Source: Rhodothalassiaceae bacterium
GTDB lineage: Bacteria; Pseudomonadota; Alphaproteobacteria; Sphingomonadales; Rhodothalassiaceae
Reading direction: 5' to 3'
Length of the DNA stretch: 64,000 bases
NCBI GenBank assembly: GCA_026004935.1
Contig: BPKC01000001.1
Location: 1,837,491-1,901,490, forward strand
In this document: positions 1 through 64,000 of the stretch, in pieces
Numbering within the stretch: position 1 is the stretch's first letter
How the letters are laid out: the number at the start of each line of letters is the position of its first letter
Translations under genes and position numbers: made by a program
Notes under the pieces: model-generated
What the model was told of the DNA's origin: nothing
The model's database searches: none
The model's input: the letters and a program-made list of their open reading frames with translations, nothing else

Positions 1-132
1 GGCGCGCTCGATGCCCTCGCTGGCCGAACGCGCCTCGATCGGCTCGAACTCCTCGTGCAGCGCCAGCTGCTCGGCGAGCCCGCGGCGCAGCTCCTCGTCG
101 TCGTCCACCAGCAGAATGCGTCGTCTCGACAT
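1..132 (-). CDS. Response regulator receiver domain, N-terminal fragment (cut by window edge)
   Basis: The first 44 residues of a minus-strand gene are visible, starting with the ATG at 132-130. They begin MSRRRILLVDDDEELRRGLA, a typical receiver-domain beta1 strand with the acidic DDD pocket, followed by helix alpha1. The phosphoacceptor aspartate and output domain lie outside the window. This is therefore a two-component response regulator of unknown output type; an OmpR-type regulator is only a guess. It is divergent from ribA, with about 125 bp between start codons. Confidence 0.75.
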   Translation of the reverse strand, partial: MSRRRILLVDDDEELRRGLAEQLALHEEFEPIEARSASEGIERA

Positions 133-256
133 CCCGGATCCCCGATCCCGCCGCACGCCGCGCCCGCTTGCCCCGTTGCGCCGGCCTCTGCTAGTCCACC
201 GGCGCCCGTCCTATCTAATGTGCATGGCGGGCCAGCGCAAATCCCCTTCGGTCCGG

Positions 257-1402
257 ATGCGAAGACCGCCCGTGAACAGCGCCGCCACCACAGGATCGCC
301 CGAGACCGGCCGCCTCGTGCGGCGGCTGCGCCACGCCGTGGCGGATCTGAGACTCGGCTGGCCGGTGCGCGTCGAGCTTGCCGGTGGCCGCGGGCTTCTC
401 GCGATCGCGGCCGATGCCGTGCGCGAGCCCGCCGCGCCGGCCCCGGCGGCTGCGATCGCGCGGGCGCGTCCGGCCGGCGAGCTGTGGCTGAGTGCACCGC
501 GCGCGGCGGTGCTGCATCTGCCGCACAAGGGCCGCCCCTTCGTGGCGCTGGAGCTTGCGGCGGGATGGGATCCGGACGAGCTTGCCGCGCTCGTCGATCC
601 CACGCGCGACCTCGCCCGGCCGTGGAAGGGGCCCTGGCCGCGGGTCGAGCATGACGCGCATGCCGATGCCCTGGCCGAGACCCTGTTCGCGCTGCTCAGG
701 GCCGCGGGTCGGCTTCCCGCCGTGCTTGTCACGGCCGGAGACGTGTGCGCAGGGGAGGATGCGCCCGTCACCGTCACGCCGGCGATGGGCGCACTGCTCG
801 AGGAAGCCGCGCCGCAGCTCGTCGAGATCGCCCGCGCCGCGCTGCCGCTCGAGCGCGCGCCGGAGACCCGCATCGTCGCCTTCCGCCAGGGCGACGGCGG
901 CCCGGAACATTTCGCGCTGCTCATCGGCGATCCCCTGCCCCGCCGCCCGGCCCTCCTGCGCCTGCATTCGGAGTGCTTCACGGGCGATCATCTGGGCTCG
1001 CTCAAATGCGACTGCGGCGACCAGCTCGCCGGAGCGCTGGCGCGGCTCGCGGCCGAGCCGGGCGGCGGGATCCTGCTCTATCTCGCCCAGGAGGGACGCG
1101 GCATCGGGCTTATCGCCAAGCTCAAGGCCTATGCGCTTCAGGACCAGGGATTCGACACCATCGAGGCCAACGAGCGCCTAGGGTTCGCCGCCGATCACCG
1201 CAATTTCGCGATCGCGGCGGCGATGCTGAAGGCCCTGGGGTTCACCCGCATCCGGCTGCTCACCAACAATCCCGACAAGGTCGCGGCGCTGGAGGCGGCC
1301 GGGATTACGGTTCTGGAGCGCGTGCCCCACCGCTTTCCCGCGCGGCCGGAGAACGCCCGCTATCTGGACGCCAAGCGCCGCAAGGCCGGCCACGACCTCT
1401 AG
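257..1402 (+). CDS. ribA: GTP cyclohydrolase II with N-terminal extension
   Basis: RibA opens GTP to 2,5-diamino-6-ribosylamino-4(3H)-pyrimidinone 5'-phosphate, the first step of riboflavin synthesis. The catalytic half is clear. Zinc cysteines C240, C251 and C253 lie in the HSECFTGDHLGSLKCDCGD segment, followed by the LAQEGRGIGL nucleotide loop and the LLTNNPDK segment near the C terminus. The protein is 381 aa with this start, whereas stand-alone RibA is about 200 aa. The first 180-190 residues lack the DHBP-synthase acidic motif of RibBA and I cannot assign them. ATGs at 218 and 224 and a GTG at 272 are alternative starts, and none has a strong Shine-Dalgarno sequence. It is convergent with prs across repeat array R1. 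Confidence 0.88.
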   Translation: MRRPPVNSAATTGSPETGRLVRRLRHAVADLRLGWPVRVELAGGRGLLAIAADAVREPAAPAPAAAIARARPAGELWLSAPRAAVLHLPHKGRPFVALELAAGWDPDELAALVDPTRDLARPWKGPWPRVEHDAHADALAETLFALLRAAGRLPAVLVTAGDVCAGEDAPVTVTPAMGALLEEAAPQLVEIARAALPLERAPETRIVAFRQGDGGPEHFALLIGDPLPRRPALLRLHSECFTGDHLGSLKCDCGDQLAGALARLAAEPGGGILLYLAQEGRGIGLIAKLKAYALQDQGFDTIEANERLGFAADHRNFAIAAAMLKALGFTRIRLLTNNPDKVAALEAAGITVLERVPHRFPARPENARYLDAKRRKAGHDL

Positions 1403-1429
1403 CCGTCGGCGCACGGCGGTTCGGCGATC

Positions 1430-3226
1430 GGTCGTCAGTGATCAGTCATCAGTGATCGGTGATCAGTCATCGGTGATCGGTGACCGGCCTGGCGAGCGCC
1501 ACGCGCCGGCCCCCTCTCCTCGTCACCCGCCGGCTCGACCGGCGGGTCTGCCCCTTCCCTCGTCACCCGCAGGCTCGACCGGCGGGTCCAGCGGAAAGCG
1601 GGGCAACGCCAGACGTTGGAGCCGTCATCCATGGCGGCTGGATTCGCCGCTTTCGCGGCGAATGACGACAAAGAGAGCGTCACCCGGCGGCACTCTCTCT
1701 CTTCGTCACCCGCCGGCACTCTCTCTTCGTCACCCGCCGGCTCGACCGGCGGGTCCAGCGGAAAGCGGGGCAACGGCAGACGTTGGAGCCGTCATCCATG
1801 GCGGCTGGATTCGCCGCTTTCGCGGCGAATGACGACAAAGAGAGCGTCACCCGCCGGCCCTCTCTCTTTGTCACCCGCCTCCCCCTCTCCTCGTCACCCG
1901 CCGGCTTGACCGGCGGGTCCAGCGGAAAGCGGGGCAACGGCAGACGTTGGAGCCGTCATCCATGGCGGCTGGATTCGCCGCTTTCGCGGCGAATGACGAC
2001 AAAGAGAGCGTCACCCGCCGGCACTCTCTCTTCGTCACCCGCCGGCTTGACCGGCGAGTCCAGCGGAAAGCGGGGCAACGGCAGACGTTGGAGCCGTCAC
2101 CCGCCGGCTGGATTCGCCGCTTTCGCGGCGAATGACGACAAAGAGAGCGTCACCCGGCGGCACTCTCTCTTTGTCACCCGCCTCCCCCTCTCCTCGTCAC
2201 CCGCCGGCTTGACCGGCGGGTCCAGCGGAAAGCGGGGCAACGGCAGACGTTGGAGCCGTCATCCATGGCGGCTGGATTCGCCGCTTTCGCGGCGAATGAC
2301 GACAAAGAGAGCGTCACCCGCCGGCCCTCTCTCTCTTCGTCACCCGGCGGCACTCTCTCTTCGTCACCCGCCGGCTTGACCGGCGGGTCCAGCGGAAAGC
2401 GGGGCAACGGCAGACGTTGGAGCCGTCATCCATGGCGGCTGGATTCGCCGCTTTCGCGGCGAATGACGACAAAGAGAGCGTCACCCGGCGGCCCTCTCTC
2501 TCTTCGTCACCCGCCTCCCCCTCTCCTCGTCACCCGCCGGCTCGACCGGCGGGTCCAGCCGAAGGCGCAGACGGCCTCCTGCGCCGGGGATGCGACGCCC
2601 GCCTCATGGGTTCGCCGGTCAAGCCGGCGAACGACGATTCAGTGATCAGTCATCGGTCATCAGTCATCGGCACACCTCCACAACGAGCGTCACCCCGCCG
2701 GTGCGCACCCCCCCAAGTCGTCACCCGCCGGCTCGACCGGCGGGTCCAGCCGAAGGCGCAGACGGCCTCCTGCGCCGGGGATGCGACGCCCGCCTCATGG
2801 GTTCGCCGGTCAAGCCGGCGAACGACGATTCAGTGATCAGTCATCGGTCATCAGTCATCGGCACACCTCCACAACGAGCGTCACCCCGCCGGTGCGCACC
2901 CCCCCCCAACTCGTCACCCGCCGGCTTGACCGGCGGGTCCAGCGGAAAGCGGGGCAACGGCAGACGTTGGAGCCGTCATCCATGGCGGCTGGATTCGCCG
3001 CTTTCGCGGCGAATGACGACAAAGAGAGCGTCACCCGGCGGCACTCTCTCTCTTCGTCACCCGGCGGCACTCTCTCTTCGTCACCCGCCGGCTTGACCGG
3101 CGGGTCCAGCGGAAAGCGGGGCAACGGCAGACGTTGGAGCCGTCATCCATGGCGGCTGGATTCGCCGCTTTCGCGGCGAATGACGAATAAAGAAAGCGTC
3201 ACCCGCCAGGAGGCCTTTCGCGGCTG
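1430..3226. repeat. Repeat array R1: mosaic of palindromic REP/BIME-like modules
   Basis: No gene is credible in this 1.8-kb stretch. It contains three kinds of module. Module A is a palindrome with arms ACCCGCCGG and CCGGCGGGT around CTTGA or CTCGA. Module B has arms ATTCGCCGC and GCGGCGAAT around a 4-nt loop. Module C has arms GTTCGCCGG and CCGGCGAAC around TCAAG. A composite A-spacer-B' unit recurs with its landmark (CCAGCGGAAAG) at 1588, 1755, 1919, 2060, 2222, 2389, 2939 and 3107, giving steps of 141-168 bp. A second, 191-bp unit is duplicated (landmark GAAGGCGCA at 2561 and 2752). Short ATCAGT/ATCGGT runs occur at 1436-1484, 2639-2670 and 2830-2862. The array lies between the 3' ends of ribA and prs. 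Confidence 0.9.
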
Positions 3227-3259
3227 ACAAAGGGTGCCCGACAGGCGGCGACAGGATCT

Positions 3260-4192
<933 letters not shown>

Positions 4193-4345
4193 GCTGCCCG
4201 GTCCCGTCGTCTCGGCATCCTCAAGGGACGGCCCGCCGCCGGTACGGCGCCCGCCCATCGGCGCGCCGCGCTTTAGCAACGCGATCACCCGGCTGTAAAG
4301 CGGCTTGCGCCCCGACCGCCCCACGCTCGAGGCGCGCGCCGCGGC

Positions 4346-4693
4346 TCAGACGTCGGGTTTGAGCGTCGAGATGCGGGGATCCTCCGCAAGATCCTTCAGC
4401 ATCAGATCCGGCCCGCCGGCGATCGCAAGCCCCGCCTCGGGCGGACGCACCCAGCGCACCTCGGCCGCGTATTCGCCGACCTCGGGGATGGCGAGCACGA
4501 CCTCGTCGCCCGTGCGCAGCGGCGCCGCCGTCGCGATCCGCACGCCCGCCAGCGCGACATCAAGAAGATCGCAGGGGTGGCGCTGCTCATCTTCCCCGCC
4601 CTCGGGCAGCAGCAGCACCGCCCCGATGCCCCGGACGTGGAGCCGCCAGTCCTTGCGGCGCTCCCTGTCGTCTCCGCCGCCTTCCCGCGTCAT
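4346..4693 (-). CDS. PilZ-domain protein
   Basis: This is a 115-aa protein with a single PilZ-like domain, a family that often binds cyclic di-GMP. The basic RERRKDWRLHV segment near residue 10 resembles the RxxxR ligand-binding arm. DLLDVALAGVRIAT takes the place of the D/NxSxxG strand, and EVRWVRPPEAGLAIAG matches the last strands. The canonical D-x-S-x-x-G reads D-V-A-L-A-G here, so ligand binding is uncertain. The start is set at MTREGGGDD, just after a GGGACG sequence; an ATG at 4744 would add 17 residues. It is on the same strand as prs and could be co-transcribed with it. Confidence 0.65.
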   Translation of the reverse strand: MTREGGGDDRERRKDWRLHVRGIGAVLLLPEGGEDEQRHPCDLLDVALAGVRIATAAPLRTGDEVVLAIPEVGEYAAEVRWVRPPEAGLAIAGGPDLMLKDLAEDPRISTLKPDV

Positions 4694-4976
4694 CGTCCCG
4701 TCTTTCGTCCCGATGCCCCATGCCGGGGCGACCCGTCCGCCCATCGCAGCCGCGGCCGCTTTCCGCGGCTAGCACATGGAGCGCATGTGGAAAAGGGGCG
4801 CGACACGGCCGGCCGACGGCGGCGCGGCTGCTGCGCCGGGGGGACCGTCGAAATCGCCAGCACCGCGGTGATTGAGCGCTGCCCGGCTTTGTGCTGCTAT
4901 GCGCCACCGGCGCGGCGGCATCGGCCGGGCCGGGAACGGACGATCGACGGCGGTCGGGATCGGGGAGATGTCAGGC

Positions 4977-6851
4977 ATGACGCTGACGGGCGCGGAACCT
5001 TCAACCAGCCTCGTGGCGGCCTTCTGGCGGCAGGTCGAGGCCGGACCGGAGCGCACATTTCTCGCGGCCAAGCGCGACGGCCGCTACCACGGCATGACCT
5101 GGAAGGAGGTGGCGGGCGCCATCGCCAGACTCGCACGCGGCCTCAAGGCCCAGGGCGTCGAGCCGGGCGACCGCGTCGTCCTCGTCTCCGAGAACCGGCC
5201 GGAATGGCTGATCGCGGATTTCGCGATCATGACGCTCGGTGCGGTCACGGTGCCGGCCTACACCACGAACACGGTGCGCGATCACCTCCACATCCTCGAG
5301 AACAGCGGCGCGAAGGGCGTGATCGTCTCGACCCGGCGGCTGCTCAAGAACACCCTGCCGGCGGCCCACCAGTCGGACGCGACGGAATTCGTCATCACGA
5401 TGGAGGATGTCGCACTCAAGCAGTCGCTGAACGCCCGGCTGCTGGCGTGGGACGCGGTTCTCGAGGGCACGGCGGATGATCTCGCGATCCTCGAGGAGGC
5501 GGCCGGCCGCTTCCGGCGCGAGGATCTCGCCTGCATCATCTACACCTCGGGCACCGGCGGCGCGCCGAAGGGGGTGATGCTCTCGCATGGGGCGATCCTC
5601 AGCAATTGCGAGGACGCCCACGACGTGCTCGCGCCGACGCTGGGGCTTGAGGGACACCGCTTCCTCTCCTTCCTGCCGCTTTCCCACGCCTACGAGCACA
5701 CGGCCGGCCAGATGCTGCCGGTCACATTGGGCGCCGAAATCTACTACGCCGAATCCGTGGAAAAGCTCGCGACCAACATGGCCGAGGCCCGGCCCACCAT
5801 CATGGTGGTGGTGCCGCGGCTGTTCGAGATGCTGCGCCAGCGCGTGCAGGCGGCGATCCGCAAGGAAGGCGGCCTCAAGGCGCGCCTGTTCGAGGAGGCG
5901 CTGCGCCTCGGCATCAAGCGCACCCGCGCGCCCGACTCGCTGACCCTGGGCGAACGGATCCGCGATCGCGCGCTCGACGCCCTCGTGCGCGCCAAGGTGC
6001 GGCGGCGCTTCGGCGGCCGCCTCAAGGCGCTGGTATCGGGCGGCGCGCCGCTCAACCCCGGGGTCGGCGAATTCTTCGTCGCGCTGGGGCTGCGGCTGCT
6101 GCAGGGCTACGGGCAGACGGAGGCCGCCCCCATCATCTCCGTCAACCGGCCGGAGCATCCGAAGATCCACACGGTCGGCCCGCCGCTCAAGTCGGTCACC
6201 GTGAGGATCGCCGACGACGGCGAGATCCTCGTGCGCGGCGAGCTGGTGATGAAGGGCTACTGGCGCGACGAGGCCACCACCCGGCGCACCATCGTCGACG
6301 GCTGGCTGCACACCGGCGACATCGGCATGATCGACGAGGACGGCCACCTCGTCATCACCGACCGCAAGAAGGACATCATCGTCCTCGACAAGGGCGAGAA
6401 CATCTCGCCGGCGCGCGTGGAGGGCATGCTGACGCTGGAGCCCGAGATCGCCCAGGCGATGGTCTACGGCGACTCCCGCCCCTACCTCGTCGGCCTCATC
6501 GTCCCGGATGCGGAATGGGCGGCCGAATGGGCGCGCGCGCATGGCCTGCCCGCAAAGCTCGAGGAGCTCGCGGGTCAGGCGGCTTTCCGGCGGGCGGTGG
6601 AGGATGCGGTCGAGCGCGTCAACCGAAGGCTCGCCGCGCTCGAGCGGGTCAGGCGTTTCGCGCTGCTCGCCGAGCCCTTCACCATCGAAAACGGGATGAT
6701 GACGCCCACCCTCAAGGTCCGCCGCCACAAGGTGCGCGAGCGCTACGGCGAGCTGATCGAAAGTTTGTACGGCGGCGGCTCGACCGCAGGGGGCAAAGAC
6801 TCTAGCATGACCGCTGCCGGACGTGACGGAGACGAAGGCGGCCGCCGCTGA
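4977..6851 (+). CDS. AMP-dependent long-chain acyl-CoA synthetase (FadD-like)
   Basis: This 624-aa adenylate-forming enzyme should activate long-chain fatty acids to acyl-CoA through an acyl-AMP. The P-loop A3 motif reads IIYTSGTGGAPKGVMLSHG (about residue 190). LLQGYGQTEAAP is motif A5, GWLHTGDIGMIDEDG is A7, and ITDRKKDIIVLDKGENISP is A8. The length and the LSHAYEH-type segment fit the FAA1/long-chain branch better than short-chain ligases, but chain length cannot be read with certainty. The start at 4977 is preceded by GGGGAG at 9 bp spacing; an in-frame ATG at 4968 is too close to it. No signal peptide is seen. Confidence 0.88.
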   Translation: MTLTGAEPSTSLVAAFWRQVEAGPERTFLAAKRDGRYHGMTWKEVAGAIARLARGLKAQGVEPGDRVVLVSENRPEWLIADFAIMTLGAVTVPAYTTNTVRDHLHILENSGAKGVIVSTRRLLKNTLPAAHQSDATEFVITMEDVALKQSLNARLLAWDAVLEGTADDLAILEEAAGRFRREDLACIIYTSGTGGAPKGVMLSHGAILSNCEDAHDVLAPTLGLEGHRFLSFLPLSHAYEHTAGQMLPVTLGAEIYYAESVEKLATNMAEARPTIMVVVPRLFEMLRQRVQAAIRKEGGLKARLFEEALRLGIKRTRAPDSLTLGERIRDRALDALVRAKVRRRFGGRLKALVSGGAPLNPGVGEFFVALGLRLLQGYGQTEAAPIISVNRPEHPKIHTVGPPLKSVTVRIADDGEILVRGELVMKGYWRDEATTRRTIVDGWLHTGDIGMIDEDGHLVITDRKKDIIVLDKGENISPARVEGMLTLEPEIAQAMVYGDSRPYLVGLIVPDAEWAAEWARAHGLPAKLEELAGQAAFRRAVEDAVERVNRRLAALERVRRFALLAEPFTIENGMMTPTLKVRRHKVRERYGELIESLYGGGSTAGGKDSSMTAAGRDGDEGGRR

Positions 6852-6906
6852 GCCCGTTCCGCGGTCGTGCGGGACGGCGCCCATGGTGGCCGGGGAGGAG
6901 GCGGAG

Positions 6907-7827
6907 ATGCGCACACATGCGGCAGCGGCGATCGGGTTCGCCCTTCTGGGATTCGGCCCAACGCTCATGACGCCGCCGGCGGCGGCCCAGCAGGACATGG
7001 CCGACGTCGAGGTGAGGGCCGAGCATGTCGCCGGCCAGGTTCACGTGCTCTTCGGCCGGGGCGGCAACATCGGCGTCTTCGCGGGTGACGAGGCGGTGAT
7101 CCTGATCGACGACCAGTTCGCGCCGCTCACGCCGAAGATCGAGGCGGCGGTGCGGACCATCTCCGACAAGCCGATCCGCTTCATCCTCAACACCCACTGG
7201 CACGGCGACCACACGGGCGGCAACGAGAACTTCGGCAAGGCCGGCGTCGTGATCGTCGCCCACGACAATGTCTACCGGCGGATGTCGACGGACCAGTTCA
7301 TGGCCGCCTTCAACCGCCATGTGCCGGCCGCGCCGCGTGCGGCGTTGCCCGTCGTTACCTTCAACGCCGAACTCGCCTTCCATCTCAACGGTGAGGAGGT
7401 GCGCGCCCATCACATCGCGCACGCCCACACCGACGGCGATTCGCTCGTGCATTTCACGAAGAGCAACGTCATCCACATGGGCGACATCATGTTCAACGGC
7501 TTCTATCCCTTCATCGACCTCGGCTCGGGCGGCAATGTGAAGGGCATGATCGCGGGCGTGGAGAAGGCGCTCGCCATCGCGGACGAGAACACCCGCATCA
7601 TCCCGGGCCACGGCCCGCTGACCGACCGCAAGGGGCTCGAGGCCTATCACCGCATGCTGGTCACCGCCCGCGACCGGGTCCAGAAGCTCATCGACGAGGG
7701 CAAGTCGCTCGAGGAGGCGATTGCCGCAAAACCCATGGCGGACTATGACGAGGCCTGGGGCAAGGCCTTCATCAAGCCCGAGCAGTTCATCACCTTCGTC
7801 TACCGCAGCCTCAAACCGGAGGACTGA
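6907..7827 (+). CDS. Secreted metallo-beta-lactamase-fold hydrolase
   Basis: The 306-aa protein starts with a Sec-type signal (MRTHAAAAIGFALLGFGP..., ending near AAAQQ) and is probably periplasmic. It contains the metal-binding motif HWHGDHTGGN, then HIAHAHTDGD (third-site histidine), GDIMFNGFYPF and a late IIPGHGPL histidine, which is the full MBL two-zinc ligand set. Substrate is unknown. Sequence outside the ligands suggests the generic MBL-fold hydrolase/cyclase group rather than a true antibiotic-degrading lactamase. A GGGGAGGAGGCGGAG ribosome-binding region precedes the ATG. It lies 55 bp after the acyl-CoA synthetase, on the same strand. Confidence 0.82.
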   Translation: MRTHAAAAIGFALLGFGPTLMTPPAAAQQDMADVEVRAEHVAGQVHVLFGRGGNIGVFAGDEAVILIDDQFAPLTPKIEAAVRTISDKPIRFILNTHWHGDHTGGNENFGKAGVVIVAHDNVYRRMSTDQFMAAFNRHVPAAPRAALPVVTFNAELAFHLNGEEVRAHHIAHAHTDGDSLVHFTKSNVIHMGDIMFNGFYPFIDLGSGGNVKGMIAGVEKALAIADENTRIIPGHGPLTDRKGLEAYHRMLVTARDRVQKLIDEGKSLEEAIAAKPMADYDEAWGKAFIKPEQFITFVYRSLKPED

Positions 7828-7886
7828 GCGGGGCCGGCCCGGGACGGTCGCCGGGGCTGCGATCGGGATGAAACGGGAGGGCGATC

Positions 7887-9302
7887 ATGCGCCACCATCT
7901 TCCGGTTTGCGCGGCCGCAGCCTGTGCGGCGGCGCTCGCGATGGCGGGGTTCGCCGGCGGGACGGCCGCGGCCGCACAGGAGACCCCCCCGCCCCCTGCC
8001 CCGCCGTCCGAGCAGCCGCTGCTGCATGAGCTGGTGCGCGCGGTTTCTCCCGAGCGGATCGAACGCGACGTGCGCACGCTGGTCTCCTTCGGCACCCGCC
8101 ACACGCTCTCGAGCAGGACGGATCCGAAGCGCGGCATCGGCGCCGCGACCCGCTGGATCGAGGAGGAGTTCCGCCGGATCTCCGCATCCTGCGGCGGCTG
8201 CCTCGAGGTGCGGCGTGTGGCGGGGGTCGTCGGCCCCGCCCCGCGCATTCCGGAGCCGACGGAGATCGTGAACGTCATCGCGATCCAGCGCGGCACGCTC
8301 GATCCCGATCGGGTCGTCATCATGTCGGGCGACATCGACAGCCGGGTGAGCGATGTCATGGATGCGACATCGGATTCGCCGGGCGCCAATGACAATGCGA
8401 GCGGGCTGGCCGGCACGCTGGAGGCGGCCCGCGTGCTCTCGAAGCACCGCTTCGCCGGCACCATCGTCTATGCCGCGCTGGCGGGCGAGGAACAGGGGCT
8501 CTACGGCGGCCGGATCCTCGCCGAGCATGCAAGGGATCAGGGCTGGCGCGTGAAGGCCGTGCTCAACAACGACATGATCGGCAACATCGCGGGCATCGAC
8601 GGGGTTATCGACAACACCACGGCCCGCGTCTTCTCCGAGGGCACGCGCGCCGTCGAGACGCCGGAGGAAGCCCGCATCCGGCGCTTTACCGGTGGCGAGG
8701 TGGACAGCCCGTCGCGCAATCTCGCGCGCTACATCGACCGGCTGGCCGACCGCTACATCCCGAACCTCGACGTCATGATGATCTACCGCCTCGACCGCTT
8801 CGGTCGCGGCGGCCACCACCGGCCCTTCAACGAGCTCGGCATGCCGGCGGTGCGGATCATGGAGGCGCACGAGAACTACACGCGCCAGCACCAGGACGTG
8901 CGGGTGGAGAACGGCATCCGCTACGGCGACGTGATCGAGGGAGTCGACTTCGCCTATGCGGCCAAGCTGACCGCGCTTAATGTGGTGACCTTGGCCTCGC
9001 TCGCCTCCGCGCCGCCGTTTCCGGCCGATGTCGAGATCCGCGGTGCGGTCTCGCCCGACACGACGCTGTCCTGGAAGCTGCCGCAAGGGCGCGCGGCCGA
9101 CAATCTCGCCGGCTACCGGGTCTACTGGCGGCTCACCGACCAGCCGCAGTGGCAGTGGAGCCGCTGGGTGGGGCTGACGGATCATGCGACGCTCAAGAAC
9201 ATCGTCATCGACAACTATTTCTTCGGCGTCGCCTCGGTGTCGAAGGACGGCTTCGAGAGCCCCGTCGTCTTCCCCGGCCCGGCCGGCAGCTTCGGGAAGT
9301 GA
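7887..9302 (+). CDS. Secreted M28-family zinc aminopeptidase with C-terminal Fn3-like domain
   Basis: This is a 471-aa exported peptidase with a signal peptide of about 30 residues, followed by a proline-rich linker. The M28 catalytic core runs from about residue 50 to 370. D169 in SPGANDNASG bridges the metals, E201/E202 lie in AGEEQGLYGG, D229 in LNNDMIGN, and a late His pair in RGGHHRPFNE. The usual first histidine (H-x-D-S) is D149 in SGDIDSR. After residue 375 a beta-rich segment (TTLSWKLPQG...YRVYWRLTD) looks like a fibronectin type III domain. The start follows GGGAGGG. The job is probably degradation of peptides in the periplasm or outside the cell; specificity is unknown. Confidence 0.85.
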   Translation: MRHHLPVCAAAACAAALAMAGFAGGTAAAAQETPPPPAPPSEQPLLHELVRAVSPERIERDVRTLVSFGTRHTLSSRTDPKRGIGAATRWIEEEFRRISASCGGCLEVRRVAGVVGPAPRIPEPTEIVNVIAIQRGTLDPDRVVIMSGDIDSRVSDVMDATSDSPGANDNASGLAGTLEAARVLSKHRFAGTIVYAALAGEEQGLYGGRILAEHARDQGWRVKAVLNNDMIGNIAGIDGVIDNTTARVFSEGTRAVETPEEARIRRFTGGEVDSPSRNLARYIDRLADRYIPNLDVMMIYRLDRFGRGGHHRPFNELGMPAVRIMEAHENYTRQHQDVRVENGIRYGDVIEGVDFAYAAKLTALNVVTLASLASAPPFPADVEIRGAVSPDTTLSWKLPQGRAADNLAGYRVYWRLTDQPQWQWSRWVGLTDHATLKNIVIDNYFFGVASVSKDGFESPVVFPGPAGSFGK

Positions 9303-9390
9303 TCCGCGTTTGCGACCTGCATCTGGGAGATCGCGCACAGGGACGACCCCTCGTGTCGCACCGTCTTTTCGTCGAAAGAGTTGCCCCGCC

Positions 9391-10167
9391 GTGACCAAGC
9401 GCGACGACCCGCCCGGCGAAGACCCTCTCCACCGCTTCGACCCGCCGCTGGTGCCGGGGCGGCTCGTCAGGCGCTACAAGCGCTTCCTCGCCGATGTCGT
9501 CCTGGATGACGGTGCGGGCGCGGCGGTCACCGCCCACTGCCCCAATCCCGGGGCGATGACGGGCTGCGCGGAACCGGGCATGCGGGTGTGGCTCGCCCCC
9601 GTCAAGAATCCGAAGGCGAAGCTCGCGTGGCGCTGGGTGCTCTCCGAGACCGCGGAGGGCGTGCTCGTCGGGGTCGACACCGCCCGCGCCAACGCCTTCG
9701 CCCGGGCGCTGATCGCGCGTTCCGCCATCCCCGAGTTCGCCGGCTACGCCGGCGTCCGGACGGAAGTCGCCCTGGGCGCGGGCAGCCGCATCGACTTTCT
9801 GCTCGAGGATCCGGTCGGGCGCCTGGCGCCGCTGATGCTGGAGGTGAAATCGGTCACGCTGAGACGCGGCGCCGCCCTCGCCTTCCCGGATGCGCCCACC
9901 GCCCGCGGCCGCCGGCATCTGGACGAGCTCGCCCGCCTTGCGCGCACCGGCGAAGGGCGCGCGGCGGTGCTGTACCTCGCCCAGCGCGCCGACGGCGACC
10001 GCTTCGCGCTCGCCTGCGACATCGATCCGGACTACTGCCGGGCGGCGCGCAGGGCCGCGGATGCGGGGGTCGCCTTCATCGCCCGGCGTCTGAGGCTGAC
10101 GCCCGGGGCCGTTCATGACGACGGCCCCCTTCCCACCCGCGGCGATCGCGCCTATGTTGAGGCCTGA
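9391..10167 (+). CDS. sfsA: SfsA family DNA-binding/nuclease-fold protein
   Basis: SfsA was named for sugar fermentation stimulation in E. coli; its molecular role is unsettled, and DNA binding and a nuclease-like fold are proposed. The family start PPLVPGRLVRRYKRFLADVV is followed by CPNPGAMTGCAEPG, RIDFLLED and the PD-(D/E)XK-like LEVKSVTL, then FPDAPTARGRRHLDELARL. I use the GTG at 9391, preceded by GAAAGAG. It gives 258 aa with about 20 residues before the conserved start, a little longer than the usual 235 aa. No signal peptide. Confidence 0.88.
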   Translation: MTKRDDPPGEDPLHRFDPPLVPGRLVRRYKRFLADVVLDDGAGAAVTAHCPNPGAMTGCAEPGMRVWLAPVKNPKAKLAWRWVLSETAEGVLVGVDTARANAFARALIARSAIPEFAGYAGVRTEVALGAGSRIDFLLEDPVGRLAPLMLEVKSVTLRRGAALAFPDAPTARGRRHLDELARLARTGEGRAAVLYLAQRADGDRFALACDIDPDYCRAARRAADAGVAFIARRLRLTPGAVHDDGPLPTRGDRAYVEA

Positions 10168-10206
10168 ACGAAAGAGGGGCCGGCGGCCCGCAACGGCGAG
10201 CAGGAC

Positions 10207-11064
10207 ATGCGGATAGATCTTTCCCTTCGCAGGCGGGACCAGGAGGGCGGCGTGATCGGTCGCCACCGCGGCATCAAGATCCACGACGCCGAGGCCTTCG
10301 AGGGCATGCGGCGCGCCGGCCGGCTGGCGGCCGAGGTGCTGGACTTCATCACGCCGCACGTCGTGCCGGGCGTGACGACCGAGGAGCTCGACCGGCTCTG
10401 CCACGAATACATCCTGGACCACGGCGCGATCCCCGCGCCGCTCAACTACCGGGGCTTTCCGAAGTCGATCTGCACCTCGGTCAACCACGTCGTCTGCCAC
10501 GGCATTCCCGGCCCGAAGCGCCTCAAGGAGGGAGATAGCGTCAACATCGACGTCACCGTCATTCTCGACGGCTGGCACGGCGACACGAGCCGGATGTTCT
10601 TCGTCGGCCGGCCGAGCGTGAAGGCGCGCCGGCTGTCCGACGTGACCTATGAGGCGATGATGCGCGGGATCGCGGCGGTGCGGCCGGGCGCGCGGCTCGG
10701 CGACATCGGCCACGCCATCCAGTCCCATGTGGAGGCGCAAGGCTTTTCGGTCGTGCGCGACTTCTGCGGCCACGGCATCGGCCGCGTGTTCCATGATGCC
10801 CCGAACGTGCTGCACTACGGCGAACCGGGCACCGGGCCGGAGCTGCTGCCCGGGATGTTCTTCACCGTCGAGCCGATGGTGAACGCCGGCCGGCCGGAGA
10901 CCAAGATCCTGGACGACGGCTGGACGGCGGTGACCCGGGACCGGTCGCTTTCCATGCAGTTCGAGCACACGGTCGGGGTGACCGAGGACGGGGTGGAAAT
11001 CTTCACCCTGTCACCGAAGGGCTACACCAAGCCGCCCTATGACGGTGCGGGCGCGGACGGCTGA
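10207..11064 (+). CDS. map: Type I methionine aminopeptidase
   Basis: Map removes the initiator methionine from nascent proteins in the cytoplasm. The 285-aa protein has the metal ligands in order: two aspartates in NIDVTVILDGWHGDTS, the histidine in CGHGIGRVFHDAP, and glutamates in FTVEPMVN and MQFEHTVGV. An N-terminal basic stretch of about 20 residues precedes the usual start (IKIHDAEAFEGMRRAGRLA). A GTG at 10252 would give the more typical length of about 270 aa, but the ATG at 10207 follows an AGCAGGA sequence. It lies between sfsA and radC on the same strand. Confidence 0.94.
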   Translation: MRIDLSLRRRDQEGGVIGRHRGIKIHDAEAFEGMRRAGRLAAEVLDFITPHVVPGVTTEELDRLCHEYILDHGAIPAPLNYRGFPKSICTSVNHVVCHGIPGPKRLKEGDSVNIDVTVILDGWHGDTSRMFFVGRPSVKARRLSDVTYEAMMRGIAAVRPGARLGDIGHAIQSHVEAQGFSVVRDFCGHGIGRVFHDAPNVLHYGEPGTGPELLPGMFFTVEPMVNAGRPETKILDDGWTAVTRDRSLSMQFEHTVGVTEDGVEIFTLSPKGYTKPPYDGAGADG

Positions 11065-11105
11065 CGCCGGCGCCCGGGCCGGCCGGGGCGCGTCGGGGGG
11101 CGCGG

Positions 11106-11903
11106 ATGGCGGGCGAGACGGATCGGCGGGGTGACGACGGAGGCTCGCGGGGTGCGCGGCGGCTCCGTGATGCGGGCGGCGTCCCGTTTCCGGCGGCGGA
11201 GGCGGAGCGGCGCACGGCCGGCGGCGGCGATGCCGAGCTGGTGCGCGGTCACCGCCGGCGTCTGCGTCGCCGCTTTCTCGACACCCGCGGCGAGGGCCTT
11301 GCCGACTACGAGCTGATCGAGCTGCTGCTCTTCGGCGCCATCCCGCGCCGGGACGTCAAGCCGCTCGCCAAGCGGCTCCTGCGCGCATTCGGCTCGTTCG
11401 AAGGCGTGCTGAGCGCGGATGCGGGCGAGCTTGCGGTGGTGGACGGCATGGGCGAGGCCGCGGTCGTCGCGCTCAAGGCCGTGGCGGTGGCCGCCCGGCG
11501 GCTGGCGCGCGAGCAGGTGCTGAACCGGCCGGCGATCAGCAACTGGCAGGCGCTTCTCGACTACTGCCGGATCGCGATGGCCCATGCGCCGAAGGAGCAG
11601 TTCCGGATCCTCTTCCTCGACCGCCGCAACCATCTCATCGCCGATGAGCTCCAGCAGGAGGGCACCGTCGACCACACGCCCGTCTATCCGCGCGAGGTGA
11701 TCCGCCGCGCGCTGGAGCTCCATGCCAGCGCCATCATCCTCGTCCACAACCACCCGAGCGGCGACCCGACCCCCTCCCAGGCCGACATCGACATGACGCG
11801 CGAGATCGCGGAAGCCGCGCGCCGTCTCGGCATCCGGCTGCACGATCATGTGGTGATCTCGCTGAGCGGCCACACGAGCTTCAAGGCGCTGGGGCTGCTT
11901 TAG
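11106..11903 (+). CDS. radC: RadC/JAMM family protein
   Basis: This 265-aa protein belongs to the RadC (UPF0758) family. A helix-hairpin-helix region (residues about 60-130) is followed by a JAMM metalloprotease-like domain with an upstream glutamate in QQEGTVDHT and the signature HNHPSGDPTPSQAD. Despite the historical name, a role in recombinational repair is not established. The first 35-40 residues are low-complexity and may not be translated if a later start is used; the conserved part begins at GHRRRLRRRFLDTRGEGL. The stop is only 25 bp from the convergent HPt/pseudo-receiver gene. Confidence 0.9.
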   Translation: MAGETDRRGDDGGSRGARRLRDAGGVPFPAAEAERRTAGGGDAELVRGHRRRLRRRFLDTRGEGLADYELIELLLFGAIPRRDVKPLAKRLLRAFGSFEGVLSADAGELAVVDGMGEAAVVALKAVAVAARRLAREQVLNRPAISNWQALLDYCRIAMAHAPKEQFRILFLDRRNHLIADELQQEGTVDHTPVYPREVIRRALELHASAIILVHNHPSGDPTPSQADIDMTREIAEAARRLGIRLHDHVVISLSGHTSFKALGLL

Positions 11904-11928
11904 GCGACCGGGACGACGCGTCCCGCGC

Positions 11929-12708
11929 CTAGAGAATGCCGAGCTGCTGGAAGACGCGGGTCACGTCGTCGGCGAAGCGGCCGGATTTCGACAACAGCGG
12001 CACCTCCTCCGGCAGTCCCGCGAGCGCCGGCGAGCCGCGCTTCTCGCTGGTCAGCATCGCCACGGGAATGTCCTTCGTCGACGGCATCGCCCGCATGGCG
12101 CAGGCGAAATCGACGCCCGACAGCTCCGGCATCACGTTCGAGACGATCACGAGGTGGGGTTTCATCTGGCCCGCCAGCACGAGCGCATCCAGCGTGGAGA
12201 AGCAGTTGATCATCCGGTAGCCGCATTCCGCGAGCTCGCGGGTGACGAAATTCGTCGCCGTGCCGGGCGACATCACCAGCATGATGTCGATGTCGCGCAC
12301 CTGCACCTCGTTCGGGTCGAAGCTGGCGGAAGCCGGCGGCGCACCCGGAAGCCGGGCCAGGCGGTCGGCGATCTCCTCTTCGCTCAACGCGAGATTCCCG
12401 TCCAGCGCCTCGGCCAGACGGTCGGCGAAGGTCTGGGCATCCTCGACGGCCTCGCCGTCCAGGCGTGCGAGCGGGCTCAGATAGGCCTCGAAGCGCATCG
12501 CGATCCGTTGCAGCACCGGCACATGCGCGCTCGCCGCCATGCTCTTGACGGAATGGGCGTGCTGGCGCAGCAGGCCGACGGCGACGCCGGCATCGCTCCG
12601 GCCCTCCCGCACCGCGTCCAAGAGCTCGTTGATCTCCGCGATCCGGTCCTCGATGCCGTCGAGGATCTCCTGGATCGCCGCCTCCTCGCTGAGCCCGGCC
12701 CTCGCCAT
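11929..12708 (-). CDS. HPt-like domain fused to a receiver-like domain lacking the phosphoacceptor
   Basis: This 259-aa cytoplasmic protein seems to have two parts. Residues 10-120 are helical and carry RQHAHSVKSMAASAHVP, which resembles the HPt phosphotransfer motif with H52 as candidate phosphohistidine. Residues 138-259 match the receiver fold (DIDIMLVMSPGT as beta1, LVIVSNVMPELSG as beta3, VAMLTSEKRG with K223, PLLSKSG with K241). The beta1 acidic pair is missing, and the phosphoacceptor site reads S190-N191. It should therefore act as a pseudo-receiver. The start MARAGLSEEAA is chosen because upstream codons are unconserved-looking. It is divergent from rpmG. Rhizobial genomes, as I recall, place divK-pleD next to rpmG, so a link to cell-cycle signalling is conceivable but inferred. 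Confidence 0.6.
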   Translation of the reverse strand: MARAGLSEEAAIQEILDGIEDRIAEINELLDAVREGRSDAGVAVGLLRQHAHSVKSMAASAHVPVLQRIAMRFEAYLSPLARLDGEAVEDAQTFADRLAEALDGNLALSEEEIADRLARLPGAPPASASFDPNEVQVRDIDIMLVMSPGTATNFVTRELAECGYRMINCFSTLDALVLAGQMKPHLVIVSNVMPELSGVDFACAMRAMPSTKDIPVAMLTSEKRGSPALAGLPEEVPLLSKSGRFADDVTRVFQQLGIL

Positions 12709-12837
12709 CGCTGATGCACCCCGTCCTGCGTCATCCTCACTGGTCGCCTTCCTTGCCCCGAACCGGTAAGGATTTGGTGAACGATCATGTGCGCGCGCCT
12801 GTCCCGGCCCGCGGCCGCGCTCCTTCCCGGCTCCGTC

Positions 12838-12866
12838 TTGACAGGCCCGGATGCGGTCTCTATCGA
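12838..12866 (+). promoter_or_regulatory. Sigma-70-type promoter for rpmG
   Basis: A perfect TTGACA at 12838-12843 is followed after 17 bp by TATCGA at 12861-12866. Transcription would begin near 12873, giving a leader of about 60 nt before rpmG. This is among the best promoter matches in the window. Confidence 0.65.
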
Positions 12867-12931
12867 GCGGGGCGCGGATCACAAGGCGCGGGCGGCGCGG
12901 CGGCGCGCCCGCGCATCAGGGAGTTGGCAGC

Positions 12932-13099
12932 ATGGCGAAGCCGAACAGCATCAAGATCAGGCTGGTGAGCAGCGCTGGCACCGGCTACTACTACGTGACG
13001 AAGAAGAATCCCCGCAAGATGACGGACAAGCTCGTGCTGCGCAAATACGACCCCGTCGTGCGCAAGCATGTCGAGTTCAAGGAAGCCAAGATCAAGTAG
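12932..13099 (+). CDS. rpmG: 50S ribosomal protein L33 (cysteine-free form)
   Basis: The 55-aa protein begins [20 protein letters not shown] and contains [10 protein letters not shown] and [19 protein letters not shown], the bacterial L33 signature. It is part of the large ribosomal subunit near the E site. It has no cysteine at all, so it is the zinc-independent (C-minus) form. A clear AGGGAG precedes the ATG. It has its own promoter and is followed by repeat array R2, convergent with the zinc-ribbon gene. Confidence 0.96.
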
Positions 13100-13149
13100 C
13101 TTCCTTTCGTCCGGTGCCTTCCTTCGACGGACCATCATTGCCGGATCCG

Positions 13150-13536
13150 CCCCCTTCTCGTCACCCGGCTTGACCGGCAGGTCCAGCGGGAAGCGGGGCC
13201 AGCCCCGGCGCAGGCTTCCGTCACGCCCGGCGGCTGGATTCGCCGCTTTCGCGGCGAATGACGAGAGAGGAGAGCGTCACCCGCCGGCACACTCTGACAC
13301 GCTCGGCCGTCTTTTCTTCGTCACCCGCCGGCACTTTTTTATTCGTCACCCGCCGGCTTGACCGGCGGGTCCATCCCCTCTCCTCGTCACCCGCCGGCCT
13401 GACCGGCGGGTCCATCCCCTCTCCTCGTCACCCGCCGGCTTGACCGGCGGGTCCAGCGGGAGGTGGAGCCGCTCCCTTGGGCCGGGTGTTGTCACCAGCG
13501 CCGGCTGGGTTCGCCGGTCAAGCCGGCGAACGACGC
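13150..13536. repeat. Repeat array R2: A, B and C palindromic modules
   Basis: The gap between the 3' ends of rpmG and the zinc-ribbon membrane protein holds several module-A palindromes (near 13347, 13388 and 13431, plus a degenerate one near 13160), one inverted module B (13236-13262) and one inverted module C (about 13508-13534). The A copies are separated by CATCCCCTCTCCT-type pyrimidine spacers. No gene is credible here. Confidence 0.85.
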
Positions 13537-13595
13537 GGTGGGGGAGGGTCGCCCGCCGGCGCCCCTACGCGGATCGCATCTGCGGCGTCGGTGCG

Positions 13596-13937
13596 TCAGG
13601 CCTGCGCGCGGCCGTCGCCCGACTTGTCGGACGCACGCGAAGTGCCATCGGCCGCGACATCGCGCTCGACCAGGCCGAGCCCCAGGAAGGATGCCCCCAC
13701 CGCCGCCATCGCGGCCGCGATGACGACGATCACGCGCAGATCCGGACGGGCCAGCGCCTGCCACACCACCCAGGCCAGCAGCATCACGCCCAGCCAGAGC
13801 GCAAGCAGCGTAAGCGGCCGCCACACCAGCTTGAGCGGCGTGCCGCAGGACCGGCACTTCACCCGCGCCGGCGGGAATTTTCCAAGAATCTCATGGGCGT
13901 GTGCGCGCTCCGCACAGCGTGGACAGACCGGCAACAT
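13596..13937 (-). CDS. Small zinc-ribbon membrane protein
   Basis: This 113-aa protein of unknown function has two CxxC knuckles (CPRCAERAHAHEILGK...VKCRSCG, about residues 5 and 28) that form a zinc ribbon. Two hydrophobic helices follow (LTLLALWLGVMLLAWVVWQA and VIVVIAAAMAAVGASFLGLG), and the tail is short and charged. The architecture recalls DUF983 proteins found near rpmG in other alphaproteobacteria, but the cysteine spacing differs, so I do not assign the family. The ATG at 13952 is an alternative start five residues upstream. The 276 bp upstream to fabZ are comparatively AT-rich and contain no gene I can support. Confidence 0.6.
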   Translation of the reverse strand: MLPVCPRCAERAHAHEILGKFPPARVKCRSCGTPLKLVWRPLTLLALWLGVMLLAWVVWQALARPDLRVIVVIAAAMAAVGASFLGLGLVERDVAADGTSRASDKSGDGRAQA

Positions 13938-14213
13938 GCCATCCTTCCCCATCGATCCGCTGCCATCTGCTCACCCACCTGTTCTGCGAAGCGTTCCCCC
14001 TCGGGCGACCACCATTACCCAAAAAGGTAAATCGTTTCTTGCCCTGCCAGCCAGAAAAAGCAAGCATTTTTCGGGTTGTGCGCAAATGACATCATCCGGC
14101 GCACAGGAGATCTCGACAGGATTGTCATGAGAGTGCGCCGCCGACCGCCCCCGGATCGTCCAGCATCCTGAAATTTCTTTGGAACGGCGCGAAAAATCCG
14201 GAAACTTGGCGTT

Positions 14214-14681
14214 TCAGACGGCGGCGCGCTCGTCCATCAGCATGGCGGCTATGGTGGCCTCGGCCACGCGCCGGCCCTCGACCTGCGCCTCGCAGGCGAA
14301 GCGCCAGACGTTGCCCCGCGCGCGCTCGCGCCGCACATGCAGCTCGAGGACGTCGCCGGGGGTGACCGGCCGGCGGAAGCGGGCGCCGTCGATGGACATG
14401 AAGTAGACGACGCGCCCCTTCGCCTCCTCGCCCAGGCTCTCGACCACGAGCACCGCGCAGGTCTGCGCCATGGCCTCGATGATCAGCACGCCCGGCATCA
14501 CCGGATGACCCGGAAAGTGGCCCGGAAAGAAGGGCTCGTTGGCCGTGACGTTCTTGATGCCGACGGCGCTTTCATGCGGCACGACGGCGCGCACGCGGTC
14601 GATCAGCAGGAAGGGATAGCGGTGGGGAATCCGCTCGAGGATGTCCTGGACGCCGAGTTCGCCCGGGCTGCCTTCGCGCAC
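14214..14681 (-). CDS. fabZ: (3R)-hydroxyacyl-ACP dehydratase
   Basis: FabZ dehydrates beta-hydroxyacyl-ACP in type II fatty acid synthesis. The 155-aa sequence has the conserved [14 protein letters not shown]-terminal strand. The catalytic pair is H55 (in [12 protein letters not shown]) and E69 (in LIIEAMAQ). The predicted start is a GTG. It is the last gene of the minus-strand train and follows skp directly. In most alphaproteobacteria lpxD sits before fabZ and lpxA after it; neither is here. Confidence 0.95.
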
Positions 14682-14719
14682 GGTTCGTCACCCCGATTTC
14701 CTCGTGTTGGCGCCGCCGT

Positions 14720-15301
14720 CTACTGCTCCGGCGGGATCTCGGGCAGCTGGACCTGGAAGCTCGGCATCGCCTGGTCGAGCTTCTCGATCACCTCGGTGGT
14801 CACGTCGAGGCCGGCCGCATGCTGCGAGACCAGCGCCTTGTCGAGCACCATGTTGGCACCGTGCCGGTCCATCACCTCCTTGACGATGGGGCGCAGCACG
14901 CGCTGGACCTCGAGCTGGGCCTGCTGCATGGCCCGCCGGGCCTGCTGCTGGAGGTCCTGCAGTTCCGCCTGCTTCTGCTGCGCCTTCTGCTGCAGGCCGC
15001 GCACACGCTCCTGAAAGGCCTCGGGGCTGATGATGTTGCGCTGCTTGGCGATCTCCTCCTCCTCGGCCTTCAGCTTGTCCTGGATCGCGCGGGCCTTCTT
15101 CTCCAGATCCACGCGATGGGATTCCATCTGCGCGGCGATGTCCTTGCCGACGAGCGATTCCCGCGACACCCGGTCGAAGTCCACGAGAATGATCCGCGCC
15201 GCCGGCACCGCATTCTGCTGCGCCTCGACGGGCCCGGCCAGCGCCACCAGCCCCAGCGCCGCGAACAGCGCCGCCATCGTCGTTTTCATCCAGGCCACCA
15301 C
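14720..15301 (-). CDS. skp: Periplasmic chaperone Skp/OmpH
   Basis: Skp holds unfolded outer-membrane proteins on their way to BamA. The 193-aa precursor has a signal peptide ending near VEAQQ. It then has the family start (RIILVDFDRVSRESLVGKDI), a long Gln/Lys/Glu-rich coiled coil (about residues 60-140) and a C-terminal segment (VLDKALVSQHAAGLDVT) that closes the trimer body. The GTG at 15301 is favoured by a GAGGAG 9 bp upstream; an ATG at 15289 also keeps the signal peptide. Placement immediately after bamA fits its role. Confidence 0.88.
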   Translation of the reverse strand: MVAWMKTTMAALFAALGLVALAGPVEAQQNAVPAARIILVDFDRVSRESLVGKDIAAQMESHRVDLEKKARAIQDKLKAEEEEIAKQRNIISPEAFQERVRGLQQKAQQKQAELQDLQQQARRAMQQAQLEVQRVLRPIVKEVMDRHGANMVLDKALVSQHAAGLDVTTEVIEKLDQAMPSFQVQLPEIPPEQ

Positions 15302-15425
15302 GGTCCCTCTCTCCTCGTCTGTGTGTCTGCCGCCCTTGCCGGGTCCGGCGCCTTCCTAGCCGCTTCTTGCCGCGCTGTCGACGACCAAATTGCCGGAACG
15401 CTCCCGTCCGCGCCGCGCCCCCGGG

Positions 15426-17762
15426 TCAGAAGCTTGTTCCGACGTTGAACTGGAGCTTCTGCCTATCGTCGAAGGGCTGCTTCTTCAAGGGGAACGCGAG
15501 ATCGATGCGGAACGGGCCGAAGGGCGACTCCCACGACACGCCGATGCCGGCGGCCACCCGGGGCTTGGCCGTGTTGCCGACGATCACCTCGTCCTCGAAG
15601 GTCGCGCTCGAGTCCGCCTTCCAGAGCGCCCCCGCGTCGACGAAGGCGCTCACCTGCACGCCGAGCTCGCGCGCGGATTCGCCGAGCGGGAAGATGAGTT
15701 CCGCCGTGCCGACGTATTTGGCGCGCCCGCCGAGCGGCGTGTTGAGATCGGTCAGCGAGCCGTCATCCTCCACCCGCGCGGCCCTCGGGCCGACGCCGGC
15801 GATGTCGAAGCCCCGGATCTCCGGCCCGCCGAGGAAGAAGCGGTCGGACACCCGCACCCGCTGGCCGAGCCCGTCGATGTAGGCGCCGTTCGCGCCGAGA
15901 TGGCCGATGAAGCCCCAGAACAGCGGGAAGAAGCCGTCGTATTCGAAGGTGGTGCGCAGGAAGCGCTTGTCGCCGCCCACACCCGCGAAATCCTGCGAGA
16001 AGATCGCGCGCTGGCCGCGGGTGGGCCGCAGCGGATGGTTCAGGCTGTCGTAGATCAGGCTGTAGCCGACGAGCGAGGTGAGCGTGCTGCCCTGGCTGTC
16101 CAGCAGGAAGCGGGACGAGAACAGCCCCAGATTCACGTCGTCCTGACGGATCGAGTAGCGCAGGGCCAGCGCGCTGCGCTCGCCGAGCGGCAGGCCCGCG
16201 CGCAGGCTCGCGCCGGTCGTGGTGGTGTCGAAGCTCGACCGCCGCGCGATCTGGAAATTGGACCGGAACAGGTCGAAGCCCGCCGAGATGTTGCGGCCCC
16301 ACAGATACGGCTCCGTGAAGCTCAGAACGATGTTCGTCTGGATCGAGGAGATCGCGAAATTGATCCGCACGTCCTGGCCCTTGCCGAGGAAGTTCCGCTC
16401 GGCGAGCTCGAACTGGAAGATGAAGTTCTCGAAGCTCGAGAAGGCCGCCCCCAGCGACAGCGAGCCGGTCGCCTCCTCCTGGACGTTGGCCTCGAGCACG
16501 AGCCGGTCCTCGCGCGAGCCGGGAAGCTGCTCGATCTCGACCTCGCGGAAGAAGCCGAGGCGCTGAATGCGCTGCTTCGAGCGCTCGACCTTCGAGAGGT
16601 TGAACGCATCGCCCTCAACCAGCCGGAATTCGCGCCGGATCACGTAGTCGCGGGTGCGCAGATTGCCCTTGATGTTGATCCGCTCGACATAGACGCGCGG
16701 CGCGTTGAAGATCTTGAAGGTGATGCCGATGATCCGCTTCTCGCGGTCGCGGTGCGGGATGGGCCGGATGTTGACGAAGGCGTAGCCCAGAACACCCGCG
16801 ATGTTGGTCAGCGCATCCACCGAATCGGTGATCTTCTTCAGGCTGTAGATCTCGCCCTCGCGCACGTGCAGGAAGCTCTTGAAGACATCGGGCTTGATGT
16901 CCTTGATCTCGCTTTCGATCTCGATCTTGCCGAAGTGGTAGATCTCGCCCTCCTCCAGCACGTAGGTCGTGATGAAGTTGCGCCGGTCGGGCGTGAGCTC
17001 GGAGACCGCCGCCACCACGCGGAAGTCCGCATAGCCGCGGTTGAAGTAGAAGCGGCGCAGCTGCTCGCGGTCGAAGGCCTGGCGGTCGGGGTCGTAGGTG
17101 TCGTTGGAGGTGAAGATCTTCCACCACCGCGCCTGTTTGGTGGCAAGCTCGTCTCTGAGATCGCCGTCGGAGAATTTGCGGTTGCCGATGAAGTTGATCT
17201 CGCGGATCTTGGACTTCGGCCCCTCCGAGATTTCGAAGATGAGGTCCACCCGGTTCTGGGGCAGCTGCACGATCTTCGGCTCGACGACGGCGGCGAAGCG
17301 GCCCGAGCGGCGGTAGAGGTCGAGGATGCGCTGGACGTCGGCGCGCACCTTGGCGCGGGTGAAGACGATGCGGGGCTTGAGCTGAACCTCCTCGCTCAGC
17401 TTGTCCTCCTTCATCCGCCGGTTGCCCTCGAAGATGATCCGGTTGATGATCGGATTCTCCGTCACGTGGACGACGAGCGTGCCGTCGGCGGTGCGGGTGA
17501 AATAGACGTCGGAGAACAGCCCCGTCGCGATCAGGCGCTTCAGGCTCTCGTCAAGCCGCTTCGGATCGAAGGGATCGCCCGGGCGCACCACCATGTAGGA
17601 CACGACGGTCTCCGGCTCGATGCGCTGATTGCCCGTGACCGCGATGCCGGTGATCCGGTCGGCCTGCTGGGCGGCGGCCGGCAGGGGCGCAAGCCGCGCC
17701 GGGCCGAGGGCGAAAGCGACAAGGAGCAGGACGCCGGTCCACCAGCCGCAGCGACGCTTCAT
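15426..17762 (-). CDS. bamA: Outer membrane protein assembly factor BamA
   Basis: BamA inserts beta-barrel proteins into the outer membrane. The 778-aa precursor has a signal peptide ending near AAAQQ, five POTRA-like repeats (about residues 30-430, for example ITGIAVTGNQRIEPETVVSY and VYVERINIKGNLRTRDYVI), and a C-terminal 16-stranded barrel. The barrel includes the VSDRFFLGGPEIRGFDIAGV (VRGF/Y-type) loop and a terminal FNVGTSF with the expected C-terminal aromatic residue. The ATG at 17762 follows AAGGA at 6 bp. The neighbours rseP and skp give the usual envelope-stress and assembly grouping. Confidence 0.96.
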   Translation of the reverse strand: MKRRCGWWTGVLLLVAFALGPARLAPLPAAAQQADRITGIAVTGNQRIEPETVVSYMVVRPGDPFDPKRLDESLKRLIATGLFSDVYFTRTADGTLVVHVTENPIINRIIFEGNRRMKEDKLSEEVQLKPRIVFTRAKVRADVQRILDLYRRSGRFAAVVEPKIVQLPQNRVDLIFEISEGPKSKIREINFIGNRKFSDGDLRDELATKQARWWKIFTSNDTYDPDRQAFDREQLRRFYFNRGYADFRVVAAVSELTPDRRNFITTYVLEEGEIYHFGKIEIESEIKDIKPDVFKSFLHVREGEIYSLKKITDSVDALTNIAGVLGYAFVNIRPIPHRDREKRIIGITFKIFNAPRVYVERINIKGNLRTRDYVIRREFRLVEGDAFNLSKVERSKQRIQRLGFFREVEIEQLPGSREDRLVLEANVQEEATGSLSLGAAFSSFENFIFQFELAERNFLGKGQDVRINFAISSIQTNIVLSFTEPYLWGRNISAGFDLFRSNFQIARRSSFDTTTTGASLRAGLPLGERSALALRYSIRQDDVNLGLFSSRFLLDSQGSTLTSLVGYSLIYDSLNHPLRPTRGQRAIFSQDFAGVGGDKRFLRTTFEYDGFFPLFWGFIGHLGANGAYIDGLGQRVRVSDRFFLGGPEIRGFDIAGVGPRAARVEDDGSLTDLNTPLGGRAKYVGTAELIFPLGESARELGVQVSAFVDAGALWKADSSATFEDEVIVGNTAKPRVAAGIGVSWESPFGPFRIDLAFPLKKQPFDDRQKLQFNVGTSF

Positions 17763-17851
17763 CGGCGATCCTTCACGCACGCTTCATCCCCGTCGTCCAC
17801 CCCGAACACCGGTCCGGCGGACCACCGCCGCCCCGCTTCGCGGGACGGCCG

Positions 17852-18967
17852 TCACAACGTCTTCAGATCGTTCCAGGTCACGAGCAGCACGAGCGCGAGC
17901 AGCAGACCCAGACCGACGAGCGAACTCCATTCCTGCACCCGCGGCGGCACGGGCGCGCCGCGCACCGCCTCGATCGCATAGAAGAAAAGATGGCCGCCGT
18001 CGAGCATCGGGATCGGAAACAGGTTGACGAGCCCGAGATTGACCGAAATCAGAGCGAGAAAGGCGATGAAGGAGACGAGCCCCAGACTCGCCTGCTCGCC
18101 CGACACCTTCGCGATCTTCACGGGCCCGCCGAGATCGTCGAGGCTGCGCACGCCCATGATCACCTGGCCGACGACGGTGAGCATCATGCGCATCATCTCG
18201 ACCGTCTCGGATGCGGCCGCCCCCACGGCCTCGAGCGGGCCGAGCCGGCGGATTTCCGTCGGCCGCGCAGGCAGCATCACGCCCAGCCGGCCCGTCTCGT
18301 AGCGGTTTCCGAACCGGTCCTCGATCACGGCGCGCGCGAGCGTCACCTCCCGCCGGATGCGTTGGCCGCCGCGCTCGATCTCGACGCTGACCGTCCGGCC
18401 CGGATAGAGCCCGACGAGGCGCACGAGATCCGCGGCGTCATCGACATGGCGACCGGCCAGCGCGACGATGCGGTCGCCCGGCGCGATGCCCGCCGCCTCG
18501 GCGGGGCTTCCCGGCTGGACCTCGACCACCACCGGCGGGCGCACCGCCTGGCCGTAGCCGGCGAACAGCGCCGCATAGATCACCACCGCGAAGAGGATGT
18601 TGACGATCGGCCCGGCCGCGACGATCAGCGCGCGCTGCCAGAGCGGCTTCGTGTGAAAGGCGGCGGCGCGCTCCTCGGGGCTCATGCGCGCGAGCGCCGC
18701 GTGGTCCGCGCCCGATGCCGCATCGGCATCGCCGAAGAAGCGCACATAGCCCCCGAGCGGCACGAGGCTCACCCGCCAGCGGGTGCCGTGCCGGTCGGTC
18801 CAGCCGAAGATCTCCGGGCCGAAGCCGATGGAGAACACCTCCACCCGCACGCCGAAGCGGCGGGCGACCCAGTAGTGCCCCATCTCGTGCACGAAGACGA
18901 GAATCGTGATCGCGACGGCGAAGCTGATCAGCGTCGTCAGCAGGCCGGGTGCGGCCAGCTCCATCAT
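17852..18967 (-). CDS. rseP: Site-2 intramembrane metalloprotease RseP
   Basis: RseP cleaves anti-sigma factors and signal peptide remnants within the inner membrane. The 371-aa protein has the zinc motif HEMGH at residues 27-31 in the first membrane helix. PDZ domain sequence follows (VVEVQPGSPAEAAGIAPGDR), then the second catalytic motif NLFPIPMLDGGHLFF and a final helix. The family's usual periplasmic PDZ pair appears reduced to one clear PDZ. The start is preceded by GAGGAG. It sits between dxr and bamA, as in many alphaproteobacteria. Confidence 0.94.
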   Translation of the reverse strand: MMELAAPGLLTTLISFAVAITILVFVHEMGHYWVARRFGVRVEVFSIGFGPEIFGWTDRHGTRWRVSLVPLGGYVRFFGDADAASGADHAALARMSPEERAAAFHTKPLWQRALIVAAGPIVNILFAVVIYAALFAGYGQAVRPPVVVEVQPGSPAEAAGIAPGDRIVALAGRHVDDAADLVRLVGLYPGRTVSVEIERGGQRIRREVTLARAVIEDRFGNRYETGRLGVMLPARPTEIRRLGPLEAVGAAASETVEMMRMMLTVVGQVIMGVRSLDDLGGPVKIAKVSGEQASLGLVSFIAFLALISVNLGLVNLFPIPMLDGGHLFFYAIEAVRGAPVPPRVQEWSSLVGLGLLLALVLLVTWNDLKTL

Positions 18968-18986
18968 TCCTGCTCCTCGCTACCGT

Positions 18987-20174
18987 TCACGCGGCCGCCT
19001 GCAGACTGCCGGCCGCAAGCCTGCGGGCCTCCTCGTCCACCGCCACTACGTCCTCGAGGCTGCGCACGGGGCCGTGGGAGAAGGCCTGAAGCGCCCGTTC
19101 CACCACCTCGGTGATCTCGAGGAAGCCGATCCGGCGCGCGAGAAAGGCCGCCACCGCCACCTCGTTGGCCGCATTCAGCACGATCGGCGCGCTCTCACCC
19201 GCCTCCAGCGCCTCGCGCGCGAGTCGCAGCGCCGGAAACCGCTCCTCGTCGGGCGCCTCGAAATCGAGCCGTCCCAATCGGGCGAAATCAAGGCGCTCGA
19301 CGGGTGCCGGGATGCGGTCCGGCCAGGCGAGCGCATAGGCGATCGGCGTGCACATGTCGGGGGTGCCGAGCTGGGCGAGCACCGAGCCGTCGCAGTACTC
19401 GACCATGGAGTGGATGACGGACTGGGGGTGAACGACGATCTCGATCTGGTCGCGCCCGACGGGAAAGAGGTGGACGGCCTCGATCCGCTCCAGGCCCTTG
19501 TTCATCATCGTCGCCGAATCGATCGAGATCTTGGCGCCCATCGACCAGTTCGGGTGGCGCACCGCCTCCTCGGGCGTGATGTCCTTGAGGGAATCGCGCG
19601 CACGGGTGCGGAAGGGGCCGCCCGATGCGGTCAGGATGATCCGGCGCACGCGCTCGGGGCGGGCGAAGTCGAAGACCTGGAAGATGGCGTTGTGCTCGCT
19701 GTCGACCGGCAGCAGCGTCGCGCCGTGGCGGCGCACGGCCTCCATCATGATGCCGCCGGCGCACACAAGCGTCTCCTTGTTGGCGAGGCCGATCACCGCG
19801 CCGCGTTCGATCGCGGCGAGCGTGGGCCTCAGACCCGCCGCGCCGACGATCGCGCCCATCACGAAGTCGGCCTCGCGCCGGGCGGCCTCCACCACCGCCT
19901 CGGGGCCGGCGGCGACCTCGATTGCGGGGTCGATGTCGGCGATGCGCGCACGCGCGGCGGCTTCGAGCGCCGCATCGGCCACCGCCACGAAGCGCGGCCG
20001 GAACCGCGCCACCTGTTCGGCGAGCAGATCGAGATTGCGGTTGGCGGTCAGTGCCTCGACCGCGAAGCGCCCGGGCGCCGAGGCGATCAGCTTCAGGGTG
20101 CTGGTGCCGACGCTTCCCGTCGAGCCCAGAATGGTCACCCGTTTCGGCGCCTCCTCGCTCAGCGGATCCCGCAT
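18987..20174 (-). CDS. dxr: 1-deoxy-D-xylulose 5-phosphate reductoisomerase
   Basis: Dxr makes 2-C-methyl-D-erythritol 4-phosphate, the committed step of the non-mevalonate isoprenoid pathway, using NADPH. The 395-aa sequence shows the nucleotide loop GSTGSVGTSTLKL, the ANKETLVCAGG segment, VDSEHNAIFQ with the metal ligands, and the substrate loop SMGAKISIDSATMMNKGLE. The ATG at 20174 is used; an earlier start at 20198 would add eight residues. It lies between cdsA and rseP. The product feeds the undecaprenyl chain made by the nearby UppS. Confidence 0.95.
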   Translation of the reverse strand: MRDPLSEEAPKRVTILGSTGSVGTSTLKLIASAPGRFAVEALTANRNLDLLAEQVARFRPRFVAVADAALEAAARARIADIDPAIEVAAGPEAVVEAARREADFVMGAIVGAAGLRPTLAAIERGAVIGLANKETLVCAGGIMMEAVRRHGATLLPVDSEHNAIFQVFDFARPERVRRIILTASGGPFRTRARDSLKDITPEEAVRHPNWSMGAKISIDSATMMNKGLERIEAVHLFPVGRDQIEIVVHPQSVIHSMVEYCDGSVLAQLGTPDMCTPIAYALAWPDRIPAPVERLDFARLGRLDFEAPDEERFPALRLAREALEAGESAPIVLNAANEVAVAAFLARRIGFLEITEVVERALQAFSHGPVRSLEDVVAVDEEARRLAAGSLQAAA

Positions 20175-20232
20175 GTCGTTTCCCGTCTCCTCCCGCACGC
20201 GCGGCGGCCGAATCCCGGGCTTCCTGCCCTTG

Positions 20233-21036
20233 TCAGGCCACGAAGGTCAAGCCCAGCGCGAGCGCCGGCGCGGCCAGCAGCAGGCCGTCGATGCGATCCA
20301 GCAGGCCGCCATGACCCGGGATCAGCCGACCCGCGTCCTTGACCGCGAAATGGCGCTTGATCGCGCTCTCCAGCAGGTCGCCCGCCTGCGCCACCACCGC
20401 CAGCACGGCCGCGGCGACCGCATGGCGCGGGCCCGCCGCCTCGAACAGGGAGGCCGCGGCCAGCCAGCCGGCGAGCGCGGCCAGCAGCACCGCGCCGATC
20501 AGGCCCGACCAGGTCTTGCCCGGGCTGATGCGCGGGGCGAGCTTCGGGCCGCCCAGAAGGCGCCCGACGAAATAGCCGGCAATGTCGGTTACCCAGACGG
20601 TGGCGAGCAGCCAGAGGATGAGCTGAAGCCCCTCCTCCTGCGCCCGCAGCCACAGCGCACTCGCAAGCCCCAGCCAGATCCAGGCGAAGCCGGCGGCACC
20701 CCAGGCCAGACGCAGCGCGCCGAGCAGCCGCGCGGCCATCCCGACGACGAGCGCCGGCGCGGCCGCGAGCAGCACGACCGCCTGCCAGTCGCGCAGGACG
20801 CCGAGATGCCAGATGACGGGCGCCATCAGGCCGTAGAAGGCCGCCATCACGACGCGCGGCGCCGGCGCAAGGCGCAGCAGCCCGCCGAGCTCCCATCCCG
20901 CCAGCGCGGCCGCCGCGGCGACGAGCAGCAGGAACCAGACGCCGCCGAACCACACCGCTGCCAGCACCGGCGGCAGCAGCACGAGCGCCGAGACGACCCG
21001 CTGCCCGAGCTCGGCGAATCGGCCGGTCGATTCCAT
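20233..21036 (-). CDS. cdsA: Phosphatidate cytidylyltransferase
   Basis: CdsA converts phosphatidic acid and CTP to CDP-diacylglycerol for phospholipid synthesis at the inner membrane. The 267-aa protein consists of seven to eight hydrophobic helices. It carries the family signature near the C terminus: AQAGDLLESAIKRHF then KDAGRLIPGHGGLLDRID. The start MESTGRFAELGQR is chosen because the upstream extension is the shadow of uppS. It follows uppS by about 26 bp. Confidence 0.94.
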   Translation of the reverse strand: MESTGRFAELGQRVVSALVLLPPVLAAVWFGGVWFLLLVAAAAALAGWELGGLLRLAPAPRVVMAAFYGLMAPVIWHLGVLRDWQAVVLLAAAPALVVGMAARLLGALRLAWGAAGFAWIWLGLASALWLRAQEEGLQLILWLLATVWVTDIAGYFVGRLLGGPKLAPRISPGKTWSGLIGAVLLAALAGWLAAASLFEAAGPRHAVAAAVLAVVAQAGDLLESAIKRHFAVKDAGRLIPGHGGLLDRIDGLLLAAPALALGLTFVA

Positions 21037-21062
21037 CCTCTCCTCCCCGCGGGCGATCCTTC

Positions 21063-21818
21063 TCAGCGACCGCCGAACCGCCGCTCGCGCCGCGCGTATT
21101 CCGCCACCGCCTCCCGGAAGGTGGCTTGCGTGAAATCGGGCCACAGGATGTCGAGAAACAGCAGCTCCGCATAGGCCGCCTGCCACAGCAGGAAGTTGGA
21201 GAGCCGCTGCTCGCCCGAGGTGCGGATCACGAGATCCGGGTCCGGCAGGTCCGGCAGGAAGAGCGCCGCCGCGAACCGCGTCTCGTCGATGTCCTCCGGC
21301 GCGATCTCGCCGCGCGCGACCGCCGCGGCAAGACGGCGGGCCGCCAGCACGATCTCGCGCCGGGCGCCGTAGTTGATGGCGAGCACCAGATTGAGCCCGG
21401 TGTTGGCGGCCGTAAGCGTGCGCGCCTCGGCCATCAGTGCACGGATGTCTTCCGCCAGCCCCTCGTGCTCGCCGATGAAGCGGATGCGCACGTTCTCCTC
21501 GTGAAGCGCCCGCATCTCGCGGCGCAGATAGATGCGCAGCAGCCCCATGAGATCGCGGACCTCGTCCGCGGGCCGCTTCCAGTTCTCGGAGGAAAAGGCA
21601 TAAAGGGTGAGCGCCTCGACACCGAGATCGGCGGCCGCCTTCACCGCCTCGCGCACCGCCTCCGCACCGGCGCGATGGCCGGCCGCGCGCGGCAGGCCGC
21701 GCCGCGCCGCCCAGCGGCCGTTGCCGTCCATGATGATCGCGACATGACGCGGAATGGCTCCCGAGCCGCCCGCATGCGCAACCGCATCCGCACTCGCACT
21801 CGTCTCCGCGCCGGGCAT
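21063..21818 (-). CDS. uppS: Undecaprenyl diphosphate synthase
   Basis: UppS builds the C55 lipid carrier for cell-wall synthesis from farnesyl diphosphate and isopentenyl diphosphate. The 251-aa cis-prenyltransferase has [20 protein letters not shown] with catalytic D31, the [11 protein letters not shown] loop and the late [15 protein letters not shown] motif. Its ATG overlaps the frr stop by one base (TGATG at 21820-21816), implying translational coupling. The first 20 residues are Ala-rich and variable. Confidence 0.95.
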
Positions 21819-22375
21819 CAGACCTGCATGATCTCTTCTTCCTTGGCCTTCAGCGCCGCGTCGATCTCCGCGATCCAGTGGTCGGTCATCTTCTGGACCT
21901 CGTCCATCAGGCGCCGGGCCTCGTCCTCGCTCATGTGCTCCTCGCGCTCCATGCGGCGGATGTGCTCGATGGCGTCGCGCCGGACGTTGCGCACCGCCAC
22001 CCGCGCGGTCTCCGCATACTTGGCCGCGATCTTGGCCATTTCGCGACGGCGTTCCTCGCTCAGCGGCGGGATCGGAATGCGCAGGAGATTGCCCTCGACG
22101 ATGGGATTGAGGCCGAGCCCGGCGTTGCGGATGGCCTTGTCGACGGCCCCGACATTGCTCCTGTCCCACACCTGCACCGAGAGCATGCGCGGCTCGGGCA
22201 CGCCGATCGTCGCGAGCTGGTTCAGCGGCATCTGGGTGCCGTAGACCTCCACCACCACGGGCTCCAGCAGCGCCGGGCTGGCACGCCCGGTGCGCAGGCC
22301 GGCGAACTCGTGCTTCAGGGTCTCGAGCGCACCCTTCATCCGGCGCTCGACATCCTTGCGATCGAAGCCGCTCAT
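21818..22375 (-). CDS. frr: Ribosome recycling factor
   Basis: RRF, with EF-G, splits post-termination ribosomes. The 185-aa length is exactly the family norm. The sequence has the [20 protein letters not shown] strand, [17 protein letters not shown] and the C-terminal three-helix bundle ending [19 protein letters not shown]. It lies 3 bp from pyrH upstream and overlaps uppS downstream. Confidence 0.97.
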
Positions 22376-22378
22376 CGC

Positions 22379-23134
22379 TCACCCTCCCGCTGCCAGCTTC
22401 TGTCCGTCACCGGATTCCTCACCCGAGATCAGCGTCGCGCGGCCACCGCCCGCCAGCACCGCCGGAAGCGCACCCTCCTCGCGGATGGAGAAGACGAGGA
22501 TCGGGATGCGGTTCTCGCGGCACAGCGAGATGGCGGAGGCGTCCATGACCTTCAGATCGGCGCGCAGCACCTGCATGTAGGACAGCCGCTCGAAACGGCG
22601 CGCGGACGGATCCGTTTTGGGATCCGCCGAATACACGCCGTCCACATTGGTGGCCTTGACCAGCACGTCGCAGCCCATCTCCGCCGCCCGAAGCGCCGCC
22701 GCCGTATCCGTGGTGAAGAAGGGATTGCCGGTGCCGGCGGCGAAGATCACGACCCGCCCCTTTTCCATGTGCCGGATCGCGCGGCGGCGGATGTAGGGCT
22801 CGCAGATCTGCGACATGGGGATGGCGCTCTGGACGCGGGTGTGAACGCCGAGCCGCTCGAGCGCGCTCTGGATCGCGAGCGCGTTCATGACGGTGGCGAG
22901 CATGCCCATGTAGTCCGCGGACGCCCGGTCCAGCCCGGCCTCCGCCGCCTTCATGCCGCGGAAGATGTTGCCGCCGCCGACCACCACGCACAGCTCGATG
23001 CCGAGCGCGAGCGCCTCCTTCATCTCGCCGGCGATCCGCTTCAGGGTCCCGGGATCGATGCCGTAGCCCTTCTCCCCCATCAGGGCCTCGCCGGAGAGCT
23101 TCAGCAGCACGCGTCGGTAGCGGGGCTCGCTCAT
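22379..23134 (-). CDS. pyrH: UMP kinase
   Basis: PyrH phosphorylates UMP to UDP in the cytoplasm and is the hexameric bacterial enzyme of the amino-acid-kinase fold. The 251-aa sequence has [41 protein letters not shown] and [16 protein letters not shown], all family hallmarks. It stands between tsf and frr, the common bacterial order. The last 10-12 residues ([14 protein letters not shown]) extend a little past the usual C terminus. Confidence 0.96.
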
Positions 23135-23265
23135 GGCCGGATCGCCTGACCTTCAGCCTGCGACCGGGCAAGGGGCCGGCCGCGTTCCCGTCTCCTTGTG
23201 TCAGCCGCCGCGCGGGCGGTCAACAGCCGCCGCGGGCGCCGGCGATGGCGGCGTGAAGCCGGGGC

Positions 23266-24195
23266 TCAGCCGAGACCGGCCGCGGCCGCGACCTCGGCCG
23301 CAAAATCGCCCTGCTCCTTCTCGATGCCCTCGCCGAGCTGGAAGCGCAGGAAGCCGGCGACCCGGACCGGGCAGCCGAGCTCCTTCTCCGCCTCCTTCAG
23401 CACCTGCGAGACGCGCTTTTCGCCGTCGACGACGGAGACCTGCTCGAGCAGCACGACGTCCTGGTAGAACTTGCGCATGCGGCCTTCCACCATCTTCTCG
23501 ATGATGTTCTCGGGCTTGCCCGAGGCCCGCGCCTGCTCGACGAGGACGCTGCGCTCGCGCTCGACGACCGCCGGATCGAGACCGTCCGCATCGACCGCCT
23601 GCGGCGCCATCGCGGCGATGTGCATCGCCAGATGCTTGGCGAGCGCCTGGAGCTTCTCCGCATCGCCCGCGCTCTCGAGCGCCACCAGCACGCCGATCTT
23701 GCCGAGGCCGTCCGCCACCGCGCCATGGACATAGGCGGCGACGATGCCGGGATCCACCTCCAGATGACCGGCGCGGCGCAGCACCATGTTCTCGCCGATG
23801 GTCGCGATCAGATGGGTCAGCTCGTCGGCCACCGTGCGGCCCGTGCCCGGGAAGGCCGCCGCCTTGAGCGCCTCGATGTCGCCCCTGGTCTCGAGCGCAA
23901 GTCGGGCGACCTGCCGCACGAAGTCCTGGAACTTGTCGTTGCGGGCGACGAAGTCGGTTTCGGCATTGACCTCCACCAGGGCGCCGCGGTTCCCGTCCAC
24001 GACGGCGGCGACAAGACCTTCGGCCGCGGTCCGGCCCGACTTCTTGGCGGCCGCCGACAGACCCTTCTTGCGCAGCCAGTCGACCGCCGCCTCCATGTCG
24101 CCACCGGTTTCGGCGAGCGCCTGCTTGCAGTCCATCATGCCCGCGCCGGTCTTCTCGCGCAGGGCCTTCACCATCGCCGCGGTGATGTTCGCCAT
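23266..24195 (-). CDS. tsf: Translation elongation factor Ts
   Basis: EF-Ts is the guanine nucleotide exchange factor for EF-Tu. The 309-aa protein begins [20 protein letters not shown] and has the [14 protein letters not shown] core motif. The dimerisation and coiled-coil segments follow, ending [18 protein letters not shown]. Two in-frame ATGs are 6 bp apart (24201 and 24195). The AAGGGAG element sits 2 bp from the first but 8 bp from the second, so 24195 is preferred. It is 123 bp downstream of rpsB. Confidence 0.96.
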
Positions 24196-24318
24196 CGCCA
24201 TCTCTCCCTTGCATCCTTTGACGGGCGGGCCCCGCCCGCGCAGCGCGCCCGCGAAAGCGCCGGGCCGGCCGCACCACATCCCCGCCACCCGCCGAATGCG
24301 GGCGGCGCTGAAATCGTC

Positions 24319-25215
<897 letters not shown>

Positions 25216-25258
25216 CACATGTCTCCTTTACCGGTTCCAGCCTTCCGCGGGCGCTGAA

Positions 25259-25279
25259 CCGCCCGGATCGTCCGGGCGG
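25259..25279 (-). promoter_or_regulatory. Hairpin in the rpsB leader
   Basis: A perfect 8-bp inverted repeat (arms CCGCCCGG and CCGGGCGG around five bases) lies 44-64 bp upstream of rpsB, within the predicted leader. Autoregulatory leaders are known for S2 in other bacteria; a regulatory role for this hairpin is inference. Confidence 0.35.
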
Positions 25280-25354
25280 CACCGGAGGGCCCGATGCGCG
25301 CTCCCCGATCCCGAAGAGCCCGCGCCGGCCGATGCCCGCGTGCGGGATGCGGGC

Positions 25355-25383
25355 TCCCTAATCGAAGCCTGCCGGGAATGCAA
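25355..25383 (-). promoter_or_regulatory. Candidate sigma-70 promoter for rpsB
   Basis: On the minus strand TTGCAT (25383-25378) is followed after 17 bp by TAGGGA (25360-25355). Transcription would start near 25348, about 130 nt before rpsB and upstream of the leader hairpin. The bamB stop is at 25439, so the spacing suits an independent transcript. Confidence 0.4.
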
Positions 25384-25438
25384 GGCCAAAGCGCGCAGCC
25401 GCCGCGGCGGCAAAGCGCGTCCCCGCTCGCCCGTTCGC

Positions 25439-26851
25439 TCAGCGCGCGCCGTAGGCGAGCACCTCGCCGTTGTTGGCGAGCAGGTAGAGCCGGCCGTCCG
25501 CGACGATCGGCGGCGCCACGACCGTCTCGCCCGTGCGGATCCCGCTCAGCACCTCGCCGGTATAGGGCGAAAGCGAGAGCGCGAAGCCGTTGGAGGAAAC
25601 GACGATCAGCCGGTCGCCCGCGAGCACGGGACCGGACCAGACCACCGGGTCCTTGCGCTTTTTCGGATCGGCGAAGCGCTCGAGCCGGGTCACCCAGCGC
25701 ACCCGCCCGTCCGCCGCCGACAGCGCCGCGACCTCCGCATCCGCCGTGACCACGAAGATGTAGTCGCCCGCCGCCCAGGGCGTGTTCACCGCGGCGACAT
25801 CCTGCTCCCACAGCCGCTCGCCGGAGCGCAGGTCGATCGCCGCCATGCGGCCGGCGTGGGACACGGCGTACACCCGCCCCCGGTCGATTACCGGGAAGCC
25901 GTCGATGTCGGCAAGGGTCGCAAGGGGCGTAAGTCTGCCGGTGCGCGAGAGCGTGTCCTGCCAGGCGAGCTGACCGTTCGCGGCCCGCAGCGCGAAGAGC
26001 TCGCCCGATGACAGCCCGAACACCGCCGTGTCCCCCGACACCGCCGCCGTCGCCGCACCGAGCAGCTGGGCGTCCTCCGGCAGACCCGCCTGGGTCCAGA
26101 GCATCTGCCCGTCCTCGAGCGAGACCGCGATGATCTGGTTGTCCATGGTGAGCGCGAAGACCCGCCCGCCGGCCACCGCGGGCGAGCCTCTGAGCGGCAC
26201 GATGCCGTCGTGGCGCCAGCGCTCGCGCCCCGTCGCGGCGTCGAATGCCACGAGATCGCCGAAACCGGTCGCCGCGATCACGAGGTCGCCGGCCGCCGCC
26301 ACCCCGCCGCCGAAACCGATCCGGGCCTTCTCCTTGCGGGGCTTGAGGGACTTGCGCCACAGCAGCCGGCCGGTCGCCGCATCCGCCGCCACGACGGTGG
26401 AGCGGCTGTCGATCAGGAACAGCCGCCCGTCCTTGACCACCGGCGGATTGACCGACAGCAGCATGCCCGCACCGGCCGCCAGCCGCCGCTTCCACAGCAG
26501 CCGCACATCGCGCGGGAAGTCCACGTGATACATCGCGTTCGTCATGCTGCCGCCGGCGACGGGCCAGTCGCGGTTGCGCCACGGCGGCGGCAGAATGACG
26601 CTGAAGCGGGCGAGCTGCGGATCCGGCTCGAGCGCCCGCTCGTAGGTCAGCACGGGAATGCGCTCGCGGCTGCCGGATTCCGCCGCCGCCGGCCGCGGAG
26701 GCTGCTCTTCGGCCTTCTTCTTCTTGCCGCCCGAGCAGGCCGCCGGCAGGCCCGCGATCACCGCCACCAGCACGAGGCGGCCGACCGCCCGGCCGATCCT
26801 GGCGAACACCATGCGCCGCTTCCGCCGCATCACCGCCGCTCCCGCCCTCAT
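25439..26851 (-). CDS. bamB: BamB-like beta-propeller lipoprotein (BAM complex)
   Basis: BamB supports BamA in outer-membrane protein insertion. The 470-aa precursor has a type II signal with lipobox LPAAC near residue 40. A Lys-rich linker follows, then repeated PQQ-type blades (VVAADAATGRLLWRKS, LVAFDAATGRERWRHD, IAVSLEDGQMLWTQA, AAIDLRSGERLWEQD). The ATG at 26851 overlaps the stop of the upstream YfgM-like gene (TGATG), but an ATG at 26812 gives a more normal signal peptide. der, which often follows bamB, is absent; rpsB comes next instead. Confidence 0.85.
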   Translation of the reverse strand: MRAGAAVMRRKRRMVFARIGRAVGRLVLVAVIAGLPAACSGGKKKKAEEQPPRPAAAESGSRERIPVLTYERALEPDPQLARFSVILPPPWRNRDWPVAGGSMTNAMYHVDFPRDVRLLWKRRLAAGAGMLLSVNPPVVKDGRLFLIDSRSTVVAADAATGRLLWRKSLKPRKEKARIGFGGGVAAAGDLVIAATGFGDLVAFDAATGRERWRHDGIVPLRGSPAVAGGRVFALTMDNQIIAVSLEDGQMLWTQAGLPEDAQLLGAATAAVSGDTAVFGLSSGELFALRAANGQLAWQDTLSRTGRLTPLATLADIDGFPVIDRGRVYAVSHAGRMAAIDLRSGERLWEQDVAAVNTPWAAGDYIFVVTADAEVAALSAADGRVRWVTRLERFADPKKRKDPVVWSGPVLAGDRLIVVSSNGFALSLSPYTGEVLSGIRTGETVVAPPIVADGRLYLLANNGEVLAYGAR

Positions 26852-27636
26852 CACCCGGCGCCCCCCTGCCCGTCGGGCACGTCTGCGCCGGCCTTGTCTT
26901 GTGAGGGTCGCTTCTCGCCTCCCGTCTCGGGTGCGGTCTCCGGGGCCTGCTCCTGCGCCTTCTCAGCGCGCGCGCCACGGCGCTCGGCGATGAGATCCTT
27001 GAGCTGGCGGGCGCGCTGGGCGAGCCCCGGCGGTGCGGCCGGGTCGTCCAGGATCGCATCGAGATGCCCCTCCGCACCCGCAAGGTCCCCGGTCTCGAGC
27101 GCGAGCGCGGCCAGAAGCTCGAGGATGCCGTGGTAGAAGGGGTTTTCGGGCACCGCGAGGCGCTCGAGCAGGGCGACGGCCGCGTCCCGCTCGCCGCCCT
27201 CGAGCCGCGCGACCGCCTCCTGCAGACGGGCGAAATAGCGCAGCCGCGCGTCGTCCGCCCGGCCTGCCGCCTCGCCGTAGAGCCCCGCGGCCTCGGCGAA
27301 GCGGCCCGCTCTCGCCTCGGCAGCCGCCTGCCGCATGGTCGCGGCGAGGCGGTAGTCGTCCGTCCTCAGGCTGCCGGAAAGCTCCGCCCAGCGCGCGGCC
27401 GCCTCTTCGGGCTTGAGCTCGGCGACCGCGCGGGCCGTGCGCTCGAACAGCGTGCTGTCGTGGTCGAGCTGCCGCTCGCGGTACCAGCTCCAGCCCTGCC
27501 AGGCCGCCACCGCGATGACGATCCCGACCGCGAGCGCGATCACCGCCGGCCCGTAGCGCTTCCAGAGCCGGAGCAGGCGCTCGCGCCGCAGCTCCTCGTC
27601 GACCTCGCGGATCAGCAGTTCCTTGTCGTCAACCAC
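26851..27636 (-). CDS. YfgM-like membrane-anchored TPR protein
   Basis: This 261-aa protein has a cytoplasmic N terminus (VDDKELLIREVDEELRRERL), one transmembrane helix (about residues 31-48, PAVIALAVGIVIAVAAWQGW), then a periplasmic helical-repeat domain. The repeats (RAGRFAEAAGLYGEAAG, LALETGDLAGAEGHLDAIL) are TPR-like. The tail is charged and low-complexity. YfgM-family proteins work with periplasmic chaperones and the Sec translocon, and pairing with bamB is typical. The start is a GTG after GGAAGG. Upstream lies array R3. Confidence 0.8.
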   Translation of the reverse strand: MVDDKELLIREVDEELRRERLLRLWKRYGPAVIALAVGIVIAVAAWQGWSWYRERQLDHDSTLFERTARAVAELKPEEAAARWAELSGSLRTDDYRLAATMRQAAAEARAGRFAEAAGLYGEAAGRADDARLRYFARLQEAVARLEGGERDAAVALLERLAVPENPFYHGILELLAALALETGDLAGAEGHLDAILDDPAAPPGLAQRARQLKDLIAERRGARAEKAQEQAPETAPETGGEKRPSQDKAGADVPDGQGGAG

Positions 27637-27825
27637 GTCTGGCGCCCTTCCGGCCGTGATGGGGCTCTGGTGCGCGCCTTCCTTGCGCGCGATCGTGTCG
27701 AAGATGGGGCGCTAGCATGAAACGCCCCGCACTTCCAGAGCCGAGGCCGCGCGTGAAGCCCCCTCCCGCCCGCCACCGGCCGACCCCCGGCCGCGCAGGG
27801 GATTGCCGGCGGACGAGGCACTCCA

Positions 27826-28378
27826 CATCCCGATCGCTGATGACTGACGACTGATGACTGATGACTGAATCGTCGTTCGCCGGCTTGACCGGCGAACCCT
27901 GCCGGTCATCGGTGATCAGTCATCGGTCACCAGAAACGGGGGACAAGCCGGCAGTGACGCGCCCATCTCACGTCATTCGCCGGCTTGACCGGCGAATCCA
28001 TGAGGCGGTGATGGCAGGCCCGGCGCTCGAGGCCGTCTCCGCCGGTGGCTGGACCCGCCGATCAAGTCGGCGGGTGACGAGGGGGATATGGCCCTGCCGG
28101 TCAAGCCGGCGGGTGACGATCGAGGAAACGCACTGGCGGGCGACGCACCATTTTTGCGTCGTTCGCCGGCTTGACCGGCGAACCCTGCCGGTCATCGGTG
28201 ATCAGTCATCGGTCACCAGAAACGGGGGACAAGCCGGCAGTGACGCGCCCATCTCACGTCATTCGCCGGCTTGACCGGCGAACCCAGCCGACGGTGAAGG
28301 CAGTTCCGAAGCTCGTGGTTGGCCCCACCTTCCGCTGGGCCTGCCGGTCAAGCCGGCGGGTGACGCTTTTTCCCTCAC
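27826..28378. repeat. Repeat array R3 with a 126-bp direct duplication
   Basis: The gap between the aspS 3' end and yfgM holds C-type palindromes, A-type palindromes and ATCAGT/ATCGGT runs. A 126-bp segment (C module, ATCGGT run, linker, hybrid module with arms ATTCGCCGG and CCGGCGAAT) occurs at 27871-27996 and again at 28157-28282. A variant palindrome with arms ACCCGCCGA and TCGGCGGGT is at 28053-28075. No gene is credible from 27637 to 28456. Confidence 0.85.
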
Positions 28379-28456
28379 GTGGCTCGCCCGCTCGAGCGGC
28401 GAACAGAGGCGGCCGTGCCGACGACACGCTTCCCGGGACGGTTCGGAGATTGCGGA

Positions 28457-30274
28457 TCACTGCTCGCCGGTCGCGCCCCGGGCCTTCGGCGGCAGGACGA
28501 CGCGGATGTGGAGCTCCTTGAGCTGCTCCTCCGAGACCGGCGCCGGGGCCCCCATCATCAGGTCCTCGGCCTTCTGGTTCATCGGGAACAGCGTCACCTC
28601 GCGGATGTTGGGCACATCGGCGAGCAGCATGACGATCCGGTCGAGGCCCGGCGCGATGCCGCCGTGGGGCGGTGCGCCGTAGTGGAAGGCGTTCCAGAGC
28701 GCGCGGAACTTGTCCTTGAGGACCTCCTCGTCATAGCCCGCGATCGCGAAGGCCTTGCGCATGATCTCGGGGTCGTGGTTGCGGATCGCACCCGAGCTCA
28801 GCTCCACGCCGTTGCAGACGATGTCGTACTGCCAGGCGAGGATCTCGCCCGGGTCCTTCGTCTCCAGCGCTTCCAGCCCGCCCTGCGGCATCGAGAAGGG
28901 ATTGTGGGAGAAGTCCCAGCGCTTTTCCTCCTCGTCCCACTCGTACATCGGGAAATCGACGATCCAGCAGAAGGCGTAGCGCTCCCGGTCGATCAATCCC
29001 AGTTCTTCACCGAGCCGCGTGCGGGCGTGACCCGCCAGCGCCGCCGCCTCCTTCGCCGGCCCCGCGGCGAAGAAGACGCCGTCCTCGGGTGCAAGCCCCA
29101 GCTCGGCGATCAGGCGCTGCAGCCGGTCGGCCTCCAGATTCTTCGCGATCGGGCCCGCCGGCTCGCCGTCCTTGAAGAAGATGTAGCCGAGACCGGCGGC
29201 CTTGAGCTCCTCGCGCGCCCAGTTGTTGATGCGGTCGAAGAAGGAGCGCCCGCGCGTGCTTGCGCCCGGTGCCGGGATCGCCCGCACCACGCCGCCCTCG
29301 CCGACGATGCGCGCGAACAGGCCGAAGCCGCCGCCGGCGAATATGTCCGACACATCGGCGATCTCGATGGGATTGCGGAGATCCGGCTTGTCGGTGCCGT
29401 ATCTGACCATCGCCTCCGCATAGGGAATGCGCGGAAACGGCGGCTCGGTGACGGGCCGGTCGGAGAATTCCGTAAAAACGCCATGCATCACCGGCTCGAT
29501 GGCGGCGAACACGTCCTCCTGGGTGGCGAACGCCATCTCGACATCGAGCTGGTAGAACTCGCCGGGGCTGCGGTCGGCGCGGGCGTCCTCGTCGCGGAAG
29601 CAGGGCGCGATCTGGAAGTAGCGGTCGAAGCCCGAGACCATGATGAGCTGCTTGAAGATCTGCGGCGCCTGGGGAAGCGCGTAGAACTTGCCCGGATGCA
29701 GCCGCGAGGGGACGAGAAAGTCCCGCGCGCCTTCGGGGCTGGATGCGGTGAGGATGGGCGTCTGGAACTCGACGAATCCCTGCTCCTGCATCCGCCGCCG
29801 GATCGAGGCCACCACCGCCGAACGCAGCATGATGCGCCGGTGCATGCTCTCTCGTCTGAGATCGAGATAGCGGTATTTGAGGCGGATCTCCTCGGGATAC
29901 TCCGGCTCGCCGAAGACGGGAAGCGGCAGTTCGTCCGCAGCCGAGAGCACGGCGATCTCGCGGGCCTGGACCTCGATCTCGCCGGTCGCAAGATCCGGAT
30001 TGACGGTCTCCGGGCTGCGGGCGACGACCGTGCCGTCCACGCGGATCACGCTTTCGGCCCGGAGCCGTTCCGCGACCGGGAAGGCCGGCGAGGCGGCATC
30101 CACGACGATCTGCGTGATGCCGTAATGGTCTCTCAGATCGATGAACAGCAGATGCCCGTGGTCGCGCACCCGGTGCACCCAGCCCGACAGGCGCACGCTC
30201 AGGCCCACGTCGCTCTTCCTCAGGGCACCGCAGGTGTGGCTGCGGTAGGGATGCGCGATCGCTTCCTCGTTCAT
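28457..30274 (-). CDS. aspS: Aspartyl-tRNA synthetase
   Basis: AspRS charges tRNA-Asp and, in lineages lacking AsnRS, also tRNA-Asn. The 605-aa protein has an N-terminal OB-fold ([20 protein letters not shown]). The class II motifs follow: motif 2 [20 protein letters not shown] and motif 3 [18 protein letters not shown]. The bacterial insertion (GAD) domain lies between them. The start [18 protein letters not shown] fits the family; the open frame continues far upstream but only as the shadow of rnd. Discriminating or non-discriminating status cannot be read here. It is divergent from rnd. Confidence 0.96.
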
Positions 30275-30374
30275 CTCGCCTCGACTCTTTCCAAGACAGC
30301 GCGCCAGGAAGACCCCTCGGGAGCGCGGGCGGCCCCCGGAAATCGCGGCGGACAAGCGCACAAAGCCCGCGCGC

Positions 30375-30403
30375 TTGTCAAGAGGCGCCCGGCGCTCTAC
30401 AGC
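30375..30403 (+). promoter_or_regulatory. Candidate promoter for rnd
   Basis: TTGTCA (30375-30380), 17 bp, then TACAGC (30398-30403), about 43 bp before rnd. The complementary strand of the same element offers CTTGACA, a good -35 for the divergent aspS gene, though no good -10 follows it. Confidence 0.4.
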
Positions 30404-30445
30404 AGCCCCGCGAGGCCCCCCGGCGGGGCCGGCGGCGACAGCCAC

Positions 30446-31648
30446 ATGACGGGATCCATGGAACTCATCACCGACACGGAACAGCTGAAGCGGCGGATCG
30501 CCCGCAGCCGCGAGGACTCCTACATCGCGCTGGACACCGAGTTCATGCGCGAGCGCACCTACTGGCCCATCCTCTGCCTCATTCAGATCGCCGACAGCGC
30601 CGGCGCCTATGCCATCGACCCGCTGGCCGAGGGCATCGATCTCGGCCCGTTCTGGGAGCTGGTGCTCGACTGGCCGGGCACCAAGGTCTTTCACGCCTGC
30701 CGCCAGGACATGGAGATCGTCTACCACGCGACGGGCCGCCTGCCCGCGCCCGTCTTCGACACGCAGGTGGCGGCCATGGTCCTCGGCTACGGCGACCAGA
30801 TCGCCTACGACGCGCTGGTCCAGAAGATCACCGGCACGCGGCTGAGCAAGGGCGCGCGGTTCACGGACTGGGCGCGCCGGCCGCTGTCCGAGCGCCAGCT
30901 CGCCTACGCGCTCGCCGACGTCATTCATCTCAGACCCGTCTACGAGCATCTCGCCGCCGAGCTCGCGCGCCGCGGGCGCAGCGAGTGGGTGCGCGAGGAG
31001 ATGGCCGTGCTGACCGACCCGGCCACATATGCGCTCGATCCGCAGCAGGCCTGGCGCAGGCTGAAGCTGAGGCGCCCCTCGCGGCGGGAGCTGGCGCGCG
31101 CGCAGGCGCTCGCGCGCTGGCGCGAGGAGGAGGCCCAGCGCCGCGACGTGCCGCGCAACCGGATCATGAAGGACGAGGCGCTGCTCGAGATCATCACCCA
31201 TCCGCCGAAGACGCCGGCCGATCTCGACCGGCTGCGCGGCGTCGGCACCGGGTTTCACGCAAGCCGGGCGGGACGCGCGCTCTGGCGGGCGCTCCAGGAG
31301 GCGGAAGCGATCCCGGACCGCGCGCTGCCGCCGGTGCCGAAGGGCAAGCCGCGGCGGGACGCGCCCCAGGCGGCCGTGGACATGCTGAAGCTGCTCTTGA
31401 AGCTCAAGGCGGCCGAAGCCGAAGTCGCCGCGCGCCTCATCGCAGGCCCGGAGGATCTCGAGCGGCTCGCCGCCGGCGAGCGGGACCCCGCCCTTCCCGT
31501 GCTGCACGGCTGGCGCCGCGAGGTCTTCGGCCGCGACGCGCTGGCGCTGCTGGAGGGCCGCCTGCGCCTCGGCCTCGACGGCGACCGCATCGTCCTCGAA
31601 CGCCGGGAAGACGGGCAGCCGGCGGCGACCGGCACCGGTGAACGGTGA
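30446..31648 (+). CDS. rnd: Ribonuclease D
   Basis: RNase D is a 3'-to-5' exonuclease trimming tRNA precursors. The 400-aa protein has the DEDD active site: D30 and E32 in [15 protein letters not shown], the third Asp in [16 protein letters not shown], and the Y-x3-D motif in [13 protein letters not shown]. An HRDC domain follows (about residues 215-290, [20 protein letters not shown]). A Lys/Arg-rich C-terminal extension includes a second HRDC-like segment. The ATG at 30458 (MELITDTEQ) is an equally likely start. It is convergent with the DUF488 gene across array R4. Confidence 0.93.
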
Positions 31649-31857
31649 CGGGCTGCCCTTGATCACAATCAATTGAACACTTGTCGGCGATCCATTCATC
31701 GCGCGGCAGCGATCAGAGCACCGATCGGCGAAGGCGGAGCGGAGGCCGTCGATCCCGGAACGCCGGAGATCACCATCCTTTGCACGAGGGCACAACGCGG
31801 GCTCGGGCGGTTCGCGATGGCGGAAGACGATCCCGGCGCTTGAGGTCGTCTCCTCAC

Positions 31858-33110
31858 CTCCTTGGACCCGCCGGTCAAGCCGGCGGGTGACGAGGGGATA
31901 TGGACCTGCCGGTCAAGCCGGCGGGTGACGAGGGGATATGGACCTGCCGGTCAAGCCGGCGGGTGACGCTTTCCTTTCCTCGTCATTCGCCGCGAAAGCG
32001 GCGAATCCAGCCGCCGGCGAGGACCACCCCGGCGCTTGAGGCTGTCCCCGGTTGCCGCTGGACCCGCCGGTCGAGCCGGCGGGTGACGCTTTCCTTTCCT
32101 CGTCATTCGCCGCGAAAGCGGCGAATCCAGCCGCCGGCGAGGACCACCCCGGCGCTTGAGGCTGTCCCCGGTTGCCGCTGGACCCGCCGGTCGAGCCGGC
32201 GGGTGACGCTTTCCTTTCCTCGTCATTCGCCGCGAAAGCGGCGAATCCAGCCGCCGGCGAGGACCACCCCGGCGCTTGAGGCTGTCCCCGGTTGCCGCTG
32301 GACCCGCCGGTCGAGCCGGCGGGTGACGCTTTCCTTTCCTCGTCATTCGCCGCGAAAGCGGCGAATCCAGCCGCCGGCGAGGACCACCCCGGCGCTTGAG
32401 GCTGTCCCCGGTTGCCGCCGGACCCGCCGGTCGAGCCGGCGGGTGACGCTTTCCTTTCCTCGTCATTCGCCGCGAAAGCGGCGAATCCAGCCGCCGGCGA
32501 GGACCACCCCGGCGCTTGAGGCTGTCCCCGGTTGCCGCTGGACCCGCCGGTCGAGCCGGCGGGTGACGCAGAGTGGGAGCGCCGGGTCGCACTGGCCATT
32601 CCGCCCACTGATGACTGATGACTGATGACCGATCACCGATACGTCGTTCGCCGGCTTGACCGGCGAACCCATCGGACGGCGACCATTATGCCGGCGCCGG
32701 TGGTCGGCCCCGCCGCCCGCCGGACCCGCCGGTCGAGCCGGCGGGTGACGCTTTCCTTTCCTCGTCATTCGCCGCGAAAGCGGCGAATCCAGCCGCCGGC
32801 GAGGACCACCCCGGCGCTTGAGGCTGTCCCCGGTTGCCGCTGGACCCGCCGATCAAGTCGGCGGGTGACGAAAAAAGAGACGCAGGCGGGTGACGCTCTC
32901 CTTGCGCGTCGTTCGTCGGCTTGACCGGCGAACCCATCGGACGGCGACCATTATGCCGGCGCCGGTGGTCGGCCCCGCCGCCCGCCGGACCCGCCGGTCA
33001 AGCCGGCGGGTGACGAAGAGAGAGAGAGCTGGCCGGTCATGCCGGCGGGTGACGAGGGGATATTGTGCCGGCGGCATATAATGTGCCGGCGGGTGACGAG
33101 GGAGGAAGAC
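31858..33110. repeat. Repeat array R4 containing palindromic A/B/C modules
   Basis: This 1.25-kb array between the 3' ends of rnd and the DUF488 gene has A, B and C palindromes, including head-to-head A'-spacer-B pairs with a CTTTCCTTTCCT-like spacer. It contains the 120-bp tandem block annotated separately, a further diverged copy of that unit at about 32760-32870, and a variant palindrome (arms ACCCGCCGA and TCGGCGGGT) at 32844-32866. No gene is credible from 31649 to 33135. Confidence 0.9.
31981..32580. repeat. 120-bp tandem repeat, five copies
   Basis: Five consecutive units start at 31981, 32101, 32221, 32341 and 32461. The first three are identical by eye. The fourth differs by one base (C instead of T at 32419), and the fifth diverges only in its last dozen bases. 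Each unit is B palindrome, unique linker (GGCGCTTGAGGCTGTCCCCG), inverted A palindrome, then a pyrimidine spacer. Confidence 0.95.
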
Positions 33111-33135
33111 GCACGCGCGGCACGCATCGCGCGCA

Positions 33136-33519
33136 TTACCCGCCGCCGTCCGCGGCAAGGCGCCGCTTCAGCCAGTCGGCAAGGGCGGCGGCGTGGCTGC
33201 GGGCCGGATCGCGGGTCGCGGTGAGCAGGAGCAGCCGCCCGCGGCGGGCCGCATCCAGCAGCGGCGCGGCGGCCTGCGGCCGGGCGTCGAGCTCGGCGAA
33301 GTAGCGGCGGCGGAACTCCTCCCAGCGCGCCGGATCATGGCCGTACCAGCGCCTGAGCGCGGTGCCGGGTGCGACCTCCGGCATCCAGCGGATGCCGGCG
33401 AGCGCCTGTTTGCGCACGCCGCGCGGCCAGAGCCGGTCGACCAGCACCCGCATCTCGCCCGGATCCGCCGCCCCGCCCTCCTCCAGCACATCCTTCAGTC
33501 GCGCGATGCGGATCGTCAT
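33136..33519 (-). CDS. DUF488 (YeaO-like) protein
   Basis: This 127-aa protein of the DUF488 family has no settled function. It shows the family motif MRVLVDRLWPRGVRKQAL near residue 25, then RWYGHDPARWEEFRRRYFAEL and a C-terminal RLLLLTATRDPARSHAAALA. The conserved Arg-rich motif and Cys/Ser-like loop have led others to suggest nucleic-acid or phosphate binding, but nothing here proves it. The ATG at 33519 is used, with a GTG at 33525 as alternative. Downstream is array R4, upstream the Mrr gene on the same strand. Confidence 0.8.
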   Translation of the reverse strand: MTIRIARLKDVLEEGGAADPGEMRVLVDRLWPRGVRKQALAGIRWMPEVAPGTALRRWYGHDPARWEEFRRRYFAELDARPQAAAPLLDAARRGRLLLLTATRDPARSHAAALADWLKRRLAADGGG

Positions 33520-33645
33520 GGCCACTTTGCCTCACTCACACCCTTGATGCGGGTCGCCGGGGTAGAACCAACGCCCCCGCCCCGTACCGCTCGTGGGCTG
33601 CCGCGTGCAAATCGCTTCCGTCAACAAAACGGACGTAAGAGATGC

Positions 33646-34575
33646 TCAGGATTCCTCGTCGAAGAAGTCGGTGTCGATTGCTTTCAGCTTGTATACTGTT
33701 CTCGTCGTCACACCGACATCGTACTCACTCATCAGGCGAGCCATCATTTTTCCGTCGACCAGGACGACGCGTGGCTCCAAATGCGCGACATAATCCCGCG
33801 CCTCCCTCGTGAACTCGGAGCTCGTAATGAAAACTCCTTTTTTCGCTCTCTTTCCGTGCAATGCACCAACAAACTTCTGGATTTCCGGTCTCCCAACGGG
33901 ACTGCTCCATTTTTTCGCCTGTATGTAGATGACTTCAAGGCCGAGTTTGTCTTCGTTTATGATGCCATCAATGCCCTCGTCTCCACTCCCGCCAACGTGC
34001 TGTGCGGGTTGCTGCAGGCGACCACCATAGCCCATGGCCACAAGAAGCTGCAGGACAAGGCGTTCAAAAAACGCAGGTGTCACACGATGGATGTATTCGA
34101 GCAACTCGTCTGCAAGAGATTTCTGATAGAGGGAAAACGCCTGCTCGATTCGCTCAACCGGATCGGCCCCACTATCGTCTGGCGCGGAACCCGCACGCGA
34201 ATCTTTCCCTTCATCCTTTGCGCGCATGGAATCGCGCGTCCGAAATTCACGAAACTCCTCAAACTGCATGAGGTAGTCGACATCGATTTTCTCGGGTGCC
34301 CGTCTCAACACTTCGAGACCGCGAGGGGTAATCTGGACGACGCCGCGACGGGGGCTGGTGATCAGGCCGGCCTTTCTCAGATATGTGCGTGCCCAGCCGA
34401 GGCGATTGTAGAATAACAGCTGCTGCCCACTTGGCAGCAGGCGCGCTCGCTCTTCTTGGGACAACTGAAAATGGTCCGCCAGCGCATCGGTGCACCAGCG
34501 TACAGACCTCTCCCTGCCGTCCTCCAGAAGCCGCAGCAGAGGCAACATAATGGTCTGGTAATCAGGGATGGGCAT
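33646..34575 (-). CDS. Mrr-like type IV restriction endonuclease
   Basis: The 309-aa protein has an N-terminal winged-helix Mrr_N domain (about residues 1-95, IPDYQTIMLPLLRLLEDG) and a C-terminal PD-(D/E)XK Mrr_cat domain. D203 lies in GGSGDEGIDG, and Q219-x-K221 in YIQAKKW. Such enzymes cut DNA bearing foreign methylation and need no partner methylase; none is nearby. Base composition is clearly lower in GC than neighbours (29 of 60 G/C in 33661-33720), suggesting recent transfer. It sits just downstream of tRNA-Asn. The start MPIPDYQT follows GGGAGGAGGG at about 11-12 bp. Confidence 0.85.
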   Translation of the reverse strand: MPIPDYQTIMLPLLRLLEDGRERSVRWCTDALADHFQLSQEERARLLPSGQQLLFYNRLGWARTYLRKAGLITSPRRGVVQITPRGLEVLRRAPEKIDVDYLMQFEEFREFRTRDSMRAKDEGKDSRAGSAPDDSGADPVERIEQAFSLYQKSLADELLEYIHRVTPAFFERLVLQLLVAMGYGGRLQQPAQHVGGSGDEGIDGIINEDKLGLEVIYIQAKKWSSPVGRPEIQKFVGALHGKRAKKGVFITSSEFTREARDYVAHLEPRVVLVDGKMMARLMSEYDVGVTTRTVYKLKAIDTDFFDEES

Positions 34576-34696
34576 CCTGCGGAGTCCCTCCTCCCGCTCA
34601 ACACATGAAGCATGACGCCGCGTGCGCCGCAACTGTATCTTTGCAACGCGCCGCACTCCTCGAGGCCTCGCCAAAGACAAGGTGCTTCAAATAACG

Positions 34697-34725
34697 AAGG
34701 GCCCGGCGTCCTGCACCGGGCCCTT
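34697..34725 (-). terminator. Intrinsic terminator after tRNA-Asn
   Basis: A perfect 10-bp stem (AAGGGCCCGG and CCGGGCCCTT, 9-nt loop) begins 10 bp beyond the tRNA 3' end. On the minus strand it is followed by CGTTATTTG, a weak U-rich run. Confidence 0.7.
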
Positions 34726-34734
34726 CCTGGAAAC

Positions 34735-34810
34735 TGGCTCCCCGGGCCGGACTCGAACCAGCGACCCAGCGGTTAACAGCCGCTTGCTCTACCAACTGAG
34801 CTACCGGGGA
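34735..34810 (-). tRNA. tRNA-Asn (anticodon GTT)
   Basis: The 76-nt minus-strand gene includes an encoded CCA. The acceptor stem is TCCCCGG with CCGGGGA, the D-arm is AGCTCAGTTGGTAGAGC, and the T-arm holds GGTTCGAGTCC. The anticodon loop CTGTTAA places GTT at the anticodon, decoding AAC and AAU as Asn. It has its own promoter and terminator and separates the core hflX-hfq block from the mrr gene. Confidence 0.96.
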
Positions 34811-34883
34811 TCATGTCCGCCGTGCCGGCCTCCGCCCCCGCCTTTCCCCACGGCGGAAAGATGCGGCGCCGTCCGGCCCGCCC

Positions 34884-34912
34884 GATATAGGCAAAACGGC
34901 TTTCCTGCTCAA
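34884..34912 (-). promoter_or_regulatory. Promoter of tRNA-Asn
   Basis: On the minus strand TTGAGC (34912-34907) is followed after 17 bp by TATATC (34889-34884). Transcription would begin near 34877, about 67 nt before the mature tRNA. It lies in the gap downstream of hflX. Confidence 0.6.
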
Positions 34913-34970
34913 GACCCTTTTCGCGGGGCGCCGGATCCGGCGCCCTCCGCCCCCGACCGCCCGGCACCGC

Positions 34971-36401
34971 TCACGCGCCTCCGGCAGCCCGAGCCGCGCG
35001 CGCCCTGCCCGGGCCGAACCGCTTCTCCCAGCGCGCGCGGGCGATCGGCGAGAGCTTGACGCGCATCAGCCGCCGGCCGTCGTCATCCCAGCGTTCGTCC
35101 AGCACGGTGCCGTGGGCGTGAAGCCAGGCGCCGGCCTCCGCCTCCCCCGGATCGAGGGTGAGCACGAGCTCCGCATGCGCGCGGGTGAAATGGGCCTTGA
35201 GCCGATCCGCCAGCGCATCGAGCCCATCGCCGGTGAGCGCCGAGATCGCGACCGCCCCGGCGGCCCCGGCCTGGGCCAGCACGGCCTCGCGCCGGCGGGG
35301 ATCGCTCAGCCGATCGATCTTGTTCCAGACCTCGATCACCGGCGGCGAGTCCGCATGCATGGGCCCGACCGCGAGCTCGTCCAGCACCGCCTCGACATCC
35401 GCCTTCTGCGCCTCGGTTTCGGGATGCGTGATGTCGCGCACATGCAGCACCAGATCGGCCGCCGTCACCTCCTCCAGCGTCGCGCGGAAGGCGGCGACCA
35501 GGCCGTGGGGCAGCTCGGAGATGAAGCCCACCGTGTCCGAGAGGATCACCTTCTCGTGCGGGCCGATGGAAATCGCGCGCATCGTGGGGTCGAGCGTCTC
35601 GAACAGCCGGTCCGCCGCGCGCACGTCCGCCGCCGTCAGCCGGTTGAAAAGCGTCGATTTGCCGGCATTGGTGTAGCCGACGAGCGCGACCACCGGCCAG
35701 GGCACCTCCTGGCGGGCGCGGCGGTGGATCGCGCGCGTCCGCGCGACGCGCTGGAGCTGCCGGCGGATGCGGGTGATGCGCTCGTCGATCTGGCGGCGGT
35801 CCGCCTCGATCTGGGTCTCGCCCGGGCCGCCGAGAAACCCGAAGCCGCCGCGCTGGCGCTCGAGATGCGTCCAGGAGCGCACGAGCCGCGAACGCTGATA
35901 CTGCAGATGCGCGAGCTCCACCTGCAGCACGCCCTCGCGCGTGCGCGCGCGCGCCCCGAAGATCTCGAGGATGAGGCCGGTGCGGTCGATGACCTTGGCC
36001 TTCCACGCCCGCTCCAGATTGCGCTGCTGCACGGGGGTGAGCGTGCCGCCGACGACAACGAGCTCCGCACCCGTGGCCGCGACCTCTTCGGCGATCGCGG
36101 CGACCTGCCCGTCGCCGAAGAAGGTCGCCGGGCGCGGCCGGCGCACGGGGAGGATGCGCGCGAGCGCGATGTCGAGCTCGATCGCCTCCGCCAGGCCTTC
36201 CAGCTCGGCCAGACGCTCGGCGCCGCTGCGCTCATGGCGCGGGGCCGGACGCATGTCCGCACCCGGCTGGGGGCCGCGCAGGTCCGGCTGGACGAGCACC
36301 GCGCGCGTCGCCCGCCCCTCGCGCGCGCGCATGCGCTCTACGAGCGACCCGGCTGCCCGCTCGACGCTCGCGAAGTCCTGACGCGGATCCTGCGGCTTCA
36401 C
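34971..36401 (-). CDS. hflX: GTPase HflX
   Basis: HflX is a ribosome-associated GTPase that splits stalled ribosomes. The 476-aa protein has the HflX N-terminal domain with [20 protein letters not shown] and [15 protein letters not shown]. The G domain follows: G1 [10 protein letters not shown]3 [11 protein letters not shown]4 NKIDRL. A C-terminal domain with [20 protein letters not shown] closes the protein. Its predicted GTG start overlaps the hfq stop by 4 bp (GTGA), so the two are translationally coupled, as in many proteobacteria. Confidence 0.95.
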
Positions 36402-36649
36402 GATTCGGCGCGGTCCTCCTCCGGCTCGAAGAGCTTGACCGGCTGCTGCGGCATCACCGTCGAGATCGCGTGCTTGTAGACGAGCTGGGAATGGCCGTCC
36501 CGGCGCAGCAGCACGCAGAAATTGTCGAACCAGGTGATGATGCCCTGAAGCTTCACCCCGTTGATGAGGAACACCGTCACCGGAGTCTTGTTCTTGCGGA
36601 CATGGTTGAGGAAGATGTCCTGAAGATTGTTGCTGTTCTTGTCGGCCAT
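36398..36649 (-). CDS. hfq: RNA chaperone Hfq
   Basis: Hfq forms a hexamer that pairs small RNAs with mRNAs. The 83-aa protein has Sm1 ([20 protein letters not shown]), the [20 protein letters not shown] strand region and the Sm2 YKHAIST signature. A short acidic tail (EPEEDRAES) is typical of alphaproteobacterial Hfq. The ATG at 36649 gives the family N terminus [11 protein letters not shown]. The 237 bp upstream to holC hold no gene I can support. Confidence 0.97.
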
Positions 36650-36886
36650 GGTCCGATTGTCTTTCTTGTCCTGATCGTTCGGTGATCGTGACGGCCGTGC
36701 CGAAGCTTCATCGGCCCCTTGCCACCGCGGCCGGTTCATCCCCTTCCGGCCGCGTCTCACAGATGGAGAAATTTTCGATCGCTTTCAAGACGGCGGCGGA
36801 AAAATGCGGTCCCGCCCGGCGGCGACCGCATCATCGCACGAGGGGGAGTCCGCGCCCCGCGCGGCGTCTCTTGCGCGGCGGCGTCC

Positions 36887-37408
36887 CTATGCCTCCTCCT
36901 CGCGCGCGAGATGCCAGCCGCCGCCCTCCTTCTGCTGCCAGTAGCGCCGGCGGCGGGCGAGACGGCCGGCCGCGCGCCAGGCGGCGCGGGCGGTTTCCAC
37001 GAGCGCCGGGTCGCCCCCGTCGAAGAGATAGGCGATGCGCCGCCATCCGCAGGAGGCGGGGTCCGCGGGAAGCGCCGCCGGCGCGACGATGACGGCGACG
37101 GCCGCGCCGTTCTCGGCCGCGCGGTCCTCCCAGCCGACGAGCAGCGGCTGGTCCGCCTCGCGCCCGGCGCCGACGAGACCATGGGGCAGGAAGGCGTCGG
37201 GATCGAAGCTCCACAGGAAGCGGTCCATCGCCTCGGCCGCCTCCCGGTCCGGGCATTTGAGATAGACGCGGTCGCCGCGCTCCAGAAGCTGGGCGAGAAG
37301 GCGCGGCAGGGCGCGTTCCAGCGGCGAACGGGTCAGATGGAAGAAGCCGATCTCGTCCGCCGTCGGTCCACCGCCGACGTGGGGTCCAAGGCTGCCGTCC
37401 GTCGTCAC
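36887..37408 (-). CDS. holC: DNA polymerase III chi subunit
   Basis: HolC links the replicative polymerase clamp loader to SSB. The 173-aa protein has the family start EIGFFHLTRSPLERALPRLL, then VYLKCPDREAAEAMDRFLWS, FLPHG and WRRIAYLFDGGD. The family is about 145-150 aa; the extra residues are a Gly-rich N terminus and a basic C terminus (RRRRYWQQKEGGGWHL) that is common in alphaproteobacteria. The GTG start overlaps the pepA stop (GTGA), a classic arrangement. Confidence 0.9.
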   Translation of the reverse strand: MTTDGSLGPHVGGGPTADEIGFFHLTRSPLERALPRLLAQLLERGDRVYLKCPDREAAEAMDRFLWSFDPDAFLPHGLVGAGREADQPLLVGWEDRAAENGAAVAVIVAPAALPADPASCGWRRIAYLFDGGDPALVETARAAWRAAGRLARRRRYWQQKEGGGWHLAREEEA

Positions 37409-38907
37409 CGCCGCTCCCGCGCCCGCACGAAGAAGTCGAGCAGCCGCACGCCCCAGCCGGTCGCCCCCTTCTCGAAGGTCGGCCCGTCCTTCTCCGCCCA
37501 GACGACGCCGGCGACATCGATATGCGCCCAGGGCACGCCGTTCGTGAAGCGCTTGAGGAACTGCGCCGCCACGATCGAGCCCGCCTCGCGGCCCGGGCCG
37601 ATGTTCTTCACGTCGGCCGTCGGCGTGTCGATCAGCTTGTCGTAGTTTTCGTGCAGCGGCATGCGCCAGACCTTGTCGCCGCTCTCGCGCCCGGCGTCCT
37701 CGAGGCCGGAGGCGATGTCGTCATGGTCCGTGAAGTAGCCCGCATACTCGTGGCCCAGCGCGATGATCATGGCGCCCGTCAGGGTGGCGAGATCGATCAT
37801 GAGCGCGGGCTTGAAGCGGTCCTGGGTGTACCACATGGCGTCCGCGAGCACGAGCCGGCCTTCGGCGTCGGTGTTCAGGATCTCGATGGTCTGGCCGGAC
37901 AGCGAGGTCACCACATCACCGGGCCGCTGGGCGCTGCCGGAAGGCAGGTTCTCGACGAGCCCGACGACGCCCACCGCGTTCACCTTCGCCTTGCGGCGCG
38001 CCAGCGCCAGCATGGTGCCGGTGACGATGCCGGCCCCGCCCATGTCCCATTTCATCTGGTCCATGCCCTCGGCGGGCTTCAGGCTGATGCCGCCGGCATC
38101 GAAGGTGACCCCCTTGCCGACGAAGGCGATCGGGGCATCCTTCTCGTCCGCGCCCCGCCAGATCATGATGCCGAGCCGCGGCGCATTTACACTGCCCTGG
38201 CCGACGCCGAGCAGCGCATTCATGCCGAGCCGGCGCATCTCCTCCTCGTCCAGGATCTCGACGGCGATCCCCTCCTTCTCCAGCTCGCGGATGCGGGCCG
38301 CGAAGGTCTCGGGGTACAGCACGTTCGGCGGCTCGGAAACCAGCTCGCGGGTCAGCCGCACGCCGTCGAGCACCGCCGCGAGATCCGCCCAGGCCGCCGC
38401 CGCGCCCTTCTCGTCGCCGGTCGCGACCTCGAGCGTGGTCACCGACGGCTTCTTCTCCGCCGGCTCCTTCGTGCGGTACTTGTCGAACCGCCAGGCGCGC
38501 AGGTTGAAGCCCGCCGCGATCTCGGCCGCAAGCTCGCCCGGGGCAAGCTCGCTTTTGATGCCGTCGGTCGCAAAGCGCACGACCCGCGCACCCGATGTCA
38601 CCAGCGCCGCCGCGGCCGCGCCGCCGAGCGCCATCACCTCCGGACGCGAGAGGGTCGCGGCCGCCCCGTCCTTGTCGCCGGCGCCCAGCAGCAGCACCCG
38701 CTTCGCGGACAGTCCCGCCGGCGCGACCAGCTCAAGCCGCTCGCCCTTGCGCCCCTTGAAGCGGCTCGCCGCCACCGCGCGCGAAAGCGCCCCGCCCGCC
38801 TGCTCGTCCAGCGCCGCCGCCGCTCCGGTGAGCGGGCCGGTGCCGGCGGTCACCACGACCAGCGCATCCTCCGCATCCGCAAAGGTCCCGACGAAGCGCG
38901 TGTCCAT
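37405..38907 (-). CDS. pepA: Leucyl aminopeptidase (M17)
   Basis: PepA is a hexameric cytosolic metallo-aminopeptidase, which in E. coli also acts in plasmid dimer resolution and transcription. The 500-aa protein has the M17 metal site: KGVTFDAGGISLKPAEGMDQ, MKWDMGGAGIV and the signature NTDAEGRL. The N-terminal macrodomain-like region spans about residues 1-170. GGGAGG precedes the ATG. It is coupled to holC and divergent from lptD, a layout seen in several alphaproteobacterial orders. Confidence 0.95.
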   Translation of the reverse strand: MDTRFVGTFADAEDALVVVTAGTGPLTGAAAALDEQAGGALSRAVAASRFKGRKGERLELVAPAGLSAKRVLLLGAGDKDGAAATLSRPEVMALGGAAAAALVTSGARVVRFATDGIKSELAPGELAAEIAAGFNLRAWRFDKYRTKEPAEKKPSVTTLEVATGDEKGAAAAWADLAAVLDGVRLTRELVSEPPNVLYPETFAARIRELEKEGIAVEILDEEEMRRLGMNALLGVGQGSVNAPRLGIMIWRGADEKDAPIAFVGKGVTFDAGGISLKPAEGMDQMKWDMGGAGIVTGTMLALARRKAKVNAVGVVGLVENLPSGSAQRPGDVVTSLSGQTIEILNTDAEGRLVLADAMWYTQDRFKPALMIDLATLTGAMIIALGHEYAGYFTDHDDIASGLEDAGRESGDKVWRMPLHENYDKLIDTPTADVKNIGPGREAGSIVAAQFLKRFTNGVPWAHIDVAGVVWAEKDGPTFEKGATGWGVRLLDFFVRARERR

Positions 38908-39030
38908 CTCTTCGGCCTCCCTTGTCCGTCCCGCGGCCGCACCCGAGCGGCGCGGCGATCGCCGCCCGTCTTAGCCCCCGACCGCGGTGCTGCCAAGGGG
39001 GGGACGCGAGCGGACGCGGCCGCTGCCGGC

Positions 39031-39059
39031 TTGTCCGCCCGCGGGCTTTGGGCTAGGCG
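39031..39059 (+). promoter_or_regulatory. Candidate promoter for lptD
   Basis: TTGTCC (39031-39036), 17 bp, TAGGCG (39054-39059), about 66 bp before the lptD ATG in the divergent pepA-lptD gap. Confidence 0.35.
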
Positions 39060-39124
39060 GCTCGAGGGTCCCGGCGCGCGCCGGGCCCATCCCGTGATCG
39101 CGAGAAGAGGACAGCGCCTTCGCC

Positions 39125-41359
39125 ATGCCCGCCGGCCGCAGATCCGCGATCCCCGACCGGGCCCGAGCCTGCCGCGCGGGCCGCCGCGCCGCGGTCCTCG
39201 CCGCGGTTCTCGCCGGCGCGCCGCTCACCGGCACGTTGCCGGGCACCATCCTGCCGGCCCTCGCCCAGACGCCGCCGGCCGCAAGCCGCGAGGCGGGCGA
39301 GGAGGTCTCTTTTTCAGCCGACGAGGTCCGAATCGATACGCGGCAGCGGGTGATCGACGCCTACGGCCATGTGGAGCTGCGCCACCAGGGCTACGTGCTG
39401 ACCGCCGATCACCTGCGCTACGACGAGCGCAGCGGGGCCGTCCAGGCGGACGGCCGCGTCGTCATCCTGGATCCCGACGGCAACCGCCTCGAGGTCGCAA
39501 AAAGCGCCCTCAACGCGGACCTGAGAGCCGGCGTGGTGGAGGCGGCGCGCCTCATCTTTCGCGACGGGGCGCGTGTGGCGGCGCGCAAGGTGACCCGCGA
39601 CGCGCACGGCGTGAGCAGCTTCGAGCGGGCCGTCTACTCCCCCTGCCCGGTCTGCGACGCCCGGCCCGGGGGCAAGCCGCTCTGGGCGCTCAAGGCGGCC
39701 CGGGTCGAGCACGACCGGGCGCGGCACCGGATCGTGTTTCACGCCGCCACTCTCGAGATCAAGGGCGTGCCGGTGTTCTGGCTGCCCTTCGTCTCGGTGC
39801 CGGACCCGACGGTGAAGCGCGACCGCGGCTTTCTCGCGCCGGACGTCTTCAGCCGCGACGAGCTCGGCGTCGTCTTCAAGCTGCCCTACTATCTTCCGCT
39901 CTCTCCCTCCTCCGATCTCACGCTGACCCCGCTCATCGCCACCGGCGAGGCGCCGACGCTGGCGCTGCGCTACCGCCAGCGCTGGCAGCGGGCGGCGCTG
40001 TCGCTCGAGGGCGCCGGCACGCGTTCCGAACGCCCCGGCGAGACGCTGTTTTCGACGCGCCCGGCCGCGGCACGCGGCTACGTGCTCGCGCGCGCGCGGG
40101 TGCTGCACGGCGCGCACTGGCGATCGGATCTCCGACTCGAGGCCGCCAGCGACGACACCTTCGCCCGCCTCTACGGCTTCTCCGATGCCGATTCCTTCAC
40201 CAGCCGCTACCGGCTCGCGGGCGAGGCGGGCGGCTTGCGCGTCAGCACCGAGCTGCTGGGATTCCAGGGCCTGCACATCGAGGACCGCACGGGGCTTGCC
40301 GCGCTCGCGCTGCCGCTCATCGACGTCAACTGGCAGGCGCCGGGCGGCGTGCTGGGCGGGCGGCTGGAGGCGGGCGTCAACAGCCTGTCTCTGGTGCGCC
40401 CCGAGGGGGCCGACAGCTTCCGCCAGTCCGCGCGCCTCGCCTGGGCGCGCGAGGTGCTCGATCCGCTCGGAGGGCTCTGGCGCCTCGATCTTCTGGCCCG
40501 CGGCGATCTCTACGAGGTCGAGGACGCGGCGCGCATCGACGATCCGCTGTTCGCCGGCCGCGACGGCACCGCCGCGCGCGGAATCGGCGCGGCGGCGGTG
40601 ACCTGGCGCTGGCCGTGGCTGTCGACGGCGGGCGGCATGACCCACCGGATCGAGCCCGTCGTCCAGTTCGTCGCAACCCCGGCGCTCGACCCGGCCCCGG
40701 CGATCCCCGACGAGGATTCGCGCAGCTTCGCCCTGCGCTACGACAATCTCTTCGCGCTGGAGCGCGCGCCCGGGCTGGATCTCTTCGAGAGCGGCCCCAG
40801 GCTCGTCTACGCCCTCGCCTATGCGCTCGAGACCCGCGTGATCCATTTCGAGGCGGCGGCCGGCCAGTCCCGCCGGCTCGCGCGGCTTGCCGGGCAGTTT
40901 CCGGACGGCACCGGCATCGCCGGGCGGCGCTCGGACGTCGTCACCCACGCTCTGCTTGCGCTGCCCGGCGGCATGAGCCTCGTCTACGACGGCCAGCTCG
41001 ACGCGGACGACCTGAAGCCGAAGCGCCACGAGATCTTTCTCGACAACCGCCTGGGGCCGCTTCTCCTCACCGGCGGCTATGTGAAGATCGCGCGCGATCT
41101 CGCCATCCCGGACCGCGGCAACCGCGAGGAGCTGCGCTTTTCCGCGGCCCTGCAGCTGACCGCGGGCTTCGCGCTCACCGGCGGCCTGATCGAGAATCTG
41201 CAGCGCGACCAGCCGGTCGAGTACGAGGCGGGCCTGCGCTACGAGACGGGGTGTCTGGAGGTCGGCTTTACCGTGCGCAGGCGCAACACGCTCGACCGCG
41301 ACATCCGACCGGGCACCTCCTTCATCCTGCATCTGCGCCTGCGCAACCTCGGCTTCTGA
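39125..41359 (+). CDS. lptD: LPS-assembly outer membrane protein LptD
   Basis: LptD forms the outer-membrane pore that delivers LPS, or LPS-like glycolipid, to the cell surface. The 744-aa precursor has a signal peptide ending near LAQTPP. An LptA-like beta-jellyroll follows (about residues 55-130, VSFSADEVRIDTRQRVIDAYG). A large barrel carries VPVFWLPFVSVPDPTVKRDRG and ends in LHLRLRNLGF with the terminal Phe. Two cysteines in YSPCPVCDARPG and one in GCLEVGF could make disulfides. It is unexpected beside a locus lacking lpxD and lpxA, although Sphingomonadales also keep lptD. Confidence 0.9.
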   Translation: MPAGRRSAIPDRARACRAGRRAAVLAAVLAGAPLTGTLPGTILPALAQTPPAASREAGEEVSFSADEVRIDTRQRVIDAYGHVELRHQGYVLTADHLRYDERSGAVQADGRVVILDPDGNRLEVAKSALNADLRAGVVEAARLIFRDGARVAARKVTRDAHGVSSFERAVYSPCPVCDARPGGKPLWALKAARVEHDRARHRIVFHAATLEIKGVPVFWLPFVSVPDPTVKRDRGFLAPDVFSRDELGVVFKLPYYLPLSPSSDLTLTPLIATGEAPTLALRYRQRWQRAALSLEGAGTRSERPGETLFSTRPAAARGYVLARARVLHGAHWRSDLRLEAASDDTFARLYGFSDADSFTSRYRLAGEAGGLRVSTELLGFQGLHIEDRTGLAALALPLIDVNWQAPGGVLGGRLEAGVNSLSLVRPEGADSFRQSARLAWAREVLDPLGGLWRLDLLARGDLYEVEDAARIDDPLFAGRDGTAARGIGAAAVTWRWPWLSTAGGMTHRIEPVVQFVATPALDPAPAIPDEDSRSFALRYDNLFALERAPGLDLFESGPRLVYALAYALETRVIHFEAAAGQSRRLARLAGQFPDGTGIAGRRSDVVTHALLALPGGMSLVYDGQLDADDLKPKRHEIFLDNRLGPLLLTGGYVKIARDLAIPDRGNREELRFSAALQLTAGFALTGGLIENLQRDQPVEYEAGLRYETGCLEVGFTVRRRNTLDRDIRPGTSFILHLRLRNLGF

Positions 41360-41422
41360 GGCCCTGCGCCGAGTCGGCCGGACCCCGCCCCGGCCGGCGA
41401 TGCTGTCAAGCGCAAAATCCGC

Positions 41423-41450
41423 TTGCCCCATGCGCCGAGACGGCTAGAAT
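41423..41450 (+). promoter_or_regulatory. Candidate promoter for nrdJ
   Basis: TTGCCC (41423-41428), 16 bp, TAGAAT (41445-41450). A transcript would start near 41457 and carry a 160-nt leader before nrdJ. I see no B12 riboswitch motif in that leader. Confidence 0.5.
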
Positions 41451-41478
41451 TTGTGCCCAGCGAGGGAGGAGCCCCCAG

Positions 41479-41535
41479 ATGCTGCGGCGCGCGCCGCAGA
41501 CGGAGCGGCCGGAGAATCCCGCGGAATGCGCGTGA
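41479..41535 (+). CDS. Possible 18-aa leader peptide upstream of nrdJ
   Basis: An ATG at 41479 is preceded at 7 bp by GGGAGGAG (41464-41471), as strong a ribosome site as any in the window. It would encode MLRRAPQTERPENPAECA and stop at 41533-41535. It lies between the candidate promoter and nrdJ. No run of a single regulatory amino acid is evident. Translation, and any role in regulating nrdJ, are unproven. Confidence 0.3.
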   Translation: MLRRAPQTERPENPAECA

Positions 41536-41616
41536 AATCACCGCTTCGGACGGGCCGGCGTTCCCTCCAAATCGGCCGTGACAGCCACCATATACGGGAC
41601 GACCAGGGAGAGACCG

Positions 41617-44600
41617 ATGCGAATCGAGCGGCGATTCACGAAGGCGGGCGAAAGTCCCTACGCCGGCATCCGCTGGAAGAAGGCCAAGTCCGAGATCCGC
41701 AATCCCGACGGCAGCGTCGTCTTCCGCATGGATGCGGTCGAGGTGCCGGAGTCCTGGTCGCAGGTGGCGACCGACGTCATCGCCCAGAAGTATTTCCGCA
41801 AGGCCGGCGTGCCCCAGGCGCTCAAATCCGTGGAGGAGCCGGACGTGCCCTCCTGGCTGTGGCGCCGGGAGGCCGACGAGGAGGCGCTCGCCAGGCTTCC
41901 GGAAGACCGCCGCACGGGCTCCGAGACCAGTGCCAAGCAGGTCTTCGACCGGCTCGCCGGCACCTGGACCTGGTGGGGCTGGAAGGCCGGCTACTTCGAT
42001 TCGGAGAGTGATGCCCGCGCCTTCTTCGACGAGCTGCGCTACATGCTCGCCCACCAGATGGCGGCGCCCAACTCGCCGCAGTGGTTCAACACCGGACTCC
42101 ACTGGGCCTATGGCATCGACGGGCCGGCGCAGGGACATTTCTACGTCGATCACACGACCGGCGAGGTCAAACGCTCGACCAGCGCCTACGAGCGCCCGCA
42201 GCCGCATGCCTGCTTCATCCAGTCGGTGGCCGACGATCTCGTCAACGAGGGTGGCATCATGGATCTGTGGGTGCGCGAGGCGCGCCTGTTCAAATACGGC
42301 TCGGGCACCGGCACCAACTTCTCCAATCTGCGCGGCGAGGGCGAGCCGCTGTCCGGCGGCGGCCGCTCCTCGGGGCTGATGAGCTTCCTCAAGATCGGCG
42401 ACCGCGCGGCGGGCGCCATCAAGTCCGGCGGCACCACCCGGCGCGCGGCCAAGATGGTGATCGTGGACATCGACCATCCCGACATCGAGGAGTTCATCGA
42501 CTGGAAGGTCCGCGAGGAGCAGAAGGTGGCGGCGCTGGTCGCCGGCTCGCGGCTCGCCAGCCGGCATTTGAACCGCATCATGGAGGCCTGCCACCGTCAG
42601 CGGGACCGGCTGGGCGATGACGCCTTCGACCCGAAGAAGAACGAGGCGCTGAAAGCCGAGATCATCGCCGCGCGGCGCGCCGAGATCCCGGACAACTACA
42701 TCTTCCGTGTCATCCAGCTCGCGCGCCAGGGCGCGACGGGCATCGATTTTCCCGTCTTCGATACGGACTGGGACGGCGAGGCCTATGCCACCGTCTCCGG
42801 CCAGAACTCCAACAACTCCGTGCGGGTGTCCGACGCCTTCATGGAGGCGGTGCACAGGGGTCTGCCGTGGAAGCTGACGCGGCGCACCGATGGCGCGGTC
42901 GCGCGCACGGTGGATGCCGGCGAGCTGTGGGAGAAGGTCGCCTATGCGGCCTGGGCCTGCGCGGATCCGGGCGTGCAGTTCGACACGACCATCAACGACT
43001 GGCACACCTGCCCGGCCTCGGGCCGGATCCGGGCCTCCAACCCCTGCTCGGAATACATGTTCCTGGATGACACGGCCTGCAATCTGGCCTCGCTCAACCT
43101 CATGGCCTTCCGCTCCGAGGACGGGCGCTTCCGGGTCGCCGACTTCGCCCATGCGGTGCGGCTGTGGACGATCGTGCTCGAGATCTCGGTGCTGATGGCG
43201 CAGTTCCCCTCCGCCCGCATCGCCGAGCTCAGCTACCGCTTCCGCACGCTCGGCCTCGGCTATGCGAATCTCGGCGGGCTGCTGATGTCGCTTGGGCTTC
43301 CCTATGACAGCGACGAGGGCCGGGCGCTGGCCGGTGCCATCACCGCCCTGCTCACCGGCGTCGCCTACCGCACCTCCGCCGAGATGGCCGAAGAGCTCGG
43401 CGCCTTCCCGGGCTATGCGGAGAACGCCGGGCACATGCTGCGCGTCATCCGCAACCACCGGCGCGCGGCCCATGGCGAGAAGACGGGCTACGAGGCGCTC
43501 CACACGCCGCCCGTGCCGCTCGATCACGCCCACTGCCCCGATGCGGGGCTGCTCGAGGCCGCGGTGAAGGCCTGGGACGAGGCGCTGGCGCTGGGCGAGA
43601 AGCACGGCTTCCGCAACGCCCAGGTCTCCGTGATCGCGCCCACCGGCACCATCGGCCTCGTGATGGACTGCGACACCACCGGCATCGAGCCGGACTACGC
43701 GCTCGTCAAGTTCAAGAAGCTGGCGGGCGGTGGCTACTTCAAGATCATCAACAGGATCGTGCCGCAGGCCCTTGAAGTGCTTGGCTATTCCAAGGACGAG
43801 ATCGCGGAGATCATCGCCTATGCCGTGGGCCGCGGCACGCTCGAAGGCGCCCCCTTCATCAACCCCGAGACCTTGAAGGAGAAAGGCTTCGGCACGGCCC
43901 AGATCCAGGCCGTCGAAGAGCAGCTCGCCCAGGCCTTCGACATCCGCTTCGCCTTCAACCGCTGGACCCTGGGCGACGACTTCTGCCGCAACGTCCTGGG
44001 GCTCACGGACGAGCAGCTGGCGGATGTCACCCTCGACATCCTCTCCCACCTCGGCTTCAGCGACGAGGAGATCGAGGCGGCGAACACCTACGTGTGCGGC
44101 GCGATGACGCTCGAAGGCGCGCCGCATCTGAAAGACGAGCATCTGCCCGTCTTCGACTGCGCGAGCCCCTGCGGCCGGCGCGGGAAGCGCTTCCTGAGCT
44201 GGGAGGCGCACATCCGCATGATGGCGGCGGCCCAGCCCTTCATCTCGGGCGCGATCTCCAAGACCATCAACATGCCGAATGCGGCCACCGTCGAGGACTG
44301 CCGCAAGGCCTACGAGCTCGCCTGGCGGCTGGGGCTGAAGGCGATCGCGCTCTACCGCGACGGCTCCAAGCTCTCCCAGCCGCTCGCCGGCCAGCTCCTG
44401 TCCGCGGAGGATCTGGAGATCCTCACGGACGACGAGACGGCGCCGGGCGAGAAGGCCCGCGTGATCGCCGAGCGGGTGGTCGAGAAGGTCGTGGAGGTCG
44501 AGCGCGTCGTGCGCGGCGAGCGCCGGCGGCTGCCGCAGCGGCGCAAGGGCTACACCCAGAAGGCCATCGTCGGCGGCCACAAGGTCTATCTGCGCACCGG

Positions 44601-45288
44601 CGAATACGACGACGGCACGCTGGGCGAGATCTTCATCGACATGCACAAGGAAGGCGCCGCCTTCCGCGCGATGATGAACAACTTCGCCATCGCGATCTCC
44701 ATCGGCCTGCAGTACGGCGTGCCGCTGGAGGAATTCGTGGACGCCTTCACCTTCACCCGCTTCGAGCCCTACGGCCGGGTGGAAGGCAACGACGCCATCA
44801 AGATGGCGACCTCCATCCTCGACTACATCTTCCGCGAGCTCGCAATCTCCTACTTGGGCCGCACCGAGCTCGCCCATGTCGAGCCGGAGGATCTGCGCCA
44901 CGACACGCTCGGCCGCGGCGCACGCGAAGGCGCGGCGGGTGAGGCCGGCGGCAAGGAGGACGTGGCGGCCGAAGAGGTGCTGAAAAAGCTCGCCTCCACC
45001 GGCTATGTGCGCTCCAACCTCTATGTGCTGAAGGGCGGCGGCCGGAAGCAGGGTGGCGCGCGGCCGGCCGAGGCCCGCAGCCATGACGAGACGACGGCCG
45101 ACCACGGGCTCCAGCAGGCGGTCGGGCACGACATGGTCGTCGGCGCCGGCGCGGCAGACGCCCGCACGCTGGCCCGCATGCAGGGGTTCGAGGGCGATGC
45201 CTGCGGCGAATGCGGCAACTTCACCCTCGTGCGCAACGGCACCTGCCTCAAATGCGCGACCTGCGGGGCGACGACGGGCTGCAGCTGA
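41617..45288 (+). CDS. nrdJ: Adenosylcobalamin-dependent (class II) ribonucleotide reductase
   Basis: NrdJ makes deoxyribonucleotides using a B12-derived thiyl radical and needs neither oxygen nor a second subunit. The 1223-aa protein begins [11 protein letters not shown]. It has the substrate and radical regions [29 protein letters not shown] and [20 protein letters not shown] (catalytic cysteine), plus [20 protein letters not shown]. The C-terminal zinc finger [22 protein letters not shown] carries redox cysteines. The length of about 1,200 aa is the alphaproteobacterial form. GGGAG precedes the ATG; an in-frame ATG at 41578 is less likely. No other RNR gene is nearby. Confidence 0.95.
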
Positions 45289-45330
45289 GCGGCGCGACCG
45301 GCGTCAGGCCGGGAGAATTCCTCAACCATG

Positions 45331-45366
45331 GGAGGCGTCTGCGGTCGGAAGCCGCAGGCGCCTTCC
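45331..45366 (+). terminator. Hairpin terminator after nrdJ
   Basis: GGCGTCTGCGG pairs with CCGCAGGCGCC (one G-T pair, 7-nt loop), followed by the pyrimidine run TTCCCTCCTTTC. It lies 43 bp past the nrdJ stop. The lack of a pure T tract leaves some doubt. Confidence 0.5.
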
Positions 45367-45536
45367 CTCCTTTCGGGCATCCGGCCGCCGCCCGGCTTCC
45401 GCCGCCCGCATGGCGAAGGAAAGATCGCCGAAGGGCGCGCCCGGTCGACGGGCTCCGCACGTTGCTCCGCCCACCGGGTGACAACGGGGGCGCAACCCGG
45501 CAGGTAACGAAAAGGCGACCGGGGGATGCCGCCTCC

Positions 45537-45956
45537 CTCTCGCGTCGTTCGCCGGCTTGACCGGCGAACCCATCGGCGGGGGACGGCAGCTCCGACGGCG
45601 GTAATTGGCCCCGCCGTCGGCTGGATCCGCCGATCAAGTCGGCGGATGACGAGAAGGGGACCGGACCCGCCGGTCAAGCGGGCGGGTGATACCCTTTCTC
45701 TTCGTCATTCGCCGCGAAGGCGGCGAATCCAGCCGCCATGCGTGACGATCCCGGCGCTTGGGGTTGCTTCCCTTTCCGCTGGACCCGCCGGTCAAGCCGG
45801 CGGGTGACGAAGAGAAAGGTGCCGGCGGGTGACGAAGAGAAAGGTGCCGGCGGGTGACGAAGAGAAAGGTGCCGGCGGGTGACGAAGAGAGTGTGACGGC
45901 GGGTGACATCCTTCCTCCTCGTCATTCGCCGCGAAAGCGGCGAATCCAGCCGCCGG
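45537..45956. repeat. Repeat array R5 with a 25-bp minisatellite
   Basis: C, A and B palindromes lie between the 3' ends of nrdJ and the chorismate mutase gene. A variant palindrome with arms ATCCGCCGA and TCGGCGGAT occurs at 45625-45647. The 25-bp unit at 45796-45820 is repeated at 45821-45845 and 45846-45870, then partially at 45871-45890. Each unit is half of an A palindrome plus GACGAAGAGAAAGGT. Confidence 0.88.
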
Positions 45957-46026
45957 GCGAGACGGCGTCCGCTGCGGAGAATTGCCCGTGCCGCCTGCCG
46001 GACCCGCCGGCCGGCGCGAGCAGGCC

Positions 46027-46124
46027 GCATAAAAGTGGCCCGAAGGGCGATGGGGGGAACCCTTCGGGCCGGATGCGCACCGGTGCGTCGTCGTGCACGC
46101 ATCGCACGTCTCGATGAGGTGCGA
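46027..46124 (-). ncRNA. Candidate small RNA ending in an intrinsic terminator
   Basis: On the minus strand a possible promoter (TTGCAC at 46158-46153, 17 bp, CTAGGG at 46135-46130) is followed by about 95 nt that fold well. The 3' end is a perfect 11-bp hairpin (arms GGCCCGAAGGG and CCCTTCGGGCC, 46037-46070), then CAC and TTTT. The segment codes for nothing convincing and lies outside the repeat modules. I do not recognise a known RNA family. Confidence 0.4.
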
Positions 46125-46321
46125 ATCACCCCTAGCCGATTCGCCGCCCCGCGTGCAAGCAAAAAGTTTCGGTATATTTCTCACCGCTCACGACAATGGA
46201 GCCGACGCCGCGGAGTCAGGTCGCCTCCCCCGGCCGCGACCGGCCTCTTCACAGGATCGGCCCGCCTCGTGAAGTTTCTGGACGCGAGAAGATTCCGCCG
46301 CCATGCTCCGCGGCCGCCGCC

Positions 46322-46654
46322 TTACGACGCCGGATCCCCGTCCCCGCGGCGGTCGAAACAGGCGAACTCGTAGGCGATGGAGCGGGCGATGATATTTCGA
46401 TAGATGTCGACCAGCGCCCGCACGACCTCCTCCTCCGCGCCGGCCGCGCGCGCCACGGCGGCCACATGGGCGAGCACCTCGCGCTTGCGGGGCGCGTCGT
46501 AGACCGTCTCGCGGCTGGTCTTGATGTGGGCGGCCTCCTTCATGCAGGCGAAGCGGCGGACAAGGCGCGCCGCGATTTCCTCGTCCAGCGCGTCGATGCG
46601 CCGGCGCAGCGCCGCCATGTCCCGCACCCCGGTCTCTTCCGACCCATCCGCCAT
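46322..46654 (-). CDS. Chorismate mutase (AroQ type)
   Basis: This enzyme converts chorismate to prephenate for phenylalanine and tyrosine synthesis. The 110-aa all-helical protein has MAALRRRIDALDEEIAARLV as helix 1 with the active-site Arg. VRRFACMKEAAHIK supplies the Lys, RKREVLAHVAAVA follows, and IYRNIIARSIAYEFACF forms the last helix. It is a free-standing mutase with no dehydratase fused. Isochorismate-pyruvate lyase shares the fold and is a less likely alternative. The ATG at 46618 is an internal alternative start. Confidence 0.85.
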   Translation of the reverse strand: MADGSEETGVRDMAALRRRIDALDEEIAARLVRRFACMKEAAHIKTSRETVYDAPRKREVLAHVAAVARAAGAEEEVVRALVDIYRNIIARSIAYEFACFDRRGDGDPAS

Positions 46655-46776
46655 CGCGCGTTCCGCCCCGTCCTGCCGGTTCCGTCGCCTGCCGGAGACG
46701 GGGATAGCCGGTTCGCGCGCCGCGCGCCAGCACCCGTGCGGGATGAGATCCGCCGCCGGCGGGCGCCGGCAGCCGG

Positions 46777-47631
46777 CTACCGGCCCCCGGGCCGGGCCGG
46801 AGCGGGGGCCGCGGCCGGTTGCGGCAGCCGGCCGGTGATGAGCGCGCGGGCGCGCGCCGGCCCGTCGAGCTCGGCGACCGCCCGGTAGAAGGCGAGCGCC
46901 GCATCCGTAAGGCCGGCCTCGAGCGCGAGCCGGCGCGCCTGCTCCCCGTCGCCGGCCAGCATCGCCGCAAGCACGAGATTGCGCAGCGCAAGCTGACGCA
47001 GGGACGGCCCGCGCTCGGCCAGCATCGACAGCAGATCATTCGCCGCGGCGAGATCTTCCGCCAGGGCGTAGGAAAGCGCGAGATTGACGATGAGACCGGG
47101 ATCGTCCGGAAAGCGCTGCAGGCCCTCGGCATAGGTCATGCGGGCGGCGAGCCCGTCGCCGCGCCACTCGGCGATCAGGCCCCTGATGCGGTAGTAGCCG
47201 GCCGGGCGGCGTGCGGGCGGGATCGCATCGAGTGCAGCCTGCGCCCGCTCGGGTGAACCTTCGCGCAGCGCCTCGGCCGCGCGCGCCACCGCGAGCAGGG
47301 GATGGTCCGGCTCGAGCGCCGCGATCCGCCCGAGCGCCATTTCGGCGATATCCTCGCGCCCGACGACCTCGGCGAGCTCATGCACGCGCACCCAGCGCGC
47401 GACGTCCCCCGGCGCGCGTTCGGCCGCGCGCAAGGCGAATCCCAGCGCCGTCTCGTGGGCACCGCGCTGCGCGAGCCTGGACACCATCTCGTCTAGCGCG
47501 GCCGGATCGTCGAGCCGGGCGGACGGCGATCCCGGTGCCGGGGGCAGATCGGCGTCCATCGCGCAGCCGACGAGCGCCAGCACGGGCAGCAGCGGAAACA
47601 TGCGCCGGACGGTTTGCCGGAAACGGACCAT
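46777..47631 (-). CDS. TPR lipoprotein
   Basis: The 284-aa precursor has a lipobox LVGC at about residue 23, so it is probably an outer- or inner-membrane lipoprotein facing the periplasm. The rest is tetratricopeptide-like helical repeats (ALGFALRAAERAPGDVARWV, AARMTYAEGLQRFPDDPGLI, NLALSYALAEDLAAANDLL). It resembles TadD-type pilus-assembly TPR lipoproteins, but no tad genes are visible. An ATG at 47601 would give a shorter, more typical signal. It ends 122 bp before the chorismate mutase gene on the same strand. Confidence 0.7.
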   Translation of the reverse strand: MVRFRQTVRRMFPLLPVLALVGCAMDADLPPAPGSPSARLDDPAALDEMVSRLAQRGAHETALGFALRAAERAPGDVARWVRVHELAEVVGREDIAEMALGRIAALEPDHPLLAVARAAEALREGSPERAQAALDAIPPARRPAGYYRIRGLIAEWRGDGLAARMTYAEGLQRFPDDPGLIVNLALSYALAEDLAAANDLLSMLAERGPSLRQLALRNLVLAAMLAGDGEQARRLALEAGLTDAALAFYRAVAELDGPARARALITGRLPQPAAAPAPARPGGR

Positions 47632-47739
47632 TCGGCTCTCATCCTCGCCATGGCGGCCGCGGGAAGGTCTTGCCTTTCCCGCCCCGCCGCTGCCAATCAG
47701 GGGACCGCGGGCGCGGGCGCGGTGTCAAGGGAAAAGGCC

Positions 47740-48334
47740 ATGCCGGGTTTCGACGAGACGGTGGACTGGGAGGAGCGCTACCGCAGGGGCGAGACGCCCT
47801 GGGAACGGGGCGCGCTCCATCCCGCCTTCACCGCCTGGGAACGGGCGGGCGCCTTCGCGGGGATTCGTTCGGTGCTCGTGCCCCTGGCCGGGCGGGCGCC
47901 GGAGCCGCTGGCTTTTGCGCGCCTCGGCATCCGCCCGACACTGGTCGACCTGTCCGCCACCGCGCTCGCCGAGCAGCGCCGGCGCCTCGAGGAGGCGGGA
48001 CTTCAGGCCGCCTTCATCGAGGCGGACATCCTGGCGATGCCGCTGTCCGGCCGCATGGGATGCGATCTGGGACCAGGCGGCGATGTGCGCCCTGCCGCCC
48101 CGCCACTGGGAGCCCTATGTGGCGCGGCTGGCCGCCTGGCTCAAACCGGGCGGGCGGCTGTTCGCGCTCTTCATGCAGACAGACGGGCGCGCCGGCCCGC
48201 CCTTCCATCAGGACGTCGCCCAGATGCGGCTGCTTTTCCCCGCCCCGCTCTGGCAGTGGCCGGACGAGGCCGCCGGCCGCTTCCCCCACCCCGCCGGGCT
48301 GGAGGAGCTGGCCTTCATGCTCACGCGGGCCTGA
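47740..48334 (+). pseudogene. TPMT-family methyltransferase, broken by one frameshift
   Basis: The N-terminal half (MPGFDETVDWEERYRRGETP..., then LVDLSATALAEQRRRLEEAG) is in one frame. The C-terminal half (WDAIWDQAAMCALPPRHWEP, WLKPGGRLFALFMQTDG, LEELAFMLTRA) is in the next frame. Removing one G from the GGG at 48057-48059 joins them as ...SGRMDAIWDQAA and restores a 197-aa protein of normal length for SAM-dependent thiopurine/thiol methyltransferases. The SAM loop reads LVPLAGRAPE instead of a Gly-rich GCGRG type, so activity may already be in doubt. This is either a real mutation or a sequencing error. AAGGGAAAAGG precedes the ATG. Confidence 0.8.
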
Positions 48335-48374
48335 GGCGCCCGGATCGCCCGGCGAAAAGGGTGTCGGTTTCCTT

Positions 48375-48404
48375 TTGACAAGCGCATCATTTCAAGCTTA
48401 AACT
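48375..48404 (+). promoter_or_regulatory. Candidate promoter for the TonB-dependent receptor
   Basis: A perfect TTGACA (48375-48380) is followed 18 bp later by TAAACT (48399-48404) in a locally AT-richer stretch. It lies about 75 bp before the receptor start. No Fur box was recognised. Confidence 0.5.
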
Positions 48405-48481
48405 ATCTCCGTCGCCCCGGGGAGGACGACGAATGAGGCCGCGTCAGACGGCTCGTGCGTGCCGGAAGAGGGAGAACACCC

Positions 48482-51055
48482 ATGCCTGCATCCTGCGCCC
48501 CCTTTGTCACCAGCGCATCCGCGCTCCCGTTTTCGGACGGATACCGCCGCCGCAGCGCCCGGCTCGCCGCCGGGGTGGCGCTCGTCGCCCTGCTCGCCGG
48601 TGGCGCCGCCGCGGCCGAGGAGACGGCCGCGGCCTCCGCAGAACAGCCGCAGACCGCGGCGGACCAATCTCAAACCTCGGCCCAGTCGGGTGGCCGGCTG
48701 CTCGAAGAGATCGTCGTCACCGCCCAGAAGCGCGAGCAGAACGTCCAGTCCGTCGGCATCGCGATCGACGCCTTTTCCGGCGAGCAGCTCGAGGACTTCG
48801 GCATCCAGTCCAGCATGGACGTGGCGACCATCTCGCCGGGCGTCCATGTGGCGGGCAGCCATGCGGGTCAGCAGCTCCAGTTCAGCATCCGCGGCGTCGT
48901 CAACAACGACTTCAACCCCGTCGTCGAAACGCCGAACGCCGTCTATCTCGACGAGGCCTACATCGCCGCGCTGCCGGGGCAGAACTTCGGTCTCTTCGAC
49001 ATCGAGCGCGTCGAGATCCTCAAGGGGCCCCAGGGCACGCTCTTCGGCCGCAACGCGACCGGCGGCCTCGTCCACTACATCTCCCGCCAGCCCACCTTCG
49101 ACCGCTGGGAAGGCTACGCGGACGGCGAATTCGGCCTGTTCGATTCGCCGGCCGACGCCTACGGCGGGCGGATCACGGCGGCGCTGGGCGGCCCGCTGTC
49201 GGACACCGTCGCCACGCGCGCCGCGATCTACTGGAAGCGCCACGGCGGCTATCTGAAGAACCTCTATCCGCTGGGTGCCGTCGGCGGCGCGCCCGGGCCG
49301 GGTGCCGGCGCGGACATGGGCGATGACGACACCCTCGGCAGCCGGCTGATCCTCACCTTCGAGCCGAGCGACCGGCTGCAGATCCGGCTGACCGGCAACT
49401 TCACCCGCTCGCGGCTCGCCTCCTCTCCCTATCAGGCCAAGCCCACGATCGCGGTGTTCGACGAAGTCGGCGGCGGGCTCGAGATCGTGAACGTCCTGGA
49501 CGTCGGCCCGAACGAGACCCGCGCGAGCATCGGCCCGGGCGGCATCGACCTCGGTACCGATCTCGACAACGACGCCCTCTTCGGCAGCCAGGACGCGCCG
49601 GGGTCCGAGTTCTTCGGGCGGTTTGCGCCGGGCGGCGACTTCTTCGGCTATCGCGACCCGGACGGCCCGGGCTGGCTGACCTCGGCCGATTTCGCCTTCA
49701 AGGACCACAACTTCACCCGCAGCTGGGGCTGGAACGGCCGCGTGAAGTACGACATCAACCAGGAGATCACGCTCACCTGGATCGGCGACTTCAAGAGCTA
49801 CGACGAGCTGATCTTTCTCGACGTCGATGCCGCGCCCGTCAATCAGTCGGCGAACTACGCGGCGATCGACGCGACGAGCGTCAGCCAGGAGCTCAGGCTC
49901 AACGGCCGCCACGGGCCGCTGACCTGGGTTGCGGGCTTCTACTATCTCAACATCGACAACAATTCGGACGACGGCCTGAAGTTCCCGATCAACAGCGTCG
50001 TCCCCGGCTCGCCCTTCGATCTCAACTCCGAGGCCAATCTCGAGACCAACTCCTATTCGGGCTTCGTGCACGTCCAGTACGACGTGAACGAGCGGCTCTC
50101 GCTGATCCTCGGCGTGCGCCTGATCGAGGAAAAGAAGGACTACTTCTTCGAGCAGGCGATCTACGGGACGCAGAGCAGCTTCGAGATCAAGACCGGGCCG
50201 AAGTTCGCGGTCATCGGACCCGTCTTCGGGCCCGGCGGGCCGGAGCCCTTCACGGCGAAAACCTCCGACACGCTCTGGGCCGGCGTGGCGCGCGTCGAAT
50301 ACCACGTGACGCCGGATGTCATGCTGTGGGCCTCGGCCAAGCGCGGGGTGAAGGCGGGCAGCTTCAACGCCCAGCTCGCCGGCGGCCTCGGCGTGCCCGC
50401 GAGCGCCATCCCCTACCGGCCGGAGGTCCTCTACGCCTACGAGACCGGCCTCAAGTCGACGATCCTCGACGGCATGGGCCGCTTCAACGCCAACTTCTTC
50501 TACTACGACTACGACGACTATCAGGCCTTCCTGTTCACCGGCGTGTCCGGTGTCGTCGTCAACAACGACGCGACCTACAAGGGGCTCGAGGGCGATCTGA
50601 CGCTTTCGCCCGTGGACGGCCTCGACATCCGGCTGTCCGGCGCCTGGATCGACGCGAAGGTCAAGGACGTGCCGCTGCGCGTGGGCGGGCCGATCGTGCG
50701 TGACGTGCGGCCGACCTACACGCCGAAGTTCCAGGCGAACGTTATGGTGGGCTACGCATGGCCGGCCTTCGGCGGTCTCATGCGCATCGTCGGCGAGGGC
50801 AGCTACTCGTCCAGCTTCTTCTACAACCTGCGCAATTTCGATGCGGACAAGTTCGGCTCCTACTTCCTGCTCAACACGCGCCTGGCCTGGACCAGTCCGG
50901 CCGAGCGCTGGGAGGTCGCCTTCAACATCCGCAACCTGACGCAGGAGAAGGCCGGCGTGCTGGGATTCGACCTTGCGACGCTGTGCGGCTGCAACGAGGT
51001 CAGCTACCGCGCCCCACGGTGGTTCGGCCTGCAGGTCAAGTACAGCTACAACTGA
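48482..51055 (+). CDS. TonB-dependent outer membrane receptor
   Basis: The 857-aa receptor takes up an unknown substrate across the outer membrane with TonB-ExbBD energy. A long signal peptide (about 47 residues, ending GGAAAAEE) precedes the TonB box and plug (EEIVVTAQKREQNVQSVGIA, IERVEILKGPQGTLFGRNAT). The 22-stranded barrel ends in FGLQVKYSYN. The plug start and FGRNATGG motif are typical of the large family expanded in Sphingomonadales and Caulobacterales. Ligand cannot be inferred; no siderophore, sugar or B12 uptake gene is adjacent. AGAGGGAG precedes the ATG. Confidence 0.9.
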   Translation: MPASCAPFVTSASALPFSDGYRRRSARLAAGVALVALLAGGAAAAEETAAASAEQPQTAADQSQTSAQSGGRLLEEIVVTAQKREQNVQSVGIAIDAFSGEQLEDFGIQSSMDVATISPGVHVAGSHAGQQLQFSIRGVVNNDFNPVVETPNAVYLDEAYIAALPGQNFGLFDIERVEILKGPQGTLFGRNATGGLVHYISRQPTFDRWEGYADGEFGLFDSPADAYGGRITAALGGPLSDTVATRAAIYWKRHGGYLKNLYPLGAVGGAPGPGAGADMGDDDTLGSRLILTFEPSDRLQIRLTGNFTRSRLASSPYQAKPTIAVFDEVGGGLEIVNVLDVGPNETRASIGPGGIDLGTDLDNDALFGSQDAPGSEFFGRFAPGGDFFGYRDPDGPGWLTSADFAFKDHNFTRSWGWNGRVKYDINQEITLTWIGDFKSYDELIFLDVDAAPVNQSANYAAIDATSVSQELRLNGRHGPLTWVAGFYYLNIDNNSDDGLKFPINSVVPGSPFDLNSEANLETNSYSGFVHVQYDVNERLSLILGVRLIEEKKDYFFEQAIYGTQSSFEIKTGPKFAVIGPVFGPGGPEPFTAKTSDTLWAGVARVEYHVTPDVMLWASAKRGVKAGSFNAQLAGGLGVPASAIPYRPEVLYAYETGLKSTILDGMGRFNANFFYYDYDDYQAFLFTGVSGVVVNNDATYKGLEGDLTLSPVDGLDIRLSGAWIDAKVKDVPLRVGGPIVRDVRPTYTPKFQANVMVGYAWPAFGGLMRIVGEGSYSSSFFYNLRNFDADKFGSYFLLNTRLAWTSPAERWEVAFNIRNLTQEKAGVLGFDLATLCGCNEVSYRAPRWFGLQVKYSYN

Positions 51056-51276
51056 TCCGACCACTGCCCCCGGCGTCGGCCGCTCCCCTCCCGGCCGGCG
51101 CCAGCACCCCGCCGGCCGGCCCCGCCCTCGGGCCGGCCGGTTCCATGTGCTGCGCCCTTGCCTCGCGCACCGGCAGGCGGGATAATCCCCGGCCCGAGGA
51201 AGGAGGCGCCCGCTTTGCGGCCCTGCCATCGTGCGGTGGACCGCCGGGGGTGCCTGCCGATCGATGAGGAAGCCGC

Positions 51277-53742
51277 GTGACAGCAGCCGCAACCGAGCTG
51301 GCCGACGTCGGATCCTGGTTCGCCCTGCTCGCCGCCGGGGGCATGACGCTGGTTGCGCTGGCGGCGGCGGCCGTCGCCGTGGTGCTGTGGCGGCGCACGG
51401 CGGCACGTCTTCGGGCCAGCCGGGGCGAGGCCGGCCTGCTCGCAGCCGCGCTGGCCGATGCGAACCGCCCCGCCCTCACCCTGCATGCGGACGGGCGTGG
51501 CGTGGCGAACCCGGCGCTCGCCCGCCGCCTCGGCGTGCCCGCGGGGCGGCCGCTTGCGGCCGAAAGACTGGCGACCGCGCTGGCCGCCTGCGGCGCGGAA
51601 GTGCGCTGCCCCGACCTGCCGGCGGCGCTCGCGGCGGCCCTGCCCGAGCCCGCCGCGGGGCTTTCCGGATCGCCGCCGGAACCGGGCGGGCATACGGCAT
51701 CGGGCCCGTCCCTCGTCTTTTCCGAGGTCGTCCCGCTCGGTGACGGGTGCCGGCTGCTGCTCGCGGACGCCCCGTCCTCCGACGACCGTGCGGAGACCGG
51801 CCCGGCCGATGACTGGGCGGAGCGCGATCCGTTGCTCGCCGCCTGGCCGATGCCGGCCTGGCGGCGCGACACCGACGGCAGGCTGGTCGCCGTCAACGAT
51901 GCCTTCTGCCGCGCGGTGGGCGCGTCGGCGCAGGAGGTGCTGGAGCGCCAGATCGAGCTCATCGGCGACCAGCTCCACGGTGACAGCCGCACGCTGGCGA
52001 TGAAGGCGCTGGCGAGCGGGAGGGCGGCCGAAGACCGGTTCTTTGCGGTGCTCGCGGGTGCGCGCCGCGCCGTGCGGGTGATCGAGGTGCCGGTGGGCAG
52101 CGCCGGCAGCTTCGGCATCGCCATCGACGTCACCGAAATCGAGGATCTGAGAGCCGAGATCGCCCAGCTCGAGCGCAGCCATGCCGCCACACTGGATCGG
52201 CTGACGACCGCGGTGCTGCTCTTCGATGCCGAGCGGCGCCTCACCTTCTTCAACGCCGCCTTCGTGCGCATGATGCGGCTTGATGAGGACTGGCTCGCCG
52301 GCGGGCCCACCCATGGCGAGGTGCTGGACGCCCTGCGCGAGCGCCGCCGCATCCCCGAGCAGGCGGACTACCAGGCCTGGAAGCGCGCCCAGCTCGACCG
52401 CCACCGGGCGCTGGAGGGCGGCGAGGAGCTCTGGCATCTGCCGGACGAGACCTCGCTCAGGGTGCTTACCGAACCGCATCCCGAGGGCGGGCTGCTCGTG
52501 CTCTTCGAGGACGTCACCGACCGGCTCGCGCTCGAGCGCTCCTACAACACCCTGATCGCCGTGCAGCGCGAGACGCTGAACCATCTCCACGAGGCGGTCG
52601 CGGTCTTCGGGCCGGACGCGCGCATCAGGCTCTTCAACCCCGCCTACGCCGAAATCTGGGGGCTCGAGGCGGAATTCCTCCAGGGCGAGCCCCATTTCGG
52701 CGAGATGCTGGACCGCATCCTCGCGCGACTTGCCGAACACGCGAGGGCGCCGGCGGATCGCGAGCGGATTCTGGGCCTCAAGGAGCATCTGCTCAACCAG
52801 GTGATCGCCCACATCCCGCTCTCGGGCCGGTGGCACCGTCCGGACGGGCGGGTGCTCGACTATGCGGTGGTGCCGCTGCCGGACGGACGCGTGCTCACCA
52901 CCCATGTGGACGTGACGGATTCGGTGCGCATCGAGCAGGCCCTGCGCGAGCGCAACGAGGCGCTGGAGACGGCCGATCGCCTGAAGTCGGAATTCGTCGC
53001 CAACATGTCATACGAGCTGCGCACGCCGCTCAACACCATCATGGGCTTCGCGGAGCTGCTCTCGCACGGCATCGCCGGCGCGCTCTCGCCCCGCCAGCGC
53101 GAATATCTGGACCACGTGATCGCCGCCGCGAGCGAGCTCAAGCGCCTCATCGACGACATCCTCGATCTCGCCACGATCGAGGCCGGGGTGTTCGAGCTGG
53201 CCGTCGAACCGGTGGATGTGCCCGCCCTGCTCGAGACGGTGCGGCAGATGGCGAAGGACGCCGCGCGCAAGGCCGGCGTGCGCCTCGAGGTCGCGCCCGA
53301 GCCGGGCTGCGGACGGGTTGCAGGAGACCGGCGGCGGCTCGTGCATGCGGTCTACAACCTCGTGCGCAACGGCATCCAGTTCACGCCGGAGGGCGGCTCG
53401 GTGACGCTGTTCGCGAGACCCGAGAGCGGCGGGGTTGCGATCGGGGTGAAGGACACCGGCATCGGCATCGGCGAGGACGAGCGCAGCCGGGTGTTCGAGA
53501 AGTTCTACCGCGGACGGGGCGCGCGGCGGCGCGGCGGCACGGGGCTGGGGCTTGCGCTCGTGCGCAGCTTCGTGGAGCTGCACCGCGGCCGCATCGCGAT
53601 CGATTCCGAGCCCGGCAGGGGGACCACGGTCACCATCCATCTGCCCGCGGGCACGAAGCCCGACGCGACCGACGGAACCGGCGCGGCGCCGGAGCGCGCG
53701 GCCGCGGCGTCCGCACGCGGGGAGGAGCCCGGCGTGCCATGA
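51277..53742 (+). CDS. divL: DivL-type PAS sensor pseudokinase with tyrosine at the phosphoacceptor site
   Basis: DivL in Caulobacter binds DivK and controls the kinase CckA, and so CtrA and cell-cycle timing. This 821-aa protein has one N-terminal membrane helix (about residues 15-38). Three PAS-like regions follow (about 185-300, 310-425, 440-560), then a HisKA/HATPase module. The H box reads FVANMSYELRTPLN, with Y579 replacing the histidine, as in Caulobacter DivL. The ATP lid is intact: NLVRNGIQFTPEGG, DTGIGIGEDE, GGTGLGLALV. The following tsaE-amgK-murU-addB-addA order agrees with divL loci elsewhere. The GTG start follows GAGGA at 7 bp, and the stop overlaps tsaE (ATGA). Confidence 0.85.
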   Translation: MTAAATELADVGSWFALLAAGGMTLVALAAAAVAVVLWRRTAARLRASRGEAGLLAAALADANRPALTLHADGRGVANPALARRLGVPAGRPLAAERLATALAACGAEVRCPDLPAALAAALPEPAAGLSGSPPEPGGHTASGPSLVFSEVVPLGDGCRLLLADAPSSDDRAETGPADDWAERDPLLAAWPMPAWRRDTDGRLVAVNDAFCRAVGASAQEVLERQIELIGDQLHGDSRTLAMKALASGRAAEDRFFAVLAGARRAVRVIEVPVGSAGSFGIAIDVTEIEDLRAEIAQLERSHAATLDRLTTAVLLFDAERRLTFFNAAFVRMMRLDEDWLAGGPTHGEVLDALRERRRIPEQADYQAWKRAQLDRHRALEGGEELWHLPDETSLRVLTEPHPEGGLLVLFEDVTDRLALERSYNTLIAVQRETLNHLHEAVAVFGPDARIRLFNPAYAEIWGLEAEFLQGEPHFGEMLDRILARLAEHARAPADRERILGLKEHLLNQVIAHIPLSGRWHRPDGRVLDYAVVPLPDGRVLTTHVDVTDSVRIEQALRERNEALETADRLKSEFVANMSYELRTPLNTIMGFAELLSHGIAGALSPRQREYLDHVIAAASELKRLIDDILDLATIEAGVFELAVEPVDVPALLETVRQMAKDAARKAGVRLEVAPEPGCGRVAGDRRRLVHAVYNLVRNGIQFTPEGGSVTLFARPESGGVAIGVKDTGIGIGEDERSRVFEKFYRGRGARRRGGTGLGLALVRSFVELHRGRIAIDSEPGRGTTVTIHLPAGTKPDATDGTGAAPERAAAASARGEEPGVP

Positions 53743-54254
53743 CGACGGTTGTGCGCGCAGCGAGCGTCGCCGATCTCGAGGACACCGCGCGGCTCGCCGG
53801 CCGGCTTGCGGCGGAGATCGCGCCCGGGGACGTGATCGCCCTTTCCGGACCGCTCGGGGCCGGCAAGACGAGCTTCGCCCGCCCGCTGATCCGCACGCTT
53901 GCGGGCGACCGGGATCTCGTCGTCTCGAGCCCCAGCTTCCCCCTGCTGCAGACCTACGAGACGCCGCAGGGGGTCGAGATCTGGCATCTCGACCTCTACC
54001 GCCTGTCGGCCGGCGACGACATCCACGCGCTCGGTGTGGCCGACGCGCTCGCCGGCGATGCGGTGCTGCTCGTCGAATGGCCGGAGCGCATGCGCGCGCT
54101 GCTGCGCGGCACGCGCCTGCTGTGGACGCGGATCGCCATCCTCGGCACGACGCGCCGCCTGTTCCGGTTTGCGGCCTTTCACGCGAGCTGGCGCGCGCGC
54201 CTGCCCCGCATCTTCTCGCCGCATCAGGCCCTGCGTGCGGAGCAGGAGGGGTGA
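53739..54254 (+). CDS. tsaE: tRNA t6A biosynthesis ATPase TsaE
   Basis: TsaE is the P-loop ATPase that drives threonylcarbamoyladenosine formation at A37 of ANN-decoding tRNAs with TsaB and TsaD. The 171-aa protein has Walker A GPLGAGKTSFARPLI, the SSPSFPLLQTYE switch (usually SPTF) and EIWHLDLYRL. LVEWPERM supplies the conserved Glu-Trp. Its ATG overlaps the divL stop by 4 bp, and its own stop lies 2 bp before the chosen amgK ATG. The C-terminal part (FHASWRARLPRIFSPHQ) is longer than the E. coli protein. Confidence 0.93.
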   Translation: MTTVVRAASVADLEDTARLAGRLAAEIAPGDVIALSGPLGAGKTSFARPLIRTLAGDRDLVVSSPSFPLLQTYETPQGVEIWHLDLYRLSAGDDIHALGVADALAGDAVLLVEWPERMRALLRGTRLLWTRIAILGTTRRLFRFAAFHASWRARLPRIFSPHQALRAEQEG

Positions 54255-54256
54255 CG

Positions 54257-55387
54257 ATGACGGGCGCATCCGCGGCATCCGCTCCCCCCTCGCCCACGCC
54301 GGACCGGGCGGCGGCACGGGCGCGCTTTCTGGCGGCCTGCGGCCTCGCCGATGCGGCGGTCGCGCCGCTTGCGGCCGATGCCTCCTTCCGCCGCTACTTC
54401 CGGATCCGGCCGCGTGCCGGTGCAAGCCTCGTGCTCATGGATGCGCCGCCGCCGATGGAGGATGTGCGGCCCTTCCTTGCGGTGGCCGCGGCGCTGGAGC
54501 GCTGGGGCCTGCATCCGCCGCATGTCGTGGAGGCGGATGTGGAGGCGGGCTTCGTGCTGCTGGAGGATCTGGGCGATGCGCTGTTCACGCGGGTCCTCGC
54601 GGTGGACGCGCGCGACGAGCCGGCGCTCTACCGCGCGGCGGTGGAAGTGCTCGTCGCGGTGGCGGAACACTCGCGCACATTGCCCGCCGAGCGGCCCGTG
54701 CCGTTTGCGGCCGAGGGCCTCCGCCACCGCCTCGCCCCCTACGACCGCACGCCCCTTCGCGCGGAGCTCGACCTGTTCGTGGACTGGTATCTGCCGCTGA
54801 TCGGCCGCCCGGCCGGGAAGGACGGGCGCGCCGCATTCGCCGCTCTCTGGGAACCGCTGATCGGAGAGATGACGGCACCGCTCGCGGTCCTCACCCTGCG
54901 GGACTATCACGCAGACAACCTCATCTGGCTGCCGCGGGAGGCGGGCCTGCGCCGCGTCGGGCTGCTCGACTTCCAGGACGCATTGCTCGGCCATCCGGCC
55001 TATGATCTCGTCTCGCTGCTGCAGGACGCGCGGCGCGACGTGCCGGTCGCGCTGGAGGCCGAGCTTGCCGCCTTCTTCCACGGCCGTCTCGTGGCGCGCG
55101 GTCTGTGGGAGCCCGGTGCCGCCGCCGCGCGCCGTTTCATGCGCGCCCATGCCCTGCTCGGCGCCCAGCGGGCGACCAAGATCATCGGCATCTTCGCGCG
55201 CCTGTGGCTGCGCGACGGCAAGGGCCGCTATCTCCAACTGATTCCGCGGGTCTGGGGGCTTCTGGAGCGCAATCTCGCCGCGCTCGGGGATCATGCGCTC
55301 GCCGGCTGGTACGACCGTGCGGTCCCGCCCGGGCTGCGCCGGACGGCGCCGGCGCCGGTGCCGGCCGATCGGGTGCCGCCGCCATGA
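54257..55387 (+). CDS. amgK: Aminoglycoside-phosphotransferase-fold sugar kinase (AmgK-like)
   Basis: AmgK phosphorylates the anomeric carbon of N-acetylmuramate and N-acetylglucosamine in a peptidoglycan recycling shunt that bypasses de novo UDP-MurNAc synthesis. The 376-aa protein has an N-lobe with DASFRRYFRI. The kinase catalytic loop is LRDYHADNLIWL, and the metal motif is LLDFQDALLGHPAYDL. The neighbour murU supports this specific function over a generic phosphotransferase. The ATG at 54257 follows AGGAGGGG at 6-7 bp. A GTG at 54251 overlaps the tsaE stop but sits on the ribosome site. Confidence 0.85.
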   Translation: MTGASAASAPPSPTPDRAAARARFLAACGLADAAVAPLAADASFRRYFRIRPRAGASLVLMDAPPPMEDVRPFLAVAAALERWGLHPPHVVEADVEAGFVLLEDLGDALFTRVLAVDARDEPALYRAAVEVLVAVAEHSRTLPAERPVPFAAEGLRHRLAPYDRTPLRAELDLFVDWYLPLIGRPAGKDGRAAFAALWEPLIGEMTAPLAVLTLRDYHADNLIWLPREAGLRRVGLLDFQDALLGHPAYDLVSLLQDARRDVPVALEAELAAFFHGRLVARGLWEPGAAAARRFMRAHALLGAQRATKIIGIFARLWLRDGKGRYLQLIPRVWGLLERNLAALGDHALAGWYDRAVPPGLRRTAPAPVPADRVPPP

Positions 55388-56157
55388 ACCAGGTCCGCGC
55401 CACGGCGACCACGGGCGCGGATGGCGCCGGCGGCATTTCGGTCGCGATGCTGCTCGCCGCCGGGCTCGGCACGCGCATGCGGCCGCTCACCGACGAGCGC
55501 CCGAAGGCGCTGGTGCCCTTCCTCGGCCGGCCTCTCATCGCCCACGCGCTGGAGCGGCTGGCGGAGGCCGGCATCGCCCGCGTCGTCATCAACGCCCACC
55601 ACCATGCCGACCAGATCGCGGCCTTCGCCGCCGCCCGGCGCGTCCCGCCGGCAATCCGCGTCGTGCACGAGCGGGAGCGGCCGCTCGAAAGCGGCGGCGG
55701 CGTGAAGAATGCCGTCGATCTTCTTGATGCGGAGGCGGTTTTCGTCATCAACTGCGACAGCTTCTGGCGCGACCACCGCCTTCCGGCGCTCGTGCGGCTG
55801 GCCCGGATGTGGGATCCCGCGCGCATGGACATGCTCTGGCTGCTCGCGCGAACGGTGGATGCGGTGGGCTACCGGGGACGCGGAGACGTGATCTGCACGC
55901 CGGGCGGGCGCATCCGCTTTCCCGACGAGCGCCAGGTGACCCCCTTCGCCTTCACCGGCATCCAGATCCTGAAGCCCGGCGTGGTGGCCGCCGAGCCCGG
56001 GACCGTCTTCTCGCTCACCCGCGTGGCCCGGCGTCTTGCGGCGGCAGGCCGGCTCCACGGGCTCGTCCACGACGGCTTCTGGGCGCATCTGGGTGATCCC
56101 GCGGCGCTTGCGGAGGCCGAGGCGCATCTTGCCGCCGCAGGGGAGCCGCCGCCATGA
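55384..56157 (+). CDS. murU: N-acetylmuramate 1-phosphate uridylyltransferase (MurU-like)
   Basis: MurU converts MurNAc 1-phosphate and UTP to UDP-MurNAc, completing the AmgK shunt; this shunt gives fosfomycin tolerance in some bacteria. The 257-aa nucleotidyltransferase begins with a variable 20 residues. The signature AAGLGTRMRPLTDERPKAL (UTP binding, catalytic Lys) follows, then ESGGGVKNAVDLLDAEAVFV, the metal-binding NCDSFW and FTGIQILKP. It overlaps amgK upstream and addB downstream by ATGA. Other sugar-1-phosphate specificities cannot be fully excluded from sequence alone. Confidence 0.85.
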   Translation: MNQVRATATTGADGAGGISVAMLLAAGLGTRMRPLTDERPKALVPFLGRPLIAHALERLAEAGIARVVINAHHHADQIAAFAAARRVPPAIRVVHERERPLESGGGVKNAVDLLDAEAVFVINCDSFWRDHRLPALVRLARMWDPARMDMLWLLARTVDAVGYRGRGDVICTPGGRIRFPDERQVTPFAFTGIQILKPGVVAAEPGTVFSLTRVARRLAAAGRLHGLVHDGFWAHLGDPAALAEAEAHLAAAGEPPP

Positions 56158-59100
56158 CGGCCGCCGCCGCAAGCCGGTCCGACGCCGGAGCGCCGCGGCT
56201 GTATGCGATCCCGGCCGGCGTCTCCTTCCTCGACGCGCTGGCCGACGGAGTGCTGCGGCGCTTCCCCGACCCCTTGGCGCTCGCGGACATGCGCATCCTG
56301 CTGCCCAACCGGCGCAGCGCGCGGGCGCTCGAGGCCGCCTTCGTCCGCCGCTCGGGCGCCGAGGCGCTGATCCTGCCGCGAATCGAGGTCCTCGGCGATC
56401 TCGAGGAGGAGGTGCTCGAGGCGACGCTGGGGCGCGGGCAGGACCATCTCGTCGTGCCGCCGGCGGTCGGGGACGCGGAGCGCCTCGTGCTGCTGGCGCC
56501 GCTGGTCGCGCGCTTCCTGCAGCTGACCGGCCGCAGCCGGCCGGCGGGCGCGGAGATCCATGCGCTCTCCCGGGCCCTGGCGCGGCTGGCGGACTCGCTG
56601 GCGCTGGCCGATGCCGATCTTTCGGGGCTCGAATCGCTCGTGCCGGAGGATCTCTCGCGCCACTGGCAGCAGATCGCGACCTTCCTCGGCATCGTCCGCG
56701 ACCATTGGCCGGAGATTCTCGCCGCACGCGGCCGCCTGGACCGGGGCGCGCGGCAGGTCCTGCTGCTGCGGGCGCTGAAGGAGGCCTGGGCGGCGGAGCC
56801 GCCGGCCTTTCCCGTCATCGCCGCCGGCTCCACCGGATCCGTGCCCGCCACCGCCGAGCTGCTGGCCCTCGTCGCGCGGCTTCCCGACGGTTGCGTCGTG
56901 CTGCCGGCGCTCGATCGTGAGCTCGACGAGGAGGCCTGGGCGGCGCTCGCGGCCGAGGATCATCTCACCCATCCGCAGTACCAGATGGCGCGCCTTCTGG
57001 AGCGCATCGGCTGCACCCGTGCCGAACTGCGGCCCTGGCCGGTGCCGGCGGTGGAGGAGGCGCTGGCCGATCCCGCCCTCGGCGCGCGCCGCCGGCTGCT
57101 CACCGCCGCCCTGCACCCGCGCGCGCTCCACCCGCTCCCCGCCGACGTCGCGACGGCGGCGCGCGACGGCCTTGCCCTGATCGCCTGCCACGACCGGCGC
57201 GAGGAGGCGCTGGTGGCCGCCCTGCTGCTGCGCGAGACCCTCGAGCGGCCCGGGCGCACGGCGGCGCTCGTCACCCCCGACCGCGCGCTCGCCGATGCCG
57301 TGCATGCGGAGCTCCAGCGCTGGGGCATCACCGTCGACGACAGCGCCGGCGAGCCGCTCACGACCACGCCCGTCGGCGGGCTCGTGAGCCTGTCGCTGGA
57401 GGTCGTCGCGGAGGATTTCGCGCCGGTGCCCCTGCTTGCGCTCCTCAAGCATCCGCTCCTCGGTCTCGGCGAAACGACGGGGGCCGTGCGCGCCTTCGCC
57501 CGCCGGCTCGACGCCTTTCGCAACCGCGACGACTGGCTGCTGCGCGGGCCGCGGGTCGCGGGCGGCCTCGGCGGCCTCATCCGCGAGGCGGAGCGGCTCG
57601 CCGTCGCGCCGGAGGATCTGGCGCGGCTGCGGCGCCTTGCGGAGATCTTCGCGCCCCTCGCAAGCGACGGCGGGGACGGCGACGCCCGCCCGCTCGGAGA
57701 CTGGGTCGCGGCGCATCTCGCCGTTCTCGAGGCGCTCGCGGCCGACGAGACGGGGGCGGCGGATCGGCTGTGGGCCGGCGAGGCCGGCGAGGCGGCGGCG
57801 CGGCTTTTCGCCGAGCTCGGCGAGGCGGGCGAAGACGACTGGCGCCTCACCCTCGCGCAGTATCAGGGCTTTCTCGCCGGCCTCATGGCCGAGACGCCGG
57901 TGCGCCGGCCGTGGGGCGGGCATCCGCGGCTGATGATCCTCGGCACCATCGAGGCGCGGCTGCTGCAGCCCGACCGGCTGGTGCTCGCCGGCCTCAACGA
58001 GGGCAGCTGGCCGCCCGCCGTCGCCGTCGACCCCTGGCTCAACCGGCGCATGCGCGCGGCCATAGGCCTGCCGCAGCCCGAGCGCCGCATCGGCCAGTCC
58101 GCCCACGACTTCTACGCCGCCGCCGCCGCGCCCGAGGTCTTCCTGCTGCGCGCGGAAAAGATCGACGGCGTCCAGACCACCCCCGCCCGCTGGCTGCAGC
58201 GGCTTTCCGTGCTGGTACCGGATCTGGCCGAGGCCGGCGGCCGCCACCCGATGCTGCGCCTGGCGCGCGGGCTCGACCGGCCGGCGGCGCCGAAACCCGC
58301 CCCCGTGCCGGCCCCCTCGCCGCCGGCGGAGCTGCGGCCGAAGGAGGTCTCGGTCACCGCCGTCGAGATGCTGATGCGCGACCCCTACAGCTTTTTTGCA
58401 CGCCACATCCTCGCGCTGCGGGCGCTCGAGGAGCTGGATGCCGACCCCCATGCCGGCACCCGGGGCATCCTGCTCCACGCGATCCTCCACCGCTACATGG
58501 CCGCACGGCGGCGCGAAGGCGCGGGCCCGCCCGATGCGGAATACGCCCGTCTCGTCGCGGAAGGCGAGAAGGCCTTCGCGGCCTTGGCCGGCCGGCCGCA
58601 GGTTCAGGCCGTGTGGTGGCCGCGCTTCCTTGCGCTCGCCCGCGCCTTCATCGACGAGGTCGCGCGCGACGAGGAGGCGGGGCGCCACGCCCTGCTGCTG
58701 GAGCGCGAGGGCCGGCTGGCGCTCCTTGACGGCCGCGTGACGCTGACCGCCCGCGCCGACCGGATCGACCGGCTCGAAGACGGCGCGGGCGGGCCGCAAT
58801 TCGTGGTCGTGGACTACAAGACCGGCGAGCTTCCCGCGCAAACGCGCATGCGCGCGGGCTTTGCGCCGCAACTGCCGCTGGAAGGCATGATCCTGGAGCG
58901 CGGCGGCTTCGCCGCGCCCGACGGCACCCCGCTTGCAGGCCGCGTCGCGGGCCTCGAGTTCTGGAAGCTCAAGGGCCATGGCCGCACGCCCCTCGAGCGC
59001 GCACCGGTGAAGGACGCGACCGACCGCATCGCCGACGCGGCGGCGAGAGCGCCGTCATTCCTGGAGCGTTTTCTGCTCGCCGGCCATCCCTTCCTGCCCG

Positions 59101-59192
59101 CGCCGCATGAGGAATATGCGGCCTATCCCGAGTACCGCCACCTCCTGCGCGAGGAGGAGTGGCGCGTGCATCTTGAAGGGCAAGGTCCATGA
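56154..59192 (+). CDS. addB: Double-strand break repair protein AddB
   Basis: AddB partners AddA in the alphaproteobacterial counterpart of RecBCD. The 1012-aa protein has a degenerate helicase region at the N terminus (MRILLPNRRSARALEAAFVR in place of a Walker A). GLNEGSWPPAVAVDPWLNRR lies in the middle (about residue 615), and a C-terminal PD-(D/E)XK nuclease has FVVVDYKTGELPA and the downstream QLPLEGMIL. The alphaproteobacterial form lacks obvious iron-sulfur cysteines. It overlaps both murU and addA by 4 bp. Confidence 0.94.
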   Translation: MTAAAASRSDAGAPRLYAIPAGVSFLDALADGVLRRFPDPLALADMRILLPNRRSARALEAAFVRRSGAEALILPRIEVLGDLEEEVLEATLGRGQDHLVVPPAVGDAERLVLLAPLVARFLQLTGRSRPAGAEIHALSRALARLADSLALADADLSGLESLVPEDLSRHWQQIATFLGIVRDHWPEILAARGRLDRGARQVLLLRALKEAWAAEPPAFPVIAAGSTGSVPATAELLALVARLPDGCVVLPALDRELDEEAWAALAAEDHLTHPQYQMARLLERIGCTRAELRPWPVPAVEEALADPALGARRRLLTAALHPRALHPLPADVATAARDGLALIACHDRREEALVAALLLRETLERPGRTAALVTPDRALADAVHAELQRWGITVDDSAGEPLTTTPVGGLVSLSLEVVAEDFAPVPLLALLKHPLLGLGETTGAVRAFARRLDAFRNRDDWLLRGPRVAGGLGGLIREAERLAVAPEDLARLRRLAEIFAPLASDGGDGDARPLGDWVAAHLAVLEALAADETGAADRLWAGEAGEAAARLFAELGEAGEDDWRLTLAQYQGFLAGLMAETPVRRPWGGHPRLMILGTIEARLLQPDRLVLAGLNEGSWPPAVAVDPWLNRRMRAAIGLPQPERRIGQSAHDFYAAAAAPEVFLLRAEKIDGVQTTPARWLQRLSVLVPDLAEAGGRHPMLRLARGLDRPAAPKPAPVPAPSPPAELRPKEVSVTAVEMLMRDPYSFFARHILALRALEELDADPHAGTRGILLHAILHRYMAARRREGAGPPDAEYARLVAEGEKAFAALAGRPQVQAVWWPRFLALARAFIDEVARDEEAGRHALLLEREGRLALLDGRVTLTARADRIDRLEDGAGGPQFVVVDYKTGELPAQTRMRAGFAPQLPLEGMILERGGFAAPDGTPLAGRVAGLEFWKLKGHGRTPLERAPVKDATDRIADAAARAPSFLERFLLAGHPFLPAPHEEYAAYPEYRHLLREEEWRVHLEGQGP

Positions 59193-62100
59193 CCGCGCCG
59201 GATGCGCAGGCCACCGAGAGGCGCGGCGGCGACCGCCTGTCGGACGAGCAGCTCGCCGCCGTCGATCCCGGCGCGGACGTCTGGGTCTCGGCCTCCGCGG
59301 GCACGGGCAAGACCCACGTGCTGGTCGGGCGCGTGCTGCGGCTGATGCTGGCCGGCGCGCATCCCGAAAGCATCCTCTGCCTCACCTACACCCGCGCCGC
59401 GGCCGCGGAGATGCGCAACCGCCTGCTCGCGCGGCTCAGCGCCTTCGCCGCGGCGCCGGAGCGGGAGCTGAAGGCCGTGCTCGCCGGTCTGTTCGGCCGC
59501 GCGCCCGGGCCGGACGAATGCGCGCGCGCCCGGCGGCTTCTGCTGCAGGTCCTCGAGCTGCCCGAGGGGCTGAAGATCGAGACGATGCACGCCTTCTGCC
59601 AGTCGCTGCTCGCGCGCTTTCCGCTGGAGGCGGGGCTTGCGCCCCATTTCCGGGTCGTGGAGGAGGCCGAATCCCGACTCATCTTCGAAGAGGCGCTGAA
59701 CCAGGTCTTCACCGAGGCCCGGCAGGACCCGCCGCTTCAGGACGCGCTGGCGCAACTTGCCACCACCTTCGCGGACGACCGGCTCGCCGAGCGGCTCGCG
59801 CTCGCGGTCGCGGAACGCCACCGCATCCTCGACGCGCTGGCCGGCCGCAGCACCGAAGGCCACATGCGGGCGCTCGCGGCGCTGCTCGACATCCCGGTCG
59901 AGGCGGATCACGAGACCCTGATCACGGCCTTCTTCGAGACCGCGGCGGTGCCGGCGCAGAGGCTTCGCGAATGGGCGCGGATGCTCGAGACCGGCGGCAA
60001 GACCCTGCAGAAGGCGGCGGAAGCGATCACGGGCTATCTGGCGCTCGGCAATGCACCAGCGCCGGCGCGGCTTGCGGCCTACGAGCGGATCTTCCTGACC
60101 GCAGGGGGCGAGCCCGGAAGCCGGATTCAAGATCAAATCGCCAGGAACTTCCCTGACATGCGGGAAGCCTGGCGGGAGGCGACGGATGCGCTGCTCGGCC
60201 TTCTCGAGCAGCTCAAGGCGGTCTCGGTGCAGCGGCTCACGGCGGCCTGGCTTGCGGTCGCGCGGCGGCTGATCGCGGTCTACGAGGAACGCAAGGCGGC
60301 GCGCGGCGTCCTCGACTTCGCCGACCTCGTCCATCGCGCGCGGCGGCTGCTGGAGACTCCGGGGATCGCGCCCTGGGTGCTCTACAAGCTGGACCGGCGC
60401 ATCGCCCATGTTCTGGTCGACGAGGCGCAGGACAGCAACGCCCAGCAATGGGCGCTGATCGCGGCGCTGATGGAGGAGCGCTTTTCGGGCCGCGGCGCCG
60501 AGCGGGATGAGGATGCGCCGGCCGGCACGCTGTTCGCCGTCGGCGACGTCAAGCAGTCCATCTACCGCTTCCAGGGCGCGGAGCCGGAATCCTTCCTCGC
60601 CGCCCGCGCCGATTTCCGCCGCCGCGCCGAGGACGCGCGCCGGCGCTTCCGGGCGCTCGCGCTGTCGCGCTCCTTCCGCTCGGCCCCCGAGATCCTGGCC
60701 TTCGTCGATGCCGTGTTCGCCGACGAGGAGGGCCGCGCCCTGCTGGGGCTGCGCGACGAGGACGTCCGGCACGAGGCGCATCGGCGCAACGCCCGCGGCC
60801 TCGTCGAGCTGTGGGCGCCGGAGGGGCCGGCGGAGGAGGAAGACGAGAAGGCGGACGAGGACGGCCGCGCCTGGACGCCGCCCGAGACCATCGCGCGCAA
60901 GGACGACCCGGCGGACCGGCTGGCGCACCGCATCGCCGCACGCATCGCCGCGATGCTGGAGGACGGTGAGCTTCTGGAATCCGAAAACCGGCCGATCGCG
61001 GCGGGCGACATCCTCGTGCTCGTGCGCCGGCGCGACCGCCTCGTGGACCTGCTGATCGCGGCGCTGCGCGCGCGCGGCGTGCCGGTGGCCGGCGTGGACC
61101 GGCTGGTCGTGACCGAATCGCTTGCGGTCCAGGATCTCGTCGCGGCGGCGCGCTTCGCCCTGCTGCCGGAAGACGACCTCAATCTCGCCGCCCTTCTCAA
61201 GAGCCCGCTCATCGGGCTTGCGGACGAGGATCTCATCGCCTTCGCGCCGGGGCGGGGAGGAAGCCTCTGGGAGGCCTTCCGCGCCTGGGCCGACCGCACG
61301 GGCCGCGGGGATCTGCGTGCGCGCCTCGAAGGTTGGCTGAAGCGCGCGGACATGGGCCCGCCCCATGCCTTCTTCAGCCACATCCTGTTTGCCGAGGGCG
61401 GCCTGCGGCGGCTCGCCGGGCGGCTCGGGGCCGAGATCCTGGATCCGGTCGCCGAATTCCTCGCGCGCGCCCGCGCCTTCGCCGACGAGGGCCCGCCGAG
61501 CCTGCAGCATTTTCTCGCCTGGCTCGCGCGCGCGCGCCAGGAAATCAAGCGCGACCTCGAGGAGGGGCGCGACGAGGTGCGGGTGATGACCATCCACGGC
61601 GCCAAGGGTCTCGAGGCGCCGATCGTCTTCCTGCCGGACACCTTCTCCGAGCCGCAGGAACACCGCGACCGCAATCTCGCCGTCATCCCCGGCGCGGGCG
61701 GCGCGGACGATCTCGTGCTGGCGCTGCTTCCCGCAAGCGGGAAGGCGCTGCCCGGGCCGCTCCAGGCGCCGGATGCCGAGCGGATCGCCCGCGAGCGCGA
61801 GGAGTACTGGCGGCTGCTCTACGTCGCCCTCACCCGCGCCCGCGACCGGCTCTACATCGCCGGCTGGCACGGCCGCCAGAAGCGCGAGGGATGCTGGTAC
61901 GAACGCCTGCGCGAGACCATGTGCGCGCTGCTGGGCGAGGAGCCGGAGGGCGTGTGGGACGTGCTGCGCCATCCCGTGGACTGGGCACCTCTCAAGGCCC
62001 CGCGCGTGACGCCCGGCCCCGCGCCCCAGGAGGCGGCGGCGCCGGAGTGGGCGGCCCGTCCGCCCCGGGATGCGGCCGCCGGCCGGCGGGTTCTTGCTCC

Positions 62101-62689
62101 CTCGCGCGCCGAGGACGAGGACCGCGCACCCGACGCCATGCCTCCCCTCTCTCCGCGTGCCGCGGGGCGGCGCGGCGCGATCGCGCGCGGCCGGCTGCTT
62201 CATCTGCTCCTGCAGCACCTGCCCGAGCTTCCGGCCGAGCGCAGGTGGGAGGCGGCCGACCGCTTCCTCGCCCGGCAGGCACCGGCGCTGACGCCCGACG
62301 AGCGCGCGCGGCTGATCGCGGAGCTGCGCGGCGTCCTCGAGGATCCGGCCTTCGCGCCGCTGTTCACGCCGGCGGCGCGCGCGGAGGTGCCGCTGGCGGG
62401 CGTGCTGGCGGGGCGTCCGGTCACGGGCCGGGTCGACCGGCTGCTGGTGACGGCCGAGCGCATTCTCGTCGTCGACTACAAGGGCATGCGCCCGGCGCCT
62501 TCCACCGTGGCCGAGGTCCCGCGCGCGTATCTCAGGCAGATGGCCCTCTACAGGGCCCTGCTCCGCCGCGCCTTCCCCGACCGGCCGGTGGAGGCGGCGC
62601 TGCTGTGGACCGCGGTGCCGCGCCTGATGCCGCTGCCGGATGCGCTGCTCGACGCCGCCGCCCCCGCCTGGCTGCGGACCGACGCCTGA
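59189..62689 (+). CDS. addA: Double-strand break repair helicase-nuclease AddA
   Basis: AddA is the UvrD-like 3'-to-5' helicase and nuclease that processes double-strand ends for RecA. The 1166-aa protein has Walker A ASAGTGKTHVLVGRVLRLML (about residue 32), LCLTYTRAAAAEMRNRL (motif Ia), LVDEAQDSNAQQW (motif II), FAVGDVKQSIYRFQGAEPE (motif III), MTIHGAKGLEAPIVFLPD (motif V) and YVALTRARDRLYIAG (motif VI). The C-terminal nuclease has GRVDRLLVTAERILVVDYKG. It is the last gene of the divL cluster; array R6 follows. trxA, often next, is not here. Confidence 0.95.
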   Translation: MTAPDAQATERRGGDRLSDEQLAAVDPGADVWVSASAGTGKTHVLVGRVLRLMLAGAHPESILCLTYTRAAAAEMRNRLLARLSAFAAAPERELKAVLAGLFGRAPGPDECARARRLLLQVLELPEGLKIETMHAFCQSLLARFPLEAGLAPHFRVVEEAESRLIFEEALNQVFTEARQDPPLQDALAQLATTFADDRLAERLALAVAERHRILDALAGRSTEGHMRALAALLDIPVEADHETLITAFFETAAVPAQRLREWARMLETGGKTLQKAAEAITGYLALGNAPAPARLAAYERIFLTAGGEPGSRIQDQIARNFPDMREAWREATDALLGLLEQLKAVSVQRLTAAWLAVARRLIAVYEERKAARGVLDFADLVHRARRLLETPGIAPWVLYKLDRRIAHVLVDEAQDSNAQQWALIAALMEERFSGRGAERDEDAPAGTLFAVGDVKQSIYRFQGAEPESFLAARADFRRRAEDARRRFRALALSRSFRSAPEILAFVDAVFADEEGRALLGLRDEDVRHEAHRRNARGLVELWAPEGPAEEEDEKADEDGRAWTPPETIARKDDPADRLAHRIAARIAAMLEDGELLESENRPIAAGDILVLVRRRDRLVDLLIAALRARGVPVAGVDRLVVTESLAVQDLVAAARFALLPEDDLNLAALLKSPLIGLADEDLIAFAPGRGGSLWEAFRAWADRTGRGDLRARLEGWLKRADMGPPHAFFSHILFAEGGLRRLAGRLGAEILDPVAEFLARARAFADEGPPSLQHFLAWLARARQEIKRDLEEGRDEVRVMTIHGAKGLEAPIVFLPDTFSEPQEHRDRNLAVIPGAGGADDLVLALLPASGKALPGPLQAPDAERIAREREEYWRLLYVALTRARDRLYIAGWHGRQKREGCWYERLRETMCALLGEEPEGVWDVLRHPVDWAPLKAPRVTPGPAPQEAAAPEWAARPPRDAAAGRRVLAPSRAEDEDRAPDAMPPLSPRAAGRRGAIARGRLLHLLLQHLPELPAERRWEAADRFLARQAPALTPDERARLIAELRGVLEDPAFAPLFTPAARAEVPLAGVLAGRPVTGRVDRLLVTAERILVVDYKGMRPAPSTVAEVPRAYLRQMALYRALLRRAFPDRPVEAALLWTAVPRLMPLPDALLDAAAPAWLRTDA

Positions 62690-62698
62690 GCGCGGCCG

Positions 62699-63300
62699 GT
62701 CACCGGGAATCGGTGATCGGTCACAAGTCGCCGGATGAAGGCATGCCGGGGGCTGACGACGGAAAGCGCGCCGGGTGACGGCGGGGAGCGCGCCGGCGCG
62801 TGACGATGAAAGAGTGGCGGCTCAAAGCGCTCGCCAAGCCGGTCGCCGAGAGCTGACGACTGATGACTGATCACTGATCACTGAATCGTCGTTCGCCGGC
62901 TTGACCGGCGAACCCAGCTGCGATCGTCGCGTCCCAGGCACTGGAGGTCGACTCCGCTTCCTCCTGGATCCGCCGATCAAGTCGGCGGATGACGAAACGG
63001 GAGCCGAACCGGCCCGTCAAGCCGTCCGGCGACGCCCCTTGTCCTCGTCATTCGCCGCGAAAGCGGCGAATCCAGACGCCATGGATGACGGCTCCGACCT
63101 TTGCAGTTGCGCCCCCCCACTGGACCCGCCGGTCAAGCCGGCGGGTGACGATTGGGGGACGCGCAACGGCGGGCGACACTTTCCCGAACGCGTCGTTCGC
63201 CGGCTAGACCGGCGAACCCATCAGGAGATGACGTCATCGCGAGCGCCGGGCGATGGCCCCGCCGCCCGCTGGACCCGCCGGTCAAGCCGGCGGGTGACGG
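62699..63300. repeat. Repeat array R6: palindromic modules and ATCGGT runs
   Basis: Between the convergent 3' ends of addA and the histidine kinase lie C, A and B palindromes. There are ATCGGTGATCGGT and GACTGATGACTGATCACTGA runs (about 62710-62725 and 62857-62885). A variant palindrome with arms ATCCGCCGA and TCGGCGGAT is at 62968-62990. A C module with a changed loop (CTAGA) is near 63194-63216. No gene is credible from 62690 to 63400. Confidence 0.85.
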
Positions 63301-63400
63301 AAAACGGGCATGTGCCGCTTGGCGATGACCGCCCGGTCCGGCCCTTGGTGTGCGGAGCCGAACACGGACGGGGGCTCCCCCGGACCGCGCGGGAACAACA

Positions 63401-64000
63401 TCAGCTTTTGGCGGCCGGCAGCGTGAAGCTGGCGCGGGTGCCTCTGCCGCGCGCGGATTCGAGATGCAGGCGACCGCCGTGAAGCTCCACGAGGCGCTTG
63501 ACCAGGGGAAGCCCGAGGCCCGTGCCGCCGTGGCGGCGGTTCATCGCGTCCTCGCCCTGGACGAAGGGCTCCAGCACCCGCTCCAGATCCTCCGGCGCGA
63601 TGCCCTCGCCCGTGTCGGCGACGACGATCTCCACCTCGTCCTCCCGGCGCGCGGCCGAAACGGTCACGCGCCCGCCCGCCGGCGTGAACTTGACGGCATT
63701 GCCCACGAGATTGATGAGAATCTGTCTCAGCGCCCGCTCGTCGGCCTCCGCGGCGAGCGATTCCGGCACCTCGTTGGCGAGCGTGATCTGCTCCTCGCGC
63801 GCCTGCACGGCGAACATCGCCAGCAGCTCGTCGACGAGCGGGCGCAGCGGCACCACCGCGCGGTCCAGACGATAGGCCCCCGCCTCGATGCGCGAGAGAT
63901 CGAGAATGTCGTTGAGCAGCGCCAGCAGATGCCGGCCCGCCTGACGGATGGTTTCGGCATACTCCCGGCGCTTGGCCTCCGGCAGGTCCGGCCGGGCGGC
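63401..64000 (-). CDS. Sensor histidine kinase, C-terminal part (PleC/DivJ/PdhS-like; cut by window edge)
   Basis: The last 199 residues of a minus-strand kinase run into the window edge. They show the second HisKA helix (RHLLALLNDILDLSRIEAGA) and then a full HATPase domain: N box RALRQILINLVGNAVKFTPA, G1 VADTGEGIAPEDLERVLEPF, G2 RHGGTGLGLPLVKRLVELHG. The phosphoacceptor histidine lies outside. The combination of HLLALLNDILDLSRIEAG and FVQGEDAMNRRHGGTGLGLP recalls the DivK-directed PleC/DivJ/PdhS group, but that is by resemblance only. It is convergent with addA. Confidence 0.85.
   Translation of the reverse strand, partial: AARPDLPEAKRREYAETIRQAGRHLLALLNDILDLSRIEAGAYRLDRAVVPLRPLVDELLAMFAVQAREEQITLANEVPESLAAEADERALRQILINLVGNAVKFTPAGGRVTVSAARREDEVEIVVADTGEGIAPEDLERVLEPFVQGEDAMNRRHGGTGLGLPLVKRLVELHGGRLHLESARGRGTRASFTLPAAKS

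Follow-up and report, generated by a model that had tools for sequence, protein, structure and literature searches.

Which of the described small RNAs (sRNAs) come closest to the one analysed here? AlphaR8, mmgR and SisA-D, which we take to be a single family (RF00519, suhB), represent one such group. They are presented as trans-acting sRNAs of alphaproteobacteria that possess a terminator and a core rich in C (PMC12559287). Two further cases come from Caulobacter. In GsrN, according to its report, six tandem C in an exposed loop recognise the G-rich leader of katG, this C-rich loop being located at the 5' end of an RNA with an EcfG-type promoter (PMC5869019). RusT is described as intergenic, 118 nt long and built of stem-loops; a C conserved in one hairpin loop takes part in the predicted target pairing (PMC11005374). 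Finally, the intergenic RepG of Helicobacter pylori is described as using its C/U-rich terminator loop to pair with an mRNA leader carrying a G-repeat (PMC8295292).

The window, by which we mean the whole analysed stretch of 64,000 nucleotides from a Rhodothalassiaceae genome, holds a gap flanked by nrdJ (41578-45288, plus strand; class II ribonucleotide reductase by Pfam) and a chorismate mutase gene (46322-46654, minus strand; Pfam CM_2, E 1.2e-14). This gap is likely coding-free, the open reading frames (ORFs) in it being listed by translation alone, and very probably encodes a small regulatory RNA of about 90 nt, with chorismate mutase, a TPR-like protein and nrdJ as immediate neighbours. 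We regard it as reasonably probable that positions 46122-46031 of the minus strand represent an independently transcribed, intergenic sRNA of about 92 nt and of an undescribed family, which ends in an intrinsic terminator and pairs through an invariant loop with G-rich mRNA, perhaps with the help of Hfq. An Hfq gene, listed for the window in the initial annotation, is located at approximately 36398-36658 (minus strand; Pfam Hfq, E 1e-33). The same annotation had placed the RNA opposite nrdJ and outside the repeats. It is indeed convergent with nrdJ, but does not overlap it, ending about 740 nt past the nrdJ stop codon, and it falls outside the main repeat array at 45543-45964. Much of the space from nrdJ to the sRNA is taken up by that array, in which palindromic GC-rich repeats occur together with GCCGGCGGGTGACGAAGAGAAAGGT, a tandem repeat of 25 nt. 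Also near the locus is a large ORF (48455-51055, plus strand), which by eye resembles a TonB-dependent receptor.

The predicted transcript (46031-46122, minus strand), delineated by its fold, an orthologue in a congener and a family in 14 genomes, and with an inferred 5' end, has three parts. A 5' hairpin, GCAC-CUCAUCGAGAC-GUGC (46104-46122), conserved within the genus only, is followed by a middle stem (46072-46103) and a terminator hairpin (46037-46070); the tail 3' of the latter reads ACUUUU in the sequence (46031-46036). In the terminator, the arms at 46070-46059 and 46048-46037 form a perfect 11-bp stem GGCCCGAAGGG/CCCUUCGGGCC, extended to 12 bp by a U-G closing pair, around the loop UCCCCCCAUC. 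The perfect 11-bp hairpin followed by TTTT that had been annotated before is present on the minus strand, with AC between the stem and TTTT; it has no entry in the list of our automatic terminator scan, which takes only loops of 3-8 nt. Within the loop, the heptamer CCCCAUC (46049-46055) is the presumed target-recognition seed. The previously noted 95 nt or so of foldable sequence is likewise borne out, as the 92-nt RNA folds at -45.9 kcal/mol (z -5.3) with none of 200 shuffles equalling it, and a 104-nt stretch (46130-46027) reaches z -3.3 with none of 200 shuffles as good. The sRNA is single-copy in its own genome, where only its own place among 29 matches covers the full query and the others are short, with E 0.13 or more.

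How is this architecture kept within the genus? The sole other same-genus genome in our family search, MAG J084 (G001, contig RFIU01000086), has the RNA at the same place behind chorismate mutase, the terminator stem beginning 257 nt past the stop codon, compared with 252 nt in the window. With block borders drawn after inspection of the alignment, the 5' hairpin and the terminator are 83% and 86% identical between the two, against 57% for the chorismate mutase gene, 45% for both the promoter stretch and the downstream sequence, 38% for the spacer and 31% for the middle stem. The 5' hairpin block (46122-46100) is the same at 19 of 23 positions; the middle stem block (46099-46071) is so at 9 of 29, yet the stem folds in both genomes. 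To judge from these two sequences, a neutral remnant would not give such a block pattern of conservation.

The promoter-like pair of the initial annotation was not confirmed. The annotation names no hexamers, and TTGCAC (46158-46153) and TAGGGG (46134-46129), with a spacer of 18, were taken as this pair. A promoter scan of 45500-46800 was empty, and the best-scoring pair in the upstream stretch of the window, which differs from TTGCAC/TAGGGG, had p 0.87 against shuffled sequence. The putative, weak promoter TTGCAC-N18-TAGGGG (46129-46158, minus strand), not above chance when taken alone, has its spacing and place in common with TTGCCT-N18-TATAAG of G001; this counterpart, itself at p 0.29, is its sole support. 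The -10 parts of the two align, and the -35 parts lie two columns off and agree by spacing. Upstream of the -35 follows an A/T-rich block, GAAATATACCGAAACTTTTT (46161-46180, minus strand), which the alignment shows to be partly common to G001. Over the upstream stretches of 14 orthologues, the best promoter pair had a p below 0.05 against shuffles in one.

Counting orthologues across genomes yielded 14 carriers: 3 of 7 genomes in the family of the window (G000, G001 and G002), 10 of 29 in the Kordiimonas family, and in a third family one of two genomes (G018). The designation of the RNA as an orphan therefore has to be dropped in view of 13 other genomes, G002 being a weak case among them. A strict terminator pattern, AGGG-N2-5-CCCCCATCGCCCT, which misses G002 and G038, was found in 13 of 296 genomes searched from the order, including a chance match in coding sequence without a stem (L035). 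In a sample of 385 genomes from the class, 5 of them from the order and all searched by the strict pattern only, the window's own genome was the single hit, and the reversed pattern, used as a control, gave none in either set. In a one-genome-per-species collection, 50 stretches fit a slightly longer pattern, nine of which (L039, L049, L050, L056, L062, L064, L068, L070 and L081) have the longer stem and a T-rich tail; they stem from three named species, Kordiimonas gwangyangensis, K. laminariae and K. marina, from an uncultured Kordiimonas and from five MAGs with the label Alphaproteobacteria or Sphingomonadales. We rejected the remaining 41, among them many from Streptomyces, as lacking the longer stem, the T-rich tail or both.

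A covariance model, R1, was built from 11 rows with the window left out, the family having first been gathered with a window-derived pattern, and was searched against 68 genomes under stricter filters and the 29 genomes of the Kordiimonas family. The conservation check that had been proposed for the locus came out positively, R1 scoring the window terminator at 48.4 bits (E 1.5e-9). In addition, R1 recovered G038 (56.8 bits), with a further compensatory stem change, and G002 (32.6 bits, E 3.7e-5). It matches in 17 of the 68 genomes, and in the Kordiimonas family it finds one place in each of the 10 carriers. Matches in G007, G075 and G089 (loci L101, L100 and L102), as well as the extra places L108, L109 and L110, are hairpins without the C loop and were left out, and low-scoring second matches in G027, G048, G060, G063, G081, G095 and G078 represent the counted hairpins in opposite-strand reading. 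G002, whose score is about level with such opposite-strand matches, is the weakest of the 14, with a shorter loop and CCCCAUC in an 11-bp stem (register by eye). It was counted because the heptamer is kept and because the RNA is convergent to a response-regulator gene of the G001 type; without it, the heptamer count is 13 of 13 and the window's family has 2 carriers in 7.

The sRNA family is narrowly distributed, in part of the Kordiimonas-like lineage and mainly in Kordiimonas. R1 detected no copy of the RNA in 19 of the 29 Kordiimonas-family genomes or in 4 of the 7 from the window's family, one of these four being only 64% complete; the RNA is therefore dispensable. A scripted search of about 1.5 kb downstream of chorismate mutase, covering 21 loci (those of 18 genomes without the RNA, and of G038, G063 and G078, which have their copies elsewhere), found no CCCC-loop hairpin at any of them; one of the 18, G075, has its R1 match elsewhere in a hairpin without the C loop. 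Thus, the absence of the RNA looks like real loss or late gain.

What has been kept in the carriers, and what has changed? The loop heptamer CCCCAUC is invariant in all 14 genomes, and in most members it lies inside UNACCCCCAUC. The stem around it, over the same 14 rows, has changed on both sides between A-U and G-C at positions 1, 2, 6 and 7, between C-G and U-A at position 4 and between G-C and A-U at position 10. The closing pair varies between C-G and U-G, with U-A in G002 (register by eye), and the stem of G018 has one unpaired position. In the 11-row alignment, of which 10 rows are distinct, 99.2% of cells pair, and four pairs have changed on both sides, which 2 of 500 shuffles reach; the number of further pair types, one of five covariation measures, is not above shuffles in this alignment. 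All 14 orthologues, with RNA ends of our choosing, fold as one or more 5' hairpins with the terminator close behind (z between -3.9 and -7.7). The 5' parts have no common sequence across families, and that of the window's 5' hairpin is not kept outside the genus. The sole unpaired segment kept in all 14 lies within the C-rich terminator loop. Each family member would accordingly appear to consist of one or more fast-evolving 5' hairpins and, closely behind, a terminator with an unchanging CCCCAUC.

Chorismate mutase, identified by Pfam in the window and in G022 (L027), by protein search in G001, G063 and G078, and by ORF reading elsewhere, is located upstream of the RNA, in the same orientation, in 11 of the 14 orthologue genomes. 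The distance is within about 0.9 kb in nine (G000, G001, G010, G022, G027, G048, G060, G081 and G095) and about 2.2 kb in K. marina (G063) and MAG M2405 (G078), in which a gene resembling glycerol kinase by eye lies between. In the remaining genomes, G038 has a DksA/TraR-type neighbour (Pfam zf-dskA_traR) and its chorismate mutase near the end of another contig, G018 has only a glycerol-kinase-like neighbour on a short contig, and G002 yielded no chorismate mutase, its RNA being convergent to the response-regulator gene.

This arrangement raises the question of whether the element is only the intrinsic terminator, a 3' UTR hairpin, of the chorismate mutase transcript, with no independent RNA. 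Its place 252 nt past the stop codon on the same strand, its end in a short T-tract and the weakness of the window's own promoter would all be compatible with this. However, a terminator has no need of a loop heptamer that stays the same in all 14 genomes, or of a conserved 5' hairpin about 34 nt upstream. Moreover, chorismate mutase and the RNA are separated by an oppositely oriented ORF in G048, G081 and G095, so that the RNA there is not simply the terminator of chorismate mutase, and by the 2.2 kb with the glycerol kinase-like gene in G063 and G078. We therefore consider this explanation unlikely. Given that 3'-UTR-derived sRNAs are common, the RNA could instead be cut by RNase out of the chorismate mutase 3' UTR and act in trans via its loop, for which again the weak promoter and the same-strand gene upstream speak; yet the spacer to chorismate mutase, at 38% identity, is poorly conserved and is broken by the opposite-strand ORF in three orthologues, which leaves this route a low probability as well. 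Quite improbable, finally, is that the loop serves as a protein-binding site or sponge and not as an mRNA-pairing seed: a stem-loop with an invariant loop would also suit recognition by a protein, and the target search below brought up no convincing mRNA, but exposed C runs are known mRNA-pairing seeds in the accounts of GsrN (PMC5869019) and RepG (PMC8295292). Conservation, compensatory changes and synteny give good support to the stand-alone small RNA put forward in the initial annotation.

How might an independently transcribed sRNA of this kind act? We infer its transcription, start site, direction of action, targets and use of Hfq. The most likely mode is action in trans, which had been thought plausible earlier, since every orthologue keeps the C-rich loop and no other unpaired segment is common to them all; the idea stands in this respect, but lacks a convincing target. 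By likeness to RepG and GsrN, the loop would pair with GAUGGGG. It might make a kissing contact with such G-rich sites in mRNA leaders or ribosome-binding sites and thereby repress translation or alter mRNA stability, perhaps with the participation of Hfq, and among members of the genus a second contact could come from the 5' hairpin with its CUCAUC loop.

Searches for such sites in the own genome and in the Kordiimonas family found no convincing mRNA target. Among the matches listed, GATGGGGGT has 21-36 sites in the 10 Kordiimonas-family carriers, the RNA's own complement included, and 10-30 in 7 non-carriers, raw ranges over 17 genomes that overlap. Forty stretches from G048 and G022, 20 from each (of 22 and 20 non-self sites, respectively, among the matches listed), were judged by eye. 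They include one fair ribosome-site case (L192), with no Pfam family, and one site just inside a possible start (L189); other stretches with possible starts nearby were passed over. The own genome has 23 GATGGGGGG sites, one of which is the RNA's own complement. The only fair ribosome-site candidate among them, L229, carries GATGGGGGGAA, an 11-nt complement of the loop and the closing U, beginning 20 nt before the ATG of an ORF of 331 aa that matches no Pfam family and whose N-terminus looks signal-like by eye. As one such match among 22 sites may be chance, L229 is a lead only. In the same locus (L229 331-2516, around C1:1037346), a weakly ATP-grasp-like gene, below the Pfam cut-off, precedes the secreted-looking 331-aa ORF. 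The L230 site precedes a 323-aa ORF with TPR_2 by 33 nt.

Our findings add a conserved sRNA family, with no Rfam 15 match in the scans made, to a little-studied alphaproteobacterial lineage, and they suggest that a terminator-loop seed can be the sole conserved part of an sRNA. Going further, we tentatively envisage, as a possibility short of a probability, an sRNA family pared down to one fixed part: within one gene neighbourhood, an invariant seven-base seed in the terminator loop would persist, with the 5' sequence turning over and the stem drifting by compensatory changes, such that the terminator would be both the end signal and the sole recognition domain for targets that the Kordiimonas-like lineage would have in common. 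The RNA is testable in the cultured K. gwangyangensis, K. laminariae and K. marina.

How, then, does this RNA relate to the known ones? At 46031-46122, no Rfam 15 family matches down to E 5, and in the other orthologue loci scanned the counterpart of the RNA has no Rfam match either; elsewhere in these loci there are a sub-threshold sraL match (L034) and a tRNA with a sub-threshold match (L096). Among the matches listed in literature searches on the loop sequence, on Kordiimonas small RNAs and on C-rich and alphaproteobacterial sRNAs, the RNA is not described. As a positive control, the same Rfam search finds RF00519 in the own genome (L219) and in G002 (L208). The own-genome instance, at L219 1480-1561 (around C1:1504444, 50 bits), is a separate suhB/mmgR sRNA; a second own-genome site, beginning TTTCCTCCCTGAACTTGGGG, is at C1:2120384-2120416. 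Membership in the alphaR8 family was rejected since there is no covariance-model match and the single-stranded core UUUCCUCCCU is absent from the 92-nt RNA: C-richness and a terminator are common to both, whereas the core is found only in alphaR8. Anti-Shine-Dalgarno sRNAs of the NfeR1 type carry a CCUCCUCCC motif, which is equally absent from the 92-nt RNA, and this assignment was rejected too.

With respect to GsrN, the comparison turns on the promoter and on the position of the C-rich loop. The promoter motif of sigma-EcfG is GGAAC-N-GTT, and on the minus strand of 46101-46330 no EcfG-like box was found by strict or loose match. In contrast to GsrN, our RNA has its six-C loop in the 3' terminator and CUCAUCGAGAC as its 5' loop. 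GsrN is typically near the ecfG/nepR/phyR locus, though not in C. crescentus, and the immediate neighbours of our RNA differ. Lacking an EcfG-like box upstream and a C-rich loop at its 5' end, the RNA was not assigned to GsrN. RusT, compared by description only, pairs via its second stem-loop, whereas the presumed seed of our RNA is in the terminator. The RNA shares with RepG a C-rich terminator-hairpin loop that is better conserved than the remainder of the molecule. It differs in that RepG belongs to another phylum and has a reported G-repeat target, and in that the core of our loop is always CCCCAUC. The best reading of these likenesses is that our RNA would resemble RepG in its predicted mechanism only, and thus that it represents a new sRNA family of a familiar mechanism, predicted to act in trans through a terminator-loop seed for G-rich mRNA sites.
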